The notes under the pieces are model-generated. The model ran no database searches, was not told where the DNA came from, and was given only the letters and a program-made list of their open reading frames with translations. Of a stretch of 64,000 nucleotides of DNA, positions 1 to 64,000 are shown one piece after another. This stretch comes from an uncultured Acidimicrobiia bacterium (GTDB taxonomy: Bacteria > Actinomycetota > Acidimicrobiia > Spongiisociales > Spongiisociaceae), in assembly GCA_958295745.1 (NCBI GenBank), contig OY282370.1, forward strand, positions 868,001 through 932,000, read 5' to 3'. A program made the translations under genes and the position numbers. The first letter of the stretch is position 1; the number at the start of each line of letters is the position of its first letter.

Positions 1-1
1 G

Positions 2-2344
2 GATATCCGGGCCGCCCCCCGCACCGGCACCGGCGTGGGGATGTTGTCGAGCGGGATCGAACCCTGGCCCCATCAGCTGGCCATCGCCCGGCGCATCTGC
101 GAGAGCCGGCCCCGCAACTACCTGCTGGCCGACGAGGTGGGGCTGGGCAAGACCATCGAGGCGGGCCTCGTGCTGCGGGAGCTGTTGCTCGCGGGGGAGG
201 TGGAGAGAGCGCTGATCCTGGCGCCGGCGTCGCTGTTGATCCAGTGGCAGGAGGAGCTGGCCGAGAAGTTCATGCTGGAGGTTCCCCGTTTGGACGGACG
301 CAGGCTGCGTTACCCCGACGGGACGGAGCGCCGGCTGTCGTCCGGCGAGAACCGTTGGCGGGCGGCGCCGGTCCTGCTGGCGTCATCGCATCTGGCACGG
401 ATGAGGACCAACCGCGCCGAGCTGCTCGAAGGGCCCGGCTGGGACCTGGTGTTCGTCGACGAGACCCACCACGCCCGGCGGCGGGGGTCGAAGCCCACCG
501 ACCCGCCCAATCAGATGCTGGCGACTCTGACGGCGCTGGCCGAGGAGAACCTGTTCAAGGCCCTGCTGCTGGCATCGGCCACCCCCATGCAGCTCCACAC
601 CCACGACCTCTGGGACCTGCTCGACCTGTTCGGCCTGCCCGACGGCTGGAACCGAAGCGCCGCGGACATGGAGCGCTACTACCGGGCGCTCCAGGAACCG
701 TTCGGCGACCGCGACTGGCCCCGCCTGCAGACGATGCTGACCGGTTATCTGGACGCAACCGCGCCCGACCCCGCGGTCGTGGAGATGATCGAAGAAAAGG
801 CGGGCTGGGTGGAGTCGGACCGGATCCGTGATTTCCATCTGAGCGCCGGGGGCCGGCCCCGTGGAGTCGACGCCGAGGTGAAGCAGTCCTGGGACAACTG
901 GCTGCGGGCCAACACGCCGGTGCGCGACCGGGTGTTCCGCACCACCCGGGCGACGCTGCGGCGCTACCGGCAGACCGGGGTGCTGGACCCGGACACCGTG
1001 ATTCCGAAGCGAAGCATCGACGACCGGTTCTACAGCCTCGGCGAGGCCAAACCCCTCTACGACCGCATCGAGGAGTACATCCTGCGCTACTACGACGCCT
1101 ACCTGTCCGCGGGCGGCAAGAGCGCGCCGCTCGGCTTCATCATGACCGTCTACAGGCGGCGGCTGACCTCAAGCTTCTACGCCATCCGCAAATCACTCGA
1201 GCGGCGGCGCGCCGTCCTCGCCAGGAGGGAGCCCCTGCCCGACCTACTCGACGACGACGACCGCTACACCGCCGAGGGCCTCGACGACCTGGGGCGGGTC
1301 GAGCACCTGGGCGGCGGAGAGCTCCTCCTGGCGGGGGGCGACCTCCGGGCTGAGCTGGCCGAACTCGACGACTTCATCGGGGAGCTGACCGACCAGCCGC
1401 CCGACGAACCCAAGATGGAGGCCATGTACGACCTGCTCGACGACAACTTCGGGTCGGGCGCGCACGACACGGTGGTGATCTTCACCCAGTACCGCGACAC
1501 CCTCCACTACATCCGCCGCCAGCTGCTCAACGTCTACCGGGGATCGCTGGCCTGCTACTACGGCGGGCGGGGTGAATGTTGGGACGAGGCGGCCGAGCAA
1601 TGGACGCCGATCAGCAAGGAGGAGGTAAAGGAGCGGTTCCGGCGGGGCGAGGTGAAGATCCTGCTGGGCACCGATTCCATGTCGGAGGGTCTCAACCTGC
1701 AGACCTGCGGTTGGCTGATCAACTTCGACCTGCCTTGGAACTTCACCAGGGTGGAGCAGCGCATCGGGCGGGTGGACCGGATCGGCGGCCGGCCAATGGT
1801 GCAGGTCAGCAACTTCTTCTACGAGGGCACCGTGGAGGAGGACATATACCGGCGCATCCACGACAGCCACGACTGGTTCTCCAACGTCATCGGCAACGCC
1901 GCCCCGGTGCTGGCCGCCGCCGAGAACCTGATCTCCGACGCCGCCATGGGGCGCCGCACCACCGAACAGGCGGCCGGCGAGCTAGAAAACCTGCTCGACC
2001 AATTGGACCGAGCGGCGGTCCGGCTCGAAGACCTCGACTCGGTGCCCCGCTTCGACGACGATCTGCAGCCTGCCATGTCCCTCACCGACCTCCGCGACCG
2101 GCTGTTGTCGATAGCGGCGGTGCGAGACCGTCTCACCAAATACAGAAGTCTCACCAAATACAAAGGTCTCACTGAAAACAAAGGACCGGGCAACGGCCGA
2201 GGAGTGTGGCGGCTCACCCTGGGCGGGGCCGATCATGCCGTTACCTTCGACCCGAACCTGTATCAGGATGTTCCGGGCCTACACCTGCTGACCTGGGGAA
2301 GCCCCTTGCTGAACGACCTCCTGGCCTGGCTCGATCCTACTTAA
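2..2344 (+). CDS. SNF2-family DEAD/DEAH helicase, 5' end outside window
   Basis: An ATP-dependent SNF2/HepA-type helicase or translocase. The reading frame is open back to the window edge, so the GTG at 35 is probably internal and the N terminus is missing. Visible motifs are Walker A DEVGLGKTIEAG near residue 33, motif II DETHHARRR near 142, and the C-terminal helicase lobe with TDSMSEGLNLQ and RVEQRIGRVDRIGG. After the second lobe comes a basic, coiled tail. Similar proteins occur both as housekeeping HepA-like enzymes and in defence loci such as DISARM (DrmD). No other DISARM gene is in the window, so its role stays open. The gene is followed directly by copy 1 of the repeated RNA-like element. 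Confidence 0.85.
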   Translation, partial: DIRAAPRTGTGVGMLSSGIEPWPHQLAIARRICESRPRNYLLADEVGLGKTIEAGLVLRELLLAGEVERALILAPASLLIQWQEELAEKFMLEVPRLDGRRLRYPDGTERRLSSGENRWRAAPVLLASSHLARMRTNRAELLEGPGWDLVFVDETHHARRRGSKPTDPPNQMLATLTALAEENLFKALLLASATPMQLHTHDLWDLLDLFGLPDGWNRSAADMERYYRALQEPFGDRDWPRLQTMLTGYLDATAPDPAVVEMIEEKAGWVESDRIRDFHLSAGGRPRGVDAEVKQSWDNWLRANTPVRDRVFRTTRATLRRYRQTGVLDPDTVIPKRSIDDRFYSLGEAKPLYDRIEEYILRYYDAYLSAGGKSAPLGFIMTVYRRRLTSSFYAIRKSLERRRAVLARREPLPDLLDDDDRYTAEGLDDLGRVEHLGGGELLLAGGDLRAELAELDDFIGELTDQPPDEPKMEAMYDLLDDNFGSGAHDTVVIFTQYRDTLHYIRRQLLNVYRGSLACYYGGRGECWDEAAEQWTPISKEEVKERFRRGEVKILLGTDSMSEGLNLQTCGWLINFDLPWNFTRVEQRIGRVDRIGGRPMVQVSNFFYEGTVEEDIYRRIHDSHDWFSNVIGNAAPVLAAAENLISDAAMGRRTTEQAAGELENLLDQLDRAAVRLEDLDSVPRFDDDLQPAMSLTDLRDRLLSIAAVRDRLTKYRSLTKYKGLTENKGPGNGRGVWRLTLGGADHAVTFDPNLYQDVPGLHLLTWGSPLLNDLLAWLDPT

Positions 2345-2389
2345 GGGGGAAGATCGCCAAAAAAGTTTTGGATTGGTGCCGGAAGGGTA

Positions 2390-2418
2390 TTGGTGTTGTC
2401 TCATTACTGTTGTATAGT
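2390..2418 (+). promoter_or_regulatory. promoter-like -35/-10 of RNA element copy 1
   Basis: TTGGTG, a 17-base spacer and TATAGT. The predicted start lies near 2425, just before the first hairpin of the repeated element. No protein gene follows on this strand before the convergent mrp gene, so the promoter would drive a non-coding transcript. Confidence 0.5.
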
Positions 2419-2424
2419 GTTGTA

Positions 2425-2664
2425 CGAACAGATATCGCAGTGAATCCGGATACTGCGATCAGAGAAGAATCGAACCGCCCAGGCCGACCGCCTCCCGCAG
2501 GCAGGCAGCGGACCGAAGGGCGGAGCGGTACGAAGTAGCTGTGGCTGAAAACGCATCGGGCACGGGCGGTGAGAACACGCCCCCCGCAGCCCGAAGACGA
2601 TGGTTGGTGGCGGCGGGGGCAGGGCCCGGCGAAGCCGGGTTTTTCGGCGGGAGAACGCGAAAAA
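2425..2664 (+). ncRNA. repeated structured RNA-like element, copy 1
   Basis: The 5' hairpin at 2431-2460 pairs ATCGCAGT with ACTGCGAT around a CCGGA loop and is bounded by GATATC and GATCA. A second pairing joins CCGCCC (about 2476) with GGGCGG (about 2519). A linker CGAAGTAGCTG follows, and then a third stem pairs CGGGC (about 2557) with GCCCG (about 2589). The 3' hairpin CCCGGCGAAGCCGGG (2625-2639) is followed at once by five T, which looks like an intrinsic terminator. The tail GAACGCGAAAAA is conserved in the other copies. The same order of parts is found near 54.4, 56.9 and 60.9 kb. The family was not recognised. Confidence 0.55.
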
Positions 2665-2945
2665 CCTCGGCTTAGCGGATAGGCGGACCGCGGCCGTCCC
2701 TGTTCGTAAACGCCGGTCAGGATCCAGTTCGGAACCCCTGGCTATGGCTGTGGGCTCATCAACCGCCGCAAGCAGTGTTTTACCAGGTGAGCACCTATCC
2801 GCGCACCCTCTTAACGCTCTCGTCATAAAGACGGGGTGTGACATTTCGGCAACAAGCTGCCTCCGCCGCAGCAACAGGAACAGAACCCAAGCGAAGCGCG
2901 GACAATCAGACCGGCCTTTGCCGGTAATCCAGGACGAGGGACGCG
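2665..2945. other. intergenic stretch downstream of mrp
   Basis: No convincing gene. A small perfect hairpin (ACCGGC, four-base loop, GCCGGT at 2910-2925) sits just past the mrp stop codon and could be a weak terminator for mrp, but no T-run follows it. Nothing else was recognised. Confidence 0.4.
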
Positions 2946-4037
2946 TCAACCGATGCGCAGCTCGGGATGGGTTCTGATGCGGGGCCTGGTTTCCACGAGG
3001 CAGCGCGCCAGCCGGTCGAAGGCTTTCGCTGCTTCGCTGTCCGGTGCCGACACGCTCACCGGCTCTCCTCGGTCCGCTCCGGCCCGCATCTCCGTAACGA
3101 TCGGGATCTGCACCAGCAGATCGACCTCGCTCTCGTGAGCCAGGGCCGCCCCTCCGCCCTCGCCAAAGAGGTGATATCGCTTCCCGTCGTCTCCCGTGAA
3201 CCAGCTCATGTTCTCCACCACCCCCACCAGCTTCTGATCCACCCGGTCGGCCATCAGAGCGGCGCGGGATGCCACCCGCCGGGCGGTGGGCTGCGGGGTG
3301 GTGACCAGCAACACCCGCGCCCTGGGCACGAACTGGGAGATGGAGATGGCGACGTCCCCGGTTCCCGGAGGCATGTCGATGAGCAGGAAGGCGGGTTCGT
3401 CCCAGAACACATCGGTCAGGAACTGCTCCAAGGCCTTGTGGAGCATGGGGCCGCGCCACACCACGGCTTGGCCGTCCGGCACGAAGTAGTCGATGGAGAT
3501 GACCGACACACCATGCGCCCGCAGCGGCAGGATCGAGTCGGCGATCACCACCGGGGCGCCGCGAGCCCCCAGCATATTGGGGACCGAATATCCCCACACG
3601 TCGGCGTCGAGGACCCCGACGGAATGGCCCAAGGCGGCCAGGCTCACCGCCAGGTTGGTGGTCACCGACGATTTGCCCACCCCTCCCTTGCCGGAGGAGA
3701 TCGCCACCACATAGGTGGAGGAGCCGGGTCCTCCCACCGGCCGCTTCTCGCCCCGCACCCCGGCCATCAGCTCGGAGCGCTGATCGTCGCTCATCAGCTC
3801 ATGTTCGATCCGGACGGAGCGCACCCCCTTGACCGACTGCGCCGCCCCTGAGACCTCCTCGATCAGCGCATGGCCCGGCGCCCCCGGAACGGGGATCAGC
3901 AGCTCGACCGCCGCCGTCCCCCGCCGCTTGACATTCACCGATTTCAGGTATCCGAGGGTGCCCAGCGGGCGGTGCAGGATGGGATCGATCGCATCGGCGA
4001 GGACCGAGGCGAGCACTTCGGGATTCGGTTGGCTCAT
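2946..4037 (-). CDS. mrp: Mrp/ApbC-family iron-sulfur carrier ATPase
   Basis: A P-loop NTPase that in this family carries or inserts iron-sulfur clusters in the cytoplasm. The first 90 or so residues form a MIP18 (DUF59) domain. Then comes the deviant Walker [16 protein letters not shown] near residue 117, with the downstream [12 protein letters not shown] and DMPPGTGD motifs. The length of 363 residues is typical. The CxxC pair found in many Mrp proteins is absent: the segment reads [16 protein letters not shown], as in several actinobacterial members. The gene is divergent from acnA, an iron-sulfur enzyme, with about 340 bases between them. Confidence 0.93.
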
Positions 4038-4375
4038 CTACCGACGGAGTATATGGCACTGACCGGGGTACCGGACAGACAGGCCGTCCGGGTGGAAAAC
4101 CCCCCGCCGGACAAGGCGGCCGGTTCCCAAGGGATGGGGGGCATGATCTACCGAAAACGGCCTCGTCCGCCGCCGGGGAGCGTGATGACACGGCGTTGCC
4201 CGCGCCGGGACCGGGCTGGTGTGATGGGCGTCTTTTCGCGGCTCGTGTGGTTATGGGTGATGGCGAAGGGGTGTTGGATGCGGGCATCGGGGGTGACCTT
4301 GTAACTACCCATCTAGAATCAGGGGCCGCAACCCATACGATTCCGCAACGGCGGAAAACCATAGGTCAGGAGACA
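4038..4375. other. mrp/acnA divergent intergenic region
   Basis: Must hold the divergent promoters for mrp and acnA. A TAGAAT hexamer near 4313 is a possible -10 for acnA but has no clear -35. The frame upstream of acnA stays open to 4196, but the ATG at 4376 has the better start context (AGGTCAGGAGAC) and matches where aconitases begin. No riboswitch or small gene was recognised. Confidence 0.4.
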
Positions 4376-7063
<2,688 letters not shown>

Positions 7064-7099
7064 GAGGAGGCCCGCCGCGGACCGGGGGCGCGCCCGGCG

Positions 7100-7885
7100 T
7101 TACTCCGTGGGCCACTCGTTCGGCTGGACGGCCAGGAACACCCCGCCCGAAGGATCTTGGAGAACGGCAAGAGGGCCCATAGGCGAAGGGAACGGGCCGT
7201 TCACGACCTGCCCTCCCAGCTCTACGGTTCGGGCGGCGGTGCTCTCCGCGTCTTCCGTACCGAAGTAGACGCTCCAGCAAGGAGGAACGCCTTCGGGGGG
7301 CGCCATCAAGCCGCCCACCGCGTTCTCGCCTACCTTCCAGAGGGTGTAGGACATCTCGACCATGTCCGTCGTCTCGGCGCCCAGGCCCAGCACCTTGCCG
7401 TAGAAGCGCACCGCCGCATCGGTGTCGGGGGCGTAGACCTCGCTCCATATGAAAGCACCCGGCTCGTTCACCACTTGGGCGCCCTTGTGGTCCCCGGCCT
7501 GCCACAGACCTATGTGCACACCCTGGTCGTCCATGATGAAGGCCATCCGACCGGAGGTCATGATGTCGAAGGGGCCGAACACTCCGACGCCGCCCGCCTC
7601 GATGGCCGCCTGGTAGGCGTCATCGACAGAGTCGACCGCCATATAGGTGTTCCAGCATGCCCGCACCCCCGCCGCGATCATCTCCTCCGGCGCCGAGCCG
7701 AGCCCGGCGACGTTGCGCCCGTCCATCTGGGCCAGGGAATACATGAACCCGCCGTCCGGACCCTCCTGGTCGTCCCAGCTCCATCCGAACAACCCGCCGT
7801 AGAAGGCCTTGGCGCCCTCGATGTCATCGGTGCTGAGATCGACCCAGCAAGGCGTTCCTTGTGCGAATCCGTCCCTGTGCGGCAT
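7100..7885 (-). CDS. two-domain VOC (glyoxalase/bleomycin-resistance fold) protein
   Basis: A vicinal oxygen chelate protein with two tandem domains. The first begins at GTPCWVDLSTDDIEGAKAFYG (about residue 10), the second at AFIWSEVYAPDTDAAVRFYG (about 135). The ATG at 7885 has AGGAAGG just upstream, so the longer frame is not used. Such proteins may be dioxygenases, lyases or small-molecule binding proteins. No neighbour indicates the substrate, and it appears to be a single-gene unit facing acnA. Confidence 0.8.
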   Translation of the reverse strand: MPHRDGFAQGTPCWVDLSTDDIEGAKAFYGGLFGWSWDDQEGPDGGFMYSLAQMDGRNVAGLGSAPEEMIAAGVRACWNTYMAVDSVDDAYQAAIEAGGVGVFGPFDIMTSGRMAFIMDDQGVHIGLWQAGDHKGAQVVNEPGAFIWSEVYAPDTDAAVRFYGKVLGLGAETTDMVEMSYTLWKVGENAVGGLMAPPEGVPPCWSVYFGTEDAESTAARTVELGGQVVNGPFPSPMGPLAVLQDPSGGVFLAVQPNEWPTE

Positions 7886-7999
7886 GCCTTTCCTTCCTGA
7901 TAAACCTTGTTTCGAGTGTATGACAAGCCGCCGCCTATGCCACATCCACCCGTCAGGCCCACTGTTCACCTACACCTCAATTCTCACTAGCCTGGGTCT

Positions 8000-8704
8000 G
8001 TGGACGAGGCACGCGAGGAGACCGGCCGGGATCCGACGCCCGGAGATGACCCGGCCCCCTCCCGCCGCCCGGCTCGGGCCGTTGCAGTGTGGATCGCGGC
8101 AGCGGTTGTGGTAGCCGCCGGCGGGATTGCCTTCCTCATGGCCGGCAGGGAAGCACCGCCGGTCGGGGTCGTCGGCGTCGAGATCGTGGAGGGGGCCGCG
8201 GCAATCGGCGGTCCGGAGGGCGGTCCACAGAGCAAGGACGCCCAACCGGTGCTAGACCCGGCAAGCCATCCTAAGGGCGCGTTGGCGGGCGAACCGGCCC
8301 CCGAAATGTCGTTCCCGCTGTTCGACGGGTCTACCTTCGTGCTCTCTGAGCACCTGTCGAAGGACGGCCGCCCGCTGGTTCTGAACTTCTGGGCCAGCTG
8401 GTGCGCCCCGTGCCGGGACGAGATACCGGAGTTCTCCGAGGTCGCGGAGTCCAACCCCGATGTCGCCTTCGTAGGGGTGGCTGTAGAGGACGGATGGGAC
8501 CCGGCCAAGGAGTTCGCGGCCGAGGTCGGCGCCTCCTACCCGCTCGGTTACGACGAGAACGGGAGCGTTACCGACAACTATCCCTTCATCGGGCTGCCGG
8601 TCACCTACCTGATCGACGCCGACGGCGTCATCGCCCGCCAGGTCCATGGCCAGATGACCGGGCCGGCGCTGCAGGCCTTCATAGACCACGACTTCGGCGC
8701 CTGA
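8000..8704 (+). CDS. membrane-anchored TlpA/ResA-like thioredoxin protein
   Basis: An extracytoplasmic thiol-disulfide reductase of the TlpA/ResA type. A charged N terminus is followed by one membrane segment (residues about 30-50, AVWIAAAVVVAAGGIAF). A spacer leads into the thioredoxin fold, with the active site WCAPC near residue 134 and the cis-proline loop at GLPVTYLID. GTG start. The family reduces apocytochrome c or other exported proteins, but no cytochrome maturation gene is present here. Confidence 0.85.
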   Translation: MDEAREETGRDPTPGDDPAPSRRPARAVAVWIAAAVVVAAGGIAFLMAGREAPPVGVVGVEIVEGAAAIGGPEGGPQSKDAQPVLDPASHPKGALAGEPAPEMSFPLFDGSTFVLSEHLSKDGRPLVLNFWASWCAPCRDEIPEFSEVAESNPDVAFVGVAVEDGWDPAKEFAAEVGASYPLGYDENGSVTDNYPFIGLPVTYLIDADGVIARQVHGQMTGPALQAFIDHDFGA

Positions 8705-8708
8705 ACTA

Positions 8709-9437
8709 TCACACCTCGGCCTGATTGCGAGGGAACCGTTCAGGATCCCATGGCGGCGCAGCTGCCTCCCGGTAGGCATCGGTCATCCAGCTCTCATACA
8801 CCATCCGCGCAATAGGGATGAGGGCGAGCCCGGCCGCACCGGCCCGGCGTACCGCTATTGCAGCAGAGAGAGCGGTCGAACCGGTAACCCAGGTGTCCTC
8901 TACGAGGATCACACGCTGTCCCCGTACGGCTTTGGGATCGACCTGGAAGGAGCCGGGGCTCAGATATCTTCTCTTCCAGCCGGTCGAATCACCAAGGTAC
9001 TGTACCGCCGATGATGACGCCATGTCACGCAGCCTCGGTTGCTGACTGACGATGTGATACAAAGGTGTCGGCATCAGGACCGAGCTCGAAGGAACCACCG
9101 CCGCTATTGTGGGAGGCCCTCCGAGCGCCTCCTCTACTCGCCCCATCTGGTTGCTCAACCAGGCGTGCAACACCTGAGCAACCAAATACAGATGATCACG
9201 CCGTTCGCCCCGCTTGTACTGCCACATAGCCGTGTACCAAGGGCTCGGCGAGACCGCGACCGTGCATGGGACAATCAAATCGCAAACATCGACTACATGG
9301 TATTGCCAATGTTTATAACACTTGAAACACTGGGAGAAACCCCGGCCACACGTACCGAGGCAAAGCTCGCAAGCCCCTTCAGTATCTTCAGACGGCACAT
9401 TGCGAATGTGGCTCGGCCAGTTGGTAGACGCAACCAA
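8709..9437 (-). CDS. ComF-like phosphoribosyltransferase
   Basis: A type I phosphoribosyltransferase fold with a PRPP loop VILVEDTWVTGSTA near residue 180. A Cys-rich N terminus (CELCLGTCG and CFKC) probably binds zinc as in ComF. It begins (TTG at 9437, or an internal GTG about 39 bases later) just three bases after the stop of the dprA-like gene, so the two are co-transcribed. ComF and DprA belong to DNA uptake, but no other competence gene is near and codon use is less GC-rich than the neighbours. DprA-like plus PRTase pairs have been proposed as a conflict or defence unit in comparative genomics. Confidence 0.75.
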   Translation of the reverse strand: MVASTNWPSHIRNVPSEDTEGACELCLGTCGRGFSQCFKCYKHWQYHVVDVCDLIVPCTVAVSPSPWYTAMWQYKRGERRDHLYLVAQVLHAWLSNQMGRVEEALGGPPTIAAVVPSSSVLMPTPLYHIVSQQPRLRDMASSSAVQYLGDSTGWKRRYLSPGSFQVDPKAVRGQRVILVEDTWVTGSTALSAAIAVRRAGAAGLALIPIARMVYESWMTDAYREAAAPPWDPERFPRNQAEV

Positions 9438-9440
9438 AGC

Positions 9441-10376
9441 TCACGTACCGACCGACAGAAGGAGATCCATCTGAAATACGAACTCCGACGACGGACTGAG
9501 CGCATCCAGGACCGCATCGATCGACTCAACCACGATCGGGGTGGTGCCGTACCGCCCTCGTTCCACATAGTCGCGAGCCCAAGCATTCTGCTCGACCAAA
9601 GCCGCAGGCAAAAACAAGGTTCGGCCGTGTTCAAGGACCAAGCGCGCCTGCATTTTAGCGCCGGAGTGCTCGCCGGCCTCGATGACGATGGTGCCGCGGC
9701 CGAGACCGGACATCACCGCGTTCCGCATTGGAAAGGTATGGCGTGTAGGAGGGTGGTTGGGTACGAACTGAGATATGAGAGCCCCTCCGGATGCCACGAT
9801 CTGATCGGCCAAGTCGGCGTGTTGCGATGGATACACCCTGTCGAGCCCGTTTCCGAGCACGGCAACCGTCCGGCCCCCACACTCGAGAGCAGCTCGGTGG
9901 GCGGCCCCGTCGATACCGAGCGCCAAACCGCTGATCACAGTCACGCCGCGCTCCGCCAACCCGACCGCCATCTCTCGCGCCCGGCCAAGCCCCTCCGTAG
10001 TCGCCTTCCTGGTACCCACAACGGCCAATCCATCGGCGTCCGGGGAGTCGCTCCACTTACCGCGACAGAACACGAAGGGAGGGCGGTTGTAGATGGTGCG
10101 GAGGCTGGACGGGTACTCTTCGTCGAGCACTGTCCATACCTCCATATCCGGTCTCTGCGACCAGGACTCCACCTCACGGGCTGCCTCCTCCACGTGTCGG
10201 CGGGCAACGGATTCCTGCACCCGTCGAGCAAAATCGTTGGGCGGCTGCACATCGCCCTCGACGATGCCGCGTGCGGTTCCGGCGCTCTCGACCAGCGTGG
10301 CGACGCGGTGCCAATTCTGCCTGCCCTGCGCCCGGACGAGGGCCAGCAGGTATACCGATTCTTCCATGTGATCCAT
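9441..10376 (-). CDS. DprA/Smf-like Rossmann-fold DNA-processing protein
   Basis: A DprA/Smf homologue. The Rossmann core is clear: VVGTRKATTEGLGRA near residue 118, ISGLALGIDGAAHRAAL near 150, then VAVLGNGLDRVYP and IVIEAGEHSGAKMQA. An N-terminal segment takes the place of the SAM domain, and there is no long winged-helix tail, so it is a compact form. The ATG is preceded by GGAGGAGG. The promoter has a LexA-type box over its start point. Canonical DprA loads RecA on incoming DNA. Pairing with a PRTase and SOS control suggest a damage or phage response role instead (inference). Confidence 0.8.
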   Translation of the reverse strand: MDHMEESVYLLALVRAQGRQNWHRVATLVESAGTARGIVEGDVQPPNDFARRVQESVARRHVEEAAREVESWSQRPDMEVWTVLDEEYPSSLRTIYNRPPFVFCRGKWSDSPDADGLAVVGTRKATTEGLGRAREMAVGLAERGVTVISGLALGIDGAAHRAALECGGRTVAVLGNGLDRVYPSQHADLADQIVASGGALISQFVPNHPPTRHTFPMRNAVMSGLGRGTIVIEAGEHSGAKMQARLVLEHGRTLFLPAALVEQNAWARDYVERGRYGTTPIVVESIDAVLDALSPSSEFVFQMDLLLSVGT

Positions 10377-10399
10377 GACCTGCGCGCCTCCTCCGCTAT

Positions 10400-10445
10400 C
10401 GAACTTCTGTTCGTATCAATATAGTGAAACTGCGACAGTATCCAA
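10400..10445 (-). promoter_or_regulatory. promoter with LexA/SOS box for the dprA-PRTase operon
   Basis: Read on the minus strand: TTGGAT (10445-10440), 16 bases, TATATT (10423-10418), then CGAACAGAAGTTCG at 10413-10400. The last is a perfect CGAAC-N4-GTTCG inverted repeat, the Gram-positive/actinobacterial SOS box, placed over the expected transcription start. Bound LexA would block initiation. Confidence 0.72.
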
Positions 10446-10484
10446 CTCTATAGGACACTGACCTGATCTGGCGGTGGAATCGGG

Positions 10485-10991
10485 CTAATAGCCGCCGGGC
10501 AGGAGGCGCGGAAAGCTCCGCTGCCAGTAGAGGAGGGGGCGGGCCGGGTCGTAGCGGACCGCATGCTCGACGCGGCCGATGAAGATGGTGTGGTCGCCCG
10601 CCTCCACCGACTCGACCGTACGGCACTCCAGGCAGGCGTAGGAAATCTCGGGGAGGCGCAGCCCCGCCCCTTCGTATTCCGGTGTTATCACCGCCAAGCC
10701 GTCGAACTTGTCGGGGTCCTTGGATGCGAACTTGAGCGCTGTCTCCGCGGTCCCCTCGCGCAGCAGGTTGACGGTGAACCCTCCGGCGGCCCGCAACGCC
10801 TCGATGCTGTGGGAGGCATGGTCGATGCAGATGAGCACCAAGGGGGGATCGAGCGAGACCGATGTGAAGGCCGAGACGGTGAGTCCGTGGTGGCGGTCCT
10901 CGGCGAAGCTGGTAACCACGGTCACGCTGGCCGCGAAGTTGGACATGATGTCGCGAAACATGTCGGGCAATGCCGCCGGTCGTGATGTCAA
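10485..10991 (-). CDS. flavin reductase-like FMN-binding protein
   Basis: A flavin reductase domain protein of about 168 residues that would supply reduced FMN or FAD to a monooxygenase. Features are MSNFAASVTVVTS, the GLTVSAFTSVSLDPPLVLICID stretch and a C-terminal HTIFIGRVEHA segment. The frame is open far upstream, but the TTG at 10991 follows AAAGGAG, and homologues begin here. An ATG ten codons later is the alternative. No partner monooxygenase is adjacent. The gene is divergent from ggt. Confidence 0.85.
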   Translation of the reverse strand: MTSRPAALPDMFRDIMSNFAASVTVVTSFAEDRHHGLTVSAFTSVSLDPPLVLICIDHASHSIEALRAAGGFTVNLLREGTAETALKFASKDPDKFDGLAVITPEYEGAGLRLPEISYACLECRTVESVEAGDHTIFIGRVEHAVRYDPARPLLYWQRSFPRLLPGGY

Positions 10992-11045
10992 TCCGGCTCC
11001 TTTCCGCCCGGCAGGGTAGCGGCCGACCCGCTTATCCTGGTAACC

Positions 11046-12629
11046 ATGACCTCCCTCGCCCCGGTGCGCACCGCCCGCGGATTCGGCATGTGCGCGGTCT
11101 CTCCGCATGAACTTTCCACCCTGGCCGCCTTGGAGGTCATGCGGGCGGGAGGAAACGCGGTAGACGGCGCCATCGCCGCCAACGCCGTCCAAGGTGTGGC
11201 AGCCCCCGAGACCTGCGGGGTGGGAGGTGACCTGTTCGCCCTCGTCCACCTGCCGGACACCCGCTCCCCGGCCTGCCTGAACGCCTCGGGCCGGGCCGGT
11301 TCGGGCGCCGACGCCGCCGCCCTGCGCGACCGGGGCTGTGAGGCCATGCCCCTCCACGGACCGGATGCGGTCACGGTTCCGGGCTGCGTGGACGGCTGGT
11401 ACGCCTTGGCCGACCGCTTTGGCCGCCTGCCGCTCTCCGAAGTGCTGGCGCCGGCGGTCAGGTTGTCCCGGGAAGGGTTCCCGGCCTCGGCGGAGCTCTC
11501 GGCGGCCTGGACCCTCCACGCTTCCCGGCTCCGCACCCAACCTTCGGCGCCGCCGTTCTTCCCAGACGGGCATCTCCCGGCGGTCGGGGAACGGATCAGC
11601 CGGCCCTACCTCGCCGAGACCCTGCAGGCGGTCATCTCCGGACGCGACGCCTTCTACCTGGACCGGATAGGGTCCGCCGTGACCGAGGTGACGGGCGGCG
11701 TCATAACGGACGAGGACCTGGCCCGCCCCCAAGCCGACTGGGCGGCGCCGTTGGCCGTTGATCTGTTCGGACATACCGCTTGGACGACCCCGCCCAACAG
11801 CCAGGGCTACCTGACCCTGGCCGCCCTGTCCATATTCGAGAGGCTGGAGGCCCCCACCGACCCCGGCCATCCCGCCTACTTGCACGGCCTGATCGAGGCG
11901 TACCGTTCGATGGCGGGAGAACGGAACCATCTCCTGGCAGACCCGGCCGGCGGCGGAAGTCCGGGCGAATATCTGCTCGATCCCCCAAGGCTGGCCGAGC
12001 GGGCGGCCCGGATAGATCCGGAGCGGGCCGGCCTCTGGCCCTACCCCCCGCCCGCCGCCGGAGGCACCGCCTACATGTGCACGGTCGACGGGGCGGGGAT
12101 GGGTGTTTCGCTCATCCAGTCCAACTTCCACGGCATCGGCGCCGGGCTCTCGGCAGGCCGGACCGGGGTCTGGCTGCACAACCGGGGGGCGGGCTTCACC
12201 CTCACCCCCGGGCACCCCAACGAGCTGACCCCGGGCCGGCGGCCCCTCCACACCCTGTCCCCCACCATCTGGACCCGTGATGGCCGGCTCTCCCTGTTGC
12301 TGGGCACCAGAGGAGGACATCTGCAGCCGCAGCTGCTCGCCCAGATGGCCGCCCATCACTACCACGCCGGCCTCGACCTGGCCGCCGCCCAGGTCCTGCC
12401 CCGATGGACCATCGGCGATATAGGGGCTGCCCGGTCGAAAGTGAGCGTGGAGACCCGCCTGGACCGCTCGGCGGCCGACGCCCTCCGCGCCCGGGGGCAC
12501 ATCACGGCCGCCGCCGGGCCTTGGATGGGTGACTGGGGGCCGGTGTCGGCCATCCGGATAACCCCTGACGGCCTGCGCCAAGCGGCGGCCGACCCCCGCG
12601 TGGAGACCGCCCTGGCCGCAGCCGGGTAA
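11046..12629 (+). CDS. ggt: gamma-glutamyltranspeptidase family protein
   Basis: An N-terminal nucleophile hydrolase of the GGT family, 527 residues. Family marks are GGNAVDGAIAANAVQGVAAPETCGVGGD near the N terminus and LHTLSPTIWTRDG later. The predicted autocleavage threonine is in GGTAYMCTVD, eight residues including the Asp as in TTHYSVVD. The second Thr of the usual TT pair is Ala here. No signal peptide is visible, which is unusual for classical secreted GGT and suggests a cytoplasmic member with a different gamma-glutamyl or acyl substrate. Confidence 0.88.
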   Translation: MTSLAPVRTARGFGMCAVSPHELSTLAALEVMRAGGNAVDGAIAANAVQGVAAPETCGVGGDLFALVHLPDTRSPACLNASGRAGSGADAAALRDRGCEAMPLHGPDAVTVPGCVDGWYALADRFGRLPLSEVLAPAVRLSREGFPASAELSAAWTLHASRLRTQPSAPPFFPDGHLPAVGERISRPYLAETLQAVISGRDAFYLDRIGSAVTEVTGGVITDEDLARPQADWAAPLAVDLFGHTAWTTPPNSQGYLTLAALSIFERLEAPTDPGHPAYLHGLIEAYRSMAGERNHLLADPAGGGSPGEYLLDPPRLAERAARIDPERAGLWPYPPPAAGGTAYMCTVDGAGMGVSLIQSNFHGIGAGLSAGRTGVWLHNRGAGFTLTPGHPNELTPGRRPLHTLSPTIWTRDGRLSLLLGTRGGHLQPQLLAQMAAHHYHAGLDLAAAQVLPRWTIGDIGAARSKVSVETRLDRSAADALRARGHITAAAGPWMGDWGPVSAIRITPDGLRQAAADPRVETALAAAG

Positions 12630-12642
12630 CACCCCCGGCGGT

Positions 12643-13662
12643 TCAGCCCCGGACCGCCCGCACCAAGGCCGCCCACTCCTCGTCCGTCAGATCGACCGTC
12701 TCCTCGTGCATCCCGTAGAAGCCCACCCGGTCCAGAAGGCCGTCGTAACGGGTGCGAACCGCCTCCCCCAGCCGATCGATGGGCGCCTCCACGGCCACTT
12801 CGGCCACCGCCTCGTCCGGGACGGCCTCCGCCATCTCGGCCCATTCACCCCGCTTGGACATGGCGGTGAGCCGGGGCCCGAAATCCCACCCGTGGACCTC
12901 CAGCACCCGGCGGTAGGCGGGGGTGGAGGCGTAGAAGGCGATCTGCTGCCTCACCTTCCGGCGCGCCGCGGCCATCTCGCCCTCGTTCCGGCCGGTGATC
13001 ACGAACACCGACGAAGCCATCTCGATACGATCGAGGGACCTGCCCGCCGCCCGGGCCCCTTCGCTCATGGCAGGCAGGGTCACCTCGCGCAGGTACCGGA
13101 CGGTGTGGAAGGGGTGGACGTGGTAACCGTCGCCCATCTCGCCCGCCAAGCGGGACATGCGCGGCCCGACCCCGGCTATGTAGACGGGTATCTCGGGATG
13201 ATCGATCGGACCCGGGTCGAAGAAAGGCGTCATCAGGGTGAAGGAGTAGAACTCACCCCGAAAACGCAGCCGCCCGCCGGTCTGCCAGGTGTTCCAGATA
13301 GCCCGCAGCGCCTGGATGTACTCGGCCAAGCGGGCGGCCGGCGACCCCCAAGGCATCGAGAACCGCCTCTCCACGTGGGCTTTGATCTGGGTGCCGAGGC
13401 CCAGCAGGAACCGGCCCCCGGTGAGCTCCGCCAGCGCCCACGCCTTCTGCGCCACCACCATCGGGGACCGGGCGAATGCCACCGCTACGGCGGTCCCGAA
13501 GTCCGGTCCCGGTGCGGACGAAGCGGCCGCGGCGATGGGCAGGAACGGCTCGCGGGCGGTGTCTGCCGCGAAGACGCCGTCACAGCCGATGCCCCGCGCC
13601 CATTCCGCCCATCTCGGCGCCTCCGCGAGGCCGGCATCGGGCAGGTGGTAATCGACCTTCAT
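12643..13662 (-). CDS. F420-dependent LLM-class oxidoreductase
   Basis: A luciferase-like (beta/alpha)8 barrel protein of 339 residues. The core LTGGRFLLGLGTQIKAHVERRF and the IPVYIAGVGPRMSRLAGEMGDGYHVHPF segment place it among the F420-dependent actinobacterial members rather than FMN luciferases. The substrate is unknown. Convergent with ggt, with 13 bases between stop codons. F420 use fits an actinobacterial host. Confidence 0.85.
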   Translation of the reverse strand: MKVDYHLPDAGLAEAPRWAEWARGIGCDGVFAADTAREPFLPIAAAASSAPGPDFGTAVAVAFARSPMVVAQKAWALAELTGGRFLLGLGTQIKAHVERRFSMPWGSPAARLAEYIQALRAIWNTWQTGGRLRFRGEFYSFTLMTPFFDPGPIDHPEIPVYIAGVGPRMSRLAGEMGDGYHVHPFHTVRYLREVTLPAMSEGARAAGRSLDRIEMASSVFVITGRNEGEMAAARRKVRQQIAFYASTPAYRRVLEVHGWDFGPRLTAMSKRGEWAEMAEAVPDEAVAEVAVEAPIDRLGEAVRTRYDGLLDRVGFYGMHEETVDLTDEEWAALVRAVRG

Positions 13663-14008
13663 CCCATTCCTTCCGTCGGCTTCTTCCCGCCCGGAGAGGC
13701 TACCCCCGCTTGCCCGGGACAGGTACGGTTCACCCTTGGGCTCGGGATCGGGCGGCCTTCGACCCGGGATCAGCGGTTACGGTACGCTTTCCCTCGTCCC
13801 CAAACCGTGAGTGGTCTGCCTGTATGTCGGGAAACCAGCAGGCGGCGTCCCAGGGAACGTCGGCGGGAGCAACAGGTCGAGGGGCCGCTCGTGAACAACA
13901 AAGGGTCGAAGGCGGGTACTATCGGACCACGGTCGCAGCGACCGGGTAAGTTTTGTGGGATACCGGCGAGAATCTATCGGGCCGGGCCAGGAGGAACGAG
14001 GTAGAAAG
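13663..14008. other. intergenic region, no gene recognised
   Basis: About 350 bases between the LLM gene start and the small HHH protein. A 41-codon frame at 13824-13949 has no good ribosome site and no recognisable family. Several GC stems can be drawn, but none matches a riboswitch, 6S, SRP or RNase P RNA that I know. It probably carries the two divergent promoters. Confidence 0.35.
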
Positions 14009-14368
14009 ATGAAGCGGCTGCTGAAGGTGTTCGCTTTCTTGGGGAGCCTAGGAGTGGCCGGATGGCTGCTCCGCAACCGGGTCGTAGCGGTAACGATGAA
14101 CCGCGAGCCGGAGACACCCCGGCCGGCGCCCGAACCGGCGCCCGACGACCCTGCTGCCTCCCCGCAAGGGGATCTGACCTCGATCCAGGGGATCGGAAGC
14201 TCCGACGCCCTGCTCCTCGAATCCGCAGGCGTCGTGACCGCCGCCCAGTTGGCCGAGGCCGACGCCGCCGCTCTGGCCACCCGGACCGGGATAGCCGAAA
14301 CGCACCTGGAGAACTGGATCGAGCTGGCCGGCGCCCTGTCGCCGACCGGGGATTCCTCTTCCGGCTAG
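14009..14368 (+). CDS. small membrane-anchored helix-hairpin-helix protein
   Basis: A 119-residue protein with one N-terminal membrane segment (residues about 5-22, LLKVFAFLGSLGVAGWLL), a proline-rich linker, and a C-terminal helix-hairpin-helix unit (LTSIQGIGSSDALLLESAG onwards). The latter resembles the DUF4332/HHH domains that bind DNA non-specifically or serve as protein modules. The start at 14009 is chosen because the membrane helix follows at once and an AG-rich stretch precedes it. Function unknown. Confidence 0.65.
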   Translation: MKRLLKVFAFLGSLGVAGWLLRNRVVAVTMNREPETPRPAPEPAPDDPAASPQGDLTSIQGIGSSDALLLESAGVVTAAQLAEADAAALATRTGIAETHLENWIELAGALSPTGDSSSG

Positions 14369-14487
14369 GCAGCCCTTCCTACAGAGAACACCAAGCATAC
14401 CGCCCGCCGCCGCGGGCCCGCGTAGACCCCGCCGCCTCGACAACCCCCGCCGAGCGCAACGGCGAGCAAAGGCGATCTCCGCCAGCC

Positions 14488-14523
14488 CGATTCCCCCGGA
14501 CGCGTTCGATTCCCCCGGACGCG
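14488..14523. repeat. two-copy 19-bp tandem repeat
   Basis: CGATTCCCCCGGACGCG occurs at 14488-14504 and again at 14507-14523, with a two-base TT spacer. It lies directly before the groL terminator hairpin. Confidence 0.8.
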
Positions 14524-14554
14524 GAACGGCCCGCCGAAGGGGGCGGGCCGTTCC
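14523..14554. terminator. strong GC hairpin between the HHH gene and groL
   Basis: A perfect 13-bp stem (GGAACGGCCCGCC with GGCGGGCCGTTCC) around a six-base loop, 22 bases past the groL stop. TTT follows on the plus strand, so it may end transcription from both sides. Confidence 0.7.
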
Positions 14555-14575
14555 GTTTGGGGGGGAGGTTGTGGG

Positions 14576-16237
<1,662 letters not shown>

Positions 16238-16250
16238 CTACCGCAAACCG

Positions 16251-16541
16251 TCAGCCGACGATTGCCAGCAGGTCGCGGGACGAGAGGATCAGGTACTCTT
16301 CGCCTTCGTACTTCAGTTCGGTGCCTGCGAACTTGGAGTAGACGACCGTGTCGCCTATCTCCACGTCGAGGGGGATGCGATCCCCGTCGTCGTTCAGATC
16401 GCCGGGACCCACGGCCAGGATCTGGCCGGTCTGCGGCTTCTCCTTGGCCGTATCGGGGATAACGAGTCCTGACGCCGTGCGCTGCTCGTCTTCCTCGTTG
16501 GGCTTGACGATCACACGGCCGCCGAGTGGCCTCAGATTCAT
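16251..16541 (-). CDS. groS: co-chaperonin GroES
   Basis: The 96-residue lid of the GroEL ring. It starts [20 protein letters not shown] after AAGGAGG. The longer frame from 16580 lacks family similarity. The mobile loop corresponds to the [15 protein letters not shown] segment near residue 25. First gene of the groES-groEL operon. Confidence 0.96.
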
Positions 16542-16622
16542 CCGAAGTCCTCCTTGAACGGTTGACTGTTTCTTTACCATGAGGCCTAACCCAAGAAACG
16601 GTCACCCGTATACGCTGGGATT

Positions 16623-16649
16623 TTGGCGCTCATGCCTTTCAAGTGCCAG
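16623..16649 (-). promoter_or_regulatory. degenerate CIRCE-like element upstream of groES
   Basis: TTGGCGCTC, nine bases, AAGTGCCAG. This matches the HrcA operator TTAGCACTC-N9-GAGTGCTAA at about 13 of 18 arm positions with the exact spacer, about 80 bases before the groES start. No hrcA gene is in the window. Confidence 0.5.
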
Positions 16650-16741
16650 AAGTTAGCAGATACCGCCCGGGACTGCCAAATCACCTGACGGAGCCCCCCC
16701 CCGGAGTCCTGCGGAGCCGGGCTCTCAGAGGGGCCGGGCTC

Positions 16742-17746
16742 TCAGAGCTTCATCGACACATCCACACCGGCCGCCCAACCGGTGATCTCTCCCCGCTCGA
16801 GGCGGTGCGAACCGGCCGCTCCGATCATGGCCCCGTTGTCGGTGCACATCACCGGCCGCGGCAGGAACAACCCGACGCCCCGCCGGGCGGCTTCTTCCTG
16901 AAGGCGGGCCCGCAGGCGCCGGTTGGCCAGGACGCCCCCGCCGCCCCCCACGATTTCCACCCGGTGGTCCTCCACCGCGTTCATCGTCTTGGCCGCCAGC
17001 ACGTCCACGATCGCTTCCTGGATCGAGGCGGCCGCGTCCTCCCTGGCAGGCAGGATTCCCGCCTCCGCGGCCTTCTGGAGCCGGGTCACCACCGAGGTCT
17101 TGAGGCCCGAGAACGAGAAGTCGTAGCGGCGGGAGGGCAGCGCCCTGGGAAACCGGATCGCCTCCGGGTCGCCGCCCTCCGACAGAGCGTCGATGGCCGG
17201 ACCGCCGGGGAATCCCAACCCCATGAACCTGGCCAGCTTGTCGAAGGCCTCCCCGGCCGCATCGTCGATGGTCTGACCCAGGACCCGGTAGTCGCCCCAA
17301 TCCCGCATCAGCACCACCTGGCTGTGGCCGCCCGAAGCCAGCAGCACCACCGCCGGCGGGCGGAAGTCCTCGAAATCCAGGCGGGGCGCGAACAGATGGC
17401 CTTCCATGTGGTCCACCCCTATGAAGGGAACCCCCCTGCTCCAGGCCATCGCCTTGGCGAAGGAAAAACCCACCAGCAGCGACCCCGCCAGGCCGGGGCC
17501 CCGGGTGGCGGCGATCCCGTCGAGGTCGTCCGGATGGACGCCGGCCTCTCCCAAAGCCCGGTGGGTCAGGGAGCGGATGGCCTCCACGTGGGCCCGGGCC
17601 GCCACCTCGGGCACCACCCCCCCGAAGCGGGCGTGGGCCTCCACCTGCGACGACAGGAGGTTGGAGAGCACCCGGCGGCCTTCCACAACCGCCACCGCGG
17701 TCTCGTCGCAGGAGGTCTCGAACGCCAGGACGGTCGGTCCGCTCAC
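16742..17746 (-). CDS. tsaD: tRNA N6-threonylcarbamoyladenosine synthase subunit TsaD
   Basis: The catalytic Kae1/TsaD ATPase that transfers threonylcarbamoyl to A37 of ANN-decoding tRNAs, with TsaB and TsaE. It begins VSGPTVLAFETSCDETAVAV. The metal-binding HxxxH is seen in GVDHMEGHLFAP, and LLASGGHSQ follows. The GTG at 17746 overlaps the rimI stop as GTGA. It is the last gene of udg-tsaE-tsaB-rimI-tsaD. Confidence 0.95.
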   Translation of the reverse strand: MSGPTVLAFETSCDETAVAVVEGRRVLSNLLSSQVEAHARFGGVVPEVAARAHVEAIRSLTHRALGEAGVHPDDLDGIAATRGPGLAGSLLVGFSFAKAMAWSRGVPFIGVDHMEGHLFAPRLDFEDFRPPAVVLLASGGHSQVVLMRDWGDYRVLGQTIDDAAGEAFDKLARFMGLGFPGGPAIDALSEGGDPEAIRFPRALPSRRYDFSFSGLKTSVVTRLQKAAEAGILPAREDAAASIQEAIVDVLAAKTMNAVEDHRVEIVGGGGGVLANRRLRARLQEEAARRGVGLFLPRPVMCTDNGAMIGAAGSHRLERGEITGWAAGVDVSMKL

Positions 17747-18243
17747 GGAAGATCCTCCTCGATGCGGTCCAACCGGTCGCGGTAGTCGGCCCCGTCGATG
17801 TCGTGGGCCCACATGATCAGGGCGTCGTCGTCCTGGTAGTAGTGCTTGCGGATCCCGACCGGGGCCATGCCGAACTTGCGGTAGAACTCCTGCGCCCGGT
17901 GGTTGGAGGCCCGCACCTCCAGCGTCAGAAGGGCCGCGCCTCCTTCCAATCCTCTGGAGATCAGCTCCAGCATGAGGCGGGTGCCGACCGCCGGCACCGG
18001 CCCCGGACGCACCGCCGCCAGGGTATTGACGTGGGCGTCGGGCCCCATCACCATGAGGCCTCCAAAACCGACCACCCGCCCGGCGTGCTCGGCCACCAGA
18101 TAGGCCCGGCCTTCGGCTTTCAGCTCGTCCAGGAACACCTTCCGGGGCCAGGGCGTACTGAAGGTGGCCCGCTCGAGATCCAACACCTGCTCCAGGTCGC
18201 AGGGTCTCATCTCCCGGATCAGTATCCCCTTATCTACCGCCAC
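17743..18243 (-). CDS. rimI: RimI-like N-acetyltransferase
   Basis: A GNAT-family acetyltransferase of 166 residues, by family acetylating ribosomal protein S18 or other N termini. It has IREMRPCDLEQVLDLERATF at the start, a GNAT acetyl-CoA region around VRPGPVPAVGTRLML, and the LEVRASNHRAQEFYRKFGM motif. The usual RxxGxG/A loop is PGPVPAVGT, a departure from RGKGIGR, so the acetyl-CoA loop is atypical. The GTG start lies within the end of tsaB (10-base overlap). The grouping with tsaB, tsaE and tsaD is the common bacterial arrangement. Confidence 0.88.
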   Translation of the reverse strand: MAVDKGILIREMRPCDLEQVLDLERATFSTPWPRKVFLDELKAEGRAYLVAEHAGRVVGFGGLMVMGPDAHVNTLAAVRPGPVPAVGTRLMLELISRGLEGGAALLTLEVRASNHRAQEFYRKFGMAPVGIRKHYYQDDDALIMWAHDIDGADYRDRLDRIEEDLP

Positions 18244-18938
18244 AGGCCGCCCTCCCGAAGGTGCACCGAACCGAGTGTGACATCCGGCTCCCGCATGTAC
18301 AGAGGCCGCACATCCTCGGGTTTGCCGAACTCGCCCCGCTCTGCCTTGGACGACACCAGATCGGCGAGGGAGGCGGCCGACGGGTAGCGGGGCATCCCGA
18401 TCTTGACCCGGCTCAGACCCCGCAGCACGGACGGCGGCAGCACCCCGCAGTCCCCCACCACCAAGGCGTCGTTCGGGTCGGATTCGAGGATCCCCCGGAA
18501 ATGTTCGTAGCGGACCAGCTCGCGCCGGGAATCCCTCACCACCCCTCCCGGCACGGGCCGGTAACCGGCCACCGCCACCTCCCCCCGGCGCACGTCCACC
18601 ACCGGCCAGATACGGCGGTGCCCGGTGGCGGCCTGCAGGGCCAGCGCATCGAGGGAGGAGGCCCCCAAGATCGGGACGCCCAGCATGGCGGCCAGGCCCT
18701 GGGCGGTGGCGATGCCCACCCGGATGCCGGTGAACAGCCCTGGACCGGTGTCCACCGCCACCAGATCGAGATGGTGGGGTCGGCGCCCGGCCTGATCGAA
18801 GCAAAAGTCGATGGCGGGGATCAGGAAGGATTCATGCCCCATCCGGCCGGCCCGGCTTGCGGAAGCCACTACTTCCCGGTCCTCGACCAAGGCCACCGAC
18901 GAAGCGCCGGCGGCGGTCTCTATGCCGAGGATCAGCAC
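18234..18938 (-). CDS. tsaB: TsaB, partner of TsaD
   Basis: A non-catalytic ASKHA-fold partner that dimerises with TsaD for tRNA t6A synthesis. Family marks are LGIETAAGASSVALV at the N terminus, VAVDTGPGLFTGIRVGIATAQGLA near residue 68, and a divergent C-terminal half. The GTG start at 18938 overlaps the tsaE stop by seven bases. Confidence 0.93.
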   Translation of the reverse strand: MLILGIETAAGASSVALVEDREVVASASRAGRMGHESFLIPAIDFCFDQAGRRPHHLDLVAVDTGPGLFTGIRVGIATAQGLAAMLGVPILGASSLDALALQAATGHRRIWPVVDVRRGEVAVAGYRPVPGGVVRDSRRELVRYEHFRGILESDPNDALVVGDCGVLPPSVLRGLSRVKIGMPRYPSAASLADLVSSKAERGEFGKPEDVRPLYMREPDVTLGSVHLREGGLWR

Positions 18939-19414
18939 GGCGTCCGCCCTTTCGACGCGGCCTCCATCGATCCCTCCAGCGGCCGGTCCAGCCACGGGCC
19001 CCTCGCCTCCAACCGGATGGTGCGGACCTCGTCTCCCGCGCCCTCCATCTCGACGGCCAGATAGGTGTCGGGCAGCCATCCGGCCACCGCGTCCCCCCAT
19101 TCGATCAGCAGCAACCCATCCCGGGCCGCATCCACCAGGTCCAGGTCTTCGAACTCCCCCGACGATCCGATCCGGTAGACATCGGCGTGCACCAGCGGCA
19201 TGTAACCGTCCCGGTAGGTGCGCACCAGTACGAAACTCGGTGAGGCCACCGCCTCGGTGACCCCCAGCCCCTCTGCGATACCGGCCGCCAGAACCGACTT
19301 CCCGGCGCCGAGCGGACCGCACAACAGGATCATGTCACCCCGGTGCGCCAGCGACGCCAAGGCCCGGCCCAGCCGGCGGGTGTCTGCGGCCGACGCCGCT
19401 CTAACGACGATCAT
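18932..19414 (-). CDS. tsaE: TsaE, ATPase for tRNA t6A synthesis
   Basis: A small P-loop ATPase of 160 residues that drives the TsaBD cycle. Walker A is GPLGAGKSVLAAGIAEGLG near residue 33. SPSFVLVRTY and the HADVYRIG and IEWGD motifs follow, as in the family. ATG overlaps the udg stop codon (ATGA). Essential in most bacteria. Confidence 0.95.
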   Translation of the reverse strand: MIVVRAASAADTRRLGRALASLAHRGDMILLCGPLGAGKSVLAAGIAEGLGVTEAVASPSFVLVRTYRDGYMPLVHADVYRIGSSGEFEDLDLVDAARDGLLLIEWGDAVAGWLPDTYLAVEMEGAGDEVRTIRLEARGPWLDRPLEGSMEAASKGRTPC

Positions 19415-20073
19415 CCAAACAAGCCGAGCTGTTCGTGCTGCTCAGGGGCCTGCTCGTGCTGCTCGGGGGCCGGGCCGTCCCCGCCGGGTTCGCGGCCGGC
19501 CCGGCGGTCGCGCACCGTGCGGACCGCCAGCTCCAGGTCCTCCTTAACGGTCTCCACCATGGTCGGTCCGCTCCGCAGCGCCGCCGCCGGATGGAAGGTA
19601 GGGATCACCACCCTGCCCCACCAGGGGATGATGTTCCCCCGCATCCTCGTGATCCCGACGGTGGTCTTCAGGAGCAGCTTGGTCGAGAAGTTGCCCATGG
19701 TCATCACTACGGCCGGGTCGACCAACCGTATCTGCTCCACCAGGAAATGCTTGCAGGCGTCTATCTCGTCGGGGCGGGGGTCCCTGTTGTTGGGCGGGCG
19801 GCACTTGACCACGTTGGCGATGTAGACATCCCGGCGGTCCAAACCCGCCTCTCCCAGGAGCCTGTCCAACAGCATGCCCGCCTTGCCCACGAACGGCACC
19901 CCCTGACGGTCCTCGTGATAGCCGGGCCCTTCGCCGATGAACATGATGTCGGCTTGCGCCGACCCGTCGGCGAACACCGCATGGGTCCGGCCGGCGGAGA
20001 GGCGGCAGGCGGTGCAGATAGCGGCTTGGGCGGACAGCTCGGCCAGCCGCGCCTCCACATCGACCATGGTCAT
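19411..20073 (-). CDS. family 4 uracil-DNA glycosylase with clamp-binding tail
   Basis: A [4Fe-4S] uracil-DNA glycosylase (UDGa) that removes uracil from DNA. It has GEGPGYHEDRQGVPFVGKAG near residue 51, VKCRPPNNRDP, and the HPAA motif. Cluster cysteines include ICTAC and the pair spaced by the RPDEID segment. The C-terminal tail carries two APEQHEQ repeats and ends QLGLFG, close to the QL(S/D)LF beta-clamp-binding pentapeptide. Start at 20073; the ATG two codons later is also possible. First gene of the tsa operon. Confidence 0.9.
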   Translation of the reverse strand: MTMVDVEARLAELSAQAAICTACRLSAGRTHAVFADGSAQADIMFIGEGPGYHEDRQGVPFVGKAGMLLDRLLGEAGLDRRDVYIANVVKCRPPNNRDPRPDEIDACKHFLVEQIRLVDPAVVMTMGNFSTKLLLKTTVGITRMRGNIIPWWGRVVIPTFHPAAALRSGPTMVETVKEDLELAVRTVRDRRAGREPGGDGPAPEQHEQAPEQHEQLGLFG

Positions 20074-20345
20074 GCCGAACCCCCGTCCTGCCGGGTCGCT
20101 CCGGGCCCGGACAGGCAGTCCCAAAGGATGAGGGTATGCATCTTTGTAAAAAGGCCTCGACCTGCCGGGGGGCGGGTTTCCAGACCGGCTCGATCCGTCG
20201 GGGCTGCCCCGTCCGGCCGCCGGGGCGGGGGCGGCCTCGGAACTATCCATCTAGGAATAGGAGCAGGAGCGATACGTCGGCGGACCGCCGGTCGACGACC
20301 GAACTCCCGGTCGGCGAGGGACTGGCCAACAGCAATCGTCATCGT
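20074..20345. other. gap upstream of the udg-tsa operon
   Basis: About 270 bases between the end of the peptidase gene and the udg start, both on the minus strand. It should carry the udg promoter, but I see no clear -35/-10 pair. In-frame codons upstream of udg are open but do not resemble the family. Confidence 0.3.
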
Positions 20346-21239
20346 TCAGCCCCTCCTCGAAGCCGTCGCGGCCGCCGCTATCGCCCGCCCGGTGGCGGCG
20401 AAGGCGGCCTCGCCCAGCGCATCGGGGTCGCCCTCGGCCTCCCCGCACGACACCGCGAACGCTGCGTCGCCATCATATCGGGTGTGGGCCGGGCGTATGC
20501 ATACCGCCACCGCATCCTGCGACCGGAAACACAGCCTCAGCAGGTCGGTCCTCCCGAGCCGGGCCTCGACGGCCACCGCCACCAGCGTGGTGTTGGTGTG
20601 AGGCGCCACCCCGAAGGCGGGCGGGCCGGGGACGGGATCCCCGCCGGTGAGGGGCGCCCCTTCCATCGTAAACACATCGCCCACCGGGTTGACCACCGCC
20701 AAAGCCCCCACCCGAACCCCGTCCACCTCGACGGCCGCCGACCCCACTCCGGAGGGACCCACCGCCCGAGGCCCCCGCCATTGGGAGGTGGTGACGCCCC
20801 TCCCCGCCCCCACCCGGCCCATCGGCGCCGGATCCGGCGAGCGCCGCCGGTAGGCCTCGGCGCCCTCCTCCGCCCCGGGACGGAACCCCGAAGGCCGGTC
20901 CAGGTCGTATACAACCGCGGCGGGAACTATGGGAACCGGACCGCTGCGGGTCGGGTGCCCCCGACCGGCGGCCGCCAGCTCCCCCGCCACCCCGTCGGCG
21001 GCGGCCAAACCAAAAGCCGACCCACCCGCAAACACCAACGCCTGTATCTGCTCGACCCGCATCTCCGGCCCGAGCAGAGCAGTCTCACGGCTTCCCGGCG
21101 CCGCCCCCCTAACCTCCACGGCCGCGGTATTGGGTTCAGGAAACACCAAAACAGTAACCCCCGTACCGTGCTCGACCGAAGTCCAATGCCCGACCTCCAC
21201 CCCGCGCACCGCGGTGATCGTGTCATTGACGGCCGCCAC
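20346..21239 (-). CDS. P1-family (DmpA/NylC-like) peptidase
   Basis: A self-cleaving amidohydrolase of the DmpA/NylC type. The N half has VRGVEVGHW, GTGVTVLVFPEPNTAAVEVRG and ALVFAGGSAFGLAAADGV. The predicted processing region is around VGPSGVGSAAVEVDGVRVGALAVVN. The family hydrolyses N-terminal amino acids, beta-peptides or oligoamides. The GTG at 21239 follows GGGGTGAGG and lies five bases after the methyltransferase stop. An upstream ATG at 21269 would overlap that gene. Confidence 0.85.
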   Translation of the reverse strand: MAAVNDTITAVRGVEVGHWTSVEHGTGVTVLVFPEPNTAAVEVRGAAPGSRETALLGPEMRVEQIQALVFAGGSAFGLAAADGVAGELAAAGRGHPTRSGPVPIVPAAVVYDLDRPSGFRPGAEEGAEAYRRRSPDPAPMGRVGAGRGVTTSQWRGPRAVGPSGVGSAAVEVDGVRVGALAVVNPVGDVFTMEGAPLTGGDPVPGPPAFGVAPHTNTTLVAVAVEARLGRTDLLRLCFRSQDAVAVCIRPAHTRYDGDAAFAVSCGEAEGDPDALGEAAFAATGRAIAAAATASRRG

Positions 21240-21243
21240 GACC

Positions 21244-22368
21244 TCACCCCGCCTCTCGGAAGATGACATAACTCTCGTCGTTGAACCACACCCGGCCATA
21301 GCGCTCGATCACCGACCTGGTGGCCTCTATATACGCGCCGGACGCCACCGCGTCAGACATCCGCTCTTCATCGATCTGCGCCACGTAGGCCGCTGCGTTC
21401 CAGGCCGCCAGGATGGAGGAGGTGCCGATGTGCTCTACTACCTCCACAGGCATGACCTGCATCTCGTAGCGGAACACCGACTCCGCGTCATTCGTATGCA
21501 CCATGACCAGATCCCGGTCCTCCGACGCCGACAACCGGCGGGAGGCTTCGGACAGCAGGGCGCGCCGATCGGTCCAGAAGGGATCCTCGTCGGGCCACAG
21601 GTTGCGGATGATCTCGATGCCCGGATCGCGACCGTAGGCGTGTATCCCCAGCAGCCGGCCTCCGGGGGCCAGCATCCTGGCCAGCGGCTGGATCACCGTC
21701 TTGACCTTGTGCTCGGCCGTGGTGCGCGCCCTGTACGGCTGGGAGGCGATGATCAGGTCGAACGATCCCTGATAGGCGCCTTCCTCGGGCAGGACACGAC
21801 GGAGTATGAACTCTCGGTCTTTGCGGTAGATCACGTGGACGGCCGGCCTTACATAGACGGGATTGCCGGTCTTGGGGCTGGTCTTCACCTGCCAATCCTC
21901 GGCCAGCGCCTCCCGGATGCTCCGGATCTGGCGGGTGAAGTCGATGGTAGTGGACCCTTCGAGAGCGGTCCTGCGCCACGACACAGCCTGCTTTCCGGAT
22001 CTGGGCCGGAGGTCGGACACCTCTCGGTAGGTCATGTTGGTCGCCACGAAAACCATCTCGGGGTGTTCGTGGAAACGGTCGGGGAGCTTGTCGAGGGCCT
22101 GCCGCACGTCCTCCAGGCTGATCTCCTTGCCCACCACCAGCCAGGGAACGTGGGTGTAGAGCTTATGGAAGCTGCGCATCGCCTCTACCAGCACCGTGGC
22201 GTCGCCCATCCCGGCGTCGAGAAGGCGAAGGGCGTCCGGCCCCGGGGACACCCGCTGCGCCTCGCGGTCGATGCGCCCCGCCACCGCCGATTTCTCGGTT
22301 GTGGTGGTGACGAACATCATGTAGGCGGCCCGGCTGTCGAAGAAGCGGGGCTGTTCCTCATGCTCCAT
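21244..22368 (-). CDS. class I SAM-dependent methyltransferase-like protein
   Basis: About 374 residues. A motif I-like LRLLDAGMGDATVLVEA (about residue 46) and the FDLIIASQPYRARTT segment with PLARMLAPGGRLLGIHAYG support a Rossmann methyltransferase. The long middle insertion and C-terminal region are not familiar. It is co-transcribed with the downstream peptidase and divergent from alr. Substrate unknown. Confidence 0.65.
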   Translation of the reverse strand: MEHEEQPRFFDSRAAYMMFVTTTTEKSAVAGRIDREAQRVSPGPDALRLLDAGMGDATVLVEAMRSFHKLYTHVPWLVVGKEISLEDVRQALDKLPDRFHEHPEMVFVATNMTYREVSDLRPRSGKQAVSWRRTALEGSTTIDFTRQIRSIREALAEDWQVKTSPKTGNPVYVRPAVHVIYRKDREFILRRVLPEEGAYQGSFDLIIASQPYRARTTAEHKVKTVIQPLARMLAPGGRLLGIHAYGRDPGIEIIRNLWPDEDPFWTDRRALLSEASRRLSASEDRDLVMVHTNDAESVFRYEMQVMPVEVVEHIGTSSILAAWNAAAYVAQIDEERMSDAVASGAYIEATRSVIERYGRVWFNDESYVIFREAG

Positions 22369-22444
22369 TTTTCGGCTCCGTTCCCGGCCGCATCTTCTCC
22401 CCGCCCACCCCGTCGAGGCATCCTGTAACGGTACTCTCTCCCCG

Positions 22445-23611
22445 ATGCCCTCGAACGAAGCCCCGGACGCCCCCCGCTTCCCTCCGGTCAACCTCGCCGA
22501 GATCGACCTGGGCCGGATCACGGCCAACTATCGGGCCGTCGAGAGGGCCGCCGGGGGCGCCGGGATGCTCCCGGTGCTCAAGGCCAACGCCTACGGACAC
22601 GGTCTGATACCGGTGGCCCGGCATCTGGAAGCCCTGGAACCGGCCGGGATGGCGGTGGCTTTCCTCGAGGAAGGGGCGCTTCTCCGGGACGCCGGGGTGA
22701 GCTGCCCCATACTGGTCATGGGCGGCATCGACGTGGACCAGATACCCCACTTCATCGCATACGACCTGACCATTACCGCCTCCTCGGTCGAGAAGTTGCG
22801 GGAGGTCGACAAAGCCGCCGGGAAACTCGGAGCAACCGCCCGGCTCCACCTCAAGATAGACACCGGTATGGGGCGGATCGGTATGCGGCCCGACACCGCC
22901 CCCGCCATGTTCGAGGCGGGCTTGGCGGCCGAACATGTGGAAGTCGAGGCCGTCTACAGCCATTTCGCAACCGCCGACTGCGCCGACCCGGAGCAGACCC
23001 GCCGCCAGCTGGAGAGCTTCCATCGGGCGGTGTCCTTCTATTCCGCCCGGGGGGTTACCACCCCCAAGCTCCACATCGCCAACTCGGGGGCGATCCTCCA
23101 GCACCCGGAGTCCCGCCTGGATCTGGTCCGGCCCGGCATCCTGCTCTACGGCCACTACCCGGCGGATTCGGACCAGGCCCCCCGGACCATCCGGGTTTCC
23201 CCGGCGCTGACCTGGAAGTCCCGGGTGGTCTACTTCAAGGTACAACCGGCCGGTTGCCCGGTCGGCTACGGCGCCGCTTGGACGCCCGATCGGGACACCC
23301 GGGTGATCACCGTCCCGGTCGGTTACGGGCACGGCTACTTTCGGGCCCTGTCCGACCGGGGGGAGGTCATCGTGGGGGGGCACCGCCGGCCCATCGCGGG
23401 GCGGGTCTGCATGGACCAGCTGATGGTCGACATAGGGCCGGACGGGGAGGCCTACAACGGCGACGAGGTGGTCCTCATCGGATCGCAGGGGGAGGCGTCC
23501 ATAACCGCCGACGAGCTGGCCCGGTGGGCGGGAACCATCACATACGAGGTGCTCACCAACATCAACACCAGGGTGGAGAGACGCTACATCGGGGCGGGAA
23601 CCACCTCGTAA
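22445..23611 (+). CDS. alr: alanine racemase
   Basis: A PLP enzyme that makes D-alanine for peptidoglycan. The PLP lysine lies in VLKANAYGHG near residue 45. The C-terminal domain has VPVGYGHGYFRAL and the substrate Met-Asp region GRVCMDQLMVDIG. The length of 388 residues is usual. Its 3' end overlaps the convergent dehydrogenase by 28 bases. Confidence 0.95.
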   Translation: MPSNEAPDAPRFPPVNLAEIDLGRITANYRAVERAAGGAGMLPVLKANAYGHGLIPVARHLEALEPAGMAVAFLEEGALLRDAGVSCPILVMGGIDVDQIPHFIAYDLTITASSVEKLREVDKAAGKLGATARLHLKIDTGMGRIGMRPDTAPAMFEAGLAAEHVEVEAVYSHFATADCADPEQTRRQLESFHRAVSFYSARGVTTPKLHIANSGAILQHPESRLDLVRPGILLYGHYPADSDQAPRTIRVSPALTWKSRVVYFKVQPAGCPVGYGAAWTPDRDTRVITVPVGYGHGYFRALSDRGEVIVGGHRRPIAGRVCMDQLMVDIGPDGEAYNGDEVVLIGSQGEASITADELARWAGTITYEVLTNINTRVERRYIGAGTTS

Positions 23612-24540
23612 CCAGGTTCTTCCGGTTCCGTATCGATGATCTCGGCCGGGAAACCAGGCGCCCGCAGCTCGATCCCGCAGGCGTCCTCGAGGAGTCTTAC
23701 GATCCCCGACGACCAGGCGCGGGCGCCGTAGACCTGCTCACCCCGCCGGAAGATGTCGAGAACCAGGGGCGACAGCTCTGCGGGAACTCCGTGCCGATCG
23801 GCGAGCTGCCCGAACAGCGACATGTCCTTCACCACCAGGTCCATGGTGAAGCCGATGTCGTAGCTACCGTTCAGGATCACCTTCGACTCGGTTTCATGGA
23901 CGAACGAGTTGCCCGAGCTGATGCGGATCGCCTCGTAGGCGGCGGCGAGGTCCATTCCGGCCCGCCGGGCGGTCATCATCGCCTCCCCCAGCGCCACCAG
24001 ATGGACCGAGGCCAGGTAGTTGGTAACCACCTTGAGCACCGAGGCGGACCCCAGCCCGCCTATGTGCAGTATCCGCCGGCCCATGACGGTCAGTATCGGC
24101 AGCGCCTTCTCGAAGTCCTCCCGATCGCCGCCTACGAAGATCGAGATGTTCCCGGTCGCCGCCCGGTGGCAGCCGCCCGACACCGGACAGTCCAGCGGGC
24201 GGGCGCCGGCCGCGATCACCGAGCCGCCGAGGCGCCGCACCTCGGCCTCGTCGGTGGTGCTCATCTCCAGCCAGATCTTGCCGGGGCCGAGACCGGCCAG
24301 CACCCCGTCAACACCCTCCATCACCGCACGCACCGCGGAAGGCGACGGAAGGCAGGTGATGATCAGACCGCTGCGCCGGGCCAGATCTCGGCCGGTGTCG
24401 GACCATTCGGCGCCTGCTTCGAGAAAGGGCAGGGCCGCCGTCCGGTCGAGGTCCCGCACCACCAGCTGATGGCCGTTGCGCAGGAGACTCCCCGCCAACT
24501 TGCCGCCCAGGTTGCCGAGCCCGATGAAACCGATCTTCAT
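23584..24540 (-). CDS. beta-hydroxyacid dehydrogenase (3-hydroxyisobutyrate dehydrogenase family)
   Basis: An NAD(P)-dependent dehydrogenase of 318 residues. It starts KIGFIGLGNLGGKLAGSLLRNGH. The substrate motif DCPVSGGCHRAATGNISIFVGGD is near residue 118, and the catalytic lysine region VLKVVTNYLASVHLVALGEAM near 165. Possible substrates are 3-hydroxyisobutyrate, tartronate semialdehyde or other beta-hydroxyacids. The genes around do not decide. Confidence 0.85.
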   Translation of the reverse strand: MKIGFIGLGNLGGKLAGSLLRNGHQLVVRDLDRTAALPFLEAGAEWSDTGRDLARRSGLIITCLPSPSAVRAVMEGVDGVLAGLGPGKIWLEMSTTDEAEVRRLGGSVIAAGARPLDCPVSGGCHRAATGNISIFVGGDREDFEKALPILTVMGRRILHIGGLGSASVLKVVTNYLASVHLVALGEAMMTARRAGMDLAAAYEAIRISSGNSFVHETESKVILNGSYDIGFTMDLVVKDMSLFGQLADRHGVPAELSPLVLDIFRRGEQVYGARAWSSGIVRLLEDACGIELRAPGFPAEIIDTEPEEPGYEVVPAPM

Positions 24541-24588
24541 GACCCGACGGTAGTCCCCGAATAGAGCGCGAAACCGTCCGCCCGCAAA

Positions 24589-24604
24589 GCCCCCGTCCGG
24601 GGGC
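24589..24604 (-). terminator. GC hairpin downstream of vapC
   Basis: GCCCCC, four-base loop, GGGGGC, about 37 bases past the vapC stop. No long T-run follows. Confidence 0.5.
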
Positions 24605-24640
24605 GTTCGCTTGCCTTCGAGACGAGCCGCCCCAAACGCA

Positions 24641-25009
24641 TCAACGGATCTGTTTCACCCTTCCAGATACGCCCCATACCCCGTCGGCGGTAAGCACATC
24701 GGCATCAAGCCGCTCGGCAAGTGCCAAGCACAGACGGTCCGCCAGCGACAAGCCCTCCCCGCGCCTCCAACGTCGGGCGGCCCACTCGGCGTCATCAGCC
24801 GAGACCGACTCGACCTGTATTCCAAAACTGACCAACAGCGCCCGGACCCGAACCCAGTCGCGACCTGCGGCAAACACCTTTTGCGCCACCTCTGACCAAT
24901 TCGCAGCCCCACACCGGGAGTCGCCCGAAAGAGCCGACTCGACCACATCGGCTCCGTCCTCGTTCTGCAGAAACGCAAGGACCGCCGAAGCATCGAGCAC
25001 GACGGTCAC
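24641..25009 (-). CDS. vapC: PIN-domain toxin VapC
   Basis: A PIN-fold ribonuclease of 122 residues, by family a tRNA or rRNA nuclease toxin. Acidic residues are in place: VVLDASAVLAFLQNE at the start, LADRLCLALAERL and VLTADGVW near the end. It overlaps its antitoxin gene by four bases, which supports translational coupling. Confidence 0.9.
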   Translation of the reverse strand: MTVVLDASAVLAFLQNEDGADVVESALSGDSRCGAANWSEVAQKVFAAGRDWVRVRALLVSFGIQVESVSADDAEWAARRWRRGEGLSLADRLCLALAERLDADVLTADGVWGVSGRVKQIR

Positions 25010-25251
25010 CCGGCGTCCTCCCGCTCGGCCGCCCGCCGTCGATCCGCAAGGAGCTGTGATACCAAATCGATACCGCTCAGATCATCCTGAACTTGAGTCC
25101 TCAGCTGCTCGCGCGTCAACAAGACCAGTCCTTCGGAAGATTCCAACAGCACCAGCGGAACCCCTTTGGAGATGCCGGAGCGCTCGCGCACCTCGGCAGG
25201 CACAACGATCCGGCCCCGGTCTCCCACTACAACGGTGTGTGTCCTATCCAT
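25006..25251 (-). CDS. vapB: AbrB/MazE-type antitoxin VapB
   Basis: An 81-residue antitoxin with an AbrB-like swapped-hairpin DNA-binding N terminus (TVVVGDRGRIVVPAEVRERSGI) and a C-terminal tail that would wrap the toxin. The ATG at 25251 is chosen because homologues begin a few residues before the hairpin. Probably autoregulates with VapC. Confidence 0.85.
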   Translation of the reverse strand: MDRTHTVVVGDRGRIVVPAEVRERSGISKGVPLVLLESSEGLVLLTREQLRTQVQDDLSGIDLVSQLLADRRRAAEREDAG

Positions 25252-25343
25252 CCAACGACAGTACCACATGTTGACGGCGTTCAGATGCTCGGAGATATCC
25301 GGGAGAACACCTACCCCTCGGGGCGGTCCGGATCAGCCCGGAG

Positions 25344-26171
25344 TCAGGAGGCCTCCACCGGGTTGGTCATCCTCCCGATGCCCTCGATCTCGAGGGTTAC
25401 CACATCCCCGGAGGCCAGGAACTCGGGGGGTGTACGGGCGAATCCCACCCCGCTCGGGGTCCCGGTCGAGATCACCGCCCCGACCCCTAGGGTGAGGGAC
25501 TGCGACATATGGGACACCAGCGTCGGTATGTCGAAGATCAGGTCGGAGGTGGTGCCGGACTGCTTCAGTTGGCCGTTCACCCACAGCTCGACATCCAGGT
25601 CGTCGGCGGCGCCCAGCTCGTCGACTGTGGTGATCCAGGGTCCCATCGGCTTGAAGGCGTCGAACGATTTGGCTCGGCTCCACTGTACCTCGCTCTTCTG
25701 GATGTCACGGGCGGATACGTCGTTGACGATCACGTAACCCGCCACGTAGTCGAGCGCCTCCCCCACCGCCACGTCGCGGGCCTCCCTCCCGATCACCACC
25801 CCCAGCTCGACCTCCCAGTCCACCTCGTCGGTGAAAGGAGGCAGGAGGATCGGATCATCCGGACCGATGATCGAAGAATTGAAGAACGGAAAGCTGATCG
25901 GAGCGGCCGGTATAGGGGCGCCCGACTCGGCGGCATGGGCGCGGTAGTTGAGGCCGATCCCCACGAACTGGGGCGGATCAGGGATAGGCGCCAGCAGATC
26001 GACCTCGCCGAGCGGTATCCCGTCACCGGCGCCTTCGGCCAGACCGGCCAGCGCGGCGCGGTCGCCCAAGACCTCCATCAAGTCCGGGCCGCCGGTCACC
26101 GGTTGGATCGCGTCGCCGGAGACGAACCCCCAGCCTTCCGCCTCCCCCGTCCTGAAACGCCCTAAACGCAT
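25344..26171 (-). CDS. fumarylacetoacetate hydrolase-family protein
   Basis: A 275-residue FAH-fold enzyme acting on 2-oxo or acylpyruvate-type compounds. It has FVGIGLNYRAHAAESG near residue 70, the metal-binding acidic set DEVDWEVELGVVIG and VNDVSARDIQ, and ISTGTPSGVGFAR. The ATG at 26171 follows AGGAAGG, and the frame upstream is non-coding. Divergent from the zinc dehydrogenase, suggesting a small sugar- or acid-degradation unit (inference). Confidence 0.88.
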   Translation of the reverse strand: MRLGRFRTGEAEGWGFVSGDAIQPVTGGPDLMEVLGDRAALAGLAEGAGDGIPLGEVDLLAPIPDPPQFVGIGLNYRAHAAESGAPIPAAPISFPFFNSSIIGPDDPILLPPFTDEVDWEVELGVVIGREARDVAVGEALDYVAGYVIVNDVSARDIQKSEVQWSRAKSFDAFKPMGPWITTVDELGAADDLDVELWVNGQLKQSGTTSDLIFDIPTLVSHMSQSLTLGVGAVISTGTPSGVGFARTPPEFLASGDVVTLEIEGIGRMTNPVEAS

Positions 26172-26276
26172 CTGTTTCCCTTCCTGCTCGATTGGATGGG
26201 ATTGTATATGATCATCTACGGTCAGAGAACCACGGCGCGAAGCGAGCAGGAACGGGATCGAACCGGTCGAGGAACC

Positions 26277-27299
26277 ATGAACGACGACATGCGGGTGCTG
26301 GTATACGACGGACCCCACCGGTTCCATATAGAGACCCGGCCCCGCCCGGCGCCCGGACCCGGCGAGGTGCGGCTGCGGATGGCCTACGTGGGTATCTGCG
26401 GCTCCGACCTCCATGGCTACACGGGGGAGTCGGGGCGGCGCCTGCCCGGGATGATCATGGGCCACGAAGCCGCCGGTTGGGTCGAGGCCCTCGGTCCGGG
26501 GGTGTCCGGGCCCGAGGTGGGAACCCCGGCCACCTTCAACCCCGGCCTGCCGTGCGACGGATCGTGCGGGCACGTATCCGAGAACCATTGCCCGGAGCTG
26601 CGGGTCATCGGCGTGACGCCTGATATCCAGGGAGCCTTCGCCGACGCCATCGTGGTCCCGGCCGACCGGATAGTCCCGCTCGGAGGGCTGAGCCTCCTCT
26701 GGGGGGCGGGGGTGGAACCGATGGCGGTGGCGCTCCAGGCCGCACGAAGGGCCGGGATCCGCAAGGGGCAGTCGGCGCTGGTGCTGGGAGGCGGAATGAT
26801 CGGCCAGTCGATCGCCCAGACCTGCCGCCTCGAAGGGGCCGCCCGGATAGCGGTGTCGGATCCGATTGCCGACCGCCGTGCGCAGGCGGCCGCCGCCGGA
26901 TTCGAGGCCCTATGCCCCGAAGACGTGGACGGCGCCGGTCCGTTCGACGTTTCGTTCGACGCCGTCGGTATATCGGACACCGCCTCCACCGCCGTCCGCA
27001 ACATCCCCAAAGCCGGGGTTGCCTGCTTCGTCGGACTGGGGCTTCCCGAGGTGTCCATCCCGCTCTTCGACGTCGTGGTAAGCGAGCGGGTGATCGTCGG
27101 CAGTTTTTGCTACCCCGACGCCGTATTCCGCGAAGCCGCCGTCCATCTGGCCGCGGGCAGGCTCGACCTCGACCCGTTGATCGGCAGCGTGGAGAGCTTC
27201 GAGGACACCGCCGCCGCCTTCGAGGACCTTGCCTCCGGGGCGCGAACGGACACCAAGATCATGATGGCCACCGGCGCCGAAGCCCCGAAGCCGGCATGA
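26277..27299 (+). CDS. zinc-dependent medium-chain dehydrogenase
   Basis: An MDR-family alcohol or polyol dehydrogenase of 340 residues. Catalytic zinc ligands are in GICGSDLHG and GHEAAGWVEALG. The structural zinc lobe is reduced (LPCDGSCGHVSENHC). NAD-binding is at ALVLGGGMIGQSIAQ. The GTMNDDM start at 26277 fits the family. The divergent 100-base gap to the FAH gene carries a TATATGATCATCTA palindrome that could be an operator. Confidence 0.85.
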   Translation: MNDDMRVLVYDGPHRFHIETRPRPAPGPGEVRLRMAYVGICGSDLHGYTGESGRRLPGMIMGHEAAGWVEALGPGVSGPEVGTPATFNPGLPCDGSCGHVSENHCPELRVIGVTPDIQGAFADAIVVPADRIVPLGGLSLLWGAGVEPMAVALQAARRAGIRKGQSALVLGGGMIGQSIAQTCRLEGAARIAVSDPIADRRAQAAAAGFEALCPEDVDGAGPFDVSFDAVGISDTASTAVRNIPKAGVACFVGLGLPEVSIPLFDVVVSERVIVGSFCYPDAVFREAAVHLAAGRLDLDPLIGSVESFEDTAAAFEDLASGARTDTKIMMATGAEAPKPA

Positions 27300-27386
27300 A
27301 CACAGGAGAAGGGTGAACCAAACGCCGCCCGCATCGACCGGCGCAAACGATGGAACCCCAACCCGGCAAACCTATCCGCTGACCAT

Positions 27387-28247
27387 TTAGATACGGAGAT
27401 GACTTGCGTTCATCTGTTGGTCGTAGGCTTGCCGGGTTTCCGCCAGGAGGGTGTCGCTTTCGAAGACGTTAGCTTCGATCAGCACTTGGGCGTGACGGTT
27501 GGTCAAAGCTCCTGGATAATTCTGGCGTTGCCGGCATCTCCATACCGCTCTTCCCAGGGGTCCCCAACCTCCACCCTGGTGCGCGGCGTATGCGAGGCCG
27601 AGCAGGTACTCGACTTCGTCGAAGAGATCCTCGTATCTGTCGCCGCTCGGTACGAAGCCGGAGACCATGGGGCACAGGACCTCGAGCAACCGGTCCGAGA
27701 TCGGGGTCTTGTGCCGCGCTAGGTCAGGGAAGGCTTGTTTTATTGCGTCCTCACTGAGGGCTCCACTGGCACCTATCCCGACCCCGACCGGAGACAATTG
27801 GAATGGTTTTCGTACCGTCACCGATCCGAGAACCCGCGCGATCGAGTCGATCCGGTCGGCGGCGGCGCCGCCGAGTCCGATCGCATACAGCGCCAGCAGG
27901 GTCGGGTATTGCTGCATGTCCGACAACAGGGTATTTCCCGAGTGTTCGAGATCTCTCGAGGCCAACCGGTCCACACATCTCGCCCAGAGACGATCGTGCT
28001 CCGCATCATTGGAATGGAATACCCCTACCACGAACAGGTCGAGCAGGCGGGCGACGGACTTCTCGTAGGCCTTTACATTTTCTGCATACCACCCCGGGCC
28101 AGTTAAGACGTCTACAGGAAGGTCCCGAACCGATTCGATCACGCCATCGACCTCGCTCATCATGAAGTCATACAGCTCGATGCGCCGGACGGGATCGGCC
28201 AGATATTTCTTGAGCCGCTCAACCGCAGGAACTTTTTCGTCAGCCAT
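27387..28247 (-). CDS. unrecognised protein, third gene of the AbiE-like operon
   Basis: 286 residues, largely helical, with no motif I can name. It carries SEVDGVIESVRDLPVDVLTGPGWYAE near residue 40 and a Gly-rich LYAIGLGGAAADRI stretch. AAGGA precedes the ATG at 28247, 10 bases after the NTase stop. Its place behind the NTase suggests a role tied to the toxin-antitoxin pair, but this is only inferred from position. Confidence 0.55.
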   Translation of the reverse strand: MADEKVPAVERLKKYLADPVRRIELYDFMMSEVDGVIESVRDLPVDVLTGPGWYAENVKAYEKSVARLLDLFVVGVFHSNDAEHDRLWARCVDRLASRDLEHSGNTLLSDMQQYPTLLALYAIGLGGAAADRIDSIARVLGSVTVRKPFQLSPVGVGIGASGALSEDAIKQAFPDLARHKTPISDRLLEVLCPMVSGFVPSGDRYEDLFDEVEYLLGLAYAAHQGGGWGPLGRAVWRCRQRQNYPGALTNRHAQVLIEANVFESDTLLAETRQAYDQQMNASHLRI

Positions 28248-28257
28248 GTCCTTCAGA

Positions 28258-29136
28258 CTATTCGCCGGGAATGACATCTACGAACGCCGTCGTCCGATAG
28301 CTGCGGTCGAGCAGCTCCTGTGTGTATTTGGTGATGAAGGTGGTGACCGCTGCCGCGTCGGCCGCGTCGTGGAGCGCCTGAACAGCTAGCTCGGTACCAG
28401 GACTGTTCGGCACCGCAAACAGCCGGCGGAGGTACTCGAGGGCTTTCTCGGTTGTCTTCGTCGAAATCGGATCGGTGAGCAGTCTTCTGAATGTGTCGGC
28501 CATGCTGATGACGGGGGCGGCATTGAAGAGCCGATATACATCGCCTGCGTCCTTGGGGAGCAGACGCTCGGGTTTGTTCAGACGCTCGCCGAGCTTGTGG
28601 GCCTTGGCGACCGCGAGCGCCCCGATACCTGCGACCTTCACGTTTACCAGTCGGGCGTCACCCTTTTCAAGGGCGGAAACCAAGAGGTGATCATGATCGA
28701 TGAGGGCGCCCTCGACCCCGACGGTCTTGCGAGCCGCGTCCTTCCCGTGGTCTCCGGGCAACCGGGCGCTGCGCCGTCCTGCCGCCGGCGCCAACTCCGC
28801 CGGCACGATCAGGTCCACCGGTACAGGATCACTCTCTGTGTCGTGGCTTTCGATCGACTTCCGCCAACTGCCGGGTTGTTCCGTGCGCTCGAATCCCGCC
28901 TCGGTCATGACTTTTTCCAGCGGCGGCTGGGAGGCAAGCTTGTTGGGGTCGATGACGAGATCGGCGTCGGTGGTGTAAGGCTGGTAGGCGGGCAACAGGC
29001 CGGCAGTTCGCAGATAGACGGCTTGAGCGCCCACGAGGATGACGGCGTCGTTGTGAGGTTCGAGTGCCGTGAGCACATCGAGGAGAACCCTTCGGGCGTG
29101 TATGTATTCGATGCGGTGCGGTTGTTCTATGTTCAT
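28258..29136 (-). CDS. AbiEii-like nucleotidyltransferase
   Basis: A DNA polymerase beta-like nucleotidyltransferase: ILVGAQAVYLRTAG near residue 31, then TTDADLVIDP with the two acidic metal ligands. This is the pattern of AbiEii/MNT toxins. The ATG at 29136 overlaps the stop of the winged-helix gene by four bases. About 292 residues. It likely transfers nucleotides to tRNA or protein if it acts like AbiEii (family knowledge), with the upstream protein as its antitoxin. Confidence 0.65.
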   Translation of the reverse strand: MNIEQPHRIEYIHARRVLLDVLTALEPHNDAVILVGAQAVYLRTAGLLPAYQPYTTDADLVIDPNKLASQPPLEKVMTEAGFERTEQPGSWRKSIESHDTESDPVPVDLIVPAELAPAAGRRSARLPGDHGKDAARKTVGVEGALIDHDHLLVSALEKGDARLVNVKVAGIGALAVAKAHKLGERLNKPERLLPKDAGDVYRLFNAAPVISMADTFRRLLTDPISTKTTEKALEYLRRLFAVPNSPGTELAVQALHDAADAAAVTTFITKYTQELLDRSYRTTAFVDVIPGE

Positions 29137-30200
29137 GGGATGTCCGCCCGGATGGTGAGGGAGGGTGCCTGCCAGCGCGGGGCGTTGTTCCGCATCCATT
29201 CGAGCAGGGCTTCTCCCTCGGAGGGCAACCTGCCGGGTCCGGTCAGGCAGTCCACCGCGACTTGGGCCAGGGACGCGTTCACCGGATCGCCGCGCCGCCA
29301 GGTGCGCTCGAACACAATGCGGTTGTAAGGGCGGGCCAGGGTCACGTTCCCTCCGATCCGCACCCGGCGTAAGAGGGCGGCTCCGGCGAGTCGGTCAGGG
29401 TCCTCGGTGTACACCACCGCGACCAGAGGTACGGTAACCGACACCAGAGCGGACGAGGCGAACGACCCGGTGAGCGCCCACCCTTTTTCCCCGCTCGATG
29501 CGAGATCGCTTAGAAACTGCTCGGGTCCTCCGCCGGCGACCCAGCTCGTGGTGTCGTTCGCGCCGTACATCGAGTAAGTGACGGCCATCTGTCGCAGGAT
29601 GGACTCCCATTCGACATGCCTGACCGGCCCGCGCGGCTTCTTTTCGATCAGCAGCTCCTCCGAGAGGGCCGCCAGCAGGCGCGATATGTAACCGGGGTCA
29701 GTGCGCAGCGCCGCCGAGAGGTCGCCGACGCCGTAGGGCGGACGCACCTCGGCGAGGGTGCGGAGCAACGCCCACGCCCGGGCGCCCCGAAGGTTCGGCC
29801 GCTTGGCGGGCTCGGGCGATGGATCGCGATCCGCTCCCTGGGCGCGGAGGGCGAGCCCCGGCCGGTTCATTGTCAGGCATACGTTGCCGGTCTGGTCCAC
29901 ATAGCCGCGCCCCGCCTGCTCAAGTATCTCCCGGGTACGAGGGCTCAGCCATGAGGCGGCGATGATCGACGTTCCGGCTGATGGGGGCAACGCGGACGCC
30001 TCCCGCGCGGCGAGGCGGTACCGCGCCAGGATGGTGATCTGGCCTGCCGCACCGTCGGGCGCGGTCACCCGCGCCGCGCCGCCCGCGTTGGATCGACCGG
30101 CGGAGTCGACCTGCCAGGCGTTCGGCAGGAGGGATCCGATCGCGGCGAGGGCCGAGTCGAAGAGCCGGCGGGTTGTCCCGGGGTCAGGTTTTTGCACCAT
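29133..30200 (-). CDS. AbiEi-like winged-helix antitoxin/autoregulator
   Basis: 355 residues with a central winged-helix segment (RGARAWALLRTLAEVRPPYGVGDLSAALRTDPGYISRLLAALSEE split around residue 160) and a C-terminal domain. This is the plan of type IV AbiEi antitoxins. The ATG at 30200 has GAGG just upstream. The ATG 60 bases earlier lies before the predicted transcript start. Promoter and paired inverted repeats upstream point to autoregulation. Confidence 0.65.
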   Translation of the reverse strand: MVQKPDPGTTRRLFDSALAAIGSLLPNAWQVDSAGRSNAGGAARVTAPDGAAGQITILARYRLAAREASALPPSAGTSIIAASWLSPRTREILEQAGRGYVDQTGNVCLTMNRPGLALRAQGADRDPSPEPAKRPNLRGARAWALLRTLAEVRPPYGVGDLSAALRTDPGYISRLLAALSEELLIEKKPRGPVRHVEWESILRQMAVTYSMYGANDTTSWVAGGGPEQFLSDLASSGEKGWALTGSFASSALVSVTVPLVAVVYTEDPDRLAGAALLRRVRIGGNVTLARPYNRIVFERTWRRGDPVNASLAQVAVDCLTGPGRLPSEGEALLEWMRNNAPRWQAPSLTIRADIP

Positions 30201-30258
30201 GTTCCTCGATACCGTTTCGGGGGCAGGGGGAAAGGCCCGTGTCCGCACCTTCATGCTC

Positions 30259-30288
30259 AATATAGTTATTTGCTTGAGTTAGGCAAAT
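30259..30288 (-). promoter_or_regulatory. promoter with overlapping inverted-repeat operator (AbiE-like operon)
   Basis: Minus strand: TTGCCT (30286-30281), 16 bases, TATATT (30264-30259). A 21-base inverted repeat with ATTTGC and GCAAAT arms (30268-30288) covers the -35 and the spacer, so binding would shut the promoter. Confidence 0.65.
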
Positions 30289-30384
30289 ACTGAGAATAAT
30301 ACAGAAGCTAATAGAAACCCCCCTCAACGACATTCTTGGTCCCCCCATTTTCCCTTTATAAGGATTATATTGCCCTGTACGGTA

Positions 30385-30405
30385 ATTTGCTTGTATCAGG
30401 CAAGT
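30385..30405 (-). promoter_or_regulatory. second copy of the AbiE-like operator
   Basis: An inverted repeat with ATTTGC and GGCAAG arms, 117 bases upstream of the first copy and in the same orientation. It keeps TTGCCT and AAGCAAAT but has no -10 at the right distance, so it may be an auxiliary operator. Confidence 0.55.
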
Positions 30406-30445
30406 AGTTCTAAAAGCATGTGTATGAACTAACCGTGGGGGTGGA

Positions 30446-32236
30446 TCAGGGGCCGCCGGGGAGCAGCTTTCCTGATCTCCAACCCCGAACCGAGTTGATC
30501 ACCGCGATCTCGTCGGCTTCCGACAGGTCGGTGACGGGCACCGGACGCTCCACCAGGACGCCCCGGTCGATCAGCTCCTCCCGGTAGACCCCCGGAAGGC
30601 ATCCGGCGTCCAAGGGTGGCGTCAACCACTCGGCGCCGATCCGCACCGCCAGGTTGGCGATGGTGGTCTCCACCGCCTCGCCCCGGTCGTTGACCAACAC
30701 CACGTCGTCGGCCGCCGGATGCCGGGCCGCCGCCGCTTCGTAACCATCACGCCGTGTGGTCTTGTGATAGCGGAGGAAGTCGGACCGATCGACCGGACGG
30801 GTATCGACGGCCAGCCCCACCACTACAGGACCCGCCGCCAGCGGCGCCGCCTCGAGAGCGGGCGGTCCCTCCTCCGGAACCAGCAGGCGAACCCGCAGGG
30901 GACGCTCCCCGCCCACGCCTTCCAGTAAAACCTGTATCTCCGCCTCCGGAACGGCCATGCCCAGATAGCGGGCCGAGGAACGAAGGCGGCTCAGGTGGCG
31001 GTCCAGCAGCCAGAAACCCTCCCTCGGATCCCAGCGCATGGTCTCCAGCAGGGTCACCGGCGTCCTCCGGCGGTGCAGCACCCGCGCCTTGACCATCGCT
31101 TCCGCATATTCCTCGGCGGCGGTGGACTCGTGCACCACCCCGCCTCCCACCCCGTATTCGGCCGAACCGTCCCGTTCGTCCACCACCAGGGTTCTGATCG
31201 CCACCGAGAACTCGGCCCTGGGCCGGCCCGACCCCGGCGGGGCCAGCAGCCCGATCGTCCCGCAGTAGACCCCCCGGGGAGAGGACTCCAGGGAGCGGAG
31301 TATCTCCATGGTTCGAGACTTGGGGGCGCCGGTGACCGAACCGCAGGGAAACATGGCGGCGAAGATATCGAACAGTTCCACCCCGGGCCGGGTCTCGGCG
31401 GCCACCGTGGAGGTCATCTGCCATACCGTCTCGAAGCGCTCGATCTCGAAGAGGCGCTCGACTTGGACGGTGCCGAACCGGGCCGCCCTCCCCAGGTCGT
31501 TGCGGAGCAGATCGACGATCATCACGTTCTCGGCCCGGTCCTTGCCGGACGACAGCAACCGCTCACGGCGGCGGCGGTCTTCCTGCTCCCACCGCCCCCG
31601 GGCCATGGTCCCCTTCATGGGCCGGCTTTCGATCCGCCGGCCGTCCCACCGGAAGAACAGCTCCGGCGAGGCCGACACCACCGTGTGATCCTCGGACGAC
31701 AGAAAGGCGTTGTGACCGCCCCGCTGGGCCTCCACCAAGTCGGCGTAGACCGACCGCAGGTCCCCCTTCACCTTGCCCCGCAGGCGCAGGGTGTAGTTGG
31801 CCTGATAGGTGTCCCCCGCCTCGATCAGCCCCTGGATGTCGGTTATGTCGGCCCGGTACCGTTCCTCGGATATCTCGGGGCGCCACGGCGCCGTCCGATA
31901 ACCGCCCCCCTGCCGGATCGGGGAGGAAACCGCCGAACGGAAGGCCGCGAACCAGGCCAGGGGAAGGCCGGGGCGGGGCGTCCGAACCGCCAAGGCGTCA
32001 TCGAAGGCCGGCGCCGCCTCGTAGGCCACGAAGCCGGCCACCCAACCGCCGGACAGGGCCTCCGCCTCCGCCTCACGGATCACGCCGGCGACCTGTTCCG
32101 TCCGCCCGGCCGCCAGCACCCGGTACGGATCTAGGAGCTCGAGAGGGGCAGAACCGCCCCGCCGGTCGTCGAACCGGGCGGCGGCATGCACGGCGGTTCC
32201 GCCTCTATCGCCGGAAGCCGGATTTGCCCGCGCCAT
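30446..32236 (-). CDS. pabB: fused aminodeoxychorismate synthase component I and aminodeoxychorismate lyase
   Basis: A PabB-PabC fusion for p-aminobenzoate, the folate precursor. Residues about 1-345 form a chorismate-binding PabB domain (ESRPMKGTMARG, MIVDLLRNDLGR, FPCGSVTGAPKSRTMEIL). The rest is a class IV aminotransferase-like lyase (LLETMRWDPREGFWLLDRHLSRL to VVETTIANLAVR in outline). The ATG at 32236 follows GGGGGCGGT, eleven bases past the metF stop. It closes a methyl-transfer operon that depends on tetrahydrofolate, so it may help supply the cofactor. No PabA is in view. Confidence 0.9.
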   Translation of the reverse strand: MARANPASGDRGGTAVHAAARFDDRRGGSAPLELLDPYRVLAAGRTEQVAGVIREAEAEALSGGWVAGFVAYEAAPAFDDALAVRTPRPGLPLAWFAAFRSAVSSPIRQGGGYRTAPWRPEISEERYRADITDIQGLIEAGDTYQANYTLRLRGKVKGDLRSVYADLVEAQRGGHNAFLSSEDHTVVSASPELFFRWDGRRIESRPMKGTMARGRWEQEDRRRRERLLSSGKDRAENVMIVDLLRNDLGRAARFGTVQVERLFEIERFETVWQMTSTVAAETRPGVELFDIFAAMFPCGSVTGAPKSRTMEILRSLESSPRGVYCGTIGLLAPPGSGRPRAEFSVAIRTLVVDERDGSAEYGVGGGVVHESTAAEEYAEAMVKARVLHRRRTPVTLLETMRWDPREGFWLLDRHLSRLRSSARYLGMAVPEAEIQVLLEGVGGERPLRVRLLVPEEGPPALEAAPLAAGPVVVGLAVDTRPVDRSDFLRYHKTTRRDGYEAAAARHPAADDVVLVNDRGEAVETTIANLAVRIGAEWLTPPLDAGCLPGVYREELIDRGVLVERPVPVTDLSEADEIAVINSVRGWRSGKLLPGGP

Positions 32237-32247
32237 ACCGCCCCCTG

Positions 32248-33102
32248 CTACAGCCTCGCCAGATACTCCTGCCTCCACCGTTCGGTGGTCTCGCACTGGT
32301 TGAAAGTGTAGATGTGGACCCCGATGATGGAAGCCCCGGGGTCGCGGAAGACCGGGGCGAGGCTCTTCAACAACCCTTCGGGTGTGTACCGGCCCGGCCG
32401 AATGAGCTTCCCTACCAAACCCCGGTGTTTGGCGAGGAACTGCACCGACTGCCCGACCCCGATACGGGTGGATATCTTCAACAGGCGGAGCCGGTCGGCC
32501 ACCCCGGGAATCCCGATACGCACCGGGAGGGTTATGCCGTCCGACCGGCAATCGGCCACGAAGCCGGCGATGGCCTGTCCGTCGAAGCACATCTGGGTGG
32601 TCATATAGGAGGCGTACGGCTGCTTGTTGTGCAGGTCCTGCCGCAGCCGGTCATCCGGGATCACGGCATGCCCCTCCGGGTATACGGGCACCCCGAGCTC
32701 GGTCAGGTGGTGGCCCATGTCCTCCATCGCCAGCAACAGGGAGTAGGCGTCGGGGAAATCACCCCTCGGGGAGGCGTCCCCCCCCACCAGGAAAACCCGT
32801 GATATCTCCAGTTCCTCCATCCTCCGCAGGAGCGAGGCGAGATGCGAACGGTCGTGCGTCATGCGGGCCGACAGGTGCGGGATCACATCGAACCCCCGCT
32901 GGCGCAAGTCGGCGGCCAGGTTCATGGTGTCTTCGAGTGTCTTGGTGGGAGAGGCAGTGACCGACACCTCCGCCCCTTCCGGCAGGCTGCCCACCTGGTC
33001 CAGCACGTTCTTGAGCGGAAGCACCTCGAACTTGGGGTTTTCGAGGATGCGCCGCACGGCGGCTCGGGCATGCCCGTCGAGGCGGCGGCTGCGGCGCGGC
33101 AA
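32248..33102 (-). CDS. metF: methylenetetrahydrofolate reductase-like protein
   Basis: A TIM-barrel flavoprotein of the MTHFR family, 284 residues. It has VSVTASPTKTLEDTMNLAADL, VIPHLSARM, VFLVGGDA and YMTTQMCFDGQAIAGFV. TTG start after GAGGCGG. In this operon it would oxidise the methyl-THF made by the methyltransferases, the reverse of its biosynthetic role (inference from position). MetF paralogues often sit in MttB-type operons. Confidence 0.85.
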   Translation of the reverse strand: MPRRSRRLDGHARAAVRRILENPKFEVLPLKNVLDQVGSLPEGAEVSVTASPTKTLEDTMNLAADLRQRGFDVIPHLSARMTHDRSHLASLLRRMEELEISRVFLVGGDASPRGDFPDAYSLLLAMEDMGHHLTELGVPVYPEGHAVIPDDRLRQDLHNKQPYASYMTTQMCFDGQAIAGFVADCRSDGITLPVRIGIPGVADRLRLLKISTRIGVGQSVQFLAKHRGLVGKLIRPGRYTPEGLLKSLAPVFRDPGASIIGVHIYTFNQCETTERWRQEYLARL

Positions 33103-33112
33103 GTTGGCCGCC

Positions 33113-34654
33113 TCAGATATCCGAGTCAGGGAAGGAGGCCTTGCGGACCGCGATCCACTCGGTCAATTCTTCGCGCACCGCCTCGTCGAGGCGGGGAGGC
33201 TCGTACTCGGCAAGCAGGCGGTTCCACTCACTATGGGCCCTCTGGACCGAGTCGAGCGACCCGTCGAGCTCCCACTGCTCGAAACTGTTCGCATCGGCCA
33301 GACCGGACACCCAGAAGGCCTTCTCGAAGTTCTCCATAGTATGGGCGGCGCCCAGGAAGTGCTGACCGGGGCCGTTGGTCAGCAGCGCCTCCATCCCCAA
33401 GCCGTTCTCGCTCATGTCCACCCCGCCGACCAACCGCTCCATCATCGAAGCCTGGTCGGCGTCCAGGATGAACTTCTCGTACCCCATCACCAGGCCGCCC
33501 TCGAGCCACCCGGCGGCGTGGAGAACGAAGTTGGTGCCGGCCGCCACCGCGGGCAGGAAGGTCATCAGGCTTTCATAGGCCGCTTGGGCGTCGGCGGTCT
33601 TCGAGGCGGTGAGGCTGCCCCCCGCTCGGAAGGGCACCCCGAGCCGGACCGCCAGCTGCTTGACCGCATACAACACCAGGGCCGTCTCCGGGGTCCCGAA
33701 GGTGGGGGCGCCGCTCTGCATCGACATCGTAGCTGCGAAGGAACCGAAGATGGTGGGCGCGCCCGGCCGGACCATCTGGGTGAAGGCCATACCCGCCATC
33801 GCCTCGGCCAGGGTCTGGGTGACGGTCGCCGCCACCGTGACCGGGGACATGGCGCCGGCGATTATGAACGGGGTGATGAGGGCGCATTGGTTGTTATCCG
33901 CCAGCACCTTGGCCGATCCCAACATGGCATAGTCCCACGTCATAGGGGAGTTGGCGTTGCAGAGACCTATCAGGACCGTGTGGTCGCGCACGAAGTCCTC
34001 TCCGAACACGACCCCGGCCATGTCCACCGAGTCACGGGCCCGATCGGGTTGGGTGACCGACGCCATGAACGGCTTGTCGTGGCAGACGATGTGGGCGCGG
34101 ATCATGTCGTAGTGCCGCTTGTTGACCGGCAGATCCGTGGGCTCGCACAGGGTGCCTCCTCCATGGTGCATCGCCGGGGTCATGTGGACCAGCTTGGCGA
34201 AGTTCTCGAAGTCTTCGAGGGTGGCGTAGCGGCGGCCCCCTTCCAGGTCCCGAACGAAAGGAGGCCCGTATCCGGGTGCGAACACCGTGTGGGGGTCCCC
34301 GATCGTCACCGAACGCTCCGGGTTGCGGGCGTGGTGGGTGAACACGGACGGCGCGGACCGGGTGATGATCTCCCGGCACATCCCCCTGGGGAAACGCACC
34401 CGGGTACCGTCCACGTCGGCGCCCGCCCCGGCGTAGATGGACAAGGCCTCCGGATAGTCCATCATCTCGATTCCCACCTCTTCGAGCAGGGTGTCGGCGT
34501 TGTGCTCGATGATTTCGAGGCCCTCCTTCGAGAGCACGGCGGCGGGGGCGATCCTGCGCGTCAGGAAGGGCTGCTGTTCGATCACCCGGGCCGTCCGCTG
34601 GGCCTGGCGCGCCGCCCGGCCTCCGCCCCTGCGCCCCCGCCGCCGGGCGCTCAT
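33113..34654 (-). CDS. mttB: MttB-family (non-pyrrolysine) methylamine:corrinoid methyltransferase
   Basis: A 513-residue MttB-superfamily TIM barrel that moves a methyl from a quaternary amine to a corrinoid protein. Motifs include FAPGYGPPFVRDLEGGRRYAT, AMHHGGGTLCEPTDLP and FGTPETALVLYAVKQLA. The frame has no internal TAG, so this is a pyrrolysine-free form like MtgB (glycine betaine) or MtcB (carnitine). The carnitine-to-betaine genes nearby favour glycine betaine. The ATG at 34654 overlaps the RACo stop (ATGA). The basic N terminus (RRRGRRGGGRAARQ) is a local extension. Confidence 0.9.
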   Translation of the reverse strand: MSARRRGRRGGGRAARQAQRTARVIEQQPFLTRRIAPAAVLSKEGLEIIEHNADTLLEEVGIEMMDYPEALSIYAGAGADVDGTRVRFPRGMCREIITRSAPSVFTHHARNPERSVTIGDPHTVFAPGYGPPFVRDLEGGRRYATLEDFENFAKLVHMTPAMHHGGGTLCEPTDLPVNKRHYDMIRAHIVCHDKPFMASVTQPDRARDSVDMAGVVFGEDFVRDHTVLIGLCNANSPMTWDYAMLGSAKVLADNNQCALITPFIIAGAMSPVTVAATVTQTLAEAMAGMAFTQMVRPGAPTIFGSFAATMSMQSGAPTFGTPETALVLYAVKQLAVRLGVPFRAGGSLTASKTADAQAAYESLMTFLPAVAAGTNFVLHAAGWLEGGLVMGYEKFILDADQASMMERLVGGVDMSENGLGMEALLTNGPGQHFLGAAHTMENFEKAFWVSGLADANSFEQWELDGSLDSVQRAHSEWNRLLAEYEPPRLDEAVREELTEWIAVRKASFPDSDI

Positions 34655-36732
34655 ACCGCAACCTCGCTGTTTGCCGCATCCGGGCGGCGGCCCAAAGCAC
34701 CGCGCCGCGACCGGCGGCGGCCAAATGCCCCGCGCCGCGACCGGCGGGGGGCGTCGGGGCCTCCCGCCGCGATTCCCGACAGGTCGACCCGGCGGGCCAG
34801 CTGCTCGAAGCGGGCGGTGGCGTGGGGAATGGCCATCGCCTCGACGAAATGCCTCTGGAAGTCGGGCGCAACCGCCGTCTCGATCTTCTCCACCTTCCGC
34901 ACCAGCTCCTCCACCTCGGCGCGGGCGGCCCCGCTCAGCAAGGCCATCATCGCCCCGGTTCCGGCGGCATTGCCCGCCGCCGACACCCTGTCCGGATCGC
35001 AGTCGGGAATCATGCCCAGCACCATCGCATAGACAGGGTCGATATTGCTGCCGAAGGCGCCGGCCAGCCGGATCTCGTCCACCCGATCCACGCCGAGATG
35101 GTCCATGAGCAGCCTGACCCCCGCATGCAGCGCCGCCTTGGCCAGCTGGATGGCCCTTATGTCGTTCTGGGTGATGACGATCCGGGCGGCCCTCTCTCCC
35201 GACCCTCCCTCGTACAGCAGATATCCGGCGGAGCGGCCCTCCGCGGCGACCCGTTCGGTGCGCCCGGCGTCCAGTACCAGGCCGTCCGCCGACACCACCC
35301 CCGACAGGACCAGCTCGGCCACCGCCTCGATGATCCCCGATCCGCATATCCCGGTCACGCCCGCCCCGGCGGCCGCCTCCTCGAACCCCTCCTCGTCCGA
35401 CCACATATCCACCCCGATCACCTTGAACCGGGGCTCCAGGGTCTCCCGATCGATGCGCACCCGCTCGATCGCCCCGGGCGCGGCCCGCTGCCCGGAACTG
35501 ATCTCGGCGCCCTCGAAAGCCGGGCCGGTGGGGCTGGAAGCAGCCAGTAGGCGGCCCTCACTGCCCAGCACGATCTCGGCGTTGGTGCCCACATCCACGA
35601 GGAGCTGGATGTCTCGGCCTCGATGGGGGCCTTCCGACAGCACCGCGCCGGCCGCGTCGGCGCCCACATGGCCGGCCACACATGGCAGGACGTAGAGGCG
35701 GGCCCCGGGATGGGCCTCGATTCCTATGGCAGACGCCTCCATGCGGACCGGCCCGTCGGTGGCCAACGCGAAGGGCGCCACCCCCAAGCGGCTCGGGTCG
35801 ATCCCCAGCACCAGGTGGTGCATGATCGGATTGCCGACCAGGGTTATCTCCAGCACCGCATGCCGTTCCAACCCGGCCGCCTCGACCAGCTCGCCCACCA
35901 GCCGGTCGAGGGCCGCCCGGATGGCGCCGGTGAGCACCGCCTGCCCCCCCTCGTTCATCATCACGTATGAAACCCGGCTCATCAGATCCTCGCCGAAGCG
36001 GATCTGGGGATTCATAGTTCCCGCGGAGGCGAGCACCGAACCCGTGGACAGGTCGCAGAGATGTCCGGCCACGGTGGTCGATCCCACATCTATCGCCACA
36101 CCCGCCGGCCCGTCGTAGAAACCCGGCCACACCCCGGTGACCGCATCCCCGTCGTGGACCGCCAGCGTCACCTTCCACCCGCCGGTGCGCAACGCGTCCT
36201 GCAAGCCCACCAGCACATGGTGGTCCACCTCCGAGGGGGCGATCCCCCACTGTTCTTCCAGCGCCTCCAGCACGCGGGCCATATCCGATGCCTGCTTGTG
36301 CATGTCGGGGGGCTGCACCTCCAGGTAGTGCAGACGCACCACGGGGTCGACCGGAATGTCCACCACCTCGGCCCGCTTCCTCACCACTTGGCGGTGCACC
36401 TGGCTGTAAGGGGGGACGTCGATCACCGCATCGCCCTGCAGCAGGGCGGCGCACGAGAGCCGGTGGCCTTCCCGCAACGGGCGGCGGCGCCCCCGGTAAC
36501 CCAGCTCCACGTCTCCGGGCGGAGAGAGTGGGCTGCCGATTGACGAAACCCCGGCCGCGGCGCCCAGCGTCACCTGGCAGCGGCCGCATATACCCCGGCC
36601 CCCGCACACCGAATCGATGTCCACCCCCAGGCGCCGCGCCGCCTCCAAGACGGTGGCCCCGGCCTCCACCCGCCCCCTCCGCCCCGAAGGGGTGAACACC
36701 ACCTGTACGGGGGTTGCGGGGGCGCCGGTCAC
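34651..36732 (-). CDS. RACo-type corrinoid activation protein (ferredoxin plus ASKHA domain)
   Basis: Reactivates the oxidised Co(II) corrinoid by ATP-driven electron transfer. The N terminus is a [2Fe-2S] ferredoxin domain with CGGRGICGRC near residue 43 and a fourth Cys in LSCAAL. A linker leads to a long ASKHA ATPase region (IDVGSTTVAGHLCDL near 220, VDVGTNAEIVLG, GICGSGIIEAVAEL, RLAGAFGSNIDP). The Arg-rich C-terminal tail has a duplicated SRRGAFGRR/SRRGALGRR unit. It overlaps both neighbours by four bases. Full length for the family. Confidence 0.92.
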   Translation of the reverse strand: MTGAPATPVQVVFTPSGRRGRVEAGATVLEAARRLGVDIDSVCGGRGICGRCQVTLGAAAGVSSIGSPLSPPGDVELGYRGRRRPLREGHRLSCAALLQGDAVIDVPPYSQVHRQVVRKRAEVVDIPVDPVVRLHYLEVQPPDMHKQASDMARVLEALEEQWGIAPSEVDHHVLVGLQDALRTGGWKVTLAVHDGDAVTGVWPGFYDGPAGVAIDVGSTTVAGHLCDLSTGSVLASAGTMNPQIRFGEDLMSRVSYVMMNEGGQAVLTGAIRAALDRLVGELVEAAGLERHAVLEITLVGNPIMHHLVLGIDPSRLGVAPFALATDGPVRMEASAIGIEAHPGARLYVLPCVAGHVGADAAGAVLSEGPHRGRDIQLLVDVGTNAEIVLGSEGRLLAASSPTGPAFEGAEISSGQRAAPGAIERVRIDRETLEPRFKVIGVDMWSDEEGFEEAAAGAGVTGICGSGIIEAVAELVLSGVVSADGLVLDAGRTERVAAEGRSAGYLLYEGGSGERAARIVITQNDIRAIQLAKAALHAGVRLLMDHLGVDRVDEIRLAGAFGSNIDPVYAMVLGMIPDCDPDRVSAAGNAAGTGAMMALLSGAARAEVEELVRKVEKIETAVAPDFQRHFVEAMAIPHATARFEQLARRVDLSGIAAGGPDAPRRSRRGAFGRRRSRRGALGRRPDAANSEVAV

Positions 36733-37664
36733 GGGGCGGGCCTCGGCGGTTCTGTTCCGGTCCGGCGCCTGCCTCGCCGGCGGCGGCGGGCCCGATCACC
36801 TCCGTTCGCTGTGGACGGGTCGCGGAAGGTACGTATCCAGCTCGCGCAGTCGCGGTCGTTGCCGGTGAGTACGTCGGCGGCCTTGACCGCGTGGACGATC
36901 TCCTGCTCCAAGGGGTTGGTTATGGCCGAAGTGAGGCCGTTGGCCATGGCCATGGCCAGGAAGGCGCTGTTGATGCCGCGGCGGTTGGGCAGACCGAAGC
37001 TGATGTTGGAGGCCCCGCAGGTGGAGTTGACCCCCAGCTCGTCCCGCAGCCTGCGCAGGATGTGGAACACCTGGACTCCCGCGTATCTCATCGCCCCCAC
37101 CGGCATGACCAGCGGATCGACCACCACGTCCTGCGGCGGGATTCCGTGGTCGGACGCACGGTGAACGATCTTGGCGGCCACCTCGAACCGCACATCGGGG
37201 TCTTCGGATATGCCGGTCTCGTCGTTGGAGATGGCCACCACGGCCGCCCCGTGCTTCGCCACCAACGGGAGGACCCGCTCCAGCCGCTCCTCCTCCCCCG
37301 TCACCGAGTTGACCAGGGCCTTGCCTTCGTATACCGACAGGCCGGCCTCCAGCGCCTCGACAATCGACGAATCGATGGAGAGGGGTACGTCCACCAGGGA
37401 TTGGACCAGCCGCACCGCCTCGGCCAGGATGGCTGGCTCGTCGGCCAGGGGAATCCCGGCGTTGACATCCAGCATGTGGGCGCCGGCCGACACCTGGGCC
37501 AAGGCGTCCGCCTCCACCCGCCGGTAGTCGCCCTCCTTCATCTCGGCCGCCAGCATCTTGCGGCCGGTCGGGTTGATCCGCTCCCCGATCACCACGAAAG
37601 GGCGGTCCGTTCCGATCACCACCTCCCGGGTGGCCGAGCTCACCATCGTGCGGGGAGAGGTCAC
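36729..37664 (-). CDS. mtgA: MtgA-like methylcorrinoid:tetrahydrofolate methyltransferase
   Basis: A pterin-binding (DHPS-like) domain protein of 311 residues. It has FVVIGERINPTGRKMLAAEMKEGD near the N terminus, AHMLDVNAGIP, LSIDSSIVEALEAGL, VVVDPLVMPVGAM and STCGASNISFGLPNR, the pattern of MeTr and MtgA. It should pass the methyl from the corrinoid protein to tetrahydrofolate. The GTG at 37664 overlaps the previous stop as GTGA. An ATG six codons later is also possible. The tail is Arg-rich and probably unstructured. Confidence 0.9.
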   Translation of the reverse strand: MTSPRTMVSSATREVVIGTDRPFVVIGERINPTGRKMLAAEMKEGDYRRVEADALAQVSAGAHMLDVNAGIPLADEPAILAEAVRLVQSLVDVPLSIDSSIVEALEAGLSVYEGKALVNSVTGEEERLERVLPLVAKHGAAVVAISNDETGISEDPDVRFEVAAKIVHRASDHGIPPQDVVVDPLVMPVGAMRYAGVQVFHILRRLRDELGVNSTCGASNISFGLPNRRGINSAFLAMAMANGLTSAITNPLEQEIVHAVKAADVLTGNDRDCASWIRTFRDPSTANGGDRARRRRRGRRRTGTEPPRPAP

Positions 37665-38047
37665 GGCCCTGCCCCGCCTTCGCCTGCTCCTCCCGGCGGG
37701 GCAGGCCCCCCGGGTTCCTCGTATCCGCCGTTGGCCACCAGCCTGGCCAACCTGTCCGCCGGATATTCCTTCTCGATCCGGGCTGCGGCCGCCTCCGCCG
37801 CGGCTTTCACGTCCTCCCCGCACGGCGCGGCGGTGCGGCGCCATTCCTCGATGTACTGGTCGTAGGTGTTCCTGCCCGCCACCATCGCGGCGCGGTCAAC
37901 GGCTGACTGGAACCGATGGGGCAGCTCGATCGCCGCCTTGTTCCTTCCCGAACGGGCCGTGACCTGGGCGGGGATGTCACGCCACAGGATCGTGACCAGC
38001 TCGGATCGGACCCGCTGGTTCCGGTCCGCGGTCCGGCGGGCGGTCAT
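37661..38047 (-). CDS. small conserved protein of the corrinoid operon
   Basis: 128 residues. The core (LVTILWRDIPAQVTARSGRNKAAIELPHRFQSAVDRAAM) resembles the family named virulence factor (Virulence_fact), which is often encoded beside MtgA-type genes. That name does not describe its job. The ATG at 38047 has AGAGG and GGAG upstream. The end is Gly/Pro-rich. Function unknown; a role in demethylation is inferred from its position. Confidence 0.55.
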   Translation of the reverse strand: MTARRTADRNQRVRSELVTILWRDIPAQVTARSGRNKAAIELPHRFQSAVDRAAMVAGRNTYDQYIEEWRRTAAPCGEDVKAAAEAAAARIEKEYPADRLARLVANGGYEEPGGPAPPGGAGEGGAGP

Positions 38048-38096
38048 GGACTCCGAACCTCTCGGCGCAACGGGACAGGCCTGCACACGGTCAGGA

Positions 38097-38771
38097 TCAT
38101 CCGGCCGCCGAGCCGGCGAAACGCTCGAGGCTGCCGCCCAGGTCTCCGAGGCCCACCCGGCGGTGGTGGAACTCGAGGCCGAGGCGGTCGGCGGCTTTCC
38201 CGGCCCGCTCCAACAGCCCCGGATCGTCGAACTGGGACAGGTAGACGAGCCTCCGGTAGTTCCCGAAGTAGAGGTCCCGGAGCTGGGGATGCCGGTCGAG
38301 CCCCAGCGATTCCCACACCAGGCGGTCGAAGTGCCGGGCGAGGAAATCGGTCAGGTAGAAGGTCCCGTATTCCGCTTCGTGGAGCTCCGTGAACAAAGGG
38401 GTCGTGGCGTAGAACTCGTAGCAGTGGGCACCCGGAAGCCGCTCCACGTTCTCCCAACGTTCGATGAGGGAGTCGAGCCGGCCGCCGGTCCCGCAGTCGG
38501 CGTAACCGATCAGTACCCGGTCGTAGCGGTCGGCCAGGTTCAGGAGCCGCGTTTCCAGCTCGGGAGCGATCCGCTCCGGGGTGTTGTGGAGCCGGGCCGG
38601 CAGGCAGGCGAGGGTCATGTGTTCCCAGCCGTTGATCTTGATGAAGTGGAGTATCTCCGAGGCCAGCGCCCCGCAGGCCAGTACCAGCAGGCGGGGCGGG
38701 GCGGGCGCGGGCGGGACGGTCTCTTCCAAGGTGATCCTCGTGCGGACCGGAGCTGCGATCGGCTCAGACAT
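38097..38771 (-). CDS. DUF1638 protein
   Basis: 224 residues. After a Pro-rich lead come LLVLACGALASEI, CLPARLHNTPERIAPEL, LIGYADCGTGG and GAHCYEFYA, the set of conserved Cys/His motifs of DUF1638. It is co-located with MttB, corrinoid protein and RACo genes in many bacteria. The biochemical role is not established. It overlaps the corrinoid gene by eight bases. Confidence 0.85.
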   Translation of the reverse strand: MSEPIAAPVRTRITLEETVPPAPAPPRLLVLACGALASEILHFIKINGWEHMTLACLPARLHNTPERIAPELETRLLNLADRYDRVLIGYADCGTGGRLDSLIERWENVERLPGAHCYEFYATTPLFTELHEAEYGTFYLTDFLARHFDRLVWESLGLDRHPQLRDLYFGNYRRLVYLSQFDDPGLLERAGKAADRLGLEFHHRRVGLGDLGGSLERFAGSAAG

Positions 38772-39465
38772 GCTCGCTCATGAGGATGCGGCGCCTCGCC
38801 ACCAGATCCTTGGCGGTCTCGGCGGCCACCGCGGCGTCCCGGCAGTAGGCGTCGGCGCCGACCGCCCGCCCGAACTCCTCGTTGAGCGGCGCCCCGCCCA
38901 CCATCACGATGTGGCTGTCGCGGAGACCCCGCTCCACGAGGGTGTCCACCACCACCTTCATATAGGGCATGGTGGTGGTGAGCAGGGCGGACATCCCGAG
39001 AATGTCGGGGCGGTGGAGGTCGAGCGCCTCCAGGAACTCCTCTACGTCGGTGTTGATGCCGAGGTCGATGACCTCGAACCCGGCCCCCTCCATCATCATC
39101 GCCACCAGGTTCTTGCCTATGTCGTGGATGTCCCCCTTGACGGTCCCGATGACCACCTTGCCGACGCTCTCCGCGCCGGTCTCCGCCAGGATGGGGCGCA
39201 GCACCGCCATACCGGCCTTCATCGCGTTGGCCGCCAGCAGGACCTCGGGGACGAAGAGTATCCCGTCCCGGAAGTCGATCCCGACGATCCGCATCCCCCC
39301 CACGAGGGCGTCGTTGAGCACCGCGGAGGCGCTCCACCCCCGCTCCAGCAGGATGCGCGTCCCCTCGTCGATCTCCTCGGCGAGTCCGTCGTAGAGGTCG
39401 TCGTGCATCTGCTCGACGAGTTCCTCGTCGGAGAGGGTTCTGAGGTCCAGTTCTTCTTCGGTCAT
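38764..39465 (-). CDS. corrinoid (B12-binding) methyl-carrier protein
   Basis: The methyl carrier of the system, 233 residues. A helical cap domain (residues about 1-100, VPEVLLAANAMKAGMAVLRP) precedes the cobalamin domain. The cobalt-ligand motif GDIHDIG is near residue 122, with MSALLTTT and MVGGAPLNEEFG further on. It should accept the methyl from the MttB-family protein and give it to the MtgA-like enzyme. First gene of the minus-strand operon. Its promoter carries the paired operator described at 39521-39561. Confidence 0.93.
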   Translation of the reverse strand: MTEEELDLRTLSDEELVEQMHDDLYDGLAEEIDEGTRILLERGWSASAVLNDALVGGMRIVGIDFRDGILFVPEVLLAANAMKAGMAVLRPILAETGAESVGKVVIGTVKGDIHDIGKNLVAMMMEGAGFEVIDLGINTDVEEFLEALDLHRPDILGMSALLTTTMPYMKVVVDTLVERGLRDSHIVMVGGAPLNEEFGRAVGADAYCRDAAVAAETAKDLVARRRILMSEHV

Positions 39466-39520
39466 ATCGATAGGAACGGGTGGAAACCCTTCATCTGGCC
39501 GGAAAGGCCCTTGAGCGGAA

Positions 39521-39561
39521 GTTCCACGATGCGGAACAGTTCTACATCGTGGAACAGCCTA
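39521..39561 (-). promoter_or_regulatory. paired 17-bp operator at the corrinoid operon promoter
   Basis: Reading the minus strand: a -10-like TAGGCT (39561-39556), then GTTCCACGATGTAGAAC (39555-39539), one base, and GTTCCGCATCGTGGAAC (39537-39521). Both 17-mers have GTTC...GAAC ends. The same arrangement faces the other way at 39653-39693. No -35 is clear. The spacing suits a dimeric regulator such as an IclR-type protein, but none is in the window. Confidence 0.65.
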
Positions 39562-39652
39562 CCGTATCCGGCGCCCTCACGGAGGACGATACCCCGCACC
39601 TTTCAGCGGTTCTCTCGGCCTCTATCCTCATAGCATTCTACACACGCGACGG

Positions 39653-39693
39653 TATGCTGTACCGCATCGTAAGAACGTTCCGCATCGTGGAAC
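39653..39693 (+). promoter_or_regulatory. paired operator at the FAD-oxidoreductase promoter
   Basis: TATGCT (39653-39658), then an 18-base degenerate site (39659-39676) and GTTCCGCATCGTGGAAC (39677-39693), identical in all 17 bases to the inner site of the divergent promoter. It ends 20 bases before the ATG of the flavoprotein. Confidence 0.65.
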
Positions 39694-39713
39694 CGAGGGT
39701 CGGGAGCGAGAAG

Positions 39714-42224
39714 ATGAGCGATCTGCCAACCAGCGCCCAAGTGGTGGTGATCGGCGCCGGCATAGTAGGCAACTCGGTGGTCAAACACCTCGCCGAGCTC
39801 GGATGGCGGGACATCGTGCAGATCGACAAGGGACCCCTCCCCAACCCGGGCGGCTCCACCGGGCACGCCTCCAATTTCATCTTCCCGGTCGACCACAACA
39901 AGGAGATGGCCCATCTCACCCTCGACAGCCAGCAGCAATACGAGGAGATGGACGTCAGCACCTTCTCGGGCGGCCTCGAAGTGGCCCGCACCGAGGAGCG
40001 GCTGCACGAGCTGGACCGCCGCATGACCTCGGCCAAGTGCTGGGGAATCGAGAGTTGGCAGGTCAGCCCGGCCGAGGCGGCGGAGCTGGTGCCCTTCCTC
40101 GACGAGTCGGTCATCCTGGGGGGCTGGTACACGCCCGGAGTGTCGGTGGTCGACTCCCTGCGGGCGGGCACCCTCATGCGGGAGTACGCCATAGGGAAGG
40201 GGGCGCTGTCGGTCCATCCGCTCACCGAGGTGCTCGACATCGAGGCCGACCGGGGGCGCATCAGGGCGGTGGTGACCGACAAGGGCCGGATCGCCTGCGA
40301 ATACGCGGTGATCGCCTGCGGGGTCTGGTCGCCCCGCCTGGCCCGGATGGCCGGGGCGTCGATCCCCCTCACCCCCGCCGTGCATCAGATGATCGACGTG
40401 GGGCCGCTAGAAATCCTCGCCGCCACCAACAACGAGATCGGCTACCCGATCGTCCGGGACATGGACACCTTCTGCTACGAGCGTCAGACCGGCGGCTCCA
40501 TGGAGGTGGGTTCCTACGCCCACCGACCGATCTTCCACCACCCGGACACCATCCCCTCGATCGAGGCGGCCCGCCTGTCGCCCACCGAGCTGCCCCTCAC
40601 CATGGACGACTTCGATCCGCAGCTCGAGCAGGCGTTGGAGCTCATGCCCTTCCTCGGAGACGCCGAGATCAAGTACGGCATCAACGGGCTGCTATCCCTG
40701 ACCCCCGACGCCATGCCCCTGGTGGGCGAGACCCCGGAGGTGGAAAACCTCTGGTCCTGCGCGGCCATCTGGATCAAGGAAGGGCCGGGCACCGGACGGG
40801 CGCTGGCCGAATGGATGACCCAGGGCTACCCCGAGATCGACCCCCACGCCTCCGACATCGCCCGTTTCTACCCCTACATGAAAACCGAACGGCACATCCT
40901 GTCCCGGTGCGCCGAGCACTTCAACAAGACCTACGGGATCGTCCACCCCCGGGAGCAGTGGGAAACCAGGCGCAACAGCCGGGTCAGCTCCCTCCATCCC
41001 ATCACCTCGGCCCTGGGCGCCGTGTACTTCGAGGCGGGCGGCTGGGAACGGCCCCACTGGTACGAGTCCAACGCCCCCCTGCTCGAGGAGTACCGCGACC
41101 GCATCCCGGAGCGCCCGCACGAGTGGGATTCCCGTTGGTGGTCGCCCATCCAGAACGCCGAACATCTGGCCCTGCGGGACCGGGCGGGCATGGTCGACCT
41201 GACCGCCTTCGCCATCTTCGACATCGAGGGGCCGGGCGCCCTCGACTACATGCAGCACATGACGGTCAACCAAGTGGACCGCCCGGCGGGAAGCGGCATA
41301 TACACGCCGTTGCTCACCGAGCAGGGAGGGTTCCGCTCCGACCTCACGGTGCTGCGAATGGGCGACGCCCGTTTCCGGGTGGTCACGGGCGGTTTCGACG
41401 GCGGGCGCGACGCCTACTGGTTCCGCAATCGGCTCCCCGAGGACGGGTCCGTAGTCTTCACCGATATGACCTCGGCGCTGTCCACCATCGGCGTGTGGGG
41501 ACCCGACGCCCGCCAGCTGGTGGAGAAGGTCACCGCCGACGACATCTCCCATGAAGGGTTCCCCTACGGCACCTGGAAGCACGCCGTCATCGACTCGATC
41601 CCGGTCATCATGTTCCGCATCTCCTACGTGGGCGAGCTCGGCTGGGAGATCTACACGAACATGGAACACGCCCCGATGTTGTGGGAATCCCTCTGGGAGG
41701 CGGGCCGGGAGTTCGGGGCGGCGGCGGTGGGGGCGGGCGTCTACGGAACCACCGGCCGGCTGGAGAAGGGCTACCGCCTGATGGGGGCCGAGCTGGAATC
41801 GGAGTACAACCCGGTGGAAGCCGGTCTGGCCCGCCCCTTGGTCAAGAAGGCCGACTTCATCGGGAAGCAGGCCTATCTGGCCGCCCGCGACGCGGGCCCG
41901 GCGGCGGTGTGCTGCACCCTGACCATGGAGAGCCATGTGTCAGGCTCGGGCACCCCCCGCTTCCCGATGGGCGGCAACGAGCCGATCCTCACCCCGGATG
42001 GAGAGCGGATCGTGGACGCCGCGGGGCGGGTGTCGCGGGTTACATCGGCCGGCGCCGGACCGTCGCTGGACGCCTACCTCCTCCTCGGATACCTGCCTGC
42101 GGACCTGGCGGAGGAGGGCCTGCGCCTCCAGATCATGTACCAGAACGAGCTGTTCCCGGTCGAGGTGGCCCGGGTAGGGTCGCGGCCCCTGTTCGATCCG
42201 GACGACAGCCGGATGAAATGCTGA
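39714..42224 (+). CDS. FAD oxidoreductase with T-protein domain (dimethylglycine/sarcosine dehydrogenase-like)
   Basis: 836 residues. An N-terminal FAD domain (VVVIGAGIVGNSVVKHLAELG near residue 9) is followed by GSTGHASN, which matches the GSTxHA site of covalent flavin attachment in dimethylglycine dehydrogenases. The FAD domain runs to about residue 380. Then come an FAO_M linker and the GcvT-like folate domain (about 430-720, GALDYMQHMTVNQVD, YVGELGWEIY) and its C-terminal barrel. It would demethylate dimethylglycine, passing electrons to the EtfBA just downstream. The ATG at 39714 follows GGGAGCGAG; the open frame before it lies in the promoter. Confidence 0.88.
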   Translation: MSDLPTSAQVVVIGAGIVGNSVVKHLAELGWRDIVQIDKGPLPNPGGSTGHASNFIFPVDHNKEMAHLTLDSQQQYEEMDVSTFSGGLEVARTEERLHELDRRMTSAKCWGIESWQVSPAEAAELVPFLDESVILGGWYTPGVSVVDSLRAGTLMREYAIGKGALSVHPLTEVLDIEADRGRIRAVVTDKGRIACEYAVIACGVWSPRLARMAGASIPLTPAVHQMIDVGPLEILAATNNEIGYPIVRDMDTFCYERQTGGSMEVGSYAHRPIFHHPDTIPSIEAARLSPTELPLTMDDFDPQLEQALELMPFLGDAEIKYGINGLLSLTPDAMPLVGETPEVENLWSCAAIWIKEGPGTGRALAEWMTQGYPEIDPHASDIARFYPYMKTERHILSRCAEHFNKTYGIVHPREQWETRRNSRVSSLHPITSALGAVYFEAGGWERPHWYESNAPLLEEYRDRIPERPHEWDSRWWSPIQNAEHLALRDRAGMVDLTAFAIFDIEGPGALDYMQHMTVNQVDRPAGSGIYTPLLTEQGGFRSDLTVLRMGDARFRVVTGGFDGGRDAYWFRNRLPEDGSVVFTDMTSALSTIGVWGPDARQLVEKVTADDISHEGFPYGTWKHAVIDSIPVIMFRISYVGELGWEIYTNMEHAPMLWESLWEAGREFGAAAVGAGVYGTTGRLEKGYRLMGAELESEYNPVEAGLARPLVKKADFIGKQAYLAARDAGPAAVCCTLTMESHVSGSGTPRFPMGGNEPILTPDGERIVDAAGRVSRVTSAGAGPSLDAYLLLGYLPADLAEEGLRLQIMYQNELFPVEVARVGSRPLFDPDDSRMKC

Positions 42225-42296
42225 GCGGCGTCCACCGCCGTCCCGGACCCGCCCGCTCCGGACCCGCCGCAACGACAGGCGCCCCGAGGTAGCCCG

Positions 42297-43064
42297 ATGC
42301 GGATACTGGCGTGCGTCAAGAGGGTCCCCGCGCCGGGGGCGAAGATCATCCTGACGCCTGACGGCCAGGACATCGACGCCGCCCTGCTGGGGTTCACGGT
42401 CAGCCCCCACGAGGAGTGCGCCGTCGAGGAGGCGGTCCGGATCGTCGAGCGGGAGGGCGGTTCGGTGACGGTGATGACGCTGGGTCCGCCGGAGGCCGAG
42501 GAACAGCTCCGCTCGGCGGTGGCGGTGGGGGCGGACTCCGGGGTACTCCTGTCGACCGACGACCCCGACTGGGATCCTGTGTCCACCGCCAAGGCCTTGG
42601 CCGCCGCGGTCGCCGAGATGGAGGCCGGGGCGGGGCGGCCGTTCGACCTGATCCTGTTCGGCAACGAGTCGGCCGACTCCTGCGGCTACCAGGTGGGCAT
42701 CCGGACGGCCAGGATGCTGGACCGCCCGATCGTGAACGGGATCAAGGGCATCGACGCGGGGGAAGGATCGGTCACCCTCCGGCGGGAGACGCCTTCCGGT
42801 TCGGAGGTCTACCGGCTCCCTCTCCCGGCGGTGGTCGGGGTCAAGGAGGGCATCAACCTGCCCCGCTACCCCACCCTGAAGGGCCGGATGGCCGCCAGAA
42901 GGGCCTCGATAGAGAGAATGGAGCCGGCCGCCGGATCGAGCGGGCAGTCCAAGGTGATGCTGGCAACCCCGCCCGCGGCGGGAAGCACCGTGGATATCCT
43001 CGGCGAGGGGGCGGAGGCGGCCCCGGCCGTCGTCGACGTCATGGAAGGGCTGGGCCTGCTGTGA
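42297..43064 (+). CDS. etfB: electron transfer flavoprotein subunit beta
   Basis: 255 residues of the adenine-nucleotide alpha-hydrolase-like fold. It has RILACVKRVPAPG at the start, NPHEE-type region SPHEECAVEEAVRI, and GVKEGINLPRYPTLKGRMAARR near the end. It pairs with EtfA to carry electrons from the upstream flavoprotein to the quinone pool. It lies 72 bases after that gene. Confidence 0.93.
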   Translation: MRILACVKRVPAPGAKIILTPDGQDIDAALLGFTVSPHEECAVEEAVRIVEREGGSVTVMTLGPPEAEEQLRSAVAVGADSGVLLSTDDPDWDPVSTAKALAAAVAEMEAGAGRPFDLILFGNESADSCGYQVGIRTARMLDRPIVNGIKGIDAGEGSVTLRRETPSGSEVYRLPLPAVVGVKEGINLPRYPTLKGRMAARRASIERMEPAAGSSGQSKVMLATPPAAGSTVDILGEGAEAAPAVVDVMEGLGLL

Positions 43065-44068
43065 GCGTGTTTCTCTACATGGTCGAGCACGACCGAGGCC
43101 GGATCGAGGAGACCGCCCTGGGCGGCCTGACCGGGGCCCGCCTGCTGGCCGAGGCTATGGGCGCCCGGCTCCAGGCCGCGGTGATCGGCGAAGGAGCGGA
43201 GGCCGTCGCAGGCGAGATCGACCCGTACGGCCCCGAAGAAATCCATCTGGTGCGGCATCCGATGCTCACCGATTACGGACCCGACGCCTGGGCCGACAGC
43301 CTGGTCCAGCTGGCCGCCTCGGTCGATGCGGCGGCGGTGATGGCGGACGGCACCGACCGGGGCAACGAGGTCATGGCCCAGTTGGGCGCCCGGATGGACC
43401 TGGCGATGGTCGCCAACTGCCTGGAGATCGAAGCCGACGGCGCCGGGGACGGCGGCGACTGGCTGATGACCCGGGTGCGATGGGGCGGGAGCCTCCATGA
43501 GCGAGCCCGGCTGTCGGCCCCCACCAAGCTGGTCACCCTGGCCCCGCACAGCACCGAGGCCGCCCCCGCACCCCGGCCCGGCGGCGGGCGGGTTTCCATG
43601 TTCACCCCCTCGCTCGACGAGTCGGCCCTGACCACCATGGTGCTAGACCGGGTGACCGTCTCGGAGGGAATCACCCTGGCCACCGCCCCGGTGGTGGTGA
43701 GCGGCGGGCGGGGCGTAGGGAGCGTCGAGGGCTTCACCATCCTCGAGGAGCTGGCCGACCTTCTGGGCGGCGCGGTGGGCTGTTCCCGGGTGGTTACGAA
43801 CAACGGCTGGAAGAACCACAAGTTCCAGGTGGGCCAGACCGGAACCGTGGTGGCGCCCGACCTGTACATAGCGTGCGGCATATCGGGGGCCATCCAGCAT
43901 TGGGTGGGCATGATGAACGCCAAGAACGTCCTGGCCATCAACATCGACCCCGACGCCCCAATGGTCACCAAAGCCGACTGGGCGGTGATCGCCGACCTTC
44001 ACGAGGTGGTCCCGGCCATCACCGCCGAGGTCACCCGCCGCCGCGGCCTGGCCCGAGAAACCGGCTGA
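43061..44068 (+). CDS. etfA: electron transfer flavoprotein subunit alpha
   Basis: 335 residues. The C-terminal FAD domain is clear: VVVSGGRGVGSVEGFTILEELA near residue 208, then QVGQTGTVVAPDLYIACGISGAIQH (seen in two parts) and NAKNVLAINIDPDAPM. The GTG at 43061 overlaps the etfB stop (GTGA). A dedicated EtfBA beside a dimethylglycine dehydrogenase-like gene is common in betaine degraders. Confidence 0.93.
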   Translation: MSVFLYMVEHDRGRIEETALGGLTGARLLAEAMGARLQAAVIGEGAEAVAGEIDPYGPEEIHLVRHPMLTDYGPDAWADSLVQLAASVDAAAVMADGTDRGNEVMAQLGARMDLAMVANCLEIEADGAGDGGDWLMTRVRWGGSLHERARLSAPTKLVTLAPHSTEAAPAPRPGGGRVSMFTPSLDESALTTMVLDRVTVSEGITLATAPVVVSGGRGVGSVEGFTILEELADLLGGAVGCSRVVTNNGWKNHKFQVGQTGTVVAPDLYIACGISGAIQHWVGMMNAKNVLAINIDPDAPMVTKADWAVIADLHEVVPAITAEVTRRRGLARETG

Positions 44069-44202
44069 CCACCCACACCCCCACCAAGAAGTGCTAACCC
44101 AATTTTTCTCAGACGGGGTGGGTGAAGCACAGCCCCTCTTCCTGCGACGCGGCTTCGGGCCGGATTACATATCCCTGTTTATATGCTATAACACATATCG
44201 AG

Positions 44203-44553
44203 ATGGCGGTGTTTCCCAAACGGCGTATCGATCCGGCCCGGTGGCCGGCGTGGTCGATCATCCGGGAGGCGCGCCGGAAGGCAGGGCTCACCCAGACCGA
44301 GTTGTCGAAACGGGCCGGAACTTCGCAGGCCGAGATCAGCCGGTATGAGCGCGCCCTCGTCCTGCCGGAGCTGGCGACCCTCACCCGGATCGTCGAAGCC
44401 TGCGGTATGCACCTGGAGCTGAAGTTGGTCGACCGCCCCGATCACGAGCTGCTCTCGTCCACGGCGCTGAGCCAGACGGTGGAGGAACGACTGGCCGCCA
44501 ACGACGACTACGCATCGTTGGTGTCCCGGCTTCGTTCGGGCATCGCCCCGTGA
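44203..44553 (+). CDS. XRE-family helix-turn-helix regulator
   Basis: 116 residues with a lambda-repressor-like HTH (AWSIIREARRKAGLTQTELSKRAG and TSQAEISRYERA in outline) near the N terminus. The C terminus (HLELKLVDRPDHELL) resembles antitoxin-type XRE proteins. The ATG at 44203 follows an AT-rich promoter region with TATAAC and a CATAT...ATATG inverted repeat, a likely autoregulatory site. The next gene has been truncated to 29 codons. Confidence 0.8.
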   Translation: MAVFPKRRIDPARWPAWSIIREARRKAGLTQTELSKRAGTSQAEISRYERALVLPELATLTRIVEACGMHLELKLVDRPDHELLSSTALSQTVEERLAANDDYASLVSRLRSGIAP

Positions 44554-44639
44554 GCGATCCAGACGCACCCGAACTCTCGACCAGAGAAATAGTCGAAACG
44601 CTGTACCGGCTCTCGGAACACAGCCGTCGGCCCCGATGA
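44550..44639 (+). pseudogene. 29-codon remnant of the XRE partner gene
   Basis: GTG overlaps the XRE stop (GTGA), and the frame reads ...ELSTREIVETLYRLSEHSRRPR before a stop. In loci of this kind the partner is often a nucleotidyltransferase beginning with a similar helix and then a VLIGG-type motif, which is absent here. The partner thus seems lost, leaving a solitary regulator. Confidence 0.4.
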
Positions 44640-44657
44640 AGCGTTGATCGCCTGCGG

Positions 44658-45782
44658 TCAGGCCACTCGTTCGGTGAACGGAAGGTTCTCAGTCACCGCC
44701 GGAAGCAACCTGCCTTCCACAGACACCTCCAGCTCCGTCCCGGGGTCGGCCGCCCCCCGCTCGACGAAGACGAACCCCAGGTTCGACCCGAAGCGGGGCG
44801 AATAGGCGGCCGAGGTGAGCTTCCCGACCCGTTCGCCTTCCCTGAACACCGGGTAGGGAACCGGGTTCCCCATGATGGGATCGCCGCCGACCCGTGCGCC
44901 GACCAACAGGCGGTCCGCCCCCTGCTCGGCGATCTTCAGCAGAGCCGAACGCCCGGCGAAGTCCCCCTCAGCGTCGAACGCCACCAGACGACCCTGACCC
45001 AGCTCGAAGGGATTGACCGAATCGTCCATATCGGCGCCGTACGCGAGGATGCCCCCTTCGATGCGGCGGATCTGGCTGGGGGCGGCGGGCCGGACGTTGT
45101 ACCGGCGGCCGGCCTCGAACAGCATTTCCCACAACCGCGCGCCCCGGGTGCGGTCGGTCAGGAACACCTCGTAGCCGTACTCGCCCGACCAGCCGGTTCG
45201 GGAAACCAGCAGCCGAACCCCCTCCAGGGAAGTCCAGGCACACCGGTAATAGGGCAAGCCTGCTATCTCGGCGCCGAACACATCCTCCATCAGAGGCTTC
45301 GATTTGGGGCCTTGGACTTGGAGGGGAGACACGTCCGGCTCCCTGACCGTTGCGTCCCAGCCCCGCTCCCAGGCGATGGCCTGCGCCCACAACAGGACGT
45401 CGCGGTCGGCCAGCGACAGCCAGAACCTGTCCTCCCCCACCCGCAGGAGCACCGGATCGTTGAGTATCCCGCCGTCGTGGTTGCAGACGAAGGTGTAGCG
45501 GGCCTGCCCCACCCCGACCCGGGACACATCACGCGTGCATAGATACTGCGTGAGACTCATCGCATCGGGGCCCTCGATCTCGACCTGACGCTCGCACCCC
45601 ACATCCCAGATGGTCACGTCTTTCACCAACGCCCGGTATTCATCGAGCATGCCCGAGAACCGAGCAGGCAGGATCATGTGGTTGTAGACCGACACCCCGG
45701 TCATACCTGCCCGAAGGGCCGCCTCGAAGTACGGAGACACGCGCACTCTCGGCGATCGGATCAGCCGAAGATCTTCCTCCAC
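44658..45782 (-). CDS. DmdA-like T-protein family demethylase
   Basis: 374 residues of the GcvT fold. The match is to the DMSP demethylase DmdA clade rather than ordinary GcvT: VSVYNHMILPARF near residue 31, IWDVGCERQVEIEGPDA, GGILNDPVLLRV, EPDVSPLQVQGPKS, and RRIEGGILAYGADM. DmdA moves one methyl of dimethylsulfoniopropionate to tetrahydrofolate. Related members may act on other methylated compounds, so the substrate is not settled. It faces the XRE gene and belongs to the methyl-THF theme of the region. Confidence 0.75.
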   Translation of the reverse strand: MEEDLRLIRSPRVRVSPYFEAALRAGMTGVSVYNHMILPARFSGMLDEYRALVKDVTIWDVGCERQVEIEGPDAMSLTQYLCTRDVSRVGVGQARYTFVCNHDGGILNDPVLLRVGEDRFWLSLADRDVLLWAQAIAWERGWDATVREPDVSPLQVQGPKSKPLMEDVFGAEIAGLPYYRCAWTSLEGVRLLVSRTGWSGEYGYEVFLTDRTRGARLWEMLFEAGRRYNVRPAAPSQIRRIEGGILAYGADMDDSVNPFELGQGRLVAFDAEGDFAGRSALLKIAEQGADRLLVGARVGGDPIMGNPVPYPVFREGERVGKLTSAAYSPRFGSNLGFVFVERGAADPGTELEVSVEGRLLPAVTENLPFTERVA

Positions 45783-45936
45783 CGGTCACGCCTCCCAGAC
45801 GGTCGACAGCGGCAAGGCAACTATAGGGTTCCCCCAAGGACAGGACGCCGCAATAGAGCTACCCGGCGGTGAACCGGCGCCGATTCCGAACCCCCCCCAC
45901 CTGATAAACGGCTACACTTTGGGAGTCTTTTGCCAG

Positions 45937-45947
45937 CCCCCCCCCCC
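45937..45947 (+). repeat. run of 11 C upstream of the nuclease-helicase
   Basis: A homopolymer 30 bases before the ATG of the RecQ-like gene, with an 8-C run at 45891-45898 nearby. Such tracts slip during replication and can change promoter spacing. Confidence 0.6.
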
Positions 45948-45976
45948 GGCGCGCGGTCAACCAAGTTGGAATAGGA

Positions 45977-48900
45977 ATGAGTAGCAACAATCCCCGATGT
46001 CCGAAGTGCGGGAGTGGCATGGTACGGCGCATCGCGCGCAAGGGACCAACTACTGGGAAACATTTCTGGGGATGCGGAGATTATCCCAGGTGCCGAGCAA
46101 CTCGCGAGCTCAACGATGTTAGCTCGGAACCAACGAATCCACCGAAACCAATACCTCCATCAACTACGACAAGGGGGGCCAAGAACCGGCGGGCGGTAAA
46201 CCTGCGGGATCGGCGCGTCGTTTGGCGTGATGGCAGCATCAACACCTTTAGCAAGCGGGGATGGCGGGTCGAGTACCACACTGTGGGGGCTTCGTTGCGC
46301 TCTGTTGAGGTCGACGGTATAGACGACCTCTCCAACTGTTGGGTGGCCAGCGAAGACCGATACCACGAATATCAGGGCGCCGATGACAACACTCGGCGCG
46401 TACTGGAAGTAATGGGGAAACTGCTTCGCCGGGGAGGTGCCCCGCCCCTGCACCCCGACTCTGAGCGAATCCTGCTCGAGTCTGTAGGACTGGGTGAACG
46501 CATCCGGTCTAGCCCGCTGCGCGGTGATGTGTCCCCGGCGCTGCGAGAACCGTACACCGTGAATCGCGCTGTGCTCGCAGTGCCCCTCGACGGCTATCAC
46601 GCCGAGGTCGAACCCGGTCTGGTTGAATCCGAAGCCGAGCGAAGCCTGATGGAATGGATGGCCGAGCACCATCCCCGGACTGTTCGCTGGCTGATGCCTC
46701 AGGCTTCGTTCGACGACCTGTTGAAAGCGGCAGGACGTGATCGGCAAGGCGACCGACGCTGCGATTTTCTGTGGGCACCCCCCGGCGGCCGCCCTTTCGT
46801 AATCGAGGTGGACGGCATCCAGCACAGTGGTCAAGAGCTGACCGATCAGCAGAGGGATCGGTTACTCCAAGACATCGGCATAGAAACTATCCGAGTCAGT
46901 ACGAACGAGATTGGAAATGGACAGGGTCCTCAACTCGAAGCCATTACCAACGCGATAAATGATGCTATGGAACAACCTCAACAACCCTCAGAAGTAGATT
47001 TACACCTGGTCTGGGGACCTATCCAGGTGCACCGCCTGGTGCTAGGGCTGTGCGAGGCGGTCCGCCGCGGATTTCTGAGCGGGGAATACTGGGTTGTGGA
47101 AGTCGAAGACCCCACGGAAAGGGCTGTAGGTCTTGTGGCACCCTACTTGGAAACGCTGTATGCCCTTGACAGCTTATGGGGATCCGGTACCGCCTCCCCC
47201 GTACGAGTACGGTTCAAGAACGGTGCTACGGAGGTACTCCTCCACCGTACCCCGGAGGGTCGATACAAGAAGCGTCGAGAGTCGGCCGAGGAATCTGCGC
47301 CCACCTCCCACACTCGTATCTTGCTGCAATGCGACCGTACCTCGTGTCAACGGCTTCCCGACCGTGACAACATCCCCACGGTGGTAATCCGATCCACAGG
47401 TGTTCCTGTTTTCATGTCCGACCCTTTAGGGACGGACCGCGGCCAGCCCGTTCGCATCAAAGAGGGTGGTATCCGGGGCGCTTTGAGGTCCTTGCTCCGC
47501 GCCGTGTTCGCCAAGGAAGACTTCCGCGAGGGGCAGTACGAGGCCCTAGTCGAAGTGATAGCCGGGCGGGACTGCGCCGTGCTTCTCCCCACAGGTGCGG
47601 GCAAGAGCCTCATCTACCAGCTCGCCGGGCTGTGCTCCCCCGGGCGAACCCTGGTGATAGACCCACTGGTAGCGCTGATCGAGGATCAGATCGAAGGCCT
47701 GCTCTACCACGGTATCGACCGCGCAGAAGACATCACGGGAGCCAGCCGAAATCAAGGACAGGCTTTGAACACCGTAGCCGAAGCCAACGCCTACTTCGTA
47801 TTTGTCGCGCCCGAACGTCTTCAAATACAAGGATTCCGAGATGCCCTCCAAGTGTTGACCTTCAATACCCCTGTAAATCTGGTCGTCGTAGACGAGGCCC
47901 ACTGTGTCTCCGAATGGGGACACGACTTCCGGCATGCATATCTCGACCTGGGCCGTGTCCTCCGTGATGTATGCAGTGATGCGACAAAGACACCACCGCC
48001 GTTGCTGGCACTTACGGGCACGGCGTCACGAGTGGTACTGCGCGATGTACTTTTCCAACTGGACATCAAGGAAGATTCGGATAACTCTATCGTGCGACCA
48101 AAGTCGTTCGACAGACCCGAACTCAAATATGTGGTGCACCTTTCCGACAATAATCGTCCGGCTTTGCCTGGGGTTTTGCGTAGTTTGCCCGTAATGTTCG
48201 ATGAGCCAGAAGCCAGGTTCTTCGCGCCTACCGACGAGCGGACCTTCTCAGGATTGGTGTTCGTTCCCACAGTCAACGGACAGTATAGTCTGACAGATAC
48301 CGCCGAGGAAGTACGTAGAGTCATTTCTACCGTCGGGATGTACTCAGGTAGTACAAAACCGGACGGTCTCGCCTCAAGGGATTGGGCGAGAATGAAACGG
48401 GACCATGCCCGCCGCTTCAAGAACAACTCAATTGTAGCTTTGGTGTCCACCAAGGCTTTCGGTATGGGGATCGATAAACCCAACATCCGCTGGGTTATCC
48501 ACAACATGCTGCCGAGTTCCATTGAATCATACTACCAGGAGGTAGGCCGGGCGGGGCGCGACGGGCAAGAGTCGGAGTGTGTGCTCATCTTGAGCGAATT
48601 CGACGAAGAGCGCAACCGACGCCTGCTTGCGGAGGACCGGCCATTGGAGTCCATACGCCATCGGCATCAGGGTATTCACTACAACGAGGGAGATATGGTA
48701 ACCACCGCCCTGTGGTTTCATCTTAATAACTACACCGGTATCAACTCTGAAGTGTCAAAATTGGTAAACGTTGCTAACGAATTATCCCCAGAGATGGAAC
48801 GTCGGCAGATCGAACTGCCGTTCCGAGATGAACGAGAACTTCGTGAGCGGGCGCTCCACCGATTGTTCATCCTAGGAGTGGTGAAGGACTATTTGGTGAA

Positions 48901-49729
48901 TTGGGGGTCGCGTAGTTTCACCGTCACTGTCGATGCTGTGGAGACTGGTGATGTCGTTGGTGGATTGATGAACTTCGTCAAGCGGAGCCAGCCTGGGCAG
49001 TTGGCCGCGACAACAGATCGTATCGGCGATCCAGAAGACCTGATGACCGCCATCGCGGTATGCGGGCGAGAGCTGATAGAATTCGTATATCGAACGATTG
49101 AGCAGGCGCGCCGCCGGTCGCTTAGAGAGATGTGGCTGATGGCACACAGGGCCGCTACGAGCAGGGACCCAAACATGGAGCTACGACGTCGGATATTGGA
49201 GTACATGACCGAAGGAGACGCGTTCCCGGTGTTGTTATGCTTGGCAGAGAATGCTGATTTTCGGTTCTCGGAATGGGTGTCCGAATGGGGTGTCATCGAG
49301 AGCGAGGCCGACGCACGCGAGTGGCGCGCCGCGGCAGGCCGGCTACTCGAATCATATCCTACTCATCCTGGGTTGCTCGCCTCCCGAGCTATATCTGAAT
49401 CTCTTATTCCGGAGGGTGACACTCACGAGTTCGAGTCGAACCTGATATCGTCCCTACGGGCGGCACGTACCGAATATCAAGCAAGTCCGGGCAACATAGA
49501 CGACGGTGTTCACGGAATGTTCGGAAGGGTAAGAGAATGGCAACCTTTATGGACTGCCGCGGTTATCGGGGCGGCTCACCACAACGTAGCCCTGTCCGAG
49601 AATGTCACCGAAATGGCAGCGGCACATGCCGACGAGATATGGTCCCTAGCCGTATTTCCACTCGCCGACGGCCTAGAGTCCACCCTTCAACAACTGACTG
49701 ACGCGGCACCGAAAATCTACGGAGGTTAG
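45977..49729 (+). CDS. zinc-ribbon/nuclease/RecQ-helicase fusion
   Basis: 1250 residues. A topoisomerase-type C4 zinc ribbon (C8, C11, C33, C39) leads. A PD-(D/E)xK-like or DUF559-like domain follows, with CDFLW (D263) and VIEVDGIQH (E277, D279) and then a Gln/Arg helix. The RecQ helicase core lies at about 520-870: LPTGAGKSLIYQ, DEAHCVSEWGHDFRH (near 640) and YYQEVGRAGRDGQ (near 855). The last 380 residues are unfamiliar; no HRDC domain was seen. Base composition is less GC-rich than the flanks, indicating transfer. A helicase with its own nuclease and a DNA-sensing ribbon is typical of antiphage systems (inference). It is coupled to the coiled-coil gene four bases after it. Confidence 0.8.
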   Translation: MSSNNPRCPKCGSGMVRRIARKGPTTGKHFWGCGDYPRCRATRELNDVSSEPTNPPKPIPPSTTTRGAKNRRAVNLRDRRVVWRDGSINTFSKRGWRVEYHTVGASLRSVEVDGIDDLSNCWVASEDRYHEYQGADDNTRRVLEVMGKLLRRGGAPPLHPDSERILLESVGLGERIRSSPLRGDVSPALREPYTVNRAVLAVPLDGYHAEVEPGLVESEAERSLMEWMAEHHPRTVRWLMPQASFDDLLKAAGRDRQGDRRCDFLWAPPGGRPFVIEVDGIQHSGQELTDQQRDRLLQDIGIETIRVSTNEIGNGQGPQLEAITNAINDAMEQPQQPSEVDLHLVWGPIQVHRLVLGLCEAVRRGFLSGEYWVVEVEDPTERAVGLVAPYLETLYALDSLWGSGTASPVRVRFKNGATEVLLHRTPEGRYKKRRESAEESAPTSHTRILLQCDRTSCQRLPDRDNIPTVVIRSTGVPVFMSDPLGTDRGQPVRIKEGGIRGALRSLLRAVFAKEDFREGQYEALVEVIAGRDCAVLLPTGAGKSLIYQLAGLCSPGRTLVIDPLVALIEDQIEGLLYHGIDRAEDITGASRNQGQALNTVAEANAYFVFVAPERLQIQGFRDALQVLTFNTPVNLVVVDEAHCVSEWGHDFRHAYLDLGRVLRDVCSDATKTPPPLLALTGTASRVVLRDVLFQLDIKEDSDNSIVRPKSFDRPELKYVVHLSDNNRPALPGVLRSLPVMFDEPEARFFAPTDERTFSGLVFVPTVNGQYSLTDTAEEVRRVISTVGMYSGSTKPDGLASRDWARMKRDHARRFKNNSIVALVSTKAFGMGIDKPNIRWVIHNMLPSSIESYYQEVGRAGRDGQESECVLILSEFDEERNRRLLAEDRPLESIRHRHQGIHYNEGDMVTTALWFHLNNYTGINSEVSKLVNVANELSPEMERRQIELPFRDERELRERALHRLFILGVVKDYLVNWGSRSFTVTVDAVETGDVVGGLMNFVKRSQPGQLAATTDRIGDPEDLMTAIAVCGRELIEFVYRTIEQARRRSLREMWLMAHRAATSRDPNMELRRRILEYMTEGDAFPVLLCLAENADFRFSEWVSEWGVIESEADAREWRAAAGRLLESYPTHPGLLASRAISESLIPEGDTHEFESNLISSLRAARTEYQASPGNIDDGVHGMFGRVREWQPLWTAAVIGAAHHNVALSENVTEMAAAHADEIWSLAVFPLADGLESTLQQLTDAAPKIYGG

Positions 49730-49733
49730 CAAT

Positions 49734-50300
49734 ATGGCGCAAGACAACACGGTTGAGTTCGAGACGGTCAAGCGGCGCTTCGATGAAGCTACGGGTGCTC
49801 TCGATGAGCTACACGGGCAGCTCGAAAAGTTGGCTGATGCCAAGGAAACACAGGAGCGGGCCTCGGATGCCATTTCCGGCGCATCCGACAGCCTGCGGGG
49901 AACCTCGGAGACGCTGGCGTCGTTCTGTGACCAGCTGAGGTCGGCGTTGGAAAAGACACAAGAAGCGCTGCAACAAGCGGAGAACCTGGCAACCGGGGCC
50001 GAGATCACCGCCATCCGCACCGGGGTAGAAGGCACCCAGGCCCAGGTCGACAAGCTGACCCAACACGCACAGACCACCGACAGCAGACTGACCGAACTCA
50101 CCGACGGACAGGAAGCCATCCGCGACCAGGTGGGCGGTATCCAGGCCCGGATCGAAGGAGAACTTTCTGAGTCACGTCAGGCGTTGGACAGCACGCGTTC
50201 CGAGTTGGCCGCCGCCAAGGAACTCCTGACCGACGTCAAAGGCTTGGTTGCCGGCTTGCCGACCAGACACCGCCGCAAGTTCGACGACCTGGATCTCTAG
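49734..50300 (+). CDS. coiled-coil partner protein
   Basis: 188 residues, almost wholly helical, with heptad-like repeats from about residue 5 to 175 (LDELHGQLEKLADAKETQE, LRSALEKTQEALQQAENLA, LDSTRSELAAAKELL). It ends in a basic RHRRKFDDLDL tail. The ATG follows GGAGG after the helicase stop, so both are co-translated. No enzyme motif is present. It may tether or regulate the helicase, as a structural subunit. Confidence 0.6.
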   Translation: MAQDNTVEFETVKRRFDEATGALDELHGQLEKLADAKETQERASDAISGASDSLRGTSETLASFCDQLRSALEKTQEALQQAENLATGAEITAIRTGVEGTQAQVDKLTQHAQTTDSRLTELTDGQEAIRDQVGGIQARIEGELSESRQALDSTRSELAAAKELLTDVKGLVAGLPTRHRRKFDDLDL

Positions 50301-50381
50301 CCGCAGGTTCCCGGCGCGGAGAAGTGTCGTGCGGCGGATCGGCGTATCATTGCCGCTACGAAGCAGACAAGGAGTACCCCC

Positions 50382-51311
50382 ATGAGCGGCGTGATCGTTA
50401 CCTGTGCGATAACCGGCTCCTCCCACACCCCCACCATGAACAGCGACATCCCCATCACGGTCGAGGAGCACGTGACCCAGGCGGTGGACGCCGCCGGGGA
50501 GGGGGCGAGCGTCATCCACATCCATGCCCGGGACCCCATGGACGGGCGGCCCGTCTCCGATCCCGGCATCTTCCGGGAGTACTGCGCCGGGATCAAGGAA
50601 GGGTGCGACGCCGTGGTTTCGATCACCACCGGGGGCGCCACCGGCCAGACCATCGAGGAGCGCCTGCGGGTCATCGAAGTTCTCAAGCCCGAACTAGCCA
50701 CCTGCAATCTGGGCACCATGAACTACGGGCTCTTCCAGATGATCCCCCGCTACGAGGGGCGCTGGAAATACGACTGGGAGGAGCCTTTCCTCGAGAGCAC
50801 CAAGTGGGAGCCGTTCGTCAACACCTTCGGCGACATCGAATACATGCTCACCGTGCTGGCCGAGAAGACCGGATGCCGCTTCGAGTTCGAGGCCTACGAC
50901 ATCGGCCACCTCTACACCCTGGCCTACTTCGCAGACCGGGGCCTAGTGAAGCCCCCCATCTTCGTGCAGTTCGTGATGGGCACGTTCGGGGGCATCGGAC
51001 CCGACGTCGAAAACGCGGCGGCGATGAAGACCGTGGCCAACCGCCTGTTCGGGCACGACCTGGAATGGTCGATCCTCGGCGGGGGCCGCTTCCAGTTCGA
51101 CATCGTCACCGCCGGGGCCGTCATGGGCGGCAACGTGAGGGTCGGGCTGGAGGACGGCATCTATCTGCGGAAGGGCAGGCTGGCCGAATCCAACGCCGAG
51201 CAGGTGGCCAAGATCGTGCGCATCCTGCGCGAGCTGTCCCGCGAGCCCGCCGCCCCCGCCGAGACCAGGAAACGCTTGGCCCTCAAGGGTCTGGGCGCGG
51301 TCGCCTTCTGA
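50382..51311 (+). CDS. BKACE enzyme (beta-keto acid cleavage; probable dehydrocarnitine cleavage)
   Basis: 309 residues of the 3-keto-5-aminohexanoate-cleavage family: a TIM barrel with a zinc site in VIHIHARDPMDGRP near residue 44, and the PIFVQFVMGTFGGIG and NVRVGLEDGIYL motifs. These enzymes condense a beta-keto acid with acetyl-CoA. Next to a carnitine dehydrogenase, the substrate is most likely 3-dehydrocarnitine, giving betainyl-CoA and acetoacetate. AAGGAG precedes the ATG. Confidence 0.88.
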   Translation: MSGVIVTCAITGSSHTPTMNSDIPITVEEHVTQAVDAAGEGASVIHIHARDPMDGRPVSDPGIFREYCAGIKEGCDAVVSITTGGATGQTIEERLRVIEVLKPELATCNLGTMNYGLFQMIPRYEGRWKYDWEEPFLESTKWEPFVNTFGDIEYMLTVLAEKTGCRFEFEAYDIGHLYTLAYFADRGLVKPPIFVQFVMGTFGGIGPDVENAAAMKTVANRLFGHDLEWSILGGGRFQFDIVTAGAVMGGNVRVGLEDGIYLRKGRLAESNAEQVAKIVRILRELSREPAAPAETRKRLALKGLGAVAF

Positions 51312-51384
51312 CCGTGATAACCGGCGCGGACGGCCTGCCGCGGCGTCCGGCCGTGCGGACCTGCCCCAACCGAGAGCACCGCGG

Positions 51385-52875
51385 ATGATGAACCCCCATC
51401 CCAGGGTCTTCGGTGTGATCGGAACCGGGGTGATCGGCGCCGGATGGGCGGTCAGGGCGCTGAGCCGCGGCCTCGACGTAGCGGCATGGGATCCGGCCCC
51501 GGGCGCCGACCGGCGGCTGCGGGAAGCCGTCGACCGGGCCTGGCTCTCCGTCCAGCGGCTGGGCCTGTATCCGGGCGCCCGGCCCGACCGGGTCACCTTC
51601 CTGGACACCCCCGAAGAGGTATGCGCCGCCGCCGATTTCATCCAGGAGTCGGCCCCCGAGGACGAGGATCTCAAGACGGCCCTGCTGGCCCGCCTCGATG
51701 CGGCCGCCCCGCCCGGCGTGGTCATCGCCTCCAGCTCCTCCGGCCTGCTGCCCACCCGGATCGCATCCGGCTGCGCCCATCCCGAGCGGGTGGTCGTCGG
51801 CCATCCTTTCAACCCCGTCTACCTGCTCCCGCTGTGCGAGGTGGTGGCCGGCGGGCGCACCTCCCCCGAAACCGTCGAGCGGGCCGCCGAGGTGTACGAC
51901 TACCTGGACATGTATCCGCTGGTGGTGCGCAACGAGCTGCCCGGCTACCTGTCCGACCGGCTCCAGGAGGCGATGTGGCGGGAGATCCTCCACATCGTGA
52001 ACGACGGCATGGCCACCACCGGGGAACTCGACGACGCCATCGTCTACGGACCGGGGCTGCGCTGGGCGGGCATGGGCACCAACCTCACCTTCCATCTGGC
52101 CGGCGGACGCCCGGGCATGCGACACATGCTGGAACAGTTCGGCCCCGCCCTCGCCCTCCCCTGGACCAGGCTGGAGGCGCCGGAGCTCACCGACCGGCTG
52201 ATCGACGACATGGTGGAGGGAACCGCCGAGCAAGCCGCCGGGCGGAGCGTCGAAGAGCTGGAACGGATGCGGGACGACTACCTGCTGGCCGTGATGAGAG
52301 CGCTGCGCTCGGCGGGGGTGGGCGCCGGGGGCATCCTGGCCCGCCGGGAAGCCCGCCGCTACGGCCAGGGCGCCGAGCCGTGGTCCGAGGGGGACCGGAT
52401 CGCGGCGCCTCTGGAGCTGTTCTCCTGCGACGTGGAGCCCGACTGGGTGGACTACAACGACCACATGACCGAGGCCGCCTACCTGACCGCCTTCGGATGG
52501 GCCGCCGACGCCCTGTTCCGCTACATAGGCGACGACGAGGAGTACCGGGCCGCCGGGCATTCCTTCTACACGGTGGAGACCCACATCAACTATCTGAGGG
52601 AGGTGAGGGGCGGCGACTCCCTGCGCTTCACCACCCTGGTGGTGGGCCTGGACGACAAGCGGCTCCACATCTACCACGAGATGTTCGACCTCCGCACCGG
52701 GGAGCGGGCGGCCGCCGCCGAGCAGATGCTGCTGCATATGGACACCGAAACCGGGCGCCCGGCCCCGATCGAGGGAACCCCCGCCTCGGCCCTGGAAGCC
52801 GTACGCCGGGTGCATAGGACGGCGCCCCGGCCCGAATACCTGGGAAGGGTGATGGCAACCAAAGGTGAGACCTAG
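51385..52875 (+). CDS. L-carnitine dehydrogenase fused to betainyl-CoA thioesterase
   Basis: 496 residues. The N-terminal 320 are a 3-hydroxyacyl-CoA dehydrogenase-like Rossmann protein (FGVIGTGVIGAGWAVRAL, VVGHPFNPVYLLPLCEVV, RNELPGYLSDRLQEAMW), which oxidises L-carnitine with NAD. From about residue 345 a hotdog 4HBT domain (DVEPDWVDYNDHMTEAAYL and ETHINYLREVRGGD) would free glycine betaine from betainyl-CoA. This fusion is known from carnitine-degrading bacteria. It supplies glycine betaine to the corrinoid system. Confidence 0.9.
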   Translation: MMNPHPRVFGVIGTGVIGAGWAVRALSRGLDVAAWDPAPGADRRLREAVDRAWLSVQRLGLYPGARPDRVTFLDTPEEVCAAADFIQESAPEDEDLKTALLARLDAAAPPGVVIASSSSGLLPTRIASGCAHPERVVVGHPFNPVYLLPLCEVVAGGRTSPETVERAAEVYDYLDMYPLVVRNELPGYLSDRLQEAMWREILHIVNDGMATTGELDDAIVYGPGLRWAGMGTNLTFHLAGGRPGMRHMLEQFGPALALPWTRLEAPELTDRLIDDMVEGTAEQAAGRSVEELERMRDDYLLAVMRALRSAGVGAGGILARREARRYGQGAEPWSEGDRIAAPLELFSCDVEPDWVDYNDHMTEAAYLTAFGWAADALFRYIGDDEEYRAAGHSFYTVETHINYLREVRGGDSLRFTTLVVGLDDKRLHIYHEMFDLRTGERAAAAEQMLLHMDTETGRPAPIEGTPASALEAVRRVHRTAPRPEYLGRVMATKGET

Positions 52876-52923
52876 AGTGAAGCCTGAAGTTGAACGAGAA
52901 GTTGAAGCCTGGAGAGGTGGATC

Positions 52924-54084
52924 ATGGACTTCGCGCTGAGCGATGAACAGAAGCTGATAGTGGAGACAGCCCGGCTGTTCACCGAGCAGGAGCTGTTCCC
53001 CTACGAATCCGAGGTGGAGCTCACCGGCCGGGTTTCTCCGGAGCTGGTGGACCGGATCAAAACCCGATCCATCGCGGCGGGCATCTACGCCGCCAACATG
53101 CCGGCCGAGTACGGAGGGGCGGGCCTCGACCCCCTCACCCTGGCGCTGGTGGAGCGGGAACTGGGGGCCGCCTCCTTCGCCCTCCAGTACATAGTGGCCA
53201 GGCCTTCCAACATCCTGCGGGCCTGCCGGGGCGAACAGATCGAACGCTATCTGCTGCCCACCGTCCGGGGCGAGCGGGTCGAATGCCTGGCGATGAGCGA
53301 ACCGGACGCCGGCTCCGACCTGCGGGGCATGAAGTGCACGGCCTCCCGGGGCGGGGGCGGCTATGTCATCGACGGCGCCAAGCACTTCATCAGCCACGCC
53401 GACCTGGCCGACTACGTCATCCTGTTCGCCGCCACCGGCGAAGAGCCCGGACCCAGAGGGCCCCGCAAGCTGATCACCGCCTTCCTCGTGGACATGGATA
53501 CACCCGGATTCGAGGTGCGCCCCGGCTATCGGGCGGTGTCGAACCGGGGTTACCACAACTTCGTCTTGAACTTCGACGGTTGCCGGGTGCCCGAATCGGC
53601 CGTCCTGGGGGAGGAACACCGGGGTTTCGAGGTGGCCAACGAATGGCTGGGCTCCACCCGGCTCCAAGTGGCGGCCGTCTGTCTGGGCCGGGCCCGGCGC
53701 GCCATCCGCCTGGCAACCGAATGGGCGGTGGACCGCCGCCAGTTCGGACAGCAGATCGGCAAGTTCCAGGGGGTGTCGTTCAAGCTGGCGGACATGAAGA
53801 CCCGATACGAGGCCGCCGAGCTGCTCACCCTCCGGGCGGCCTGGAAGGACGGGGAGGGCGTCATGACCGACACCGACGCGGCCATGGCCAAGCTGTACGC
53901 CAGCGAGATGTGCCAGTTCGTCACCGACGAGGCCATCCAGATCTTCGGCGGCATGGGCCTGATGGACGAGATGCCGCTGGAACGGCTGTGGCGGGACACC
54001 AGGGTGGACCGCATCTGGGACGGCACCTCCGAGATCCAGCGCCACATAATCTCCCGGGCGATGCTCCGGCCCCTCGGCGGATGA
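52924..54084 (+). CDS. acyl-CoA dehydrogenase, possibly for gamma-butyrobetainyl-CoA
   Basis: 386 residues with the full family set: EYGGAGLDPLTLALVERELG, LAMSEPDAGSDLRGMK, RRQFGQQIGKFQGVSFKLADM, and IFGGMGLMDEMPLERLWRD. The usual catalytic Glu of YEGTS is Asp in IWDGTSEIQ (residue 366). The GTSEIQRHI tail otherwise matches FadE-type enzymes. With CaiD and a CoA ligase it could act as the gamma-butyrobetainyl-CoA step, in place of CaiA (inference). Confidence 0.85.
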   Translation: MDFALSDEQKLIVETARLFTEQELFPYESEVELTGRVSPELVDRIKTRSIAAGIYAANMPAEYGGAGLDPLTLALVERELGAASFALQYIVARPSNILRACRGEQIERYLLPTVRGERVECLAMSEPDAGSDLRGMKCTASRGGGGYVIDGAKHFISHADLADYVILFAATGEEPGPRGPRKLITAFLVDMDTPGFEVRPGYRAVSNRGYHNFVLNFDGCRVPESAVLGEEHRGFEVANEWLGSTRLQVAAVCLGRARRAIRLATEWAVDRRQFGQQIGKFQGVSFKLADMKTRYEAAELLTLRAAWKDGEGVMTDTDAAMAKLYASEMCQFVTDEAIQIFGGMGLMDEMPLERLWRDTRVDRIWDGTSEIQRHIISRAMLRPLGG

Positions 54085-54234
54085 AACGGGCGGCTTCACG
54101 GGCGGCGCCCGCCGGCCTCCTGCGCACGCCCCGTCCGCCCGGCCCGCCGGAGACCGCCGGAACGGCAGAACCGGCAACGACGTCCGATATGACGCCCGGC
54201 ATGAGGCGCCGCCGCACCCGGCATCCATGGATCC
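54085..54234. other. gap between acyl-CoA dehydrogenase and RNA element copy 2
   Basis: GC-rich, with no convincing frame of its own. It lies downstream of the minus-strand RNA element and between convergent transcripts. No terminator with a T-run was seen. Confidence 0.3.
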
Positions 54235-54465
54235 GACTTTTCGCGTTCTTCGCGCCAAAACCCCCGGCTCCGCCGGGCCCCCACCCCCGCCTCCACCGAT
54301 CCAAGGCCGCAGACGGCGGGAGGGCGCGTGGGCCCGGCCCGCACTCGGTCGGTCGTCGGCTAGTTTCGCGCCCCCTTCCCCTTAGGACGATGCGCCGGAT
54401 GGCCGGCCGGTCCCGGGGCGGGCGCCGTTATGATCTCAGCAGAACTACTGTGATATGTATCACTA
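54235..54465 (-). ncRNA. repeated structured RNA-like element, copy 2
   Basis: Minus strand. The 5' hairpin (54456-54432) pairs ATCACAGTAG with CTGCTGAGAT with one mismatch, and keeps the ATATC and GATCA flanks. Next come a second stem (GCGCCC with GGGCGC), the linker CGAAACTAGCCG, and GGATCGGTGGAGGCGGGGG. The 3' hairpin CCCGGCGGAGCCGGG (54277-54263) is followed by GGTTTT, and the tail GAACGCGAAAA ends at 54238. The copy points away from the acs gene. Confidence 0.55.
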
Positions 54466-54471
54466 ACACTT

Positions 54472-54500
54472 CTTATATCATAAATAAGGGCGGTGGTCAA
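54472..54500 (-). promoter_or_regulatory. promoter of RNA element copy 2
   Basis: Minus strand TTGACC (54500-54495), exactly 17 bases, TATAAG (54477-54472). Preceded by AAGGGGG as at copy 3. Confidence 0.6.
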
Positions 54501-54592
54501 CCCCCTTGCCGCCCCGGCCTCTGGAATCTCTACGCCCCGGCCGATCTCCCTGACACGACCATTCGCATCGAGGTCAACCCCCCGGCCGCCGG

Positions 54593-56683
54593 ATGAGGGC
54601 GCACGGCCAGGGCCGCGACCTTCACCGCCTCCTGGACCCCCGGACCGTGGCGGTTGTCGGAGGCCTCCCCGCCGAGCAGGCCGTAAGGCAGTCGGACCTG
54701 CTCGGCTACGAAGGCGAGATATGGCCGGTCCACCCCACCCGCCGCACCATGGCCGGGCGCCGGGTCCACCGGTCGCTGGACGATCTGCCCGGGATACCCG
54801 ACGCCGCCTTCGTGGCGGTCAACCGGCATCTCACCGTGGAGGTGGTGCACGATCTGGCCCGCCTGGGGTGCGGCGGGGCGGTGCTGTACGCCTCCGGATT
54901 CGCCGAGGCCGGAGAGGAGGGCGCCGAGCTCCAGGAACAGCTGATCTCCGGGCACGATATGCCGCTCGTGGGACCCAACTGCTACGGAACGATCAGCGGG
55001 GTGACCGGCGCCGCCCTGTGGCCGGATGTGCACGGCTGCCGCCGGGTGGAAGCCGGACCGGGGCTGATCAGCCAGTCCGGGAACATAACCCTCAACCTCA
55101 CCATGAACCGCAGGGGCGTCGACTTCAGCTACATAGTCTCCCTCGGCAACCAGTCGTCGGTAACCGCCGAGGAATGCCTCTCCCACTTTGCCCGCCGCCC
55201 CGAGGTGACCGCGGTGGGGCTCTACCTGGAATCGATCATAGATCCCATCGCCTTCGGCCGGGCCGCGCTGGCCTGCCGAGAGGCGGGGACCCCCGTGGTG
55301 GTGCTCAAGTCCGGGCGTACGGATCGGGCCGGCCGGATCACCTCGTCCCACACCGCGGCCCTGGCCGCTCCGGCGGACGCCTACGACGCCCTCTTCGAGC
55401 GGTACGGAGTGGCGGCGGCGGAGTCCCTGCCCGAGCTGGTCACCATCCTCGGGTTGCTCGACGCGATCGGCCCGCTTCCCGGGAACCGCCTGGTGTCCCT
55501 GTCCTGTTCGGGCGGCGAGGCGGCGCTGGCGGCGGATCGGGCCGTCCACCGCCGGGTGGTGTTCGAGCCGTTCGCCCCCGAGCATGCCGCCCGGGTGAAG
55601 GCGACCCTGTCCGGGCCGGCGGCGGTCACCAACCCGCTCGACTACCACACCTTCATCTGGGGAGACGAGGCCGCTCTCGAGCGGTGCTTCACGGAGGTGC
55701 TGACCGGTCCGTTCGACGCCGCCATGCTGATCCTCGACTGGCCGGCCGACGGCATCGACGACACCGACTGGTGGCCGACCCTCCGGGCCTTCGAGTCGGC
55801 CGCCGCCGCAAGCGGCACGCCCGGGTTGGTGACGGCGGGCCTGGCGGAGAACCTGCCCGACCGGATCCGGGAACACCTGACCGAACGGGGCGTGGGGGTG
55901 GCCTACTCCATCGACGAGGCGCTGGGCGGGATGGCGGCCGCGGCGGCGGTGGGGCGGTGGTTCGACCGGGACCCGCCGCCGATCCACCTGCCTGCCGGAG
56001 GCCCGCCGCGGCCCCTGCCCCCGCCCTCCGGCGGCGCCTCCGATGACCGCCGCACCGAGACCCTCGACGAACCCGCCGCCAAGGCGCTGCTGCGGAAGGC
56101 GGGGATCGCTGCGCCCGCCGGGACGGTGCTGACCGGACAGGCGCCCGCCGGAAGGCCGGCCATTCCGGACCGCCTCCGCTTCCCGCTGGTCGCCAAGACG
56201 GTGGGCCCCGGCCACAAGACCGATCTGGGCGGGGTGATCACGGGGATCGACAACGCAGAGGATCTGGAAACGGCCCTCCGGCGGCTGGGCGGCTCAGGAC
56301 GCCCGGTCCTGGTCGAGGAACAGATCACGGAGGGTGTAGCCGAGCTGTTGGTGTCGGCCCGCCGGGAAAGACCGATCGGGCTGGTCGCGACCCTGGGGGC
56401 GGGCGGCACGCTGGTGGAGCTCCTCGCCGACACCGTCACCCTGCTGCTCCCGGCCTCCCCCGACGATATACAGAGGGCGGTCGGCCGCATGCGGATCGGC
56501 CGGCTGCTCCGGGGTATGCGGGGGCGGCCGGCCGCCGACCTGGGCGCGGTGGCAGGAGTGGTAGACCGCCTCACCGCTCTGCTGACCGACCGGCCCGATC
56601 TGATCGAGGTCGAGATCAACCCGCTGATCGTCACCCCCGATTCGGCCTGGGCGGTCGACGCCCTGGTGACCGTTTCGCCGTGA
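54593..56683 (+). CDS. ADP-forming acyl-CoA synthetase (CoA ligase) fusion
   Basis: 696 residues joining both subunits of the ADP-forming acetyl-CoA synthetase type. A CoA-binding domain begins at DPRTVAVVGGLP. Ligase domains follow, with LISQSGNITLNLT and the phospho-His motif SSHTAALAAP near residue 243. From about residue 490 an ATP-grasp domain (LRKAGIAAPAG, LVAKTVGPGHKTDLGGV, VEINPLIVTP) closes the protein. Its acid is unknown; beside caiD it could activate gamma-butyrobetaine or carnitine. The ribosome site is weak. It is bracketed by two outward-pointing RNA elements. Confidence 0.88.
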   Translation: MRAHGQGRDLHRLLDPRTVAVVGGLPAEQAVRQSDLLGYEGEIWPVHPTRRTMAGRRVHRSLDDLPGIPDAAFVAVNRHLTVEVVHDLARLGCGGAVLYASGFAEAGEEGAELQEQLISGHDMPLVGPNCYGTISGVTGAALWPDVHGCRRVEAGPGLISQSGNITLNLTMNRRGVDFSYIVSLGNQSSVTAEECLSHFARRPEVTAVGLYLESIIDPIAFGRAALACREAGTPVVVLKSGRTDRAGRITSSHTAALAAPADAYDALFERYGVAAAESLPELVTILGLLDAIGPLPGNRLVSLSCSGGEAALAADRAVHRRVVFEPFAPEHAARVKATLSGPAAVTNPLDYHTFIWGDEAALERCFTEVLTGPFDAAMLILDWPADGIDDTDWWPTLRAFESAAAASGTPGLVTAGLAENLPDRIREHLTERGVGVAYSIDEALGGMAAAAAVGRWFDRDPPPIHLPAGGPPRPLPPPSGGASDDRRTETLDEPAAKALLRKAGIAAPAGTVLTGQAPAGRPAIPDRLRFPLVAKTVGPGHKTDLGGVITGIDNAEDLETALRRLGGSGRPVLVEEQITEGVAELLVSARRERPIGLVATLGAGGTLVELLADTVTLLLPASPDDIQRAVGRMRIGRLLRGMRGRPAADLGAVAGVVDRLTALLTDRPDLIEVEINPLIVTPDSAWAVDALVTVSP

Positions 56684-56744
56684 TCTGCTCCCGGCGGCGC
56701 CGGGCGGACCTAGGTCGGTCGTAAGACCCGTAGACACAAGGGGG

Positions 56745-56773
56745 TTGACGATGTCGCACTTCTATGGTATAGT
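56745..56773 (+). promoter_or_regulatory. promoter of RNA element copy 3
   Basis: TTGACG, exactly 17 bases, TATAGT, preceded by AAGGGGG. The predicted start lies near 56780, before the hairpin at 56801. Confidence 0.65.
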
Positions 56774-56779
56774 TCATAA

Positions 56780-56965
56780 TGTAGAACAACGCAAGCATCA
56801 CGCAGCTCCGGACTGCGGTTGGTTGCAGCATCTGGCTGAGCCGAAACCTCACGGGATACGGACAGGCCCCCGCGCCCGTCCCCTCCCCGGACCTGGATCG
56901 GTGGAGGCGGGGGTGGGCACCCGGCGAAGCCGGGAGGCGCGCGGAGGTCGCGAAAATCCAAGACT
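56780..56965 (+). ncRNA. repeated structured RNA-like element, copy 3 (shorter)
   Basis: The 5' hairpin is CGCAG, CTCCGGA, CTGCG (56801-56817), with the CCGGA loop seen in copies 1 and 4. The middle stem region is shortened compared with other copies. GGATCGGTGGAGGCGGGGG precedes the 3' hairpin CCCGGCGAAGCCGGG (56920-56934), and the tail reads GTCGCGAAAA. No T-run follows the hairpin. Confidence 0.5.
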
Positions 56966-57120
56966 CCCGCCCCTCTCCCACGCCTGCATTCTCCAAGGGT
57001 TCCGTGTATTGAACGGGGCGGCCAAATCCAAGACGTCCGCCCTCCTTCCCGCCTGGGCAACCGTGAGGAGAACAGGCGGCCCGCTTCCTGTCGCGAAAAT
57101 CCCAGACACCTACCCCTCCC
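56951..57120 (+). repeat. three-copy degenerate repeat, 70-73 base period
   Basis: AAATCCAAGAC at 56954 and 57024, and AAATCCCAGAC at 57097. Each is followed by a pyrimidine-rich run such as CCCGCCCCTCTCCCACG. The first and third are preceded by TCGCGA. The remaining sequence to caiD (57121-57282) shows no other element. Confidence 0.6.
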
Positions 57121-57282
57121 CCACGACTACGGGGCTGCTGACAATCGAGCTTCGCTGGGCGGCCTGATCACGACACGCCGGCCCGAGTCTGCCGCATCTG
57201 GACGATCACCTCGTTTCTCCTGGCATGAGACCGCGGCCAGACCGGGCGGCTTCACGGGAAGTGCATCTATAGACTCCGGACG

Positions 57283-58065
57283 ATGACCGACGCAGTCAGG
57301 GTGATCCGCCGGGGCGCAACGATCGAGGTCACCCTCGACCGCCCCAAGGCCAACGCCATCGACGCCCAGACGAGCCGCGAGCTGGGCGGGGTGTTCACCG
57401 ATTTCCGCGACGACCCCGGCCTCAGGGCGGCGATCTTCACCGGAGCGGGCGATCGGTTCTTCTCGGCGGGATGGGACCTGGCGGCCGCCGCGGCGGGGGA
57501 AGCTTACGAGAGCGACTACGGGCCGGGGGGGTTCGGCGGCTTCCCCGAGCTTCCCGGGCTGAACAAGCCGGTGATCGCCGCCGTCAACGGGATGGCGGCC
57601 GGGGGGGGATTCGAGCTGGCCATGTGCGCCGACTTGGTTGCGGCGGCGGACCACGCGGTCTTCTTCCTGCCGGAAGCGGCGGCGGGGGTGATTCCCGATG
57701 TGGGGGCGGTCCGGCTTCCCAGACTGCTGCCGGCGCACATAGCCGCCGAGGTGCTGATCGCCGGCCGCCGGCTCGGCGCCGCGGAGGCGCTCGGATTCGG
57801 GCTGGTCAACCGGGTGGCGCCGGGCGATGAACTCCTGGACGCGGCCCGGGCCCTGGCCGACCGAGTGTGCGCCCTGGCGCCGCTTGCCGTGGCGGCCGTC
57901 CTCGACATACGCCGCCGCACCGAAGGCATGACCGCGGCGGAGGGGCTGGCGCTGATGCGTTCAGGCAAGATCGAGTCCTACCGGAGGATGCTGTCCTCCG
58001 AGGACGCCTTGGAAGGACCCCGCGCCTTCACCGAGAAGCGCGACCCCGTGTGGAAGGGCCGCTGA
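57283..58065 (+). CDS. caiD: carnitinyl-CoA dehydratase / crotonobetainyl-CoA hydratase CaiD
   Basis: 260 residues of the crotonase fold. Long stretches agree with E. coli CaiD as I remember it: LDRPKANAIDA near the N terminus, TGAGDRFFSAGWDLAAAAAG, GPGGFGGF, KPVIAAVNGMAAGGGFELA, and a C terminus SEDALEGPRAFTEKRDPVWK. This similarity is much closer than for a generic enoyl-CoA hydratase. It interconverts crotonobetainyl-CoA and carnitinyl-CoA. The gene follows RNA element copy 3. Confidence 0.9.
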   Translation: MTDAVRVIRRGATIEVTLDRPKANAIDAQTSRELGGVFTDFRDDPGLRAAIFTGAGDRFFSAGWDLAAAAAGEAYESDYGPGGFGGFPELPGLNKPVIAAVNGMAAGGGFELAMCADLVAAADHAVFFLPEAAAGVIPDVGAVRLPRLLPAHIAAEVLIAGRRLGAAEALGFGLVNRVAPGDELLDAARALADRVCALAPLAVAAVLDIRRRTEGMTAAEGLALMRSGKIESYRRMLSSEDALEGPRAFTEKRDPVWKGR

Positions 58066-58195
58066 ACGGGGTGGTCGGAGGGCGGCGCAACCTGCCCGGA
58101 GGTCGGCCCCGGGGCCGCCGAATACGGCAGTCGATCCTGATGCAAAGCCGGCTGCGGCTCGGACGGCCGCTGCACTGTTATTCCGGCCTGCTTGC

Positions 58196-58201
58196 TACAA
58201 T
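58196..58201 (+). promoter_or_regulatory. candidate extended -10 for the MFS gene
   Basis: TTGCTACAAT, an extended -10 form (TGC-TACAAT), about 96 bases before the GTG start. No good -35 at 17 bases. Confidence 0.35.
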
Positions 58202-58296
58202 GACGAGCCGATGCGGGCCCCTCCGGCCCGTCATGCCCTATTGGCCCGCCGTCCGGGACTCACCCGAGCGGCCCTCTCTCCTACGAGCGGTAGAAC

Positions 58297-59649
58297 GTGG
58301 TCGATTCACCCAACCCTCCTGTCGGATCCGCCGACGTAACCATCCCCGGAACCACCGCGCAGACATTGCTGGGGGCGTGGGGGCTGTTCGCCGCCATCCT
58401 CCTCGTGATGCTGGGGAACGGGATGTTGGTCCCGCTGCTCGGCATAAGGGCCGAGCTCGAAGGTTTCTCGACCACCACCACCGGATTCGTGCTGGGTTTC
58501 TACTACGCCGGGTTCCTGGTCGGGGCGGCGGTCACCCGCCGGCTGGTGGCCCATGTCGGACACATCCGGGTGTACGCGGCGCTGGCCTCGCTGGCCTCGA
58601 CAGCCACCCTGGTATACATCATCACCCCCGACCCCCTCGTCTGGAGCGCGGCCCGGCTGCTGACCGGCTTCGCCATGTCCGGCCTGTTCATCGTCGCGGA
58701 GAGCTGGGTGGGCGATGCGAGCACCAACGAGAACCGCGGGCGGGTGCTGGCCGTCTACATGGTGGTGTTGATGGGCGGCATGGGCCTCGGCCAGCTGCTC
58801 CTGCCCCTGGCCGACCCGGCCGGGAGCGTCCTTTTCATCGTGGGATCGATCCTGGTGTCGATAGCGGTGATACCCATCACGCTGTCCGTCTCGCCGGCGC
58901 CCCGACTGGCCATCTCCGAGAAGCTGCCCATCCGCCGGGTCTGGAACGAGGCATCGCTGGGGCTGGCGGCCGCCTTCGGCCAGGGCGCCGGGGTGGCCTC
59001 CCTGCTGAGCCTGGCGGCGGTGTTCGGCTCCCGGGTCGGTATGAGCGTGGGCCGCATCGCCCTGTTCACCAGCATGGCCGTCTTCGGAAGCATCGCCCTG
59101 CAGGCCCCGGTCGGCGTGTTGTCCGACCGGGTGGGGAGGCGGGGGGTGATGATGGGCACCGGGCTGCTGGCCGCCGGGGTGTGCCTGGTCATGATGTACA
59201 CCGATCATCTGAGCTGGTGGGCGGTGGTCATGTCGTTCCTGGTGGGGGGTTTGACCCTCCCCATGTATCCGCTGGCCCTCAGCTACATAAACGACCGCGT
59301 TCCCGCCGGTTCGTCCGCCGGGGTGAGCAGCCTGATGTCCTTCACCACCGGGGTAGGCGCAGTCATAGGGCCGGTCGGCGCCGCCTTCGTCATGGAAGCC
59401 GCCGGACCCGGAGGCCTGTTTTGGTTCATCGGCGCCGTATACCTCTGCATCACCCTCTACGCCGGAATACAGATCCTCACCCAAGAGGGGATCCCTGCCA
59501 AGGAACGGCGGGCCTTCGTCATGGTGCCGGCCCGCGCCGGTGCGGTCATCCTCCACATGGCCCGGCGGCGGCGGCGCCACCCCGTCGAAGCGGCGGCCGA
59601 GAATGCTCCGGAGGAACGGTGCGAACCCGAGCAGACCGGTCGTTCGTGA
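58297..59649 (+). CDS. major facilitator superfamily transporter
   Basis: 450 residues with about 12 membrane segments, beginning TLLGAWGLFAAILLVMLGNGMLVPLLG. Conserved cytoplasmic loops are RRLVAHVGHIRVYAALA, RLLTGFAMSGLFIVAESWV and VLSDRVGRRGVMMGTGLLAAG. It resembles the YcaD/YfkF group, whose substrates are poorly known. The C-terminal tail is long, basic and cytoplasmic. It lies behind caiD, so uptake of betaine-type compounds is possible but unproven. GTG start. Confidence 0.85.
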   Translation: MVDSPNPPVGSADVTIPGTTAQTLLGAWGLFAAILLVMLGNGMLVPLLGIRAELEGFSTTTTGFVLGFYYAGFLVGAAVTRRLVAHVGHIRVYAALASLASTATLVYIITPDPLVWSAARLLTGFAMSGLFIVAESWVGDASTNENRGRVLAVYMVVLMGGMGLGQLLLPLADPAGSVLFIVGSILVSIAVIPITLSVSPAPRLAISEKLPIRRVWNEASLGLAAAFGQGAGVASLLSLAAVFGSRVGMSVGRIALFTSMAVFGSIALQAPVGVLSDRVGRRGVMMGTGLLAAGVCLVMMYTDHLSWWAVVMSFLVGGLTLPMYPLALSYINDRVPAGSSAGVSSLMSFTTGVGAVIGPVGAAFVMEAAGPGGLFWFIGAVYLCITLYAGIQILTQEGIPAKERRAFVMVPARAGAVILHMARRRRRHPVEAAAENAPEERCEPEQTGRS

Positions 59650-59891
59650 ACAGCTGCGACTTCGTCATCGTCGGGGGCGGCTCGGACGGATGCTCCGACG
59701 CCATGCTCCCTCCGGCGGGGCAACCCATGGACTACGAGGTGCGGGCTGCGGCGCCCGGTATGGATAAGTGGAGATGCGCCCACTGCCTGCCGTATTTCAA
59801 ACGGCTGAAGGCCGCCTCCCGCCGAACCGATGAGTACCGGGGCCGGCTTATCCCTCCTCGCAGCCGTCCAGGTAGTCCACCGCCGGTTTGA
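59646..59891 (+). pseudogene. remnant of a GMC oxidoreductase (choline dehydrogenase-like)
   Basis: Starts at GTGA over the MFS stop. It reads CDFVIVGGGSDGC (the FAD dinucleotide motif of GMC enzymes), then jumps to MDYEVRAAAPGMDKW and HCLPYFKRLKAASRRTDEYRG, which in BetA lies some 70-80 residues further on. The rest of the roughly 550-residue protein is missing. Read as a decayed betA: an internal deletion plus loss of the C terminus. Choline-to-betaine oxidation would no longer work from here. Confidence 0.7.
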
Positions 59892-60570
59892 TCCCGAGGC
59901 GGAAACGGGCCACCGATCCGTCCTCGATCTCGAAGTAGATGCGGAAGTCGGCGTCGAAATCGTCGTTGGGTACGAAAGCCCAGGCCCGACCGCTCGACAC
60001 CGCATCGTCGGCCCGCTGGATGTTGTCCGGGTAGGCCTCCCGCAGGTCTCCCTCCGAGGTGCCGATCCGCACCCCCGACCTGGTAGCCGCCGGGCTGGGC
60101 GAGTCGATGTCGATGCGGCTGATCGATCCGTTCACCACCATGAACGACACCCCCCGCATGGTGGGGCCGGCGCTCGCGTAATAGCAGCTGTCGGTCGACG
60201 CCCTGCCCAGGTCCCGACGGAGCTCGAGCCCCGCCGCGCCGGACGCCTCCTCCATCGACATACCGACCCGCACCGTACCCAGGGCCCGCAGCGTGACGAT
60301 GGAATCGGGGGTCAGCGCGGCAACCACCGGCTCGATTTCGTCGACGGGGGGCAGGGTTACGGCGGTGGTGGTGACCGGCTGCTCAGCAACCGGAGCTGTG
60401 GAGGGGGTGGTAGTGGGCTCCGTAACCTGCCTGGGGGGAGTGGTTTCGGTAGGAGTCAAGATATCCGTCAGGACGGAGTCAGCGCTGGTCGTGTCGGCCG
60501 GGTCGTCGCTACCGCATGCGGCCGCCGCCAGCGCCAGCACCGCCGCCAACATGATAACCAGCTTCTTCAT
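59848..60570 (-). CDS. lipoprotein of unknown function
   Basis: 240 residues. The signal peptide ends in a lipobox (LALAAAACGS, Cys at about 19). A Thr/Pro-rich linker (about 20-75) precedes a folded domain with TVRVGMSMEEASGAAG and VVNGSISRIDIDSP. CYYAS and DYLDGCEEG hold the only other Cys pair. Anchored outside the membrane. The ATG at 60570 follows GGAGGAG. Not recognised further. Confidence 0.75.
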   Translation of the reverse strand: MKKLVIMLAAVLALAAAACGSDDPADTTSADSVLTDILTPTETTPPRQVTEPTTTPSTAPVAEQPVTTTAVTLPPVDEIEPVVAALTPDSIVTLRALGTVRVGMSMEEASGAAGLELRRDLGRASTDSCYYASAGPTMRGVSFMVVNGSISRIDIDSPSPAATRSGVRIGTSEGDLREAYPDNIQRADDAVSSGRAWAFVPNDDFDADFRIYFEIEDGSVARFRLGIKPAVDYLDGCEEG

Positions 60571-60800
60571 GGCAACTCCTCCGAGCTTACATCGAACATG
60601 AGCACAGTTTAGGCTATATCCTACGGCGCTATCTCCCCGGTATTCTAGGATTTTCCCGCTCTCTCCCGGTGAAAGCGGCGGCGTGCGGGGGGAGATGGTC
60701 TCGACCATCCCTCGGTCGCCGCCGCAACGACCACCCCATGAGGGAAGCGGCTCGACTGCGCTTGCACCTCTGTGAAACCGTATCCGTCACACCCCCGTTG

Positions 60801-60806
60801 TATGTT
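60801..60806 (+). promoter_or_regulatory. -10-like box of RNA element copy 4
   Basis: GTTG-TATGTT, sharing TTGTAT with the -10 region of copy 1. No recognisable -35 at 17 bases, so this promoter is the weakest of the four. Confidence 0.35.
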
Positions 60807-60812
60807 ACGGCG

Positions 60813-61050
60813 GCAGATATCCCAGCGGTCCGGACCGCTGGGATCATTGGAACGCTCCGCCCGGGAACACCGGCCGCCGGTCTTCCGGACCGGTACCGGA
60901 TACCAAGGGCGGGGCGGTCGAAAATAGCTGCGCTGAGACGGATCGGGCGCCGGCGGGTGAACACGCCCCCGGCGGCCCGGAGACGGTGGATCGGCGGCGG
61001 CGGGGGCGGGACCCGGCGAAGCCGGCGGATTCGGGCCGAGAACGCGAAAA
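60813..61050 (+). ncRNA. repeated structured RNA-like element, copy 4
   Basis: A perfect 26-bp palindrome at 60819-60844 (half-site ATCCCAGCGGTCC), within the same GATATC...GATCA frame as copy 1. It is followed by a stem CGCTCCGCCC with GGGCGGGGCG, and the linker CGAAAATAGCTG. A stem GCCGGCGGG with CGCCCCCGGC comes next, then the 3' hairpin CCGGCGAAGCCGG (61013-61025) and the tail GAGAACGCGAAAA. Alignment with copy 1 is clear over about 230 bases. No T-run after the last hairpin. Confidence 0.55.
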
Positions 61051-61150
61051 ACGGGGACGCAGGGACGCGGGCAATCAGGTCGGTTCTCAGATCCGACTCG
61101 TCCACCCCGCGCAACCGGCGCCCCGGCCCACTCCAACCGAAACTTCAATG

Positions 61151-61173
61151 GATGATCAGAGTTTATGATCATC
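61151..61173. promoter_or_regulatory. perfect inverted repeat over the DUF368 promoter
   Basis: GATGATCA, seven bases, TGATCATC. A TATGAT -10 hexamer (61164-61169) lies inside. The predicted start is at or next to the ATG at 61176, so the message may be leaderless, and no ribosome site is seen. Confidence 0.5.
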
Positions 61174-61175
61174 GG

Positions 61176-62090
61176 ATGAACCGCACCCGCCCATCTTGGG
61201 GAGAACTGGCGCTGTTGTGGGTGAGGGGGGCGGCCGTGGGGACGGCCGACCTGGTGCCGGGGGTGAGCGGGGGAACGGTGGCGCTGGTCACCCGCATCTA
61301 CCCGCGCCTGCTAGAGGTGGTGACCGCGGGCGCGGAGGCGGCGGCCTTCCTGGTGCGGGGGGAGGTGCGGAAGGCGGGGAGGCGGCTGCGGTCGGTCGAT
61401 TGGTGGTTCACGGCCGCCGTGGCGTCGGGGGCGGCGCCGGCGGCGGTGTCCTTGGCAGGAGTGATCGAATATCTGCTGGCCGAGCATCCGGTGCGCACCG
61501 CGGCGGTGTTCGCCGGGCTGATGGCGGGAGCATCGGCGGCGGCGGCTCTGATGCTGCGCCGCCCGTCCTTCTCGCATCTGGTCATCGCCGTTCTGGTGGG
61601 GGCGGCCTCTTTCTGGGTCTTCGGTTTTAGGTCGGAGGCGGTGGCCGACCCGGCCTGGTGGGCGTTCTTCCTGGCGGGAGCGGCCGGGGTGTGCGCGTTT
61701 ATCATGCCGGGGGTGAGCGGGTCGTTCGTCCTGTTGGCGGTCGGGATGTACCAGCCGGTGATACGGGCGGTGGCCGGCACCGACCTGCCCGTATTGGCGG
61801 TGTTCGCAGCCGGGCTGCTGCTCGGCTTGGGCGGTTTCGCCCGGGTTCTACAGTGGCTGCTGGCCCGCTGGCACGACCGGGTGCTGGCTGTGATGATCGG
61901 TCTGATGGCGGGTTCTTTTCGCATACTGTGGCCGTGGCCGAACGGATTGGGGGATGAAAACGGGGCGGGGGCCGCCGTCCTGGGAGCACCCGGCCCGGAT
62001 GCGGCCGTACCGGTTGCCCTGGCCGCCGGGTGCGCGGGGGCGGTGGCCGCTTTCGCCTGGTGGGCCAACCGCCGGTCCATGGGGGCGTGA
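61176..62090 (+). CDS. DUF368 family polyprenyl-phosphate transporter-like protein
   Basis: 304 residues with about eight membrane segments. The paired family motifs are visible: LVPGVSGGTVALVTRIY near residue 25 and FIMPGVSGSFVLLAVGMY near 178. DUF368 proteins (PopT) flip undecaprenyl phosphate back across the membrane. The ATG at 61176 is chosen because the membrane domain follows closely. Confidence 0.85.
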   Translation: MNRTRPSWGELALLWVRGAAVGTADLVPGVSGGTVALVTRIYPRLLEVVTAGAEAAAFLVRGEVRKAGRRLRSVDWWFTAAVASGAAPAAVSLAGVIEYLLAEHPVRTAAVFAGLMAGASAAAALMLRRPSFSHLVIAVLVGAASFWVFGFRSEAVADPAWWAFFLAGAAGVCAFIMPGVSGSFVLLAVGMYQPVIRAVAGTDLPVLAVFAAGLLLGLGGFARVLQWLLARWHDRVLAVMIGLMAGSFRILWPWPNGLGDENGAGAAVLGAPGPDAAVPVALAAGCAGAVAAFAWWANRRSMGA

Positions 62091-62297
62091 TCCCTCTACG
62101 GGTCAACTCCCCCGCCGCCGGGGCGACTCGACTCCGGGGGCAACTCAACTCCAAGGCCGCACCCCCTCGGCCGTTCGTTTCAGCAACCAACCGTAAAAGC
62201 AACCCTGAGCAATAGGGTAAAGCTGAGGAAGAAGGTGAAGGAGGTGGAAGGTCCCGAAGCATCTCCCCGCCGGATGCGGCGGCAACGGGGGCATACG

Positions 62298-62369
62298 TGG
62301 GCGCTACTGGGATCGAACCAGTGACCTCTGCCGTGTGAAGGCAGCGCTCTCCCGCTGAGCTAAGCGCCC
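62298..62369 (-). tRNA. tRNA-Val (CAC)
   Basis: Cloverleaf read on the minus strand: acceptor GGGCGCT with AGCGCCC, D arm around TAGCTCAGCGGGAGAGC, anticodon arm CTGCC-TTCACAC-GGCAG with anticodon CAC, and T loop GGTTCGATCCC. No CCA is encoded. Confidence 0.95.
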
Positions 62370-62448
62370 TGGGACCGGCATTGTAGCGGCTCCCCTTCTG
62401 AGACGGGGCGGGGTGAAGGCAACCAACCGCGAGAGCCGAAAGCCGTTC

Positions 62449-63237
62449 CTATTTGCCGCCGCGCGGTTCCCATCGGAAGAAAACCATGGTGATGAATATA
62501 CCCGCCAGCAGCCAGGCCGCCATCACCGCAAAGCGATCCCAGGCCAAGACCGGGCCGGCGCCCATGAAGGCCGCCGCCTCCGGCGGGGTGAACGCCCGTC
62601 CGAACATGGCCGCGAAGTGCTTGAGCGGGAAGACGTCGCCCACCACCAGCAACCAGGAAGGGGCGTCTTCCAGCGGGATGAAGATGTCGGACAGGAACGC
62701 CATCGGCAGGATTATTCCGTTGGCCACGGCCGGCGCCGTGGTGCCGGTCTTCACCAAGGAGCACACCGCCAACCCCAACGCCGAAAAGGTGGCCACCGCC
62801 ACCGAGAACACCAACAGGGCCGCCGGCACGTTCCGCCATACCACCACGAAGTCGAACAGTATCCACCCCAGGGCGAACATGAGCACGATCGCCAGGAAGG
62901 CCGTCCACACCGCCGACAGGATGCGGCCCGACATGTATATCCAAGGAGGGACCGGCGTCCCCCGCACCCGTTTCAGGATGCCTTCGTCCCGGGTGATGGC
63001 CGTCCCGATGGCCAGGTTGGTGAAGGTGGCGGTTGCCGCTGCGAATACGGCGATGGCGGGCGTGAAGAACTGGGCAAATGACACACCCCGCACTTCGCCG
63101 TCGAATATCACCCCGAACAGCACCAGGAACATCACCGGAAAAGCCATGGTGAAGAAGGCCGCCAGCGGCTCCCGCCAGAAGATGCGGTTCGTGTGGCGGA
63201 TATGCACCAGCACCAGACGGAGGTCACCCATCTTCAC
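62449..63237 (-). CDS. ABC-2 type transporter permease
   Basis: 262 residues with six membrane segments. The pattern FFTMAFPVMFLVLFGVIF, then AIGTAITRDEGILKRVRGTPVPPW, is typical of ABC-2 drug or lipid exporters. GTG start at 63237 (ATG two codons later possible), overlapping the ATPase gene by 14 bases. Confidence 0.9.
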   Translation of the reverse strand: MKMGDLRLVLVHIRHTNRIFWREPLAAFFTMAFPVMFLVLFGVIFDGEVRGVSFAQFFTPAIAVFAAATATFTNLAIGTAITRDEGILKRVRGTPVPPWIYMSGRILSAVWTAFLAIVLMFALGWILFDFVVVWRNVPAALLVFSVAVATFSALGLAVCSLVKTGTTAPAVANGIILPMAFLSDIFIPLEDAPSWLLVVGDVFPLKHFAAMFGRAFTPPEAAAFMGAGPVLAWDRFAVMAAWLLAGIFITMVFFRWEPRGGK

Positions 63238-64000
63238 GGCCCTTCTCCTCGTCCAGGATGCTCAGGTAGGCATCTTCCAGGCTGGGGCGCACCACCTCGA
63301 TCCCCTCCAGCTCCACTCCCTGCTCCACCGCCCAGCCGGTCAGCTGATGCAGCAGGGCCGTCGGGCGGACGGTCTGGTAGGAAACCTTGCCCTGCTCCAC
63401 GGAGGGCTCGGCCTCTAGCCGGGGCAGTGAGGTCGGGTCGGCGGTCTTGAATCTGACGGTGGTCGACGGCGGCCCCACCCCGATCGAGTCCGGGGTCCCG
63501 TCGGCCACTATCCGGCCCTTGGACAGTACGATCACCCGGTCGGCCAGATGCTGGGCCTCGTCCAGATAATGGGTGGTCAACAGGATGGTCTTGCCCATGG
63601 AGGTAAGGCCCTCTACCATCTCCCAGGATTTGCGGCGGGCGGACGGATCGAATCCGGTGGTCGGCTCATCCAGAAACACCAAATGGGGATCGCCTACCAG
63701 CCCCAAAGCCAGGTCCAGACGGCGTTTCTGCCCGCCGGACAGGGTCTTGACCTTGGCGTCTGCCTTTTCCTCCAGTCCGACTAGGCGGATCAGGTCTGCG
63801 GCGGGCAAGCGGCAGCTGTATGCGGCCCCGTAGTGCTCCACCGCCTCCCTCACCCGGAGGTTCTGCTCGATCCCGCTTTCCTGCAGTACGATCCCGATGC
63901 GGTCCCGGAACTCCCGCCCGGCCGACCCCGGATCGTATCCCAGCACCTCGATCCGTCCCGAGTCGGCCTGCCGGTAGCCTTCGAGCATCTCCACCAGGGT
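63224..64000 (-). CDS. ABC transporter ATPase, 5' end outside window
   Basis: The reading frame is open to the window end (TLVEMLEGY, just after the expected Walker A lysine), so the P loop itself is missing. Visible are the signature LSGGQKRRLDLALGL, Walker B LVFLDEPTTGFDP, and the switch His in LLTTHYLDEA. The C-terminal 80 residues form an accessory domain. It powers the permease encoded next. Substrate unknown. Confidence 0.92.
   Translation of the reverse strand, partial: TLVEMLEGYRQADSGRIEVLGYDPGSAGREFRDRIGIVLQESGIEQNLRVREAVEHYGAAYSCRLPAADLIRLVGLEEKADAKVKTLSGGQKRRLDLALGLVGDPHLVFLDEPTTGFDPSARRKSWEMVEGLTSMGKTILLTTHYLDEAQHLADRVIVLSKGRIVADGTPDSIGVGPPSTTVRFKTADPTSLPRLEAEPSVEQGKVSYQTVRPTALLHQLTGWAVEQGVELEGIEVVRPSLEDAYLSILDEEKGREDG

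Follow-up and report, generated by a model that had tools for sequence, protein, structure and literature searches.

The window analysed here is a stretch of 64,000 nucleotides from the genome of an uncultured Acidimicrobiia bacterium and contains four copies of a repeated element, flanked by unrelated housekeeping genes. The positions and strands given in a preliminary description of this DNA, approximately 2425-2664 (+), 54465-54235 (-), 56780-56965 (+) and 60813-61050 (+), were borne out. Each copy is a compact unit composed of a sigma-70 promoter, a multi-branched RNA of ~190-240 nt and a GC hairpin, in most cases with a T-run. From the sequence, we infer that the units are transcribed from these promoters; the exact ends are putative.

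The promoter of copy 1 (2390-2418, +), aligned to those of the other copies, has a -35 box TTGGTG, a 17-nt spacer containing TGTCTCA and a -10 box TATAGT. The RNA gene (2425-2665, +) has hairpin I at 2434-2459 and a G-tract at 2606-2619, and its 3' end consists of a terminator-like hairpin (2625-2639), a T-run (2640-2644) and the motif GAGAACGCGAAAAAC (2651-2665). Copy 2, on the minus strand, has its promoter at 54472-54500 (TTGACC, 17-nt spacer, TATAAG) and its RNA gene at 54238-54465, with hairpin I at 54454-54433, the G-tract at 54297-54284, a 3' hairpin with the loop GGA at 54277-54263 and the motif GAACGCGAAAA at 54248-54238. The middle of copy 3 is shorter; its promoter (56745-56773, +; TTGACG, 17-nt spacer, TATAGT) precedes an RNA gene at 56780-56957 (+) with hairpin arms at 56801-56805/56813-56817, the G-tract at 56900-56913, the 3' hairpin at 56920-56934 and the motif GTCGCGAAAA at 56948-56957. 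In the promoter region of copy 4 (60777-60806, +) the -35 box is degenerate, the spacer contains GTCACA and the -10 box is TATGTT (60801-60806). The RNA gene (60813-61052, +) includes hairpin I at 60819-60844, the G-tract at 60993-61006, the 3' hairpin at 61012-61025 and the motif GAGAACGCGAAAAAC at 61038-61052.

Inspection by eye recovered the 5' hairpins noted previously, with the arms ATCGCAGT/ACTGCGAT in copy 1 and CGCAG/CTGCG in copy 3, a perfect 26-nt palindrome as hairpin I of copy 4, and a hairpin in copy 2 that is weaker. The CCGGA loop, the ATATC and GATCA flanks, the 3' GC hairpin and the tails GAACGCGAAAA and GTCGCGAAAA were also found as claimed. A common linker is present, although not in the fixed form proposed, as CGAAGTAGCTG, CGAAACTAGCCG and CGAAAATAGCTG differ in length. 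Three features had gone unmentioned: the promoter 5' of each copy, the invariant GGnGGnGGnGGGGG tract that precedes the GC hairpin, and a longer near-identical unit, present in ~8 copies, within which copy 1 lies. A second dispersed repeat, CCCACnCCAACCGAAACTTCAATGnATGATCAGGGTTA, was seen in either orientation 3' of several copies (61119-61165, and near L032, L035, L036, L040 and L049).

The promoter consensus is AACAAGGG-T-nTTGA, a spacer with TGTCACA, and TATAnT 17 nt past the -35 box. When 31 copies from the same genome were aligned, the most conserved promoter columns included AACAAGGG, TTG, TGTCACA and TATA. The conserved stretch extends from ~10 nt 5' of the -35 box to GAGAACGCGAAAAACGG, and the sequence is unique afterwards. 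A simple sigma-70 scan of the 7.3 kb around copies 2-4 (53900-61200), a method that overlooks the weaker promoters of the family, returned a single sigma-70-like site, which coincides exactly with copy 3. The copies may be under common control, given the spacer box that they share.

The expectation that many more copies would be found in the genome was correct; the searches on which the count rests gave ~50. Copy 4 matched 40 places by blastn, one of them a reverse match of its own palindrome, and a pattern combining the G-tract and the GC hairpin had 34 matches. A covariance model built from 24 copies identified 61 places to E 0.05, 47 of them with E<1e-4, and a divergent subtype adds at least 6 copies to the 47. 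Type C copies, which end in GTTTTTCGCGTTCTC instead of GAGAACGCGAAAAAC, were reached via the shared end motif, and a copy resembling those of other genera sits at 2966179. A few of the ~50 copies are fragments broken by insertion sequences. L057, L067, L054 and L056 are interrupted or truncated, apparently by such elements, and short tandem repeats with a period of ~24-75 nt lie directly 3' of the RNA in L060, L059, L053 and L038.

The longer unit around copy 1 (2340-2813, +) is MITE-like, with the ends TTAAGGGGGAAGATCGCC and CACCCTCTTA. It is 472 bp long and near-identical at six full sites, including that of copy 1, and at two broken ones. The ends can also be given as TTAAGGGGGAAG and CACCCTCTTA, with a possible TTA target duplication. 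It had been recognised beforehand that the copies might turn out to be fragments of a known IS or MITE. This may hold in outline for the ~8 copies of the copy 1 type, which have short matching, MITE-like ends; it does not hold for the others, which share no such ends and mostly have no shared ends.

The distribution of the family was evaluated in GTDB genomes. A first pattern, representing G006-type copies, found at least 120 stretches, mostly in MAGs titled Acidimicrobiia; MAGs titled merely 'bacterium' were also among the carriers. The MAGs that carry the family presumably originate from sponges. A pattern of the window genome's own type had no match outside that genome in the genome collection. 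Model R1, built from the pattern-collected copies without window sequence, gave at least 26 matches in each of ten species of genus g4 and led to genera g2 and g49, the latter in another family. The g2 and g49 copies share CCAARCACC, CGGUCCG..ACGUCG..CGGACCG, GAGGGAUCA, GGUGGUGGCGGGGGAGGG and TTTTTCGCG, most of which are also shared with g4. Model R2, built from the g2 and g49 copies, matched 19 of 395 genomes of the class, namely the window genome, 2/2 of g2, 10/10 of g4 and 6/6 of g49, and none of the other 376, two incomplete g3 genomes included. The window genome was the sole carrier in a phylum sample of 396 genomes. The carriers are all sampled members of four genera in two families of one order. 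The four best matches in the window to a model from another genus were the four copies themselves (E 1.3e-5 for copy 1, 8e-4 for copy 3, and 0.029 and 0.035); the E values of 1.5e-31 to 3.7e-21 obtained with the model from the same genome are circular.

Pattern matches in Arthrobacter, Micavibrio, Phycisphaerae and elsewhere were taken as chance, as was a viral match (L328), because no G-tract follows it. The g4-type copy on a contig labelled Gammaproteobacteria (L150) hardly differs from L173; the contig is probably misbinned. Contigs of G006 often end in or beside copies (L015, L017-L020, L069, L071, L075, L079 and L083), as they would where the assembly is interrupted by near-identical copies, in which case the copy counts of such MAGs are lower bounds. 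Palindromic repeats like AGGGCGTCATATATGACGCCCTGA..CCTCAGGAACACCGCACC occur just 3' of many g4 copies (L100, L109, L210 and others).

The proposal that the element is a structured RNA with compensatory changes was evaluated by pairing counts, which supported it. In the window genome, hairpin I takes forms such as ATCGCAG/CTGCGAT, ATCACCG/CGGTGAT and ATCCCAG/CTGGGAT. With stems delimited by hand in 35 copies, 86.8% of cells were paired and 37 were double-change cells, compared with 14.1 in shuffles, none of 2000 shuffles reaching 37. For the second genus, a ribosum-scored fold of 50 pairs was obtained from 78 distinct copies, nearly all from g4. In this fold, 89.5% of cells were paired versus 30-51% with the partner strand slid, double-change cells numbered 90 versus 28.9 when shuffled (0/500), and the covariation score was 0.123 versus 0.084 (0/500). 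Covariation exceeded shuffled and slid controls in the window genome and, independently, in another genus; the contrary outcome, no covariation above background, can be discounted as far as these shuffles allow, given that they ignore kinship among copies. The default RNAalifold structure for alignment A2 was dropped, as the pairing counts favour the ribosum-scored fold.

In the fold that was best resolved (genera g4, g2 and g49), P1 forms between the 5' strand GCC-AAR-CACC and the G-rich 3' strand GGUGGUGGC and closes a junction. P1 encloses P2, a conserved single strand (GAGGGAACAU / GAGGGA(A/U)CA) and a GGAGCG/CGCUCC domain that holds two inner stems, and the terminator hairpin CCCGGUGCGGAGCACCGG-UUUUU lies 3' of P1. 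The first P1 helix is at or 5' of the expected start point and its pairing is poorer. The conservation of GCCAAGCACC and GGGAACAT in A2 is circular, because the sequence sets were collected partly by pattern; similar motifs recur in g2 and g49 sequences that were found without the pattern. A G-quadruplex was at first an attractive reading of GGnGGnGGnGGGGG, because the loop positions vary while the G residues are invariant. This reading was weakened by the g4 alignment, which pairs that strand with the 5' end. The pairing argument comes from the g4 alignment, and a G-quadruplex may form in types A and B of the window genome.

A DNA-level intergenic repeat was also considered, in which the palindromes would merely resemble RNA and the element would serve as a nucleoid-protein site, a double-stranded hairpin or a bidirectional terminator. 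The near invariance of the G-rich tract would fit such a site, as would a conserved motif outside the presumed RNA, TTTTCGCG. A DNA site has no need of nested helices that covary throughout the fold, with a closing stem that spans the RNA. Moreover, a sigma-70 promoter stands in one orientation at a fixed distance, and many copies have a terminator hairpin and T-run. This explanation is considered quite unlikely.

TTTTCGCG is found just past the terminator in 57 of the 74 g4 copies (71/74 with one mismatch allowed) and in none of the control windows. In roughly one g4 copy in three it recurs at a constant position, 60 nt 5' of the RNA, and in the window genome the 3' TTTTCGCG is inverted in 26/27. 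The motif may contribute to termination, be bound by a protein or mark the edge of a recombination unit. The main rival explanation is a selfish family of mobile elements, either an RNA-coding MITE or a cassette, in which promoter, RNA and terminator are moved in trans. The unit would be bounded by TTTTCGCG or by MITE ends, and the RNA would be payload or a mobility aid. The presence of TTTTCGCG on both sides of many g4 copies and the ~8 near-identical 472-bp units with short matching ends are in its favor, and multi-copy motifs of inconsistent orientation have been classed as mobile or repeat candidates (PMC11109978). However, most copies are alike nowhere beyond the promoter and the 3' end, their neighbors include no recurring transposase, many copies (at least 8) were present in each genome sampled from the carrier genera, and searches of plasmid records with copy 4 and of phage records with the copy 1 unit gave no match.

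Neighbor genes made the same locus recognisable in two or three species. At such orthologous loci, promoter and RNA were 87-96% identical overall, while the flanks fell mostly to 44-90%. At the best-resolved locus, L276-L283 (six copies, one pair identical throughout), the values were 87-96% for promoter and RNA versus 61-90% for the flanks; the corresponding values were 92% versus 44-56% for L206/L209, 94.5% versus 90% for L104/L110, and 89.5% versus 82-89% for L212/L217. L105/L118 and L113/L195 were compared as well, with less certain orthology. In the tree of copies, species are mixed in most subfamilies, and one g4 genome has all nine of its copies in a single clade, indicating that individual copies persist and that amplification inside genomes also occurs. 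The clade counts in favor of a mobile element; retention of copies at orthologous places, with more constraint on promoter and RNA than on flanks, counts against one, and a family of small-RNA genes is favored for this reason. The shared spacer box, with the common control that it suggests, points the same way. A mobile element is regarded as rather doubtful.

The succession of promoter, structured domain and terminator is also the layout of a transcriptional riboswitch, and a cis-regulatory leader (riboswitch or attenuator) could end in an intrinsic terminator 5' of the gene that it controls. The orientation of copies to their neighbors is near random (++15, +-19, --26, -+14; n=74), the downstream gene is co-directional in just 29 of the 74 copies and belongs to no common family, and no neighbor protein family recurs among them. 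The neighbors in the window are likewise unrelated. Near-random orientation and the lack of a recurring neighbor argue against cis-regulation and are as expected for a trans-acting gene; a leader was rejected as very improbable.

TnpB/IscB omega-RNAs (HEARO) and other guide scaffolds are ~200-nt structured RNAs that sometimes occur in many copies. Since the conserved part of the element gives way abruptly to unique sequence, the latter could be the guide of an RNA-guided protein. The Cas12f/TnpB C-terminal domain (PF07282) was absent from the window genome and was detected in control genomes, and 21 downstream tails had no above-chance match in that genome besides themselves (best other E 0.18), which together argue against a guide RNA. 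Furthermore, the terminator-like hairpin stands 5' of the tail. This was the least credible of the explanations and was rejected. The family also differs from omega-RNAs in having no Rfam match: the suggested search of Rfam 15 returned tRNA alone for the window and no credible weak match for copies of several types. Literature searches found no published description of the family.

The repeats are a previously uncatalogued family of probable structured small-RNA genes, carried by a small set of related, uncultured Acidimicrobiia genera. The best explanation, with a probability of roughly 0.55, is that they are independent genes for structured trans-acting sRNAs that constitute one exceptionally large paralogous family of ~50 per genome. 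RNA polymerase would start at the sigma-70 promoter with the shared TGTCACA spacer box, transcribe ~190-240 nt and stop at the GC hairpin. The RNAs would act in trans, most likely through a partner common to all of them, a protein or another RNA, to which they would present the junction core that they share; the number of copies would set the dose and the promoter box the common timing. Copy number, the aligned promoter, covariation, distribution, conservation of orthologues and the cross-genus models, which recover the same architecture in another family, all point toward this reading, and, as in multicopy paralogous sRNA families, each genome has several homologous intergenic units with their own predicted promoters. 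Against it, conservation is strongest in the structure, and a long exposed seed of the kind expected in typical pairing sRNAs is missing; an sRNA by itself does not account for the placement of TTTTCGCG; and the nine-copy clade reflects amplification within a genome. More tentatively, the family could be a new class of junction-structured RNA, restricted to an Acidimicrobiia group of two families, whose ~50 co-regulated and individually conserved genes per genome would supply an RNA with a genome-wide, dose-controlled role, such as the RNA component of an abundant ribonucleoprotein.

The known system nearest in kind is FopS, a paralogous sRNA family of Bacteroides with 14 members in B. thetaiotaomicron and 12-15 per genome, whose RNAs of ~65-70 nt act on susC mRNAs through a conserved 5' seed (PMC11697453). 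The FopS genes are likewise multicopy, mostly dispersed and intergenic, have their own promoters and are conserved within one bacterial family. The RNAs described here differ in length (~190-240 nt), junction structure, copy number (~50) and the lack of an identified seed, and the likeness drawn here is one of kind. LhrC1-7, Qrr, OmrA/B and other sibling sRNAs of 2-7 copies, cited in the same source (PMC11697453), are also several homologous genes per genome under shared control, in unrelated bacteria. For the mobile reading, the nearest likeness, by description, is to MRSC-type repeats, which also have dozens of covarying copies per genome in inconsistent orientation. MRSC-65-2 is a mobile or repeat candidate from diverse phyla with a single long stem and a UYCCGG element (PMC11109978), comparable to the hairpin I loops here, often UUCCGGA. 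The present family, in contrast, occurs in four genera and has several helices, with a promoter and a terminator as part of the unit.

The published paralogous bacterial sRNA families that were compared have up to ~15 members versus ~50 per genome here. The family is further set apart by its large covarying structure, shared promoter box, long-term retention of copies and absence from Rfam. It bears on whether a mobile element can carry an sRNA gene as cargo, and the models built here permit immediate searches of metatranscriptomes. With 19 genomes and well over a hundred copies, the family provides a comparative system for asking why a cell would maintain one RNA gene in dozens of copies.
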